Source: Gammaproteobacteria bacterium (GTDB lineage: Bacteria; Pseudomonadota; Gammaproteobacteria; Chromatiales; Chromatiaceae). From it: DNA of 35,408 bases. The stretch lies in NCBI GenBank assembly GCA_009908845.1, contig JAAAOQ010000017.1, forward strand, positions 1-35,408, in the 5' to 3' direction. Below are positions 1-35,408 of this stretch, piece by piece. The translations under genes were made by a program, and so were the position numbers. Positions within the stretch are counted from its first letter, which is position 1; every line of letters starts with the position of its first letter. The notes under the pieces were generated by a model. It was given only the letters and a program-made list of their open reading frames with translations. It did not search any database and had not been told where the DNA came from.

Positions 1-3000
1 GTGGTGTTCTCGATCATCGCGAGCGGAATCGCCCTGCCGCCGGGCGTTTCGGGCAGCAGCGAGACCCTGAGATCACACCAGATCACCTCGCCATCCGCGC
101 GCAGGTAGCGCTTGGTCAGCCGGTAGGTGGCGCGCTGGCCCGCGAGCAGCTCCTCGAACGCCTGGATATCGCTCTGCTGATCATTGGGGTGGGTGAACTC
201 CTCGAAGCGCATCCGCACCAGGGTCTCGGCACTGCGACCGAGGAGCTTCACCATCGCCCGGTTGACCATCAGCGGGCGCCGGTCGTGTCCGATGAGCGCG
301 ATGCCGATCGGGGCGTTGTTGAAGATCGCGCTCATCCGGGCCTCGCTGCGGGCTAGGCGCTTGAGCGTCAATTGTCGGTCGGTCACGTCCTTGGTGATGC
401 CGCGATAGCCAATGAACTGACCACCGGGTGAGAGGATCGGCGCGCCGTCGGTCGAGAGCCAGACCAGCTCACCGGTACTGGACCGATAAGGGGCGACGAA
501 GTCCTGGAAGGGCTGGTGCTCGGCCAGCACATCGGCGGCCCGGGCCGTTCGGCCAGGCTGCTCCTGCTCGACGATCAGACTGGTGTAGTGCCGCCCCAGG
601 ATCGCGTCCGGGGGGAGACCGATCACCGACTTGCAGACATCACTGATATAGGTGAAGCGGCCCTGAGTATCGAGCTCCCAGGCGATCGTGCGGCTCTGGC
701 GCGCGAGGGCGTCGTAGCGATCGTTGCTCTGCTTCAGGGCCGCGATCGACCGCGAGCGTTGCTCACTGGCGGCAAAGATGTTCGCGAACAGCTGCAGGAA
801 GTGGATTTCGACGGTGGTCCATCGGCGCGGCTGCCGGGTGGTCTCGATGCCGACGAACCCGAACAGCTCCTCCTCGAGCCGGACCGGCGCCAGCAGCAGC
901 GACTGCACCTGCTGTCCCTCGAGGAGCCGGCGTTCAGCGGCCCAGTCGTCGTCGAGCTCGGCGACCTGCTCGATCGAGACCGGCTCGCCGGCGTCGAGCG
1001 CCTTCAACATCATCGGGAAATCGGCGAGCGGCACGTCCAGATTCCGCTCCAACATCGACGCGATGTCCTCGGCGGTCCATTCATGGCTGTTGGTCACCGT
1101 GCTCGCTCTAGGGTCGAGGCGGAACAGATAAGCGCGATCGGCGCGGACGAACTCGCCGACCCGGGCAAGCGCCTGATCGATGGTTGCATCCAGGGTCTCG
1201 TCGGAGACCCGGACGAAGCCCGTCGCCAACGCGAGCAGTTCGCTGACCATGGCCTCGCGCTCGGCCAACGCGGACTCGGCCTGCTTGCGCTCGGTGATAT
1301 CGCGGCCGACGCCGATCACGCCGGCGATCTCAGCGCAGTCGTCCAACACGGCGGTCTCCGACCATTGGAACCAGCGCCAGCCATGGATGGTTTGAGCGCG
1401 CTGCTCGATGGTGCAGCGATAGGGGGGCGAGCGCAGGGCCTCCATGGCCGCCGCCGCCGCGGCGCGGTCGTCCGGATGCACCAGCGGCATGAAGGCGCTG
1501 CCGATGAGCTCGTCCTCGGTCTTGCCGAAGGTCTCGCAGTAGGAGGGGCTAACGAACTCGAACCGGCCTTCGGTGTCCATGCGGACGATCAGGTCCCCGA
1601 CGTTCTCGATCATCAGCCGATAGCGGGCCTCGGCATCGCGCAGTTGGGCCTCGCTGACGCGGAGCTGCTCCAGGGTTTCGATCGCCTCGGTGACGTCCTG
1701 CTGGACGGCGATGTAGTGGGTGAGCTCGCCATCGCGGTCTCGCATCGGCGAGATGTGCAGCGAGTTCCAGAACAGGCTGCCGTCCTTACGATAGTTGCGC
1801 AGGATGACGCTGCAGGCATCGCCCTGCTGGGTCGCGGTCCCGAGCTGCGCGCGCGCCTCTTGGAACCGGTCCTCAGCTTGCAGGAACCGACAATTCCGGC
1901 CGATGGCCTCGTCCGGTTGATAACCGGTCATGGCCGTGAAGCCGCTGTTGACATAGCTGATCAGATCGTCGCCGTCGGTGCGCTCGGTGATCACGACTCC
2001 GGTTTGCGCTTGCGAGAGTGCATCGATCAGCACCTGATGCCGGTGGCGCAGCTGCAGGGCTTCGAAGGCGACGCCGGCGAGCCCTGCGGCGACCTCCAAC
2101 AGCTGGCGAGCGAAGCCCCGGTCGGGCTCGCTACCGTCGTGCTCGCCAGCGGCGCCTGCATGCTGATCGAAGGCAATGAGTACGGCGGTATCGTTGGCGA
2201 CCGGCAGCACAAGCCCCAACCCCGGGACGCTGTCGGCGTGGCCGTGCGTTCCGAACTCCGCTGCATCCAGATCGAGCGATTGGAGCGCACCGCTTCTCAG
2301 GGCCTCTCGACAGGACTGGATCAATCCAGGCTGTTCCAGCAACGATGAGACGCTGCTCCGGATCGGATCGGCCTTGCGAGCAGCTGCTCCGAGCGGTTTG
2401 AGCCCTTCGTTCGCGGTCTGTCTGACCAGCAGGCAGGCATAACCTGGCAGCAGCCCCTCGACCTCGTCGCACAGGGCGTCAGCGAAGGTTGCCTCATCGG
2501 TCTCATGCGCGATAAGCAGTGAGAACAGTCTGGCCTGCAGCTCGGCGATCGCCTGTTGCTGGCCCTGGCGGTGCTTCTCCCGCTCGAGCTGCTCGAAGCT
2601 CGCGCACAGCGACTCCGCCATGCCGGTCATGTTCTTGGCGAGCTCTTCGGTCTCACTCACCGACATCGGCGGCAGCCGAGGCAGGATATGGGAGCCGGCG
2701 ATCGCGTCGGGCAGCTGCTGGGTGGCCTGGACCAGCTGGCGGATCGGTTTCGTCAGCCAGGTGCTGAGCCGGGCCGCGATCGCGATCCCGAGCAGGGTCA
2801 GACCAAGCAAGGCCGCCAGCACGACCAGCGTATGGCGGCGGAGATCGTCGATCAGCGGGTCGGCGCTGAACGAGAGCGTCAGCGCTTGCGTTTCATCCGG
2901 CAATAGGGGCACGGGCAGCCGGATCTGGTAGACGGCTTGGCGCCAGAGACGGAGTGGGGCGGACCCGGGTTGCTCTGGACGGGCGATGAAGAGGCCCTCG

Positions 3001-3896
3001 ACCTCGGTGGCGCGGGTTATCGGACCTCCGGGGCCTTCTGCCTCGGAGCCGGACGGCTCGGCAAGCGCGATCCTCGGTGCCCAATTCGCCGGGAGCTGCG
3101 CACGCAGTACCTGATCGAGGCCGGCCAGGGTCGCCTCGCGGTCGGCGGCGCCGATCTCATCGGTCCTGATCCGCTCCGCAAGCGCTTGGGCCAGACTGGT
3201 GCCCACCAACTTGGCGCGCAGCGCGTACTCGGTCTCCAGTTGCTGTTTGATGATCCGGTCCTGCCATGCGGCGAACAGCAGCGTGGGGACCAGCAGGGCC
3301 AGCACTAGAACGTTGAAGAGGATGCGGCCGAAGGTGACGTTGTGGCGGCCGTTGCGGAGGCTGGCGACCGTGAGCGTGATCAGCCCCGCGATCGCCGCAT
3401 TGAGGATGCCGTTGAGCGTGTGCTTGATCGAGATCAGCCAGGCCGCGGGCCAGTCCAATCCGAGGACGAGACCATAGATGACCAAGACCAGTGGAATGCC
3501 GGCCACCAGCCAGTAGAGCGTGGCGAGGACCGCGAGTGGCGGCGGGCGCGGGTCTCGGCGCTGGGCGCGATGGCGCAGCCAGCCGATGACGGCGATCTCG
3601 GCAACGAATGGAAGGATCGCCTCCGGTTGGCCCCAGAACAGCCAGGTCGCGGTGCTGCCGATCGCGGCGATGAGGATGCCGGTGACCGGGCCCAGCCACA
3701 TCAGCGCCAACAGGGCGGCGATGGAACCGAACAGGATGTTGACGCCGAAGAGCAGCGGTATCTCGACCGCATAGCCGAGAACGGCGAGCGGGGTGAGCGC
3801 CAGCAGCAGAAGGAGGCGCTTGCGCCGGTTGCTCAGCTGTGACTGGAGGGGGGCGGTGCGGAAGGGAACGCCTTCAGGTCGGGTCTGTTGCTGCAA
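1..3896 (-). CDS. Multi-PAS/LOV/GAF membrane sensor (3' end outside window)
   Basis: About 1298 codons are visible; the C-terminal output domain lies beyond base 1. Order: hydrophobic segments at residues 20-105 and 115-215, an extracytoplasmic stretch, a further membrane segment near 350-375 and HAMP to about 420. Then come a GAF-like region (455-615), a LOV/PAS domain (622-736), PAS (750-866), GAF (880-1043) and two more PAS domains (1053-1298). The LOV domain has GRNCRFLQ, with the putative flavin-adduct Cys669 at 1890-1892, plus NYRKDG, LFWN and a Gln in IAVQQDVT. These match the residues that bind flavin and form the photo-adduct in LOV proteins, so blue-light sensing is likely. The start is a TTG at 3896 with GAGGA four bases upstream; no ATG or GTG fits between it and the preceding gene, but the start is uncertain. 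The output could be a histidine kinase or a GGDEF/EAL enzyme. Confidence 0.8.
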   Translation of the reverse strand, partial: MQQQTRPEGVPFRTAPLQSQLSNRRKRLLLLLALTPLAVLGYAVEIPLLFGVNILFGSIAALLALMWLGPVTGILIAAIGSTATWLFWGQPEAILPFVAEIAVIGWLRHRAQRRDPRPPPLAVLATLYWLVAGIPLVLVIYGLVLGLDWPAAWLISIKHTLNGILNAAIAGLITLTVASLRNGRHNVTFGRILFNVLVLALLVPTLLFAAWQDRIIKQQLETEYALRAKLVGTSLAQALAERIRTDEIGAADREATLAGLDQVLRAQLPANWAPRIALAEPSGSEAEGPGGPITRATEVEGLFIARPEQPGSAPLRLWRQAVYQIRLPVPLLPDETQALTLSFSADPLIDDLRRHTLVVLAALLGLTLLGIAIAARLSTWLTKPIRQLVQATQQLPDAIAGSHILPRLPPMSVSETEELAKNMTGMAESLCASFEQLEREKHRQGQQQAIAELQARLFSLLIAHETDEATFADALCDEVEGLLPGYACLLVRQTANEGLKPLGAAARKADPIRSSVSSLLEQPGLIQSCREALRSGALQSLDLDAAEFGTHGHADSVPGLGLVLPVANDTAVLIAFDQHAGAAGEHDGSEPDRGFARQLLEVAAGLAGVAFEALQLRHRHQVLIDALSQAQTGVVITERTDGDDLISYVNSGFTAMTGYQPDEAIGRNCRFLQAEDRFQEARAQLGTATQQGDACSVILRNYRKDGSLFWNSLHISPMRDRDGELTHYIAVQQDVTEAIETLEQLRVSEAQLRDAEARYRLMIENVGDLIVRMDTEGRFEFVSPSYCETFGKTEDELIGSAFMPLVHPDDRAAAAAAMEALRSPPYRCTIEQRAQTIHGWRWFQWSETAVLDDCAEIAGVIGVGRDITERKQAESALAEREAMVSELLALATGFVRVSDETLDATIDQALARVGEFVRADRAYLFRLDPRASTVTNSHEWTAEDIASMLERNLDVPLADFPMMLKALDAGEPVSIEQVAELDDDWAAERRLLEGQQVQSLLLAPVRLEEELFGFVGIETTRQPRRWTTVEIHFLQLFANIFAASEQRSRSIAALKQSNDRYDALARQSRTIAWELDTQGRFTYISDVCKSVIGLPPDAILGRHYTSLIVEQEQPGRTARAADVLAEHQPFQDFVAPYRSSTGELVWLSTDGAPILSPGGQFIGYRGITKDVTDRQLTLKRLARSEARMSAIFNNAPIGIALIGHDRRPLMVNRAMVKLLGRSAETLVRMRFEEFTHPNDQQSDIQAFEELLAGQRATYRLTKRYLRADGEVIWCDLRVSLLPETPGGRAIPLAMIENT

Positions 3897-3985
3897 GATA
3901 TCCTCGAAGCGGAGCCTGTGCCGTGCTCGAACGGGCGCGGCGCGGCTCCTCGGTCGCTTTCGCGTCGCGGTTCAGCGATGCGTGA

Positions 3986-6268
3986 TCAGAATTCCACCCA
4001 TTCTGCCGTTGCGCCCTCGGGCGTCGAGACCTGAACGGCATGTCGGTGCGACTCCGATCGGATCGGGCGGATGTTCGTGCCGGGCTTGGCGTTCTGCTGG
4101 CCTGCTTCCGGCCGGGACCTGTTGCTGCTCGCCTGGCCTCTTTGGGGCTCGGCGGCCCGCTCTGCGGACCCGCCCTGGTCGAGCCTGAAGGCCGAGACCG
4201 CTGTCACCAGGCTCTGCGCCTGCTCATCCAGCGAGGACGCTGCCGCGGCTGCCTCCTCGACCAGCGCCGCGTTCTGCTGCGCGACCGTCTCCATCTCGGT
4301 GGTCGCCTGATTGACCTGCTCGATACCGGCTGACTGCTCCTTGCTGGCGGCCGAGATCTCGTTCATCAGGTCGGTCACCCGGGTGATCGAGGTTACGATC
4401 TCGTCCATCCGGGTGCCGGCCTCGCCGACCGAGCGGGTCCCCGAGTCGACCTTCTCGCCGGCATCGGTGATCAGACCGGTGATCTCCTTTGCGGCCTCGG
4501 CGGTGCGCTGCGCCAGGTTGCGGACCTCGGTGGCGACCACCGCGAACCCGCGGCCCTGCTCGCCGGCCCGTGCGGCCTCGACCGATGCATTCAGCGCCAG
4601 GATGTTGGTCTGGAAGGCGATGCCATCGATCACGGTAATGATGTCGGACATCTTCTCGGAGACGTCCGAGATCTCCTGCATCGTCGCCACCGACCGGCGC
4701 ATCACCTCGCCGCCCTTGTCCGCGGCCTCCGAGGCCGTCATCGAGACCTGATTCGCCTGGTCGGCGTTCTGGGCGTTTTGCTTGACCGTCGCGGTCAGCT
4801 CTTCCATGCTCGCGGCCGTCTCCTGCAGGCTCGATGCCTGCTGCTCGGTTCTGGACGAGAGGTCTTCATTGCCCGATGCAATCTCCTTCGAGGCGGTCGT
4901 GATCGACTCGGCGGAGCCTTGGATCTGGCCGACCAGCTCGCGCAGCCGTGCCACCGTCTCATTGATCGTCATCTTGGTCTCGCCAAAGACGCCCGGGTAG
5001 TCCTTGGTGATCGTCTGAGTGAGGTCGCCTTCGGCGATGGCCTTGGAGACCCGCATCACATCGACGAAGCCGACCTCGCAGTTCTCCATCAGCTGGTTGA
5101 GGTCATTGAGCATCTCGCGGAACATGAAGTCGTAATCATCGGCCCGGCCGCGGTTGGAGAAATTGCCCTGTGAGCCCGCGCTCGCAACGGTCTTGATCTC
5201 CCGGCTGACACTGACCAGACCCTGCTTGACCCCGCCGATCGCCTCGGTGATCTTGGCCTCGTCACCGGGAAGCTGCGGCATATCGGGGGCGAAGTTGCCG
5301 CGAGAGTAATCGGTGATCACGCTGACCATTTGCGTCTTGGTGTCGATATGGCCGCGAAGGAGTTGGTTGACCTTTTCGCCAATCTCGCCGTAGGCACCTG
5401 GGTAGCCTGAGGTATCGATGGTCTCGTTGGTCCAGCCTTCCTGATGCCGTTCGGTCAGGGCCAGCAGGTCTGAGATGAAGGCCTCAAGGACATTCTGCAG
5501 GCCCTTCAATGACGCCAGCAGGCTCGTCTCATCGCCGTCGCGCAGCGCGATCGGCGTATCGAGGTGGCCGGCCGCAATCTCATTGACCCGATCCGCGGCA
5601 TAGGCCGGCTCGCCGCCGAGCTGGCGGATCAGCTTACGGGTGATCCCGAATGCGATCAGGATGGCGACCACGAGCGCAAGGCCGCCGACCAACATGATCA
5701 TGGTCGTTGTCATGGTCGCGCGCTGACGAGCCTCTGCGCCGGCTTGATTCATCAGCTCTCCCTGATACTCGATCAGGGCGGCGGTATTGGATAGGTATTC
5801 GCTCTGCAGTTGCTGAATCTCACCGACCAGCAGTGCCTCAGCCTGCTCGATCTCGTTCGCGCGAACCAGCTCGATGAAGCGCTCGTAGTAACGCAGTTTT
5901 TCATCCCTGGACGCGATTAGCGCGTCGATCTTTTCCTTACCCTCTTCGGTCGTAATCAATGCCTCGAGGCGTTGCATATTGCTCAATGCCTTGCGCTTTT
6001 CTGCTTCAATCGCGTCGAGCTGTTGCTGTCTTCGCCTCGGGTCTTGGAACAAGACAGCCTTGCTCATCGCCATCGAGATCGCGTTGGTCGCATCGACGAG
6101 ATTATTCGCCCAAACGGTCTTTGGAAACTTATCGTTAGCAATGTCGTCGACGCTGTTCTTCAGGCTATTGACGTTGAGGATGCCGACGGCACCGACTGCT
6201 ATGATGAATAGGATCATGACGCCGAAGGCGAGGATGAGCCGGGTTTTCGTTTGCATTTCTGAAACCAT
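3986..6268 (-). CDS. Methyl-accepting chemotaxis protein with 4-helix sensor domain and C-terminal pentapeptide
   Basis: 760 residues. An N-terminal membrane helix (about 10-30) is followed by a four-helix-bundle type ligand domain to about 187, a second helix (188-208), then HAMP. Further HAMP-like repeats follow (GxxDTPI, GNFAPDM, GDLTQTI motifs). The signalling domain (about 440-710) contains the hairpin tip [20 protein letters not shown] with the following [17 protein letters not shown], which is the CheA/CheW contact region. The protein ends in EWVEF, similar to the NWETF tail that tethers CheR/CheB in Tar and Tsr, after a flexible Ser/Gln/Arg-rich linker. Start ATG at 6268 with AGGA about ten bases upstream; a second ATG at 6256 is possible. 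The next gene (LOV sensor) begins about 90 bases downstream on the same strand. The ligand cannot be read from sequence. Confidence 0.93.
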
Positions 6269-6607
6269 GATGTTGGTATCCTATTGAGCAATAGGATTGC
6301 CGATTGCAGGAGCAGGATAGATGTTGGGTGGAACGACTTGTGGTCGTTGCCATTTGACCCCCTTTGCGAAATGTCAACGCATCATGGGCGAAAATCTCAG
6401 CAGGCGGGTCCGACGGCGAGGCCGCGCATGATGTAGGCTACACCTACAGACCCGCGTCCTTGGTAAAGACTTGTTAAGGACGGGGTGCGCTGAAGGGGGC
6501 GGCTCGTTAAAACGTCGAGTGGGTCACAGATTGCGCTTGCTCGTTGAAGCCGCTGCGGAAGGTCGCGCCGGAGGCGGGAATCCGTTCTGCTGGCGCGCGG
6601 AGGCGCT
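6269..6607. other. Non-coding spacer upstream of chemoreceptor gene
   Basis: 339 bases between the chemoreceptor start and the response regulator stop. I see no convincing gene. It should hold the chemoreceptor promoter, but I could not identify clear sigma-70 or sigma-28 boxes. It carries the short inverted repeat at 6432-6448 that is listed separately. Confidence 0.5.
6432..6448. repeat. Short inverted repeat TGTAGG-N5-CCTACA
   Basis: The 17-base site reads TGTAGGCTACACCTACA. TGTAGG pairs with CCTACA, and TGTAG also pairs with the inner CTACA, so the two dyads overlap. It lies about 185 bases upstream of the chemoreceptor start and 160 bases past the response regulator gene. It could be an operator for a dimeric regulator, but no regulator is known from the sequence. 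Confidence 0.35.
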
Positions 6608-7333
6608 CTAATCCTGGTGGTCGGCGTCGGGCTCCAGCGGCTCGTAGCGTAAGCGGTAGCCAAAGCCACGTACTGGCGTGATCACGAGCTCGTCCATCGC
6701 TGCTTCACGCAGCTTGCGGCGGATATTGCCGATGTGGACATCGATGCTGCGGTCTGACGCATCGACGGCGCCGCGGTTGCTGAGGCGATCCCGACTGATC
6801 GCGCGGCCGTATTGCCGAAGCAGGATGCCGAGTATGCGGGCCTCGGTGCCGGTCAGCGTCAAGCTGGTGTCCTGGCCGCCGTTGCGATGGAGTGTCTGGT
6901 TGGTCGTGTCGAACTGGAATGGGCCGAGCACGATGGTCTCGGCCGGGTCGCTCTCGATCGCGCGCCGACGCAGCACTGCGCGGATGCGGGCGAGGACCTC
7001 GTCGATCACGAAGGGTTTGACGATGTAGTCGTCGGCACCGGCGTCGAGTCCGTCGATCCGATCCTGGAGTTCTTGACGACCGGTGATGATGATCACGGCG
7101 GCGGAGGTGGTCGCGATCAGCTCGCGCGCAAGATCGATCCCGTCCTCGGCGCCGAGGTTGAGGTCCAACAGCACGAGCTGCGCCTGGGTGCGGCGATAGG
7201 CGTGGCGCAGCGCCTGGCCGCTGTCGACATGCACGACCTGATAGCCGGCCCGGCTCAGGTTGCGCTGGAGCGCGAGCCCCATGCGCTTGTCATCCTCGAC
7301 GACGATGATGGTTGCGCCTTCGTCATTGCTCAC
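6608..7333 (-). CDS. OmpR/PhoB-family response regulator
   Basis: 241 residues from GTG 7333. The receiver domain (about 8-120) has the acidic pair at 14-15, phospho-acceptor Asp57 in LLDLNLG, a conserved Thr in IIITG and Lys in YIVKPF. The C-terminal winged-helix DNA-binding domain (about 140-235) includes LTGTEARILGILLRQYG and the recognition-helix region DVHIGNIRRKL, then RGFGYRL. It should be a phosphorylation-controlled transcription factor. The frame stays open to an ATG at 7516, but the extra 61 residues are Arg/Ala-rich and unlike a receiver N-terminus, so I chose the GTG just before the first beta strand. There is no obvious histidine kinase beside it; the hybrid kinase at 16730-20830 carries its own receivers. 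Partner and targets are unknown. Confidence 0.88.
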   Translation of the reverse strand: MSNDEGATIIVVEDDKRMGLALQRNLSRAGYQVVHVDSGQALRHAYRRTQAQLVLLDLNLGAEDGIDLARELIATTSAAVIIITGRQELQDRIDGLDAGADDYIVKPFVIDEVLARIRAVLRRRAIESDPAETIVLGPFQFDTTNQTLHRNGGQDTSLTLTGTEARILGILLRQYGRAISRDRLSNRGAVDASDRSIDVHIGNIRRKLREAAMDELVITPVRGFGYRLRYEPLEPDADHQD

Positions 7334-7757
7334 GTGAGTACCCGGATACGTTGGCAGATCGGATGCTGTCCCGAAGCGACCCGGCGCCGTGAATCCGCCC
7401 GCGAGCGGCGAGACGTCGCGCCGAGCAAGGGTGGCCGGCGGCTCGAGTGCGATTCGCGCGACCGCGGCCGAGCCTCGGCGTTTCGAGCCCGACGAGGTGG
7501 AGCGTTGCGGGCGCAAGCCCAGTCATGGGCCGTTTGCACGAGGCCCTTCGGTTGGTCCGGAAACCGCTCACGACGGTCGGGTCAGGGGCGTTCGGTTGGC
7601 TGCAAAGAGCGCGCCTGATCGGCTAAAAGTGTAGCGGATGCTGGCCGAGCGGTCCGGCGGCCCGCGCTCGGAATGTGGAGCGGATCACAGAACAGGCGTC
7701 CCATGGTTGACGTCCTGAGCGCGCTGCGATCGCTCGGGCACCGATCCGCGGTGCCAT
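7334..7757. other. Non-coding spacer between response regulator and EAL gene
   Basis: 424 bases. Open frames here have Arg/Pro/Ser-rich composition typical of shadow frames in GC-rich DNA, and I recognise no protein. The only clear element is the hairpin at 7737-7755. The response regulator promoter should lie here but is not recognisable. Confidence 0.5.
7737..7755 (-). terminator. Hairpin directly after the GGDEF-EAL gene
   Basis: GGCACCG (7737-7743) and CGGTGCC (7749-7755) form a perfect 7-bp stem with a 5-base loop, two bases past the stop codon of the EAL gene. No T-run follows in the direction of transcription, so it is at best a weak terminator or a 3'-end stabiliser. Confidence 0.4.
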
Positions 7758-9692
7758 TCAGGTCGGGGTAGGGCCTTGCTCGGGTCGGGGTTGGGTCTTA
7801 CTCAGGTAGAGGCGCTCGAAGTCGCTGGCGCAGACCGGGCGTCCGAGGTGGAACCCTTGCCCGGTCTCACAGTGCCGAGCGCGCAGGAATTCGAGCTGCT
7901 CTGGCTCCTCGATCCCTTCGGCGACGACCTGAAAGCCGAGGTTGCTGGCCATCGCGATGATGCTCTCGGCGATGACGGCGGTGTTTGTGCGCGCGGTCAG
8001 GTCCATCACGAACTCCCGGTCGATCTTGATCCCCGAGAAGGGCAGGTCCTTCACCAGCTTGAGCGATGAGTAGCCGGTTCCGAAGTCGTCGAGCCAGACC
8101 TCGAAGCCGGCCGTGCGCAGCGCGCTGATATTGTCGCGCGCCTGGGCCTCGTTGCGGGCGATCGCGGTCTCGGTGACCTCCAGGTGCACCCGCGAGGGCG
8201 CGATCCCTTCCTGGGACAGGATCTCGTGTAACCGCTGAGCAAGGTCCTCCTGGCTGAGCTCGATCGCTGACAGGTTGAGCGCGAACGGAAGCGAGCTGAG
8301 TCCCTGATGGTCCCAAGCGCGGATCTGCTGACAGAGCCGGCGGAGCACCCAGGCGCTGATCTCCGCGATCTGTCCCGTGCTCTCGGCAACCGGGATGAAG
8401 CTGGAGGGCGGGACCGGCGTTCCATCGCTGGTACTGAGCCGTAGCAGCACCTCAGCGCCGGCGAGCTGCATGTCGGCGATGCGGAAGAGCGGTTGGAAGT
8501 GGAGCCGGAACAGGCTGCGCTGGAGCGCTTCGTGCAGCAGGGACTCGGTGCGCAGATGCGGTGAGGTGGACTCACCCCAGGCCGGGTCGTAGAGGATAGC
8601 CCGGTTGCGGCCCAGCGACTTCGCGCGCTTGAGTGCTGCATCAGCACGGCGCAGCAGGGTTTCAACGCCAACCTCTTCGCCGCTTGGTCTGGCCGCGGCC
8701 AAGCCAATACTGACCGAGAGGTAGAGTCGGTGAGCCCCTTGATAGAAGCCTTCGGCGAGGTGCTGTTGGAGCTCGGCGGCCGCTTGCAGCAGCCGATCCG
8801 GATGACGCAGGTGGCCGATGGCCACTCCCAGCTCATCGGCGCCGGTGCGGGCAAGACAGAGGTCGCTCGAGACGCTGCCGAGCGCCTGCAGGACATAGGG
8901 TGAGCGCAACGTCGTCTCCAGCCGGTGGGCGAGACTGCGCAGCACCTGATCGCCGACGATGCAGCCCAGCTCACGATTGACGCGGTGGAATCCGTCGATA
9001 TCAAGCAGCATGACACCGACGCTGTGGCCGATGAAATCCCCCTGGAACGCCTGTTTCAGCGCCTCGAGGAACTGCGCCCGTGGTGCCAATCCAGTGAGCG
9101 GATCGGCGGCAGCTGCAGGGAATCCGTTCGCTGCGAATCGCTGCTCGTCCTGATTCGGCTGGGGAGCGAGCACGCTCGCGCCCGGCTCCGCTAAGCGGTC
9201 GAGTCTCAGGGCCGCGAGATCGGCGATCGCACCGAGCGCTTGATGAAGCGATTCCGGGATGCGCGATGCGATCCAGAAGGCGACACCGTGAACGAAGCGA
9301 GGTGAGGCCAATTTGATGAACAGCCAGACCTCGCCCTGCCGATCGGTTCGGTACAGGCCCTGCTTAATGGCGAGGCCGACCCAGCCGGACTCGATTCCCT
9401 GCTCGGCGTCTGCGGACAGGGCCTTGGCAGCAGGCTCGGTTGGATCGGCTCGCTCGCAGGCGAGCTCGAGGCAGCCATCGCGCTGTCGCAGCATGACGCC
9501 GCAGCGCGCCTGCGGGATCAGCAAGCGGGAGGTCGACTGGAGCTCGCGCAGGGTCTCGGGCGCGGTCGTACAGCTGTCGAAACGGCCGATTGCTTCGCGC
9601 AGCACATCGAGCGCAAACGGCTGGTGAGACGGCGTGGCCTTGGGCGCCGCGGTCGGTGTCTCGGTCACGGGATACAACAGCGGATCGGGCAA
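7758..9692 (-). CDS. GAF-GGDEF-EAL protein, probable c-di-GMP phosphodiesterase
   Basis: 644 residues. A GAF-like N-terminal region (about 30-165) is followed by GGDEF (about 192-360) and EAL (about 380-630). The GGDEF signature is degenerate: the DPLTGL start is present but the active loop reads GADEL, so cyclase activity is doubtful. The EAL domain looks catalytic: AEVLLRL (EAL-type Glu), NLSAIELS (Asn), LEVTET (Glu), LDDFGTGYSSL (two Asp), GIKIDREFV (Lys), AEGIEE (Glu) and GQGFHLGRP (Gln). It probably hydrolyses c-di-GMP in the cytoplasm, with the GAF and defunct GGDEF as regulatory modules. The start is a TTG at 9692, eight bases after the stop of the HDOD gene, which suggests translational coupling; GTG at 9668 is an alternative. 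It is the last gene of a three-gene unit and is followed by a hairpin. Confidence 0.88.
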   Translation of the reverse strand: MPDPLLYPVTETPTAAPKATPSHQPFALDVLREAIGRFDSCTTAPETLRELQSTSRLLIPQARCGVMLRQRDGCLELACERADPTEPAAKALSADAEQGIESGWVGLAIKQGLYRTDRQGEVWLFIKLASPRFVHGVAFWIASRIPESLHQALGAIADLAALRLDRLAEPGASVLAPQPNQDEQRFAANGFPAAAADPLTGLAPRAQFLEALKQAFQGDFIGHSVGVMLLDIDGFHRVNRELGCIVGDQVLRSLAHRLETTLRSPYVLQALGSVSSDLCLARTGADELGVAIGHLRHPDRLLQAAAELQQHLAEGFYQGAHRLYLSVSIGLAAARPSGEEVGVETLLRRADAALKRAKSLGRNRAILYDPAWGESTSPHLRTESLLHEALQRSLFRLHFQPLFRIADMQLAGAEVLLRLSTSDGTPVPPSSFIPVAESTGQIAEISAWVLRRLCQQIRAWDHQGLSSLPFALNLSAIELSQEDLAQRLHEILSQEGIAPSRVHLEVTETAIARNEAQARDNISALRTAGFEVWLDDFGTGYSSLKLVKDLPFSGIKIDREFVMDLTARTNTAVIAESIIAMASNLGFQVVAEGIEEPEQLEFLRARHCETGQGFHLGRPVCASDFERLYLSKTQPRPEQGPTPT

Positions 9693-9700
9693 AGTGGCAT

Positions 9701-10546
9701 TCAGAGCTCGAGAAAGGCAGAGACGACATCCTGGGTCGTCCTCAGTGTCAGCTCGACGACTGGGCGAAGGTCATCGACCTCCAGCCCGGTGCGCCGCCAA
9801 TGTGTCTCACTGAGGACCGGGACGGCGCGGGTCCCACTGGTCCCGATGCGGAGACTGTTGGCGATGATGTCGGCGACGTGCGTGGCGCTGGTCTCAAGGC
9901 GATAGTCGTCCTCGCCGAGATCGTGGTGGCGACCGGCGGCCTCGCAATAGACGGCCGGGATCTGCCACTGTGTCAGCAGCGCTGCGCCGACCTCGGTGTG
10001 CGTGGTGCCGAGCATCTGTGCCTCGAGTGTCTGCAGGTCGGCGCGATGCTCGCGATGCGCTTGGAGAGCCTGGCCCATCGTCTCCGGCTCGAGGAGATAG
10101 AGCGGGAGTCGGCCGATGTCGTGGAGCAGGCCCGCGAGATAGAAGCGTTCAGCGCCGGTCTGCCCGAGCCGACGAGCAATCGCGCGGCTGGCGACGCCGG
10201 TTGCGATGCTGTGCTCCCAGAACGACCGCATCGAGACCGCGCCGAGCGGGATATCGCGGAAGACCGAGACGACACTGGTTGCGAGTATGATCCGGTGGAC
10301 CTCTTCGGTTCCAATCATCGTCAACGCGCGCGGCAGGCTCTCGACCTTGGCGACGAGCCCGTAGAGGGCGCTGTTCGCGACACGGAGGATGCGGGCGCTC
10401 AGCGCCGTATCCGTCTCCAAGACGGACGCGACTGCGTCTAATGAGCCGTCGGGTCTTTCGAGCGCATTGCGCGCTTGATGGTAGATCGCGGGGAGTGAAG
10501 GCAACTCATCGAGCCGCTCGAGCAATCGCTCCCCGCTTGGCTGCAT
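9701..10546 (-). CDS. HDOD-domain signalling protein
   Basis: 281 residues. The HDOD family is an HD-related fold found in bacterial signalling proteins, mostly non-catalytic. Recognisable parts are LDELPSLPAIYHQARNALE at the N-terminus and DTALSARILRVANSALYG, the family hallmark. Also visible are the helix with TMIGTEEVHRIILATSV, then FWEHSIATGVASRAIA and FYLAGLLHDIGRLPLY, which keeps an HD pair. The C-terminal part (about 190-280) includes HTEVGAALLTQWQIP. I chose ATG 10546 because TAGG sits about eight bases upstream; GTG 10552 is too close to it. It lies nine bases after the small upstream gene and eight before the EAL gene, so the three are probably cotranscribed and share a c-di-GMP or taxis-related role. 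Exact function unknown. Confidence 0.86.
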   Translation of the reverse strand: MQPSGERLLERLDELPSLPAIYHQARNALERPDGSLDAVASVLETDTALSARILRVANSALYGLVAKVESLPRALTMIGTEEVHRIILATSVVSVFRDIPLGAVSMRSFWEHSIATGVASRAIARRLGQTGAERFYLAGLLHDIGRLPLYLLEPETMGQALQAHREHRADLQTLEAQMLGTTHTEVGAALLTQWQIPAVYCEAAGRHHDLGEDDYRLETSATHVADIIANSLRIGTSGTRAVPVLSETHWRRTGLEVDDLRPVVELTLRTTQDVVSAFLEL

Positions 10547-10555
10547 CGCCACGGC

Positions 10556-10879
10556 CTAGTGCTGCTGCAGGGCGCGCTCGAGACAGATCTCATAGAGTGC
10601 TTGAACCGCCGGATGCTCGCGGTTGCTGAGCGCGAACTGGTTGTCAAGCATCTCGCTGAGTGCCTCATGAGAGCGGTGTCTTGCTGCCGTTGCGGTGTCC
10701 GGAGCGCCCGAGAGGCTCACCGGCGCTTCGGTAATGCCCCAACACTTGAGCGCCCGAATACTCCGCTCATTGATCAGGGTGCCTGCCCGCAGCAGCACGA
10801 GGCCATTGGGGTCGTAAAGGTCGGCCTCGAGCACCATGCCCGGCTGGATTTGATCCAGTTTCTTGGTTGGCAAACCCAT
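10556..10879 (-). CDS. Small conserved protein, first gene of HDOD-EAL unit
   Basis: 107 residues from ATG 10879, which has GGAG nine bases upstream. The N-terminal part (KKLDQIQPGMVLEADLYDP, then GLVLLRAGTLINERSIRALKCWGI) matches the small beta-rich module often found in front of HD-GYP or HDOD domains, where the pattern PGMVL...G.LLL..G..I....I..L...GI is common. The C-terminal half is helical (about 65-105) with no recognised motif. There is no signal peptide or membrane segment. I infer that it is a partner or a detached N-terminal module of the HDOD protein, whose gene starts nine bases after this stop. An upstream ATG at 10945 would add an Arg/Pro-rich segment and has weaker support. 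Confidence 0.65.
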   Translation of the reverse strand: MGLPTKKLDQIQPGMVLEADLYDPNGLVLLRAGTLINERSIRALKCWGITEAPVSLSGAPDTATAARHRSHEALSEMLDNQFALSNREHPAVQALYEICLERALQQH

Positions 10880-11101
10880 CGCTGGCTGCTCCGGTCGTTG
10901 TCCATCGTCGTCGGCCGATCGCCTTGGACACCGGGAGGGCTGCATTGGCAGTGGCCAGAGCGCAGCTCGAGAGTCACTCGGCCGAGGTCGCCTAGCGGCG
11001 GCTGAGTGCCGGACATCCGATGCCTCATAACCGGATGGTAGCAGATTTCATCTTGCGTTCTAGAGACGTTTTGAGATGGACCCCAACGGGGCCCGATGGC
11101 C

Positions 11102-12334
11102 TCATGCATAGACCGGCTGAAAGTCGGCTGGCTGACCATCCGTGTCAACCGCGGGCCGGTCCTGATCCCAGTATGGCGATAGCTTACGCAGCTGTGCGAC
11201 GACGGGCGGCACCGCCGCGATTACCCGCTCGATCTCGGCAGGGGTCGTGTAGCGCGAGAGCGAGAAACGGGTGGTGCCATGCGCGGCGGTGTAGGGGATG
11301 CCCATCGCGCGCATCACATGGCTCGGCTCCAGCGAGCCCGAGGTGCAGGCCGAGCCGCTGGAGGCGGCGATGCCGAGCTTGTTCAGCAGCAGCAGGATCG
11401 CCTCGCCCTCGATGAACTCGAAGGCGATGTTGCTGGTGTTCGGAAGCCGGTTGCCGGGATCGCCGGTGACGAAGCTGTTCGGGACCACCTCGAGGAGGCG
11501 CTGCTCGAGCTGGTCGCGCAGCGCGGCCACCTGCCTGCGCTCGGTCTCCAGATGGGCTTGCGCGAGCTCACAGGCCTTGCCGAGCGCAACGATCGAGGCG
11601 CTGTTCTCGGTGCCGGCGCGGCGGCCACGCTCCTGATGACCGCCGCGCAGCAGCGGGCGGAAGCGGGTGCCGCGGCGCAGGTAGAGCACGCCGATGCCCT
11701 TGGGCGCGTGCAGTTTATGGCCCGAGAGCGAGAGCATGTCGATCGCGGTGGTCTTCAGGTCCATCGGCACCTTGCCGACCGCCTGGACCGCATCGGTATG
11801 GAAGAGGACGCCGGCCGCTTTCGCCATCTCGGCCATCGCCTCGACCGGGAACAGGGTGCCGGTCTCGTTGTTGGCCCACATCACCGAGACGATCGCGACG
11901 CGCTCGCTCAGCACCGCCCGATACTGATCGAGATCGAGCCGCCCCTTCTCGTCGACGGTCAGGTAGTGGACCTGATAACCGTCCTTCTCGAGGTGCTCGC
12001 AGAGGCTGAGCACGGCAGGGTGCTCGACCACGGTGGTGATGAGCTCGCGGCGCTCGGGCTGGGCCTTCAAGGCCGAGAGGATCGCGGTGGAGTCGGACTC
12101 GGTGCCGCAGGAGGTGAAGACGATCTCGGAGTCGAGCTCGGCGCCGAGCAGGGCCTGTACCTGCTGGCGGGCGGTCTTGATCGCGCGTCCGACGCGGTCG
12201 CCGAACTGGTGCATGGACGAAGCATTGCCGAACTGCTCGGTGAAGTAGGGGAGCATCGCCTCGACGACCTCCGGCGCCACCATCGTGGTGGCGTTGTTGT
12301 CGAGGTAGATGCCTTGATTCTGGTCGCTGGGCAT
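11102..12334 (-). CDS. nifS: Nitrogenase-type cysteine desulfurase NifS
   Basis: 410 residues. This PLP enzyme takes sulfur from cysteine and hands it to NifU for Fe-S cluster assembly. Visible signatures are IYLDNNATTMVAPEV at the N-terminus, TSCGTESDSTAI, VMWANNETGTLFPV, HTDAVQAVGK, the PLP lysine in LSLSGHKLHAPKG, and the catalytic Cys330 in SSGSACTSGSLEPSHVM. The short loop around this cysteine fits the NifS/IscS group. Start ATG 12334 places the protein at the usual NifS length; it has an AGAG-like site about ten bases upstream. An in-frame ATG at 12379 would add 15 residues without a visible ribosome site. It lies 72 bases after nifU and is presumably cotranscribed from the nifU sigma-54 promoter. 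Adjacency to NifU supports nifS over iscS. Confidence 0.93.
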   Translation of the reverse strand: MPSDQNQGIYLDNNATTMVAPEVVEAMLPYFTEQFGNASSMHQFGDRVGRAIKTARQQVQALLGAELDSEIVFTSCGTESDSTAILSALKAQPERRELITTVVEHPAVLSLCEHLEKDGYQVHYLTVDEKGRLDLDQYRAVLSERVAIVSVMWANNETGTLFPVEAMAEMAKAAGVLFHTDAVQAVGKVPMDLKTTAIDMLSLSGHKLHAPKGIGVLYLRRGTRFRPLLRGGHQERGRRAGTENSASIVALGKACELAQAHLETERRQVAALRDQLEQRLLEVVPNSFVTGDPGNRLPNTSNIAFEFIEGEAILLLLNKLGIAASSGSACTSGSLEPSHVMRAMGIPYTAAHGTTRFSLSRYTTPAEIERVIAAVPPVVAQLRKLSPYWDQDRPAVDTDGQPADFQPVYA

Positions 12335-12406
12335 GATGGTCGGTCTCTGGCTAAAGCTGAAGGTCGTCCACTCGGCCATTTTATGAGTGGTGCCAGACGC
12401 AGGCGC

Positions 12407-13354
12407 TCAGGCGCTCTTGGCCATGGCCTGCGCCGGCAGCACCCGGACTAGCTCGCCGAGGTCCTCGCAGATGCGCTCCTGAATCCCGCCGAGCGTGACC
12501 GAGGCGAGCTGACAGCCGGAGCAGGCGCCGGTCATCTTGACGAAGATGTTCTTGCCGTCGATATCAATCAGCTCGACATCGCCGTGGTCGCGCTGCAGGT
12601 TCGGCCGGATCGCTTCGAGCGTCTGCTCGATGCGCCGGATGCGCGCCAGATTGCCGAGCTTGGGCTTGGCCTCGTCGGCCGGCGCAGACGCTTGCTTGTG
12701 TGTCGGCATGACCGGCATCCCGACGGCAACGCGCTGGCGCTCCGGTGCAGGAGCGGGTGGCGCGGACGGCTGGAAACGGCGCCCCTGCTCGGCGAGGACG
12801 CGGGCAAGGACCTCCTCGATGCCCTCGTGGCAGGCCGAGCAGCCGCCGCCGGCCTTGGTGTAGTGGGTCACCTCCTCGACCGAGCTGAGACCGTTCGCGC
12901 GGATGGTCTCTTCGATCAGTACCTCGTCCACGGCGAAGCACTTGCAGACCATCGCGCCCTCTTCGTGATCGTCGGTCCAGACCTCGCCGCGGTAGTTGGC
13001 CACGGCTGCCTGCAGGGCCTCGCGGCCCATCACCGAGCAGTGCATCTTCTCGGGCGGCAGGCCGTCGAGGTAATCGGCGATGTCCTGGTTGCTGACCTCG
13101 AGCGCCTGCTCGAGGGTCATGCCCTTGATGAGCTCGGTCAGGGCCGAGCTCGATGCGATCGCCGAACCGCAGCCGAAGGTCTGGAAGCCGGCGTCCTGGA
13201 TGGTCTCGGTCTCGGGATCGACCTTGAGGGTCAGACGCAGCGCGTCGCCGCACGAGAGCGAGCCGACCTCGCCGATCGCGTTGGCCTCAGCGACGGCACC
13301 GGCATTGCGTGGATTGAAGAAGTGTTCTTTGACGGTCTCTGAGTAGTCCCACAT
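12407..13354 (-). CDS. nifU: Fe-S cluster scaffold protein NifU
   Basis: 315 residues with the complete three-part NifU architecture. The N-terminal IscU-like domain has Cys35, Cys62 and Cys106 (SLSCGD, FGCGSA, MHCSV). The central domain has the permanent [2Fe-2S] ligands Cys137, Cys139, Cys172 and Cys175 (VCKCF and GGCSACHEG). After a Pro/Ala linker (about 195-230), the C-terminal Nfu domain carries Cys278 and Cys281 ([11 protein letters not shown]). The first seven cysteines have the same numbering as I recall for Azotobacter vinelandii NifU. It builds clusters from sulfur supplied by NifS for nitrogenase. ATG 13354 has GGAG seven bases upstream. A sigma-54 promoter at 13405-13421 and a NifA-type site at 13481-13496 indicate control by NifA. 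Confidence 0.96.
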
Positions 13355-13404
13355 GGTTTGGCTCCGAACAGGTTATCGATTGCGAATCGTCATTACTGCT
13401 CCGA

Positions 13405-13421
13405 AGCAAATCCCGGGCCTG
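13405..13421 (-). promoter_or_regulatory. Predicted sigma-54 promoter of nifUS
   Basis: On the minus strand the site reads CAGGCCCGGGATTTGCT. It has GG (13419-13418) and GC (13407-13406) separated by exactly ten bases, as sigma-54 requires, with a good -12 element (TTTGC) and a weaker -24 element (AGGCCC against TGGCAC). Transcription would start near 13394, about 40 bases before nifU. The NifA-type site 60 bases upstream supports the call. Confidence 0.7.
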
Positions 13422-13480
13422 TTGCCAAATTTTTTTAGATCATTGAAAGAGATATGATTTTCGTGATTGCTAGAGAGGTT

Positions 13481-13496
13481 TGTCGCAGTTGCGACA
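13481..13496. promoter_or_regulatory. NifA upstream activator sequence for nifUS
   Basis: TGTCGCAGTTGCGACA fits the NifA consensus TGT-N10-ACA. It is also a perfect 7-bp inverted repeat (TGTCGCA, gt, TGCGACA), stronger than the consensus demands. It lies about 60 bases upstream of the -24 element, within the usual range for activation by DNA looping. An AT-rich stretch between them could bind IHF, but I see no clean IHF consensus. Confidence 0.75.
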
Positions 13497-13570
13497 AGCT
13501 CAAGCCGACAAGGGTGGGTCTGAGTCGTTGTCGCTGTCCTGCTTGCTCCGGTGCGCTGGGCTAAGCTATG

Positions 13571-13594
13571 CGCGCCCTGCGTCAGTCGGGCGCG
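13571..13594. repeat. 7-bp hairpin upstream of the PAS/aerotaxis pair
   Basis: CGCGCCC (13571-13577) and GGGCGCG (13588-13594) are perfectly complementary with a 10-base loop. It lies 100 bases upstream of the PAS gene and on the far side of the NifA site from nifU. It may separate the divergent promoters or act as an operator; the role is unknown. Confidence 0.35.
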
Positions 13595-13693
13595 ATGCGA
13601 GCGAGGGGTAAGCTGCACGATGATGGGCGCTGCGCTGGCTGCACCGAGGCTGGAGAGCAACGATGATCAATGTGAAATCGAGCGGGGGAACCG

Positions 13694-14215
13694 ATGGCGA
13701 AAGAGCTCTATCTTTCCGGTAAGGAAAGGGTGATGACCGATGATGAGATCATCGTCAGCAAGACCGATCTCAAAGGCCATATCACCTATGGCAACGACGT
13801 ATTCTGCAATATCGCCGACTACAGTACGAAAGAGATCATCGGCGCGCCGCACAGCATCCTGCGGCATCCCGAGATGCCGAGATGCATCTTCAAGCTGTTT
13901 TGGGAACGGATTGAGTCGGGGCGAGAGATCTTCGCTTACGTCGTGAATCGTGGGAAACAGGGTGACCATTATTGGGTCCTGGCGCATGTGACACCGAGCT
14001 TCGATGCCAACGGCAAGATCACCGGCTATCACTCCAACCGGCGAAAAGCGACGAACGCTGCTGTGAAAGCGATCAAGGTACTCTATGCGACCTTGTTAGC
14101 TGAAGAGGCCAAAGCGAGCGACCGCAAGACCGGCTTGCGCAATAGCTATCAACGGCTGCAAGAAATACTAAAAGAGAAGGGTGTCGATTATGACGAGTTT
14201 GTCCTCGCTCTCTAG
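13694..14215 (+). CDS. Aer-type PAS sensor protein (CetB-like half of split receptor)
   Basis: 173 residues. It is a single PAS domain (about 15-125) of the Aer class followed by a helical tail. Aer hallmarks are KTDLKGHITYGNDVF, the IIGAPHSILRHPEMP helix, and RGKQGDHYWVLAHVTPSFD with the conserved Trp, then GYHSNRRKA. In E. coli Aer this fold binds FAD and reports redox state and oxygen; FAD binding here is inferred. There is no membrane segment or signalling domain, so it needs a partner, and the following chemoreceptor gene overlaps its 3' end by 26 bases. Campylobacter CetB (PAS only) and CetA (receptor) have the same arrangement. ATG 13694 has a strong GGGGGA four bases upstream. Confidence 0.9.
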   Translation: MAKELYLSGKERVMTDDEIIVSKTDLKGHITYGNDVFCNIADYSTKEIIGAPHSILRHPEMPRCIFKLFWERIESGREIFAYVVNRGKQGDHYWVLAHVTPSFDANGKITGYHSNRRKATNAAVKAIKVLYATLLAEEAKASDRKTGLRNSYQRLQEILKEKGVDYDEFVLAL

Positions 14216-15752
14216 GCTCAAACTGACGCTGGTTCTGCTGTGGCTGCTGTTCGCCCTCTTCGCGCTGTACACGGCGGTCGCGCACGGCCTGATCTACGCG
14301 CCGATCGGCTTCGTGGCCCTGGCGACCGCGGTGTTGGTGGTCGCGCTGCGGGCACATGCCCGCCTCAGTGGATTCTTGCACGAGACCACTGAGGTCTGCG
14401 CGCGGATCAGGTCGGGCGATTTCGAGGCGCGCGTCATCAATCTCGACGAAGAGGACGCATTGCGCCAGCTCTCGGACAATGTCAATGGCGCGATCGACAT
14501 CTGCGATGCCTTCGTGCGCGAGTCACTCTTGGCGATGCAGGCGGCGAGCGAAGGCCGCTATTATCGCAAGATCCGTCAAGAGGGGATGCTCGGCATGTTT
14601 TCTCACAGCGTCGAAGGCATCAATCGGGCGATCGATTTCTTGAAAGAGAAGGATGAGGCCGATGCGCGGAACAAGAGGATGGTCGCGCTGACGATCGAGC
14701 GGATCAGGCGGCTGGTCGAGAGCGCCTCGCACGGCAATCTCGATGAGCGCATCGAGAGCGATGGCTTCGAGGGCGAGTACCAAGAGCTGGTCACTAATAT
14801 GAATGGGTTGATGGAGACGATCAGCGATCCGTTGAAGGAATCGATTCGCGTCCTCGAGAAGCTGTCCGAGGGCGACCTGACCGACGAGGTCAGGGAGCGG
14901 TACGAGGGCGTTTTCGATGACATCAAACAGGCGGTCAACAATACCATTGCCCGGCTCGAGCGCATCGTCGCCGAGATCCAGCTGGCCTCGACCTCGGTGA
15001 AGGATTCCGCGGACGGCATCTCGTCTGCGAGCCTCGATCTGTCACGGCGGACCGAGAATCAGTCGTCGAGTCTGGCGCAGACGGCCTCGGCGATGGAGCA
15101 GATCACCGCGACCGTCGAGCAGAATACGAGCAGCGCGCGCATGGTGAACGAGGTCTCGCTCAAGGCGAAGGAGGTCGCGCTGCAGGGGCGGCAGGTCATG
15201 AAGGAGGCGGTCGAGTCGATGTCCCTGATCAGCGCCTCGTCCGAAAAGATCGCGCACATCAGCCATCTGATCGATGAGATCGCGTCGCAGACCAACCTGC
15301 TCGCGATCAACGCGGCGGTCGAGGCCTCGCGCGCGGGAGAGGCGGGCCGGGGATTTGCGGTCGTTGCCGAGGAGGTGCGCTCGCTGGCGCGTCGCTCGTC
15401 GGATGCCTCGAAGGAGATCAGGGCCTTGAATCAGGAGAGCATGGCGCAGGTCAAGGCCGGAAACGAACATGTCGAGAACGCCGGCGACCTGCTCGATAAG
15501 ATCGTCGGGTCGGTCGCGGCACTCACCGAGCGGATCACCGAGATCACTTCAGCGAGCGAAGAGCAGACCATTGGCATCAACGAAATCAACGCGGCGATCG
15601 CAAACATGGATCAGGTGACCCAAGAGAACGTCACCATGGTGAAGCAGAACAGCGATGCCGCAGGGTCGCTCACTGAGCTCGCCGACGATCTCAATCAGCT
15701 GATCACCTTCTTCCAACTCGATGCCGCGCGGGCGAGCGCGGCGACGGCCTAG
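14190..15752 (+). CDS. Chemoreceptor without periplasmic domain (CetA-like partner of PAS protein)
   Basis: 520 residues. Two adjacent membrane helices (about 10-28 and 32-50) are joined by a very short loop, so there is no external ligand domain. This is the topology of Aer and CetA, which receive signals from a cytoplasmic PAS domain. Several HAMP-like repeats follow (IRSGDFEARV, GNLDERIES, SEGDLTDEV) to about 250. The methyl-accepting domain has LIDEIASQTNLLAINAAVEA and [17 protein letters not shown], the CheA/CheW-binding tip. No C-terminal CheR-docking peptide is present (ends AATA). ATG 14190 has AAGG about ten bases upstream, inside the PAS gene; GTG 14181 is too close to that site. 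The overlap implies translational coupling. It meets the diguanylate cyclase gene tail to tail with only 14 bases between the stops. Confidence 0.92.
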   Translation: MTSLSSLSRLKLTLVLLWLLFALFALYTAVAHGLIYAPIGFVALATAVLVVALRAHARLSGFLHETTEVCARIRSGDFEARVINLDEEDALRQLSDNVNGAIDICDAFVRESLLAMQAASEGRYYRKIRQEGMLGMFSHSVEGINRAIDFLKEKDEADARNKRMVALTIERIRRLVESASHGNLDERIESDGFEGEYQELVTNMNGLMETISDPLKESIRVLEKLSEGDLTDEVRERYEGVFDDIKQAVNNTIARLERIVAEIQLASTSVKDSADGISSASLDLSRRTENQSSSLAQTASAMEQITATVEQNTSSARMVNEVSLKAKEVALQGRQVMKEAVESMSLISASSEKIAHISHLIDEIASQTNLLAINAAVEASRAGEAGRGFAVVAEEVRSLARRSSDASKEIRALNQESMAQVKAGNEHVENAGDLLDKIVGSVAALTERITEITSASEEQTIGINEINAAIANMDQVTQENVTMVKQNSDAAGSLTELADDLNQLITFFQLDAARASAATA

Positions 15753-15766
15753 CCGGGGGCTGCTCA

Positions 15767-16729
15767 TCAGGGCTCCAGCTCGGGCTCGACGCCATCTGTC
15801 TGAACGGGCGTGCTCGGCACGCCCTCGCAGCGGGCCTGGCGGCAACGGTTGCGTCCGTCCCGCTTGGCTTGATAGAGGGCCTGATCGGCGGCCTCGAGCA
15901 ACAGCGCGCGGTCACCGATTGGGGCCGCGGCAGCCGCAACGCCAATGCTGACGGTGACATGGTCCGCGGTCTGCGAGTCGGCGTGGGGTAATCCGGCCTC
16001 AGCGACCGCATGCCGTGCGCGCTCGGCGATGGTGCAGCCGCCTTGGGCGTCGGTATTGGGCAGCATCAACACGAATTCCTCACCCCCATAGCGTGCGACC
16101 AGATCGGCGGGTCGGTGCAACGCCCGTCGCAAGACCGCGGCGACCTGGCGGAGGCAATTGTCGCCGGCGCCATGGCCGTAATGGTCGTTATAGGCCTTGA
16201 AGTGATCGACGTCGATCATCGCGAGGGCGAGGGGCTGCTGGTCGCGGCCTAGACGCGCCCATTCTTGCTCGAACAACAGGTCGAATCGGCGTCGGTTCGG
16301 GATATTGGTCAGGCCGTCCAGTTGAGCCAGGTTCTCGAGCAGGTCGGTTTTCAGCTTCAGGCTGAGATGCGTCTTGACCCGCGCGCGCACGACCGGAATG
16401 TGGAATGGTTTGTTGATGTAGTCGACCGCGCCGACATCGAGGCCAAAGGCCTCATCCTCGATGCTGCTCTTGGCGGTGACGAAGATCACCGGGATGCTGC
16501 TCGTAGCCTGATCGGCCTTGAGCTGTTGGCAGACCTGATAGCCATCCATGCCTGGCATCATCACATCGAGCAGGATCAGATCCGGCGGGTCAGCGGAGCG
16601 CGCGATCTCGAGCGCCTTGGTCCCTTGGGTGGCGACGCGCACCCGATAGTCCGCTTTGAGCGCCTCGGCAAGCAATTGGATGTTTGCCGGGGTGTTGTCG
16701 ACAATGAGCACAGAGGCCGTGGTAGACAT
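15767..16729 (-). CDS. Receiver-GGDEF diguanylate cyclase
   Basis: 320 residues. The receiver domain (about 5-120) has phospho-acceptor Asp55 in LILLDVMMPGMDG, Thr in FVTAKSS and Lys in YINKPF. The GGDEF domain (about 135-300) has LDGLTNIPNRRRFD, IDVDHFKAYND for metal and base binding, and an intact GGEEF at 215-219. The product-inhibition site RPAD lies five residues upstream of GGEEF. It should therefore make c-di-GMP under phosphorylation control and be feedback-inhibited. Its ATG follows the TAG stop of the hybrid kinase with no intervening base, so the kinase (or a phosphorelay from it) is the obvious phosphate source. The C-terminal tail after 300 is Pro/Glu-rich and probably disordered. 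Confidence 0.93.
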   Translation of the reverse strand: MSTTASVLIVDNTPANIQLLAEALKADYRVRVATQGTKALEIARSADPPDLILLDVMMPGMDGYQVCQQLKADQATSSIPVIFVTAKSSIEDEAFGLDVGAVDYINKPFHIPVVRARVKTHLSLKLKTDLLENLAQLDGLTNIPNRRRFDLLFEQEWARLGRDQQPLALAMIDVDHFKAYNDHYGHGAGDNCLRQVAAVLRRALHRPADLVARYGGEEFVLMLPNTDAQGGCTIAERARHAVAEAGLPHADSQTADHVTVSIGVAAAAAPIGDRALLLEAADQALYQAKRDGRNRCRQARCEGVPSTPVQTDGVEPELEP

Positions 16730-19700
16730 CTAGTTCTGGTTCGCTGGCGGCACATCCGGTTGTAGCTGGGTGACTGGAATCGGTGAGGCTGCGGCGGGCA
16801 GCTCGTCAAGGACCCGAGCGGCTGCATCATAATCGAAGCGGGCAAGGGCCTCCTCGATGCGGGATAGCTGGGCTTGCGCCGCGGGGTCGGTTTGCGGGCG
16901 CAGGCGGGCGAGCAACTCGGGCGGAACATAGTCATTGTGCGCGATCGCGCGGCGCAGCTCGGAAAGCGCTTGCGGGTCGAGCGCGGACGTTTGCGCGGTT
17001 GCGGCATCCTGAGCCGCCTCGGCCCGCGCGGGTGCAGGGCGGACCCAAATTTGCAGTGCCGCGAGGAGCTGCGCCGGGGAGGCGGGCTTGGCGAGGTGGG
17101 CGTTCATGCCCGCGGCCAGGCAGCGCGCCTGATCGCGCTCAAGGGCGGCGGCGGTCAAGGCGATGATCGGCAGCCTCGGGTGTTGGGCGCGGATGCGGGT
17201 CGTCGCCTCGAGGCCGTCCATCTCTGGCATCTGCAGATCCATCAGTACCGCATCGGGCGCATGCTGCAACGCAAGCTCGACCGCTTCGCGGCCGTTCTCC
17301 GCGATGAGCACTTGGGCGCCGAAGCGCTGCAGCAATGCCTGGATCACGATCTGATTGATCGCGTTGTCCTCGGCGACGAGGATGCGCAGCCCCCGCAGGG
17401 CGGTCTCGTCGAGCGGGTGCTCGGGCTCGGCTGCGTTCGGGGCAGGGCAGGAAGCAGGATTGGGGACAGAGCTGCTGGCGACAGGCTGCACGGGGGCCGT
17501 CCGGGGCAGGCTGGCGATGGCCTCGAACAGCGCGGCCGGCGTGACCGGTTTGGTCAGGAAGGGCGGCAGCTCGCTGGCGGGGGCACGCGCGAGCAGTTGG
17601 GTCTGCTCGAGGTTGGTCACCATCAGCACCAGCGGTGTCGCGAGATGGCCGAAGGTCCGTGGCGGTTGCGCGGCACCGGGAATCGGCGCGGTTGCGGTCG
17701 GACAGGTGTGGCAATTCAGACAATGCTTGGCGTCGAGCAGCACTAGCTCGATCGGCGAACCGGCCGCCGCGGCGCTGGCGATGCGCTGATGGGCCTCGGC
17801 GCAACCGTCGGCCACGACCAAGGGAACCTGCCAGGAGCCAAGCAACGCGCTGAGCATATCGCGGGTGAACGGCTCCTTGTCGATCAGCAGGATGCGCGCT
17901 CGGGCGAGCTCGGCCGGAGGCGCGCCGATACGGGTCGTCGTCCCCTGTGGGAGCGGGAACCAGGCGTCGAAATGGAAGCGGCTGCCGTGGCCCTCGCGGC
18001 TCTCGACCTCGATGCGCCCGCCCATCATCGAGACCAGCCGCTGGCTGATGCTGAGTCCCAGGCCGGTGCCGCCATAGCGGCGGGTGATCGAGCCGTCGGC
18101 CTGGGTGAAGGCGTTGAACAGGTCTTCGGCGGTGCCGGGTGCGATGCCGATGCCGGTATCTTGCACGGCGAAGCGCAGCCTGACTTGTCCTTCGCGCTCG
18201 TCTTCCACCGCGATGACGAGCGCGACATGACCCTGCTCGGTGAACTTGACGGCGTTGCCGACGAGGTTGTTCAGCACCTGTCCCAAGCGCATCGGGTCGC
18301 CGATGAGCTCCCGCGGCACCTCCGGCGCGATGCGATAGACCAGCTCCAGGCCTTGCGCCTCGACTGCGGCCTGGAACAGCGCGGTGAGCTGATCGAGCAG
18401 ATCGCGGAGCCGAAACGGTCGCGGATCGAGCTCGATCTGGCCCGCTTCGATCTTGGAGTAGTCGAGGATATCGTTGAGGATGCTCAGCAGCGCGCCCGAG
18501 CTCTGGCGGACCTTCTCCAGGTAATCGCGCTGCTGGGCGTCGAGCGCGGTGCCGAGGGTCAGGTCCGTCAGCCCGATCATCGCATTGAGCGGGGTGCGGA
18601 TCTCATGGCTCATGTTGGCCAGGAATTCGCTCTTGGCGCGGTTGGCCGCCTCGGCGGCCTCCTTGGTGGCCAGCATCGCGGCCTCGCTGGCGCGCTGCTC
18701 GGTCAGGTCGAGCACATGCGCGACCGTGAACGAGAGCCCGCCCTGCTCGTCGCGCACGGCCGAGGCGCTCAGCAGCACGGGGATGCGATGCCCATCCTTG
18801 TGGATATAGTATTTCTCGAAGCGGACCTCGTCGGTCCGGCCCGAGAGCAGCGCGTCGAGATAGCCTAGATCCTCGTTCAACCCCTCTGGGTCGGAGATCG
18901 ACTGGAAGTCGAGCGCGAGCAGTTCCTCGGCTGTGTAGCCGAGGATCGTGCAGAGGGCTTGATTGACCTGAAGCCAGTGGCCGCTCGCATCGACCAGGGC
19001 CATGCCGTTGGGGGCGATCTCGAAGGCGCCGCGGAACTGCGCCTCGCTGCGGGCGATGCGCTCTCGTGCCCGGCGCGCATCGGTGATGTCCCAGTTCACG
19101 CCGACCATCTTGGTCGGCTGGCCGTGGGGATCGCGGACGATGCGGGCGGCGGCGCGCAGCCAGCGGGCCTCGTCACCACGCAGGATGCGGAATTCGGCAT
19201 CGAACTCGATGTTGGCGTTCAGCGCCTGGGCGACCTGCTGTTCGATACGTGGACGGTCCGCCGGATGCAAGGCCCGCAACCAGCGCGAATACGCCTGCTG
19301 ATCGCCATCCAGCGGCATGCCATAGAGCTCGTCCATCTGCTCGTTCGTTGCCAAGCTATTGCTACCGATCGTCCATTCCCAGATGCCGATGCCGCCGATG
19401 CGGGTCGCGAGCAGCAGGCGCTCGTTCAGGGCGCGCAGCTCGGTGACATCGCGCGACATCGCGTACAGGACCTCACGGCCCTCCCAGACGGTGGTCTGCA
19501 CGGAGACGATGATGTTCAGCAGCCGGCCATCGCGGCAGCGGTGGCGGGTCTCGAAATCATCCCGCCCGTGGCGACGGACCCGCTCGATATGGCGCTTGGC
19601 CGCTTCCGGGTCTTCGTAGGCGTCATAGTCGCTCACGCGCAGGGTCGCGAATTCCTCGGCGCTGTAGCCGAGCCGCTCATGGGCGACGCGGTTGAAGTGC

Positions 19701-20830
19701 AGCGGCAGAGTGGTCAGCGGATCGATGATCATGATGCTCTCGGGGGAGAGCTCGAACACCGTGCGCAGGAACTGCTCCGATGCGCGAAGGGCCTCGTGGG
19801 CCTGCTTTTGCGCGGTGATGTCGCGGTTGAGGCCACGATAGCCGAGGATCGCGTCCTGCTCATCGCGGATCGGGAACCCATTGAAGGCGAAGCAGCGCCG
19901 CTTGCCATCCTTGCCGATGAGGTCGTTCTCCTGGTTGCCGAGCGCTGTTCCTTGCGCATGGGCCTGCTCGAAGAGGGCGGCGATGCGCTCGGCCTCATCA
20001 GGCTCCATCAGCACAAAGGGTGTCTGGCCGATGAGCTCGTCCTCGCGATAGCCGAGCAAGGGCTCGAGCTGGCCGGAGAGGTAGGTGAAGCGGCCCTCCA
20101 GGTCGACTTCCCAGATGAAGTCGGCCGTGCAGGCGATCAGGTCGCGCAGCCGGGCCTCGCTCTGCGCGAGCTGGTGTAACGCGGCCTGGCGCTCGGTCAC
20201 ATCACGCTGGACGCCGAAGTGGCCAATGATGCGTCCCTGGGCATCGTAGAGGCAGCGATAGTCGCCTTCGATCGAGATCGGCGTGCCGTCGAAGCGCCGC
20301 TCATCGCTTTCCGTATGCAGACGGCCAGTGCCGAAGAGCTGCCGCCACAGGCGGCGGCCTTCGGCGAGATCGTGGGCGAAGAAATCGGTCGGGCTCAGGC
20401 CAAGCAGTTGTTCCGGCCGGGCAGCGTATTGCCGGCACATGGCCTCGTTGACCTGCGTCACCCGCTGGCGTTGGAAGGCCTGATCGAGCGCCTGCTCCTT
20501 GTCGATGTCCTCGTCCCAGCGCAGTGGCTCGTCGAGCAGCATGAAGAACATCCCGTCGAGTGACTGCTCGAACAGCAGGCTGAGCGGGGCTGCCGTTTCA
20601 TGCAGCGTTAGCGACGCAGGGGTGTCGTGCTCGATGCCGGAACGCGCCCACCAGCCTGCGTTGTCGTTTTGCCGGAGCCAGCCGGCCGCGGCCAGGTTGG
20701 CGCAAAGCTCAGCACAGCACGTCTCTGGTAGGCCATAGGCGGCGGCGAGTGCAGGGAGCGGGAGCCCTGGATGCGTCAGAATGAATCCATGCAGCGCGCG
20801 TTCGGCAGGGGAGAGGCTAGACGACGACAC
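16730..20830 (-). CDS. Hybrid histidine kinase with five PAS domains and two receivers
   Basis: 1366 residues with no membrane segment. A helical, winged-helix-like N-terminus (1-65) precedes five PAS units (about 85-213, 216-345, 346-468, 470-590, 591-716). The dimerisation domain has His742 in [15 protein letters not shown]. The ATPase domain (about 850-965) has [25 protein letters not shown] and [10 protein letters not shown]. The first receiver (about 985-1115) is abnormal: the usual phospho-Asp region reads LLDAKHC and runs into CLNCHTC (Cys1037, Cys1040, His1041, Cys1043). The second receiver is normal, with Asp1198 in [12 protein letters not shown]. The tail is Ala-rich and helical with no clear Hpt histidine. 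It probably drives the adjacent diguanylate cyclase. The start is GTG 20830, with no clear ribosome site. The signal is unknown. Confidence 0.9.
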
Positions 20831-20938
20831 ATGAGCACCGAATCAGAACTGATCCGGCCGATTGAACCATAGATAGCGGTGAGGTGCGAATCAGCGCCTT
20901 CGCGGCTTGGCGGGCTCAGCGTCGTCTAGGTGGCTGGC

Positions 20939-21211
20939 TCAGTCGTCGTCGCTGAGTTCTGCCAGCACCAGGCCGGTCGCGCTGTCGAGATCGCGGGTGA
21001 AGCGCAGGCAGTGCTCGCTGGCGTCGATCAGGTAGAGGTTGAAGCCCTCGCATTGACGCACCGGCTCGATGCCGGCACTGATGTCGTCATCCAGGCAATA
21101 GGTGAAGTGATGCTCGGGCAGGGCCTCGCGCAGTGCTGCAACCGCGTCGTTGCTGAGGCCGGCCCGGTGGATGATGGCCTCGATCCGGTCGAGGAAGTCG
21201 GTCGTCATCAT
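20939..21211 (-). CDS. Small acidic protein at the end of the nif operon
   Basis: 90 residues from ATG 21211, or one fewer from the adjacent ATG. It is soluble and acidic, ending in ELSDDD. Readable parts are FLDRIEAIIHRAGLSNDAV, ALREALPEHHFTYCLDDDI and FNLYLIDASEHCLRFTRDLD, with two cysteines and no cluster-binding pattern. I do not recognise a functional family. I recall small proteins of this kind beside nifX/nafY-type genes in nif clusters but cannot check it. It lies 133 bases after the nafY-like gene on the same strand, so it is probably the last gene of the nif operon. The frame remains open up to 21292, but the extra N-terminus has no support and crosses the hairpin at 21267-21302. 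Confidence 0.7.
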   Translation of the reverse strand: MMTTDFLDRIEAIIHRAGLSNDAVAALREALPEHHFTYCLDDDISAGIEPVRQCEGFNLYLIDASEHCLRFTRDLDSATGLVLAELSDDD

Positions 21212-21266
21212 GCTGTCGACTCGGTTTCGTATCGCGATCTGCAACGGGCTCGCCACCGGGTAATAG

Positions 21267-21302
21267 GCGGCGACGCCGGCGGTTGGGCGCAAGCGTCGCC
21301 GC
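21267..21302 (-). repeat. 10-bp perfect hairpin after nafY-like gene
   Basis: GCGGCGACGC (21267-21276) and GCGTCGCCGC (21293-21302) are perfectly complementary with a 16-base loop. It lies 42 bases past the nafY-like stop in the nif transcript. There is no T-run, so it is more likely a processing or stability element than a terminator. Confidence 0.5.
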
Positions 21303-21344
21303 AGAGAAGCCGCGCTCGGTCTTTGCCGATTGCCACCGACACCA

Positions 21345-22058
21345 TCAGCTCTCCTCGGCCGTGCGCTCGAAGCGGACGCGCGCGTCGGTTGCGGCCCCCA
21401 TGATCTTCGCGAGCCAGGGCGGTGTCTTATCGGCGAGTGTCGCGGCGAGCTCGGCGATGTGCTCGCGGGCGTTGCCCATCTGCGGCCGCTTGATCGGGTG
21501 CACGTCCTGCTTGACGACCTTGGCCGCGGCGGGGCCGCCGATCGAGGCGACGTAGAGGATCTGGCAGTCGGCGATCAATGAGGCCCGATAGGCGTTCTTG
21601 TCATCCTGCATCGCGCCTGATGTGGGATCGATCTCGCGGCAGTCGATGAGCTTGAAGCCGTTCGCGGCGACTTGATAGACGAGGAAGCGGCGGCAGGAGC
21701 CGAAATGCCCATCGAGGAGCTCGCCGCCGTTCGAGGCGCAGGCGACTCGAATGGAGTCTGGCAGCTCGCCGTCGGTGTAGGACTCGGGCTCGGGGGCCGG
21801 CTCGATCTCGCTCGCGCCCTGGCCTTTGAGGTGGGCGAGCGCGTCCTTGAGCGAGGCGTTGTCGACATCCGCGAGCTCGCCATCGGCGGCCTGCTTCAGT
21901 GCCTTGACGGTCAGGCTATCGAGGCTTGCCGCGGTTGGCGGCAGTCCGACGGCATCAGCGAGCACGGGCAGGAGCCTGGCGGCGTCGGTGTCCGGCAGAC
22001 AGCGTGCAGCGAGCCCGATGCGCAGCGCGATCTCGTCGGATAAGGTCGTTTGGGTCAT
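21345..22058 (-). CDS. NafY/NifX-family FeMo-cofactor binding protein
   Basis: 237 residues. The N-terminal helical domain (1-85) and the C-terminal NifX/NafY/NifB-type domain (about 102-230), joined by a Pro/Glu-rich linker, match the two-domain layout of Azotobacter NafY. The core has IRVACASNGGELLDGHFGSC followed by FLVYQVA and LIDCREID. His118 in the HFG motif sits close to the position of the NafY histidine (His121, from memory) implicated in FeMo-cofactor binding. It probably holds cofactor or stabilises apo-dinitrogenase before insertion. ATG 22058 has a strong AGGAG six bases upstream. The same frame stays open 255 codons further upstream, but this is chance in GC-rich DNA. It lies 524 bases after the ferredoxin gene, an unusually long operon spacer. 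Confidence 0.88.
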   Translation of the reverse strand: MTQTTLSDEIALRIGLAARCLPDTDAARLLPVLADAVGLPPTAASLDSLTVKALKQAADGELADVDNASLKDALAHLKGQGASEIEPAPEPESYTDGELPDSIRVACASNGGELLDGHFGSCRRFLVYQVAANGFKLIDCREIDPTSGAMQDDKNAYRASLIADCQILYVASIGGPAAAKVVKQDVHPIKRPQMGNAREHIAELAATLADKTPPWLAKIMGAATDARVRFERTAEES

Positions 22059-22582
22059 CGGTTGCTCCTGATCGTGGTCCGGTCTGGTCTGGTTGACACC
22101 GAGGATTCGGGCCGAGGCACGGCGGAGGATGCTGCCGTGCGCCGGCAGAGCCAGCGGCTTGGGGTTGCGGAGGCTTCGGCTTGAGTGGTGGGAAGGTTTC
22201 GACTTGGGGACGAGGCTTCGGCTGGAGCGGTGCTGCGAAGGTTTTCGGCTCGCGGGGTGGCCGAGGCTGCCGGGTAGCGCCCGCCGGGGGACGCCGTGAA
22301 TCCGTCCTTGGAGGCTCGAGCGCAGCATCCTTGCTGCGCACGCCCCCGGCGAGCGCCACCCGACAGCCTCGGCTTCGAACGCCGGCTGTTCGTCGACGCC
22401 GGTGTCGTGTGCTGATGGCGCGCCGGGGCCCTTTGACGTGATCATTGCCGGCTGTCCCGGGGCTGCGGGCTGTCCTGGAAGTGGCCTTGGCTGCCATCGA
22501 CTGGTCTTGGAGCCTCGGCTTGTGCGTCCATGAAACACCGGCTGCGATCGTTTCGCGGTGGGGTGGCGTGCCGTCCTGATGG
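22059..22582 (-). other. Long spacer between ferredoxin and nafY-like genes
   Basis: 524 bases with no recognisable gene. It contains the structured repeat at 22260-22373. It also has loosely repeated GAGGCTTCGGCT-type words, for example near 22167 and 22211, which are related to the outer arm of that repeat. The rest is GC-rich without clear motifs. No sigma-54 promoter is visible, so transcription probably reads through from upstream. Confidence 0.55.
22260..22373 (-). repeat. Structured nif-spacer repeat, copy 1
   Basis: Outer arms 22260-22290 and 22343-22373 are complementary at 28 of 31 positions. Read as RNA from the minus strand, which is the direction of nif transcription, the three exceptions become G-U pairs. 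Inside is a conserved core (AATCCGTCCTTGGAGGCTC on the plus strand, about 22299-22317) and an 8-bp hairpin, GCGCAGCA (22320-22327) with TGCTGCGC (22332-22339). The core is shared with copies 2 and 3, while both stems differ in sequence but keep pairing. This copy lies about 210 bases after the ferredoxin gene. Confidence 0.8.
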
Positions 22583-22771
22583 TTAGGCCGGGACGATGCA
22601 GTCGTCTTCCATGCAGACGTCCAGGCACTGCGGATCGGCATCGTCGCATTCGGTGCAGGTGTTGGCGTCGATCTTGTAGACGCCCTTGAACGGGGTGATG
22701 CTGTCGGTCGGGCAGACGGATTCGCAGTCGCCGCAGGCGGTGCAAAGGTCGCGGATGATTTGAAAGGCCAT
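22583..22771 (-). CDS. 2[4Fe-4S] ferredoxin of the nif operon (FdxN type)
   Basis: 62 residues. It is a bacterial-type ferredoxin with cysteines at 10, 13, 16, 20 (CTACGDCESVCP) and 39, 42, 49, 53 (CTECDDADPQCLDVC), plus Cys58. By the family rule, Cys10, 13, 16 and 53 would bind one cluster and Cys39, 42, 49 and 20 the other. The spacing between the second and third cysteines of the second motif is six residues, whereas I recall eight in typical nif ferredoxins, so the loop is short. It probably carries electrons to NifH. ATG 22771 has a strong GGAGG six bases upstream. It lies 85 bases after nifT, within a spacer holding two hairpins. Confidence 0.94.
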   Translation of the reverse strand: MAFQIIRDLCTACGDCESVCPTDSITPFKGVYKIDANTCTECDDADPQCLDVCMEDDCIVPA

Positions 22772-22805
22772 GTTTAACCTCCGGAGTCGGGGTTTGGGTT
22801 GGCTC

Positions 22806-22856
22806 GCGCCCCAGCGCTCGCATGGGGCGCAGGGACTGGCTGCGGGCGCGCCCGCA
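22806..22856 (-). repeat. Two hairpins between nifT and ferredoxin gene
   Basis: GCGCCCCA (22806-22813) and TGGGGCGC (22823-22830) form an 8-bp stem with a 9-base loop. A perfect 16-base palindrome, TGCGGGCGCGCCCGCA, occupies 22841-22856 and touches the nifT stop codon. There is no T-run. They fill most of the 85-base spacer and may set the end or stability of the upstream message. Confidence 0.5.
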
Positions 22857-23075
22857 TCAGCTGTCGGCGCGCTTGAAGCGGAGCGTGGTCGGAAAGGTCG
22901 GCGGTGGGCTGACCGGATCGATATACCAGCGCGAGCCGTCGGTCAGCTCGACGGAGCCACCCCAGGCGTCGCTGGTATCGGTCTCGACGCTGGCGATGGT
23001 CTCTTCCATGTCCTTCTTGGCGACGTAGAACAGCAGGCCGCCGTCTTCCTTCTTGCGGATCATCACGTTGGGCAT
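22857..23075 (-). CDS. nifT: NifT/FixU family protein
   Basis: 72 residues, the usual NifT length. Start MPNVMIRKKEDGGLLFYV, then KKDMEETIASVE, WGGSVELTDGSRWYIDP and the TLRFKRADS-type end are typical of the family. Its role is not established; it is a small protein almost always found just after nifK and is dispensable in the species where it was tested. It has no cysteines or membrane segment. ATG 23075 has GAG about ten bases upstream; the upstream in-frame extension to 23156 is Arg-rich and not supported. It lies 450 bases after nifK, an unusually long gap filled with repeats and hairpins. Confidence 0.92.
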   Translation of the reverse strand: MPNVMIRKKEDGGLLFYVAKKDMEETIASVETDTSDAWGGSVELTDGSRWYIDPVSPPPTFPTTLRFKRADS

Positions 23076-23143
23076 CTTGTTATGTCTCGTTTTCGTCGTC
23101 GGTAGATGTCGTGAGCGGCAGGGTGTCAGGGCTCGTCGGACTG

Positions 23144-23179
23144 AGGCGGTCACCACCGCCTGATGCCGCTGTCAGCGGC
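23144..23179 (-). repeat. Paired hairpins upstream of nifT
   Basis: AGGCGGT (23144-23150) pairs with ACCGCCT (23155-23161) around a 4-base loop. GCCGCT (23165-23170) pairs with AGCGGC (23174-23179) around a 3-base loop. The GTCAGCGGCGTC word in the second resembles the outer arm of repeat copy 2 at 23278-23290, so it may be a decayed piece of that element. Confidence 0.4.
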
Positions 23180-23258
23180 GTCTATCGGCAGAACACGGAT
23201 CACTGCGCTACTAGGGTTTACAGCCATGCTTCTGCTGGCCAAGGTCTCTCGAGCAGTA

Positions 23259-23367
23259 GTCGCGGCCTTGGCGCCCCGGTCAGCGGCGTCGATCGCCCGG
23301 ATGGCGATCGCAGAGCCTCCAGGGACGGATTCACGGCGGCCGCTGACCGGGGCGCCAGGGCCGCGAC
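23259..23367 (+). repeat. Structured nif-spacer repeat, copy 2 (inverted)
   Basis: Outer arms 23259-23287 and 23339-23367 pair at 28 of 29 positions, and the exception is a G-T wobble on the plus strand. The internal hairpin is CGATCGCC (23290-23297) with GGCGATCG (23303-23310). The conserved core lies on the opposite strand to copies 1 and 3 (GAGCCTCCAGGGACGGATT near 23313-23331). The element is therefore inverted relative to the nif transcript. It sits in the nifK-nifT spacer. Confidence 0.82.
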
Positions 23368-23408
23368 GGGACCGTTGGCACCGAGCACGCGTTTCATGTC
23401 GCCTGAGC

Positions 23409-23470
23409 TCGCGATCCCCTGGGTTCGCGATCCCCTGGGTTCGCGATCCCCTAAGTTCGCGGTCTTAGGT
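23409..23470. repeat. 16-bp tandem repeat downstream of nifK
   Basis: The unit TCGCGATCCCCTGGGT occurs exactly at 23409-23424 and 23425-23440. A third copy with two changes is at 23441-23456 and a diverged partial copy at 23457-23470. The third and fourth copies also create a CCTAAG/CTTAGG inverted repeat (23450-23455, 23464-23469). Exact tandem copies suggest recent slippage expansion, so copy number may vary among strains. Confidence 0.75.
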
Positions 23471-23514
23471 CCCGACCCGACGAGAGGATGCAACCGCTCC
23501 GTCGGGCCGGGACC
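23468..23514 (-). repeat. 15-bp stem-loop just after nifK
   Basis: Arms 23468-23482 (GGTCCCGACCCGACG) and 23500-23514 (CGTCGGGCCGGGACC) pair at 14 of 15 positions. In the nif transcript the exception is a G-U pair. The structure starts 12 bases after the nifK stop codon. No T-run follows, so it may stabilise the nifHDK message or attenuate readthrough into nifT rather than terminate fully. Confidence 0.6.
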
Positions 23515-23525
23515 CACCTTCGCCC

Positions 23526-25097
23526 TTACCGGACCAGGTCGTAACCGAAGTCGGTCACGCCCATCTCGTTCGTCTCGCGGTCGAGCTGCTCGAGCACGGC
23601 GTTGACCAGCGTGGTTAGGATGTACATCGCACCCTCGTAGCCCATGGTGGTCATCCGGTGCAGGTGGTGCCGGTCAAAGATCGGGAAGCCGATCCGGATC
23701 AGTGGCACCTCGTGCGCCTTGCCCTTCTTCAGCGTGTCGCGCTGGATGAACTTGCCGTAGCTATTGCCGATCAGGAAGTCGGGCTTGTCGGTGAAGCACA
23801 GCGAGCGCAGGTGCCAGAGGTCCTTGTTGACGTAGACCGTGGCACCCTGGCCATAGGGCGAGTCGGCCAACATCGCGTCCATCGCCTTCTTCCAACGCTT
23901 GTTGGCATGGTGACAGAGGACGTGGGTCGGCTCGGCACCCAGCTCCAGCAGGAACTTGGTCAGGCCCATCACGAAGTCGGCATCGCCGTAGAGGGCGAAC
24001 TTCTTACCGTGCAGCCACTGATGGCTGTCGGTCATCATGTCGACCAACCGGCCGCGCTCCTTGGCCAACGAGTCCGGGATCGCCTTGCCGGTCAGCTCGG
24101 AGACCTTCATCAGGAAGTCGTCGGTCCATTCCAGGCCCATCGGGATGTCGACCTTGGAGACCGGCTGGTGCCAGGTGGTGTCGATGTACTTCTTGGTCTT
24201 CGGCAGCTGCCAGGGCTGCAGGAGCAGGGTGTCGATCGCGTTCGGGGCGTCCTTGATCTCGTCGATCTTGGTGCCGCCGTCGTACATCCGATACTCGCCG
24301 TCGGCCGGGGTGTCGAGCACATCGGTTGGGTCGCTGAGCAGCGTGTAGCCGACGCCCATCTCCTGCATCATCCGGTGCAGCACGCGGAAGTTGCCGAGGT
24401 AGGTCTCGAAGCCCGGCACGAGGTTGATCTTGCCGTTGCTGCCTACGGCCTTGTTCTCCATCTCGTTGAGGGTGAAGTAGCGCATGGTCCCTTCGAACAT
24501 GTTGTCCCAGCCGGTGGTGTGGCTGCCGACGAAGCTCGGGGTGTGCGCGAATGGGGTCGGGAACTCGGCCGGGATGTGACCTTCCTTCTTTGAGTTACTG
24601 ATGAAGGCGTTGAGGTCGTCACCGATGACCTCGGCCATGCAGGTGGTCGAGACCGCGATCATCTCGGGCTTGTAGAGGGCCTTGGCGTTCTCGAGGCCGT
24701 CGAACATGTTCTTCTGACCGCCGAACACCGCCGCGTCCTCGGTCATCGAGTCGGAGACGCAGGCGATGGGCTCCTTGAAGTGGCGGTTGAAGTAGGTCCG
24801 GAAGTAGGCGACGCAGCCCTGCGAGCCGTGCACGTAGGGCAGGGTCTTCTCGAAGCCGAGCGCGCAGAGGACGGCGCCGAGCGGCTGGCAGGCCTTGGCC
24901 GGGTTGATGGTCAGGGCCTCGCGGGCGAAGTTCAGCTCTTGGTATTCCTTGGTGGTGGTCCACTCGAAGGTCTCGTCGAGCTTGGCCTGGTCGGCACGTT
25001 CTTCGGAGAGCTCGCGCTTGTTGGTGATGGTGGCCTGGTAGTCCTCGTCGAGGAAGAGGGGGTAGCCGGGCTTGATTTGGTCGACGGTCTGGGTCAT
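23526..25097 (-). CDS. nifK: Nitrogenase molybdenum-iron protein beta chain NifK
   Basis: 523 residues, the same size class as Azotobacter NifK. P-cluster ligands are at the canonical numbers: Cys70 (NPAKACQPLGAV), Cys95 (HGSQGCVAYFRTYFNRHFKEP) and Cys153 (STTCMAEVIGDD). The N-terminal extension typical of molybdenum-type beta chains is present (QIKPGYPLFLDEDYQ). The C-terminus has FPIFDRHHLHR and NEMGVTDFGYDLVR. It pairs with NifD and holds the P-cluster between the subunits. ATG 25097 is followed by TQTVDQIKP, and GGAGC lies a few bases upstream. A 237-base spacer with repeat copy 3 separates it from nifD. Confidence 0.98.
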   Translation of the reverse strand: MTQTVDQIKPGYPLFLDEDYQATITNKRELSEERADQAKLDETFEWTTTKEYQELNFAREALTINPAKACQPLGAVLCALGFEKTLPYVHGSQGCVAYFRTYFNRHFKEPIACVSDSMTEDAAVFGGQKNMFDGLENAKALYKPEMIAVSTTCMAEVIGDDLNAFISNSKKEGHIPAEFPTPFAHTPSFVGSHTTGWDNMFEGTMRYFTLNEMENKAVGSNGKINLVPGFETYLGNFRVLHRMMQEMGVGYTLLSDPTDVLDTPADGEYRMYDGGTKIDEIKDAPNAIDTLLLQPWQLPKTKKYIDTTWHQPVSKVDIPMGLEWTDDFLMKVSELTGKAIPDSLAKERGRLVDMMTDSHQWLHGKKFALYGDADFVMGLTKFLLELGAEPTHVLCHHANKRWKKAMDAMLADSPYGQGATVYVNKDLWHLRSLCFTDKPDFLIGNSYGKFIQRDTLKKGKAHEVPLIRIGFPIFDRHHLHRMTTMGYEGAMYILTTLVNAVLEQLDRETNEMGVTDFGYDLVR

Positions 25098-25200
25098 CGG
25101 TGTGCTCCTGCCGCGCCGCTTATCTGCGGACTGACGGCCAGTGAAAACGGGTTCAATTGACGTCTGGCTGTGACTTCTCGCTAAGGCGCTGACCTTTGGG

Positions 25201-25309
25201 GGGCCGGTGCCGGTCTCACGTCCGGCGGCCGCCGTAAATCCGTCCTTGGAGGCTCTGCGATCGCCGTCCGGGCGATCGACGCCGCCGGCCGCGAGCCCGG
25301 CACCGGCCC
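25201..25309 (-). repeat. Structured nif-spacer repeat, copy 3
   Basis: Outer arms GGGCCGGTGCCGG (25201-25213) and CCGGCACCGGCCC (25297-25309) are perfect over 13 bp. A second stem is CCGGCGGC (25222-25229) with GCCGCCGG (25281-25288). The internal hairpin is CGATCGCC (25258-25265) with GGCGATCG (25271-25278). The core AATCCGTCCTTGGAGGCTC (25237-25255) matches copy 1. The element ends 25 bases after the nifD stop and occupies the nifD-nifK spacer. Confidence 0.82.
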
Positions 25310-25334
25310 TTGGGTCTCGTTCAGTGCTAGCCGA

Positions 25335-26819
25335 TCAAGCGCTGGCGGCCACCGGGGCCTCGCCCTCGCCCGCGGCGGGCTTGAGCCAGGGCGCCTGCAT
25401 GCTGTTCCAGCAGGGGTTGTTGATGGTCATGTCCATGTCGCGCGCGAAGATCGCGAAGCCGTCGTAGCCGTGGTAGGGACCCGAGTAGTCCCAGGAGTGC
25501 ATCTGGCGGAAGGGCACACCCATCTTCTGGAAGATGTACTTCTCCTTGATGCCGGAGCCGACCAGGTCGGGCTTGACGCGCTTGGTGAATTCCTCGAACT
25601 CGTAGCCGGTGACGTCATCGTAGAGCAGCGTCGAGTCGGCCATCTCTTTCATCGTGCGGTCGTAGTCATCATTGTGGGCGAACTCGTAGCCGGTGCCGAC
25701 GACCTCCATGCCGAGGTCCTCGTAGGCGCCGACGATGTGGCGCGGGCGCAGGCCGCCGACGTAGAGCATCACCTTCTTGCCTTCCAAGCGCGGGCGGTAC
25801 TTGGCGATCACAGCGTCGTACTCGGCCTGGTATTTGGCGATGACCTTCTCGGCGTTGGCCTGGATGGTCTCGTCGAAGAACTCGGCAATCTTGCGCAGCG
25901 ACTCGGCGATCTTGGTCGGCCCGAACAGGTTGTATTCCATCCACGGCACGCCGTAGCGCTCTTCCATGTGGCGGCTGATGTAGTTCATCGAGCGGTAGCA
26001 GTGGATCAGGTTGAGCTTGACCTTCGGGGTGAGCTCCATCTCCGAGAGGGTGCCGTCACCGGACCACTGGGCGACGACGCGCAGCCCCATCTCCTCGAGC
26101 AGGATGCGCGAGGACCAGGCGTCACCGCCGATGTTGTAGTCGCCGATGATCGCGACGTCGTAAGGTCCGACCTCGAAGCTGTTGTCGTTGTCGCGGTTGT
26201 GCACGACATGGTCGCGGATCGCATCGTTGGCGATGTGATGGCCGAGCGACTGGGAGACGCCGCGGAAGCCTTCGCAGCGGACCGGGATCACCGGCTTGTC
26301 CAGATCCTTGGTCTTCTTCTTGGAGACCGACTCGATGTCGTCGCCGATCAGGCCGATCGGGCACTCGGACTGGACCGTGATGCCCTTCGCGAGCGGGAAT
26401 AGCTGCTCGATCTCATCGACGAGCTTGTCCAGCTTCTTGTCGCCGCCGAAGACGATGTCCTTCTCCTGGAAGTCGGAGGTGAAGTTCATCGTGCCGAAGG
26501 TGTTCACGCCGGTCATGCCGGTGTAGTAGTTGCGACGTCCGGCGCGCGAGTACTGACCGCAGCCGACGGGACCGTGCGAGATATGCACCATGTCCTTGAC
26601 CGGACCCCAGACCACGCCTTTGGAGCCGGCGTAGGCGCAGCCGCGGATGGTCATTACGCCAGGCTGGGACTTGCGGTTGGAGGTGATGCACTTCTTCGAT
26701 TGCTCGACGCTCGGGTCGTTGACGGCCAAGTGCTTGGCCCGGTCCTTCTTTGCCTTCTCGGGGTAAACCTCCAGGACCTCCTGGATGAGGGCTTGGGTCT
26801 CTTCGCGGGTCATTGCCAT
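25335..26819 (-). CDS. nifD: Nitrogenase molybdenum-iron protein alpha chain NifD
   Basis: 494 residues. P-cluster ligands Cys61 (TIRGCAYAG), Cys87 ([10 protein letters not shown]) and Cys153 ([13 protein letters not shown]) match Azotobacter Cys62, 88 and 154 with a one-residue shift. The FeMo-cofactor ligands are the Cys in [12 protein letters not shown] and the His in [17 protein letters not shown]. Together with the NifK features this indicates the molybdenum enzyme rather than the vanadium or iron-only type. ATG 26819 is chosen because AGAGGA lies eight bases upstream and the protein then starts MAMTREET; an upstream ATG at 26858 would add 13 unsupported residues. It lies 184 bases after nifH. 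The C-terminal tail is Ala/Glu-rich. Confidence 0.98.
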
Positions 26820-26872
26820 GTCGGCTTTCCTCTGATCGGCGCCGCTGCTAATCCGCAAGCGCGCGCTCGGTT

Positions 26873-26902
26873 GGGAACGGGAGCGGGAACGGGAACGGGA
26901 TC
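26873..26902. repeat. Hexamer tandem repeat in nifH-nifD spacer
   Basis: Five consecutive six-base units read GGGAAC, GGGAGC, GGGAAC, GGGAAC and GGGATC. They lie between the nifH 3' hairpin and the nifD ribosome site, about 54 bases before the nifD start. In the transcript this is a C-rich, unstructured run. It may be a slippage-prone spacer with no specific function. Confidence 0.6.
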
Positions 26903-26942
26903 GTGTCGACTGTCACGAGGCGCTCGGCCTTGCCGTTTGGCT

Positions 26943-26979
26943 GCTCCCGCTGCGCCCAAGGCACAGCGGGGCAGGGAGC
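26943..26979 (-). repeat. Stem-loop after nifH
   Basis: GCTCCC (26943-26948) pairs with GGGAGC (26974-26979), and CCCGCTG (26946-26952) with CAGCGGG (26964-26970). The two stems share three bases, so they are partly alternative, or combine with a bulge. The structure begins 24 bases past the nifH stop. Hairpins here are known in other nifHDK operons, where they raise nifH message over nifDK. Confidence 0.55.
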
Positions 26980-27003
26980 GGGCATCGGCACTGGGCCTCG
27001 CCC

Positions 27004-28080
<1,077 letters not shown>

Positions 28081-28100
28081 GCTTGCGTACCAACTGCGAC

Positions 28101-28952
28101 ATGCCCCACTCACCCCCCTCTCTTCCGGCAGGCGCGCGCTTGTCGCTGAACCGCTGCAATCTCCCGGCCGTGATCCTTGGCGGGCTTACCTATCAGGCGC
28201 ACCCGGTCGCGCTGGAGATCGATGGCATCCGCGCCTTCCACAAGGACCTGTTCGAGCTATTGGCGCCGATCGACGACGCGCGCGAGCGGGCCGAGCGCTT
28301 CGTCGATTACATCGCCGCCCACTTCTGCTTGGACGACCTCGAAGCGGCCGGCCTGTCACCGGAGCGGGTCAAGAAGTATCGGCGCAACGCCAACTATCTC
28401 CGGATGGTGCGCGGTTGGTCCTTCGACGCCGACGGGCGCGAGGGCGCCGTGCTCAAGCACTGGGTCGAGACCCGGTTCGGGCTGCTCGCCCGCTACCATG
28501 CCGGTGCGCTCGATGACAGCGACGGGGATGCCTACCACCACTACCTGGCCCAGGGCGCGAAGGGGCTCTATGCGACCAATGCGCTCGAGGCCCAGCTCGA
28601 TCTGCTCTATACCTATTGTCAGTACGAGCTGGCCCGCCAGCATCCGAACCGGACCCATCTGACGCTCTACCGCGGCATCAACCGGATCGGCGAGCATGAT
28701 CTGTTCGACGATCTCGAAGGCGTTTCGACCAGCCCGTTCAACGGCTACCCGCGGCGGGTGCTGCTGAACAACCTCAACAGCTTCACGAGCGATCGCGAGC
28801 GGGCCTGTGAGTTCGGCGATTACATCCTCGAGACCCGCATCCCGCTGCCGAAGGTCTTTTTCTACAACAGCCTGCTGCCGGGGATGCTCAAGGGCGAGGA
28901 CGAGTGGGTCGTGATCGGCGGGGTGTACGAGGTGACGATCAGTTGTTTGTGA
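28101..28952 (+). CDS. draT: Dinitrogenase reductase ADP-ribosyltransferase DraT
   Basis: 283 residues. It transfers ADP-ribose from NAD+ to Arg101 of NifH and so switches nitrogenase off when ammonium appears or energy fails. Family signatures are NLPAVILGGLTYQAHPVALEIDGI near the start and HLTLYRGINRIGEHD (the ART Arg). Further on are FDDLEGVSTSPFNGYPRR, NLNSFTSDRERACEFGDYI and LKGEDEWVVIGGVYEV, where the E-x-E supplies the catalytic Glu. The length fits known DraT proteins. ATG 28101 leaves the NifA site free; GTG 28068 would add 11 residues. It is divergent from nifH. The usual partner draG (glycohydrolase) is not in the window. Confidence 0.95.
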   Translation: MPHSPPSLPAGARLSLNRCNLPAVILGGLTYQAHPVALEIDGIRAFHKDLFELLAPIDDARERAERFVDYIAAHFCLDDLEAAGLSPERVKKYRRNANYLRMVRGWSFDADGREGAVLKHWVETRFGLLARYHAGALDDSDGDAYHHYLAQGAKGLYATNALEAQLDLLYTYCQYELARQHPNRTHLTLYRGINRIGEHDLFDDLEGVSTSPFNGYPRRVLLNNLNSFTSDRERACEFGDYILETRIPLPKVFFYNSLLPGMLKGEDEWVVIGGVYEVTISCL

Positions 28953-29084
28953 GACATCGCCCGGGTCGATGCGCGCGTTGACTCGCATCGGATCGATCGC
29001 CATGAGGTACGAGCGTTCCCTTCTGATCCGATCCGGCTAGCGGTCCCCAGGCTGTGCGATCAGCGCCTCGAGCAGGGTTTGCGC

Positions 29085-29258
29085 GTGCCGGTGGTTGAGC
29101 TGCAGATCAGGGAGATGGACGCCCGCCTTCAGGAACGCATCAGTCAGTTGGAGGTCAGCTTGCATCAGGCCCTGGCCGCACAAACCCGGTGGCTGATCGG
29201 GGGCTTGGCCATCCTCGGCGTAGTGCTGAAGCTGGCGGACTTGATGATCGGGACCTAA
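29085..29258 (+). pseudogene. Small coiled-coil plus membrane-anchor protein, probable remnant
   Basis: 57 codons from GTG 29085 to TAA. Residues 4-35 read like a charged coiled coil (VELQIREMDARLQERISQLEV) followed by a single membrane helix (WLIGGLAILGVVLKLADLMIG). This layout is common at the C-terminus of small DUF1640-like proteins in purple bacteria, which are usually longer at the N-terminus. The frame remains open upstream for at least 30 codons with no good start or ribosome site, so this may be the tail of a decayed gene. No function can be assigned. Confidence 0.35.
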
Positions 29259-29317
29259 GAGGAAGCCGGCCGAGAGGCCGCGATACGGTCCCGTGGATGG
29301 CACCAGTGTGGATCGAG

Positions 29318-29881
29318 TCAAGGCGTCTTGAAGAACGCGATCACGTACATCGGTGGAAGATTCCAGAGACAGTAGTCGGACGCATGGCGAGGGAACATCG
29401 CCGCATGATCGCGTAGCTCCGGCGTGACCTGGTAGATCACGAACGCGGTATGCGGCTCCGGTTTGAGTGCTGCGTAGATCGATTCGATCAGGGGTTTCTT
29501 CTTGTCGGCAGGCAGGATGCTGAATGGGATCCCGGAGAGCACATAGTCGCAGTGCTCCCAGCCTCGCTTCTGCATCTCAGCGGCGAGTTCATTCGCTTCA
29601 CCCTGCACGACCTCGACGCGCTCATCGTCTGCGAAGGCGGCCTTGAGGTGGGCCGCGAGATCGCTGTCGATCTCGATGAGCAGGAGCTTTGATCCTGCCG
29701 GCAGACGTTCTAGCAGGGCGCGGGTGTGGACGCCTTCGCCCGGGCCGAGCTCGATGATTCGGCGGGGCTCGGAGAAATCGAATTGGCGCGCGACGCGTTC
29801 GACGAGCATCGGAAAGCTCGGAATCACGGATGCGACCTGGTGTGGTCGTTTGAAGAAGCTCTTCAGGAAAAGCAGACTCAT
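29318..29881 (-). CDS. SAM-dependent methyltransferase, PmtA-like
   Basis: 187 residues. Class I methyltransferase fold: motif I is IIELGPGEGVHTRALLE (about 41-57), followed by LLLIEIDSDLAAHL with the acidic residues that bind the SAM ribose, then VEVVQGEA and YVLSGIPFSILP. The N-terminus (FFKRPHQVASVIPSFPMLV) and the SGIPFS motif resemble phospholipid N-methyltransferases of the PmtA group, which methylate phosphatidylethanolamine, and also the rRNA adenine dimethylase superfamily. I favour a lipid methyltransferase but substrate is not certain. There is no membrane segment. ATG 29881 has a weak AAGAG upstream. It is flanked by unrelated genes and is probably transcribed alone. Confidence 0.8.
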   Translation of the reverse strand: MSLLFLKSFFKRPHQVASVIPSFPMLVERVARQFDFSEPRRIIELGPGEGVHTRALLERLPAGSKLLLIEIDSDLAAHLKAAFADDERVEVVQGEANELAAEMQKRGWEHCDYVLSGIPFSILPADKKKPLIESIYAALKPEPHTAFVIYQVTPELRDHAAMFPRHASDYCLWNLPPMYVIAFFKTP

Positions 29882-29965
29882 CGCTCTTGGGCTTAACGGA
29901 TTGCACTCAGTGACTGTCCAGACATGAACTCCCGACCTAGGAGCGACCGGTTGCGGTCGGGTTCC

Positions 29966-31129
29966 TCAACGGCGGCTCGTATCGCGCGATAGGTCGACGA
30001 CCGGGACCTTCAGGGGCGAGCGTGGTCTGAACGGCGGTTGTTGCGGTCGCTGTCGAAAGGGGTCGGCGAGCTGGTCGGCGAGCCACAGGCCGAGCAGGGC
30101 GAGCGGAAGCGGTGCCAGGAGCCAGACCGGAACCGGGAGCTGAAGGAGCATCGGGCCACCGAGCAGCGGCAGCGCATAGGTCCAGACCCTGCCGAGCAGC
30201 AGATTGACTAGTTGCGTCAGCGCGATGATCAGCAGTACGGCAAGCGCTGAGATCAGCGGTCGGCTCCAGTCGCCCCGCTGGATGCCGGCGAGGCTGGAAG
30301 GCTGCCTGCGCAGGATCTGGGTGCCCAGTGCGAGCATTACCGGTGCGGCGATCATCAGCCAGTACAGCGCATCGGGCCAGACCGGGTAAGCGCCGAGGCC
30401 GATGCCGGCGAGTCCGATCAGCAACCACCCGTCGGCTGGAGCGGCGGTGCCGGGGTCGCTCGCGATGCGCAGGCCTCGGTTGGTTGCAGCGAGCAACGAT
30501 GGGAAGGAGGCCAGCCATTGGCGTAGGCTCAGCAGTGCGGGGAGCAGCGTTGCATAATCGAGCGACTTGCCGAGGGCGAACGGGACGGCCTCCTCGGCAT
30601 TGGGATAGCGCCAGAGCCCGACGAAGAGGTTGAGCCAATAGAAGAACAGCCAGCCCGCGGTCAGGCTGAGCGGGAACAGCAGCAGGAAATAGCCGCGCCG
30701 CTGGCTCAGTAGGCTGCTGCCGGTGCGCCGCTCGGTATCGGCGTTGAACACGAGAAGCAGTGCGAGCGTGAAGAGCCCGACCGCGGCATTGCCGGCCCCA
30801 CCATCGATTGCGATGATCATTGCGAGCAGGCAAAGCGGGGCGAGCCAGACGAATCTCGGCCAGGAACCCCGTCGGATGCTGCGATAAGCCGGACCGGGCC
30901 CCGGTTGACGGGGCCGGCTGAGCCAAACCAGCGCGATCAGCGCCAGCAGGCTCAGGCCGTACACAGACAAGGTGAAGGCCCAATCAGCCGGGGCAGCGTC
31001 GAAACCGCGCGCCTGGAGTGGAAACCGCAGCAGGTCTCCGACTGGCTGACCGCTGGCAACCGCTCCAGCCAGCGGGATCAGGGCGGTCGGCAGATAGACC
31101 GCAATCAGTGCCAGCAGGGGCCGCGCCAT
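29966..31129 (-). CDS. Polytopic membrane protein of unknown function
   Basis: 387 residues, with roughly ten hydrophobic segments spread from residue 4 to about 365 and a positively charged, Pro/Arg-rich cytoplasmic tail (about 360-387). Recognisable stretches are AGWLFFYWLNLFVGLWRYPNAEEAVPFALGKSLDYATLLPALL and YPVWPDALYWLMIAAPVMLALG, with conserved-looking Trp and aromatic residues but no catalytic motif. I do not recognise the family. It lies downstream of ccmI on the same strand (78 bases between), so it may be transcribed with the ccm genes, but nothing shows a role in cytochrome maturation. ATG 31129 follows a GAGCG-type site. Confidence 0.75.
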   Translation of the reverse strand: MARPLLALIAVYLPTALIPLAGAVASGQPVGDLLRFPLQARGFDAAPADWAFTLSVYGLSLLALIALVWLSRPRQPGPGPAYRSIRRGSWPRFVWLAPLCLLAMIIAIDGGAGNAAVGLFTLALLLVFNADTERRTGSSLLSQRRGYFLLLFPLSLTAGWLFFYWLNLFVGLWRYPNAEEAVPFALGKSLDYATLLPALLSLRQWLASFPSLLAATNRGLRIASDPGTAAPADGWLLIGLAGIGLGAYPVWPDALYWLMIAAPVMLALGTQILRRQPSSLAGIQRGDWSRPLISALAVLLIIALTQLVNLLLGRVWTYALPLLGGPMLLQLPVPVWLLAPLPLALLGLWLADQLADPFRQRPQQPPFRPRSPLKVPVVDLSRDTSRR

Positions 31130-31207
31130 AATTCGCTCGCTGCCCTGTCCTCAGCGGACGATCTCAAGGCGCCGCAGGCAGCTTGACATGCTGCGCTCCA
31201 ACGCAGC

Positions 31208-32737
31208 CTAGCGCCGGACGCGATCGATGAGGATACGGATTGTTTCATCGCTCGCGTTCGAGACCGGACCGATCTCGCCCTCGAGGTCGCCGGGGCGCGG
31301 CATCGCCTGACCACTCGGCGAGACACGGGCGCCGACGATCACCTGCGGAAAGTTCGACAGCTGCATCGCCGGCATCATCGCCATGCTGTCATCGAGCTGG
31401 ACCGCGACCGGCAGCTGCCCGAGCGTCGTCCGCTGCACGGCCAAGGGCATCGGGGGGCCGGAGGCGGCGCGGGCGAAGATGAAGACGGTGGTGTTGGGCG
31501 GATAACGGCCGGCGAGCGCCGGATCGAGCTCGGCACGGACCTGGAGCCCGCTGCCGTCGGCTGCGCTCGTCGAGCCCTGTCCCTGTGTCTGGCCCGCCGA
31601 CGCGGACTCCGCCTCCGCCGATGGTGCCTCGGCGGGGCGTTCGGCCGCTGCCGGATCGGCCGCCTGGCCGCCGCCGGGCGTTGTTGCCTCGGCCGCTGTT
31701 GTCGGCTCAGGTCTCTGCTCAGGAGTCGGGTCCGCATCTGGCTTGCCGGATGCCTCGGCGGCGGCCGAGCTGTCCTTGGTATCGGCCTGCGCGAGCTGTC
31801 GCGCCTCGGGCGGTACCCCGGCTCGTTGCTCGGCCTCCTCGATCAGCGAGCGCAGCTCGGCTGCCTCCTCGGTGGACGGGTCCGTCGCCTCCAATAGACG
31901 TTGCCACGTCGTCGCTGCGCTGCGGAACTGACCGCGCTGGAAGGCGACCATCGCTGCGAGCCACCGCGCGGTCGTGTTCTCGGGGTCGAGCTCCAGGGCC
32001 TCGGAGATCAGCTCGGCTGGCCGGCCCTCGAGCTGGTTGTCGTTGTTGGTCGCGATCGACTCGGCGTAGGCGAGCACGACCATCGGGTCTTCAGGATTGA
32101 GCTCGTACGCCTTTTCCAGGGCCTCCTGGGCGCCTTTGCGATTGCCGGTCGCGAAGTAGGTCCGGCCAAGCATCATCCAGCCCTCGGCGTCGTCAGGCTG
32201 TTGCTCAAGACGCTGCTCAAGGCGGGCAACGAGCTCTTCGAGCGGCGGCAGCTCGCTGTTGCTGCCGCGCTGGGCCGGACCGCTGCCGGCGGCGGCGATG
32301 CGCTCCAGCTCTGGGATGATCGACTGATTCCCGATCAGGGCATAGAGCGCCCAGGCGCTCAGTGGGATCACGAACAGCAGCGCAAGCGCGGTTAGGCGCG
32401 GGCCCGGCAGGCGACCTGCGAGCGACGTCGAATCCTGCCCGGCAGCGCCGGTGGTGAGCGGATCGCGATCGCCGAGATCGTTCAGCAGTTCGCGCTCGAG
32501 GTCACGGCGAGCCGATTCGTAGCCGGTCTGATCGAGTTTTCCAGACGCAAGATCGGCATCGAGCTCGGCCAGCTGCTGCTTGAACAGCGCGAGGTTCATC
32601 TGCGCCTGATCGGCGTCGGATTCATCCGTATCGGAGCGGTCGTCGGTGGGTTGCCTCAGTGCTTGCAGGAGGGGGGCGACGACGAAGAGGACCGCCAGGC
32701 CAGCGAGCCCGGCGGCGAGAATCCAGAAGGTGGTCAT
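31208..32737 (-). CDS. ccmI: Cytochrome c maturation protein CcmI
   Basis: 509 residues. N-terminal membrane helix (4-26), a coiled cytoplasmic loop (about 45-95: NLALFKQQLAELDADL, the CcmI hallmark), and a second helix (about 113-135). Periplasmic tetratricopeptide repeats follow (about 165-290: WMMLGRTYFATGNRKGAQEA). After an Ala/Pro/Glu-rich low-complexity linker (about 305-390) comes the C-terminal domain (LQVRAELDPALAGRYPPNTT, VFIFARAA, MPLAV). CcmI holds apocytochrome c for heme ligation by CcmF/CcmH. It starts 12 bases after ccmH, in the standard ccmFGHI order. The linker is longer and more repetitive than needed to join the domains and probably varies between relatives. Confidence 0.95.
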   Translation of the reverse strand: MTTFWILAAGLAGLAVLFVVAPLLQALRQPTDDRSDTDESDADQAQMNLALFKQQLAELDADLASGKLDQTGYESARRDLERELLNDLGDRDPLTTGAAGQDSTSLAGRLPGPRLTALALLFVIPLSAWALYALIGNQSIIPELERIAAAGSGPAQRGSNSELPPLEELVARLEQRLEQQPDDAEGWMMLGRTYFATGNRKGAQEALEKAYELNPEDPMVVLAYAESIATNNDNQLEGRPAELISEALELDPENTTARWLAAMVAFQRGQFRSAATTWQRLLEATDPSTEEAAELRSLIEEAEQRAGVPPEARQLAQADTKDSSAAAEASGKPDADPTPEQRPEPTTAAEATTPGGGQAADPAAAERPAEAPSAEAESASAGQTQGQGSTSAADGSGLQVRAELDPALAGRYPPNTTVFIFARAASGPPMPLAVQRTTLGQLPVAVQLDDSMAMMPAMQLSNFPQVIVGARVSPSGQAMPRPGDLEGEIGPVSNASDETIRILIDRVRR

Positions 32738-32749
32738 AGGGACAGCGTG

Positions 32750-33271
32750 TCAGGAGTCGGAGGGCCGGTCGCGATCGGCGGTTTGATCGGCGTTGAGGAG
32801 CTCATCGATGCGGGCACGGTCGGCATCGGTGACGGGCTGATCGGGGGTCGTCTTCTTGCTCAACAGGGTGCGAATCACGACGACGGCCCCGATCCCGATC
32901 AGCACGAAGGGGCCGAACCAGAGCAGGTAGGTCGAGGGCTTGAGGGGCGGATCGTAGAGCACGAAGTCGCCGTAGCGCGCGACCAGGAAGTCGAGGATCT
33001 CATCCTCGGACTGACCGGCGCGCATCATCTCGTAGACCTCGTTGCGCAGGTCCTGCGCGAGCTCGGCCTGCGATCCAGCCAGGGATTCGTTCTGGCAGAC
33101 CAGGCAGCGCAGCTTGCCGATCAGGTCGCGGAACTGCTCTTGCTGGGCCGGGCTATCGAACTCGAATTCCTCGAGCGTGTAGGCAGCAGCGACGCCGCCG
33201 AAGAGCAGGCCGGATAACAGACTGGCCAGCAGCAGGGCGGTGGGCAGGAGCGGATGGGTCGGTCGGATCAT
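32750..33271 (-). CDS. ccmH: Cytochrome c maturation protein CcmH
   Basis: 173 residues. A signal peptide or anchor (about 8-30) ends near VAAAYTL. The thiol motif LRCLVCQNES (Cys56, Cys59) faces the periplasm and reduces apocytochrome CXXCH cysteines. The three-helix domain continues with SEDEILDFLVARYGDFVLYDPP. A C-terminal membrane helix (about 120-140: YLLWFGPFVLIGIGAVVVI) precedes a short acidic tail. It corresponds to the short CcmH/CcmL form, with CcmI separate. ATG 33271 lies inside the end of ccmG and has AAGG six bases upstream; the ATG three bases earlier is too close to that site. The overlap implies coupled translation with ccmG. Confidence 0.95.
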   Translation of the reverse strand: MIRPTHPLLPTALLLASLLSGLLFGGVAAAYTLEEFEFDSPAQQEQFRDLIGKLRCLVCQNESLAGSQAELAQDLRNEVYEMMRAGQSEDEILDFLVARYGDFVLYDPPLKPSTYLLWFGPFVLIGIGAVVVIRTLLSKKTTPDQPVTDADRARIDELLNADQTADRDRPSDS

Positions 33272-33273
33272 CA

Positions 33274-33813
33274 TCAGCCTTCGGCCTTGAGCTGTGCGAT
33301 CAGGGGCTGCAGGGTTTCTTCCCAGACCTTGCGGTCGACGGGCCCGATGTGCTTGTAGCGGATGATCCCCTGCTGATCGACGACGAAGGTCTCCGGCGCC
33401 CCATAGACGCCCCATTCGATACCGACATCATTGTCGGGGTCATAGCCGATGCGGTCATAAGGATTGCCGGTCATCCGGAGCACGCTGAGCGCATCCTGCG
33501 CATCGTCCTTCCAATTCAGGCCGACGATCTGAAAGTCCGGATTCTCGGACAGCACCATCAGCGCCTGATGTTCCTGCCGGCACGAGCTGCACCAGGAGGC
33601 CCAGACATTGACCAGCGAGATCTGGCCGCGCAGGTCATCGTCGACGAGGGTGCGGCCGATATCGGTCAGCTCCGGCAGGCTGAACTCGGGGATCGGCTTG
33701 CCGATCAGCGGCGAGGGGACCTTGCGCGGGTCCTTGCCGAGGCCGATGACCAGGAGGATCACCAAGGCCCCGAAGATGATCAGCGGAATCAGAAAACGCC
33801 AGGATTTCGCCAT
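33274..33813 (-). CDS. ccmG: Thioredoxin-like cytochrome c maturation protein CcmG/DsbE
   Basis: 179 residues. An N-terminal membrane anchor (about 6-26) leaves a periplasmic thioredoxin fold. The active site is WASWCSSCRQEH (Cys75, Cys78) and the cis-Pro loop is YGAPETFVVD. The family insertion GLNWKDDAQDAL and the GxxxxPxPEFSLPEL segment before the fold are typical of CcmG. It passes reducing equivalents to CcmH and apocytochrome. ATG 33813 begins MAKSWRFLIPL; the ribosome site is weak. The frame is open upstream to 34023 across the end of ccmF, with a repetitive Pro/Glu/Thr sequence that I judge untranslated. A 12-bp hairpin separates it from ccmF. Confidence 0.94.
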   Translation of the reverse strand: MAKSWRFLIPLIIFGALVILLVIGLGKDPRKVPSPLIGKPIPEFSLPELTDIGRTLVDDDLRGQISLVNVWASWCSSCRQEHQALMVLSENPDFQIVGLNWKDDAQDALSVLRMTGNPYDRIGYDPDNDVGIEWGVYGAPETFVVDQQGIIRYKHIGPVDRKVWEETLQPLIAQLKAEG

Positions 33814-33849
33814 CGTAGTGTGACTCGTGAGGGTTCCGTCGTTGCAGGC

Positions 33850-33877
33850 GCGCCGGCGCGACCCGTCGCGCCGGCGC
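33850..33877 (-). repeat. 12-bp perfect hairpin between ccmF and ccmG
   Basis: GCGCCGGCGCGA (33850-33861) and TCGCGCCGGCGC (33866-33877) are perfectly complementary with a 4-base loop (CCCG). It lies 54 bases past the ccmF stop and 36 before ccmG. No T-run follows, so it may be an attenuator or a message stabiliser inside the operon. Confidence 0.6.
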
Positions 33878-33931
33878 TCGTCCAGTTCTGGTTCGTTCGT
33901 TTCGGGCGCGGCCGTTTCAGGCCCGTCTGTC

Positions 33932-35408
33932 TTAGGCCCGGGCCGTGGCGGCAGCGGCTGGGGCGCTGCTGCGCACGCTCGCGCTGCGATAGCGTCGATC
34001 GCTGACGGCGATGGTGCCACCAAGCGCCATCAACACCGCGCCAAGCCAGATCCAGCGGACATAGGGCTTGTAGTAGAGCCGCAGTGCCCAATCACCGCCG
34101 CCGACGGCCTCGCCGAGCGAGACGTAGACATCGCGGAAGAAGCCGGCGTCGATCGCCGCTTCGGTCATCGGCATGCCGCCGCCGAGATAAGACCGCTTCT
34201 CCGGATACAGCTCGGCGATCTGGCGATCGCCGCGGTAGACCCGGAAATGGCCTCGGTCAGCACGGTAGTTGGGGCCGTTGACCTTCTGCGCGCCGAGGAA
34301 CTCGAAGCGATAGCCGGCCATTTCGTGGCTATCACCCGGGGACATGCGCAGATCCTTCTCGATCTGATGGTTCGAGACCATGGTCACGCCAACGATGAAC
34401 ATCGCGACCCCGAGGTGCGCGACGACCATGCCGTAGAAGCTGCGGCCGTTGCCGCTGAAGTCGGCCTTCAGCGCCTGCCAGGGCGGCTGCTTCTTGTGCT
34501 TGAGCCGGTCGCGCACGATGGTCAGATGCGAGAACAGTAGCCAGCCGGCCAGGGCGATCCCGATCGGCACCCAGAAGTCCCCGCCACTGATCGACTCGCG
34601 CGAGCTCAGCGCGAGCAGTGCGATGCTGAGCGCGAAGGCGAGCCAGAGCATCTTGGTCAGGCGCCAGGGCGAGTCGTGCTTCCAGCGGGCGGCCGGACCG
34701 ATGCCGAGGAGCAACGCCAGGAACGGCGCCAGCGCGACGAACATCTTGTTGAACCAGGGGAAGCCGACCGAGATCTTGCCCAGGTTGAAGGCCTCGTAGA
34801 TCAGCGGTGCCAGGGTGCCGAACAGGACCAGCACCGTGAAGGCGACGAAGATCAGGTTGTTCAGCATCAGCGCGCTCTCACGCGAGACCAGATCGAAGCG
34901 CCCGCCCTCGGAGACATTCGGCGCCCGCCAGGCATAGAGTGCCAGCGAGCCGCCGATCACCACGCACAGGAACAGCAGGATGAACAGGCCGCGCTCGGGG
35001 TCGGTCGCGAAGGCGTGCACCGAGGTCAGCACGCCCGAGCGCACCAGGAAGGTGCCGAGCAGGCTCAGTGAGAAGGCCGAGATCGCCAGCAGCACGGTCC
35101 AGCTCTTGAACGCCGCACGCTTCTCGGTGACCGCGAGCGAATGGATCAGCGCGGTGCCGACCAGCCAGGGCATCAGCGAGGCGTTTTCGACCGGGTCCCA
35201 GAACCACCAGCCGCCCCAGCCGAGCTCGTAGTAGGCCCACCAGGAGCCGAGCGCGATCCCGATGGTCAGGAAGACCCAGGCGACCGTGGTCCAGGGGCGC
35301 GACCAGCGCGCCCAGGCGGCATCGAGCTTACCGCCGATCAGGGCTGCGATCGCGAACGCGAACGCGACCGAGAAGCCGACATAGCCCATGTAGAGCAGGG
35401 GCGGGTGG
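33932..35408 (-). CDS. ccmF: Cytochrome c heme lyase CcmF (5' end outside window)
   Basis: The last 491 residues are visible; full CcmF is about 650. The visible part begins HPPLLYMGYVGFSVAFAFAIAAL, a conserved CcmF segment. It includes the tryptophan-rich heme-handling motif WGGWWFWDPVEN, then LVGTALIHSLAVTEKR and LGTFLVRSGVLTSVHAFATDP. Multiple membrane helices follow, with a periplasmic loop (about residues 340-440 of the visible part: ESYLGGGMPMTEAAIDAGFFRDVYVSLGE read with neighbours). The C-terminus is Ala-rich. CcmF takes heme from holo-CcmE and, with CcmH and CcmI, attaches it to apocytochrome c. Order ccmF-ccmG-ccmH-ccmI is the standard System I order, so ccmABCDE should lie beyond 35408. 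Confidence 0.96.
   Translation of the reverse strand, partial: HPPLLYMGYVGFSVAFAFAIAALIGGKLDAAWARWSRPWTTVAWVFLTIGIALGSWWAYYELGWGGWWFWDPVENASLMPWLVGTALIHSLAVTEKRAAFKSWTVLLAISAFSLSLLGTFLVRSGVLTSVHAFATDPERGLFILLFLCVVIGGSLALYAWRAPNVSEGGRFDLVSRESALMLNNLIFVAFTVLVLFGTLAPLIYEAFNLGKISVGFPWFNKMFVALAPFLALLLGIGPAARWKHDSPWRLTKMLWLAFALSIALLALSSRESISGGDFWVPIGIALAGWLLFSHLTIVRDRLKHKKQPPWQALKADFSGNGRSFYGMVVAHLGVAMFIVGVTMVSNHQIEKDLRMSPGDSHEMAGYRFEFLGAQKVNGPNYRADRGHFRVYRGDRQIAELYPEKRSYLGGGMPMTEAAIDAGFFRDVYVSLGEAVGGGDWALRLYYKPYVRWIWLGAVLMALGGTIAVSDRRYRSASVRSSAPAAAATARA

Follow-up and report, generated by a model that had tools for sequence, protein, structure and literature searches.

Palindromic elements between nif genes

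The window, a stretch of 35,408 nucleotides at the start of contig JAAAOQ010000017.1 from a gammaproteobacterium assigned to the Chromatiaceae, was found to carry three long palindromes, each built about a common asymmetric core, in spacers between nif genes. The core, AATCCRTCCNTGGAGGCTC, matched the window three times with at most three mismatches, compared with 0.04 matches expected in shuffled sequence. A covariance model trained on 60 other copies (none from the window, one from other loci of the same genome and five from the genus) recovered the same three elements as the only matches at E < 0.1, the next match having an E value of 0.74. The elements are listed below together with their core and inner hairpins; the strand given is the one opposite the AATCC of the core, here called the GGA strand.

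22260..22373, minus strand: element copy 1, 31-pair outer stem, 92.6 bits with the covariance model
22301..22312, minus strand: core hairpin of copy 1, UCC-AAGGAC-GGA
22320..22339, minus strand: inner hairpin of copy 1, GCGCAGC-AAGGAU-GCUGCGC
23259..23367, plus strand (inverted): element copy 2, 29-pair outer stem, 72.5 bits
23318..23329, plus strand: core hairpin of copy 2, UCC-AGGGAC-GGA
23290..23310, plus strand: inner hairpin of copy 2, CGAUCGCC-CGGAU-GGCGAUCG
25201..25309, minus strand: element copy 3, 29-pair stem with three deviations, 65.3 bits
25239..25250, minus strand: core hairpin of copy 3, UCC-AAGGAC-GGA
25258..25278, minus strand: inner hairpin of copy 3, CGAUCGCC-CGGAC-GGCGAUCG

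Copy 1 lies between a nifX-like gene and a small open reading frame that gave no NCBIfam match and is ferredoxin-like in our own reading, copy 2 between nifK and nifT, and copy 3 between nifD and nifK. The GGA strand has the direction of the nif genes in copies 1 and 3 and is antisense to them in copy 2. On re-measurement, 28 of the 31 outer pairs of copy 1, 28 of 29 in copy 2 and 26 of 29 in copy 3 were Watson-Crick pairs, and the fold of copy 1 gave z values of -7.3 on the plus strand and -8.8 on the minus strand. Three copies with a shared core, an internal hairpin and an outer stem had been proposed from the DNA alone (the original prediction), and this description stands, as does the statement that all four outer-stem deviations in copies 1 and 2 are A/C oppositions on the AATCC strand and become G-U pairs on the opposite one. 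Copy 3 has one more G-U-type pair and two A-G oppositions on the strand opposite AATCC. The claim that the stems are unrelated between copies does not hold for copy 1, the arm of which is a diverged version of an arm common in the genus; those of copies 2 and 3 are more divergent.

A role in the nif operon had also been suggested. It is putative at most: copy 2 is antisense to the operon, copy 3 occurs in reverse orientation at the same place in one relative (G001) and is absent from other relatives, and 27 of the genome's 30 copies lie beyond the window. Among eight relatives with no element in the nifD-nifK spacer, five have a plain hairpin there, G004 has a weak one and G003 and G006 have none, and this set offered no clean case for an empty-site comparison of mobility.

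Distribution of the repeat family

The elements belong to a gammaproteobacterial repeat family; the same core occurs in Yersinia YPAL/RU-2 and in Rfam Ysr224, and the expectation that the family was known in part was thus correct. Positive genomes held from one to about 500 matches, the many-copy species Methylotuvimicrobium buryatense 5G having about 500. Some genomes with a single match may owe it to chance, L039, which is without matching arms, being an example. No family member was found in plasmids and phages, four weak plasmid matches aside, and E. coli was without a match to the Sodalis copy.

Arm complementarity and a one-strand G-U bias

Across copies the outer arms change in step on both sides, with a covariation score of 0.783 compared with 0.176 for shuffled and at most 0.141 for slid arms; mutual information was computed on 64 of 89 copies, ungapped, with the negative register excluded. 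Of the 62 sequences that met a filter requiring an inner-loop GGA and the formation of most pairs, alignment A1 includes 60; the invariance of its inner loop and its percentage of paired cells therefore follow in part from the selection itself.

Deviations from complementarity were counted in copies with 15 or more outer pairs (179 of 214), reduced to a non-redundant set of 115 at 80% left-arm identity. They fall as G-U pairs on the GGA strand far more often than on the other strand (99 v 21, or 77 v 20 with each five-pair context counted once), and A-G oppositions are distributed likewise (34 v 3). The same preference was observed for changes that arose in place between orthologous copies: in nine groups, G-U changes numbered 24 v 3, alongside 14 two-sided Watson-Crick changes, an extra pair present only in G002 and G005 of group O2 (one deviation each way) being excluded. 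Isolated stem deviations in G281 gave 57 v 25, shared ones included. In the inner stems, where cases are few, G-U pairs numbered 7 v 2 but A-G oppositions were reversed, 2 v 4. An apparent strand preference in the order of the match list was not borne out by the DNA.

These counts support selection on folding of the strand opposite the AATCC core, and to this extent the selection for a folded strand that had been predicted is upheld, in the 115 copies as well as in the orthologues. The bias is absent from 47 stems sampled in G271, a genome with 144 copies (G-U 20 v 17, A-G 8 v 6; of 53 copies sampled, at places among the best model scores, 47 reached 15 outer pairs). It is absent also from three MITE-like subfamilies, where private changes, found in at most two copies, numbered 21 v 25 and more common changes 26 v 22. 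This part of the evidence qualifies the prediction, as does the possibility that template switching explains much of the two-sided change in the arms. A mutation bias as the source of the asymmetry is not supported by the subfamily control; a bias dependent on the hairpin could still contribute, since the subfamily stems are less perfect.

Gene direction and genomic surroundings

The G-U bias was alike in both gene directions: 28 v 5 where the two neighbouring genes have the direction of the GGA strand, and 25 v 5 where both are opposed to it. This contradicts host transcription as its cause and limits a reading in terms of RNA. No preference in orientation was detected, 28 copies being co-directional with both neighbours and 25 opposed to both (22 v 21 for genes within 400 nt), and in G281 the opposed arrangement was the commoner one, 32 v 15. 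Genes were called by our own codon-usage caller and not taken from annotation. An explanation by replication strand is weak: when copies were tallied by hand in 20 stretches of 20 kb, evenly spaced along G281, 29 had the AATCC strand on the positive-skew strand and 17 had it on the other. One zero-skew stretch, with one copy, was excluded, and a further 20 stretches, mostly around listed plus matches, were kept out.

Gene pairs around the elements are more often convergent than divergent (27 v 12, and 22 v 7 within 400 nt). This would suit an ordinary hairpin at the end of an mRNA, either a terminator or a stabiliser with irrelevant loops, and so would the plain hairpins of the five element-free relatives and the statement that YPAL 'might influence' the stability of upstream transcripts (PMC2229807). 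Such a hairpin is nevertheless improbable, given that G281 has as many divergent as convergent pairs (14 of each) and that conservation is far stronger in the loops and in their spacing than in the stem. Nor is there a clear enrichment of U-tracts after the stem on either strand in the 115 copies (GGA strand 3 v 1.9 shuffled, core strand 9 v 6.1), and a Rho-independent terminator was rejected on this ground for both strands.

Mobility and template switching

In the sampled copies of G271 the cores and inner hairpins are similar and the outer arms, of 30–51 pairs, are widely different; 14 of 47 stems are free of mismatches, compared with 9 of 115 in the non-redundant set. Homogenisation of arms and inversion of the spacer or loop by template switching have been described (PMC8604942 and PMC8794818). 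Both the two-sided arm change and the in-place inversion of the core seen in copy 3 fit this known DNA process, and template switching between inverted repeats can also yield much two-sided arm change. Amplified subfamilies in G000, G027 and G281 have common termini beginning TATAC, candidate terminal inverted repeats of a DNA transposon, none of which was seen by eye beside the nif copies.

On this evidence, and with gene direction showing no preference, it is quite possible, if not the reading preferred here, that the repeat is a mobile palindromic DNA element with no RNA function, in which template switching keeps the arms complementary and sometimes inverts the core, and in which recognition by a mobility protein accounts for the conserved core. 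Such an element predicts no strand preference, yet a strong one was found in 115 copies from many genomes and between orthologues. A partner transposase was not identified either, Y1_Tnp being the only one searched.

Y1_Tnp proteins were found in 34 of the 40 genomes searched. Together with the strand-specific fold and the position of the palindromes between genes, they would accord with a Y1/RAYT transposase that mobilises a REP-like element in the form of a single-stranded hairpin. This explanation is very improbable: it is already weakened by three genomes that hold copies without a Y1_Tnp match at E <= 0.001 (G271 with 144, G349 with 47 and G380 with 9 copies), and conversely G054, G157 and G172 have 9, 6 and 5 Y1 matches and no core match. 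Moreover, selection at the stage of transposition would not bias changes in resident orthologues.

Twin GGA hairpins resembling CsrA sites

Each of the two small hairpins has, on the strand opposite AATCC, a loop of the form (A/C)NGGA(Y), and the two GGAs lie about 20 nt apart. The search pattern fixed the core loop as ANGGAY and left out the inner hairpin, in which GGA was found in 185 of the 196 copies with a scored inner hairpin, on 112 distinct inner stems; by hand count, 158 of these 185 loops are ANGGAN and 26 are CNGGAN. The gap between the GGAs is 20 nt in 80 of the 105 non-redundant copies with an inner-loop GGA and 18–21 nt in all 105. The covariance model yielded 20 further copies; judged by eye, GGA is retained in the core loop and the inner loop of 19, two of which have a damaged core stem. 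A site for DNA recognition would need no paired GGA loops at a set distance, which argues against the purely DNA-based alternative.

On the GGA strand, the A/T-type core has the sequence UACANGGAYGUA; for CsrA, a consensus RUACARGGAUGU, an ANGGAN hexaloop and bridging of two sites 10–63 nt apart are given in PMC7652899. Both hairpin loops thus resemble published CsrA/RsmA sites, and the spacing of the predicted twin sites lies inside the bridging range in every copy measured. Against a CsrA reading, the inner loops of window copies 2 and 3 start with C and not A, and the inner stem, of 7–8 bp, is longer than most SELEX-selected stems, which have four pairs or fewer (PMC7652899).

CsrA is encoded in the genome that carries the window. 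A match was missing from eight of 72 distinct genomes, seven of them 89% complete or less. All 45 core-matching genomes were checked, and CsrA was present in every one at least 90% complete except G228, which is 98% complete and has 10 copies and no CsrA match, another point against the CsrA reading.

A proposed function

The explanation preferred, tentatively, is that the element is mobile and palindromic and that its GGA strand, when folded, acts as RNA and presents a twin CsrA-type site. It would be a dispersed, YPAL-like repeat of mobile origin, the conserved centre being the hairpin pair, held out by a long stem whose sequence varies by locus. The folded strand would act as RNA, its two loops bridged by a CsrA/RsmA dimer, and a transcript through the element would gain a high-affinity CsrA site able to protect or mark its end; many copies could titrate CsrA. 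Complementarity of the arms would have two sources: template switching at replication, which would copy one arm from the other and could invert the core in place, and removal of changes by which the GGA strand would lose its fold. Binding of CsrA, expression in this organism and an effect on the nif genes are putative.

A wider proposal, rather unlikely on present evidence, is that, through this mobile family, gammaproteobacterial genomes acquire ready-made double CsrA/RsmA sites in numbers from tens to hundreds. Transcription of the GGA strand would then subject the neighbouring operon, in this case nif, to control by Csr, the copies would jointly form a genome-encoded CsrA buffer, and inversion of the core would toggle a site between CsrA-binding and non-binding orientations. 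Repeats of this kind are commonly regarded as mobile debris; if the paired CsrA site were their sole conserved feature, they would make up a large share of the Csr network that annotation misses, and the single foldable strand in many copies would be explained. The orthologue sets also offer a test case, in bacteria, in which selection for a folded RNA may be told apart from homogenisation by template switching, a distinction that covariation by itself does not allow.

Comparison with known systems

The elements are like MITEs and REP/BIME in being short, palindromic, multicopy and intergenic, and amplified subfamilies share TATAC termini, which were not seen beside the nif copies. They differ from both in that the arms vary among copies and three genomes with copies lack a Y1 transposase. 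Like CsrB/RsmZ-type RNAs they have ANGGA-loop hairpins, more than one per RNA, with spacing in the bridging range; those RNAs have many sites, whereas the element has two, on a long palindromic stem, and occurs as scattered repeats. Neither the window nor its nif part matched any csr/rsm family of Rfam. The TwoAYGGAY motif has the loops that its name gives. Its Rfam model was absent among matches up to E = 10 in positions 22000–25500; the motif is listed in PMC2864571.

Rfam Ysr224 (RF02770) aligns to copy 1 over the entire model with 38.1 bits (E 2.1e-6), under its gathering score of 70 bits, and leaves copies 2 and 3 unmatched; the Sodalis copy exceeds that score with 82.9. The model is oriented along the AATCC strand, opposite to the GGA strand, which was counted against the RNA and CsrA reading. 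Ysr224 copies of Y. ruckeri are transcribed, with profiles that differ between copies (PMC12112432), and transcription of the family is known from Yersinia papers only.

YPAL/RU-2 is likewise intergenic, repeated and palindromic, and is listed as a family with predicted conserved structure (RNAz P 1.00; PMC2267715). When the reverse strand of the RU-2 sequence (PMC2759123, Table 1b) is compared by eye, it shows both the core and the inner hairpin, the loops being ATGGAT and AAGGAT. Its unit is 168 bp, compared with about 110 bp for the window elements, and has different arms, only the central part being in common by eye; insertion at or adjoining dyad symmetry, with target duplications of 3–26 bp, is a YPAL/RU-2 trait, and the present family extends over many gammaproteobacterial orders. 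Neither the strand bias nor a CsrA-type twin site was found in the open papers searched, outside which the original YPAL description lies. The repeat family was thus known in part, and the CsrA-type twin site and the strand bias are new here.

Placement of the elements in the nif cluster

The nif cluster of the window lies on the minus strand and holds three palindromic elements, each with an asymmetric centre inside an outer stem of 29-31 pairs. Copy 3 occupies the nifD-nifK spacer, copy 2 the nifK-nifT spacer, and copy 1 the spacer between a small ORF and a nifX-like gene.

27888-27004, minus strand, nifH
26858-25335, minus strand, nifD
25201-25309, minus strand, copy 3
25097-23526, minus strand, nifK
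23259-23367, plus strand, copy 2
23081-22857, minus strand, nifT
~22772-22584, minus strand, small ORF, ferredoxin-like by our reading, without NCBIfam match
22260-22373, minus strand, copy 1
Minus-strand nif cluster, nifX-like gene

A covariance model trained on 60 other copies recovered exactly these three in the window (E < 0.1) and no others, and the original prediction of three nif-spacer copies with a common core and a long outer stem was right. Adjoining copy 2, at 23405-23465, is a short tandem repeat, tcgcgatcccctgggt, in about three copies plus a partial one, with fewer units in the relative G001. In G002 (L055 near 4488) and G005 (L056 near 4395) the nifK-nifT spacer seemingly has a second, decayed copy alongside copy 2.

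The nifD-nifK spacer contains the element in 4 of 12 genomes, its own included. Among the element-free spacers of the eight relatives (L072, L074-L080), a plain hairpin of other sequence is found in five (G007, G009, G010, G011, G014), a weak hairpin in G004 and none in G003 and G006. Because five of the eight carry a plain hairpin, a pre-existing hairpin may have received the element or been replaced by it. Amplified subfamilies of G000, G027 and G281 have the common termini TATAC...GTATA, and termini of this type were not visible at the nif copies. No Y1/RAYT transposase match was obtained in three copy-bearing genomes, and U-tracts were not clearly enriched after the element stem.

Structure of the centre

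On the strand opposite AATCC, here named the GGA strand, the centre reads in order: inner hairpin, short linker, GCC UMC ANGGAY GKA UUCAC GGC. The core forms a 3-bp hairpin stacked on a further 3 bp across the conserved UUCAC bulge. The second-position closing pair of the core hairpin is A-T in 71 and C-G in 41 of 115 copies; in 10 of 115 the lower helix has T/C at its third pair as read on the AATCC strand, which makes G-A on the GGA strand.

Both hairpin loops contain GGA, that of the core being set by the search pattern, outside which the inner hairpin lies. Among the 196 copies whose inner hairpin was scored, 185 carry GGA in its loop, on 112 different inner stems; by hand summation the loop is ANGGAN in 158 of these 185 and CNGGAN in 26. 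Window copies 2 and 3 have the C type. The gap between the two GGAs is 18-21 nt in every one of the 105 copies measured and exactly 20 nt in 80 of them. Twenty of the further copies that the model found in G000, G001 and G005 were read, 19 of them new relative to the pattern listings; by eye all but one of the 20 retain both loop GGAs (two of the retaining copies have a damaged core stem), which is supportive only, because the covariance model itself favours GGA. In some copies of G281 (L231-L300) the inner hairpin encloses a further repeat family (gcgccAAGGATggcgtgaatgcagattttgcaggagc...), whose own ANGGAT hairpins lie on the opposite strand.

Strand bias of the outer stems

From 214 distinct copies, 179 with an outer stem of at least 15 pairs were retained and thinned to 115. 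Isolated deviations with two Watson-Crick pairs on either side were counted by strand-symmetric scoring. G-U pairs fell on the GGA strand rather than the other by 99 to 21 (77 to 20 with each local 5-pair context taken once), A-G pairs by 34 to 3, and G-G stood against C-C at 15 to 1. The direction was the same in all four sampling groups (9 to 2, 6 to 2, 61 to 11 and 23 to 6).

Across nine orthologue sets of the genus, among them those of the three nif copies, deviations arisen in place numbered 24 to 3, beside 14 two-sided Watson-Crick changes. Private stem changes in three amplified MITE-like subfamilies were even, 21 to 25 (Fisher test against the orthologue set, p = 0.0004), so mutation alone is not apparently one-sided. 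Covariation was far above shuffled and slid controls in a 60-sequence alignment, pre-filtered for inner-loop GGA and most pairs formed, so that pairing percentage and inner-loop invariance are partly built in. For 64 ungapped copies, all 24 rows of mutual information had their maximum at the paired position.

The predicted selection for a folded strand is mostly borne out by the G-U and in-place counts, which point to the GGA strand as the one kept foldable; the indifference of the bias to gene direction and its absence in G271 limit an RNA reading of that fold.

Orientation and possible template switching

The bias was 28 to 5 with the GGA strand along neighbouring genes and 25 to 5 against them, and copies showed no preferred orientation relative to these genes (28 to 25). 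In all four genomes where copy 2 was found it runs antisense to nif, and its in-place deviations are nonetheless 4 to 0. Equal bias in both directions does not fit a simple RNA account.

Template switching between inverted repeats, which homogenises arms and inverts spacers or loops according to PMC8604942 and PMC8794818, could explain the two-sided part of the changes, but it does not predict the one-strand bias; for this reason two-sided change alone was not taken as proof of RNA function. Between unchanged flanks, copy 3 of G001 (L054, core at 4740) has the orientation opposite to that in G000, G002 and G005, an inversion in place; its 27-pair stem is mismatch-free, and three pairs are swapped from C-G to G-C. 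G271 has 144 copies by the model; those sampled have alike cores and widely differing outer arms of 30-51 pairs, with 14 of 47 stems mismatch-free and no strand bias (20 to 17), a pattern that looks like arm-to-arm copying. Arms in this genome (L399-L436) are seemingly more alike at their outer ends than in the middle.

With copy 2 antisense and copy 3 inverted in one relative, a role specific to nitrogen fixation finds no support at present.

Relation to known repeats and CsrA targets

Core matches occur in 15 of 55 genomes with one mismatch allowed and in 45 of 369 across the class with the exact pattern, own genome included in both; G281 has 511 at one mismatch, and the own genome has 30 copies by covariance model. 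Named genomes hold at least 119 matching loci; among the 119 listed, 117 are gammaproteobacterial by genus and 2 are given only as Proteobacteria.

The Rfam model Ysr224 (RF02770) aligned end to end with copy 1 at 38.1 bits (E 2.1e-6; gathering score 70), and a Sodalis copy passed the gathering score. The printed sequence of the Yersinia palindrome RU-2/YPAL contains the element's centre (PMC2759123); the family is, as foreseen, known in part, its centre being common to both. For YPAL, PMC2229807 describes target duplications of 3-26 bp, targets that span or adjoin dyad symmetry and an influence that YPAL may have on transcripts upstream, and PMC2267715 catalogues it as structured; several Ysr224 copies are transcribed in Y. 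ruckeri, as stated in PMC12112432.

CsrA is encoded in the own genome and in every checked matching genome at least 90% complete except G228, a copy-bearing genome whose lack of a match counts against a CsrA reading, as do the equal bias in both gene directions and the modelling of the sRNA Ysr224 on the non-GGA strand. No link between the family and CsrA was found in the literature searched. PMC7652899 gives the SELEX consensus RUACARGGAUGU, the CsrB repeat CAGGA(U/A/C)G, the ANGGAN hexaloop of high-affinity RsmE targets, and bridging between sites 10-63 nt apart. Both GGA-strand hairpins are like these CsrA/RsmE motifs, and the same strand is the one kept foldable, a candidate twin CsrA-type site. 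What the present analysis adds to Ysr224 and YPAL is the breadth of the family, the in-place one-strand bias, the pair of CsrA-type loops and the inversion of copy 3 in place.
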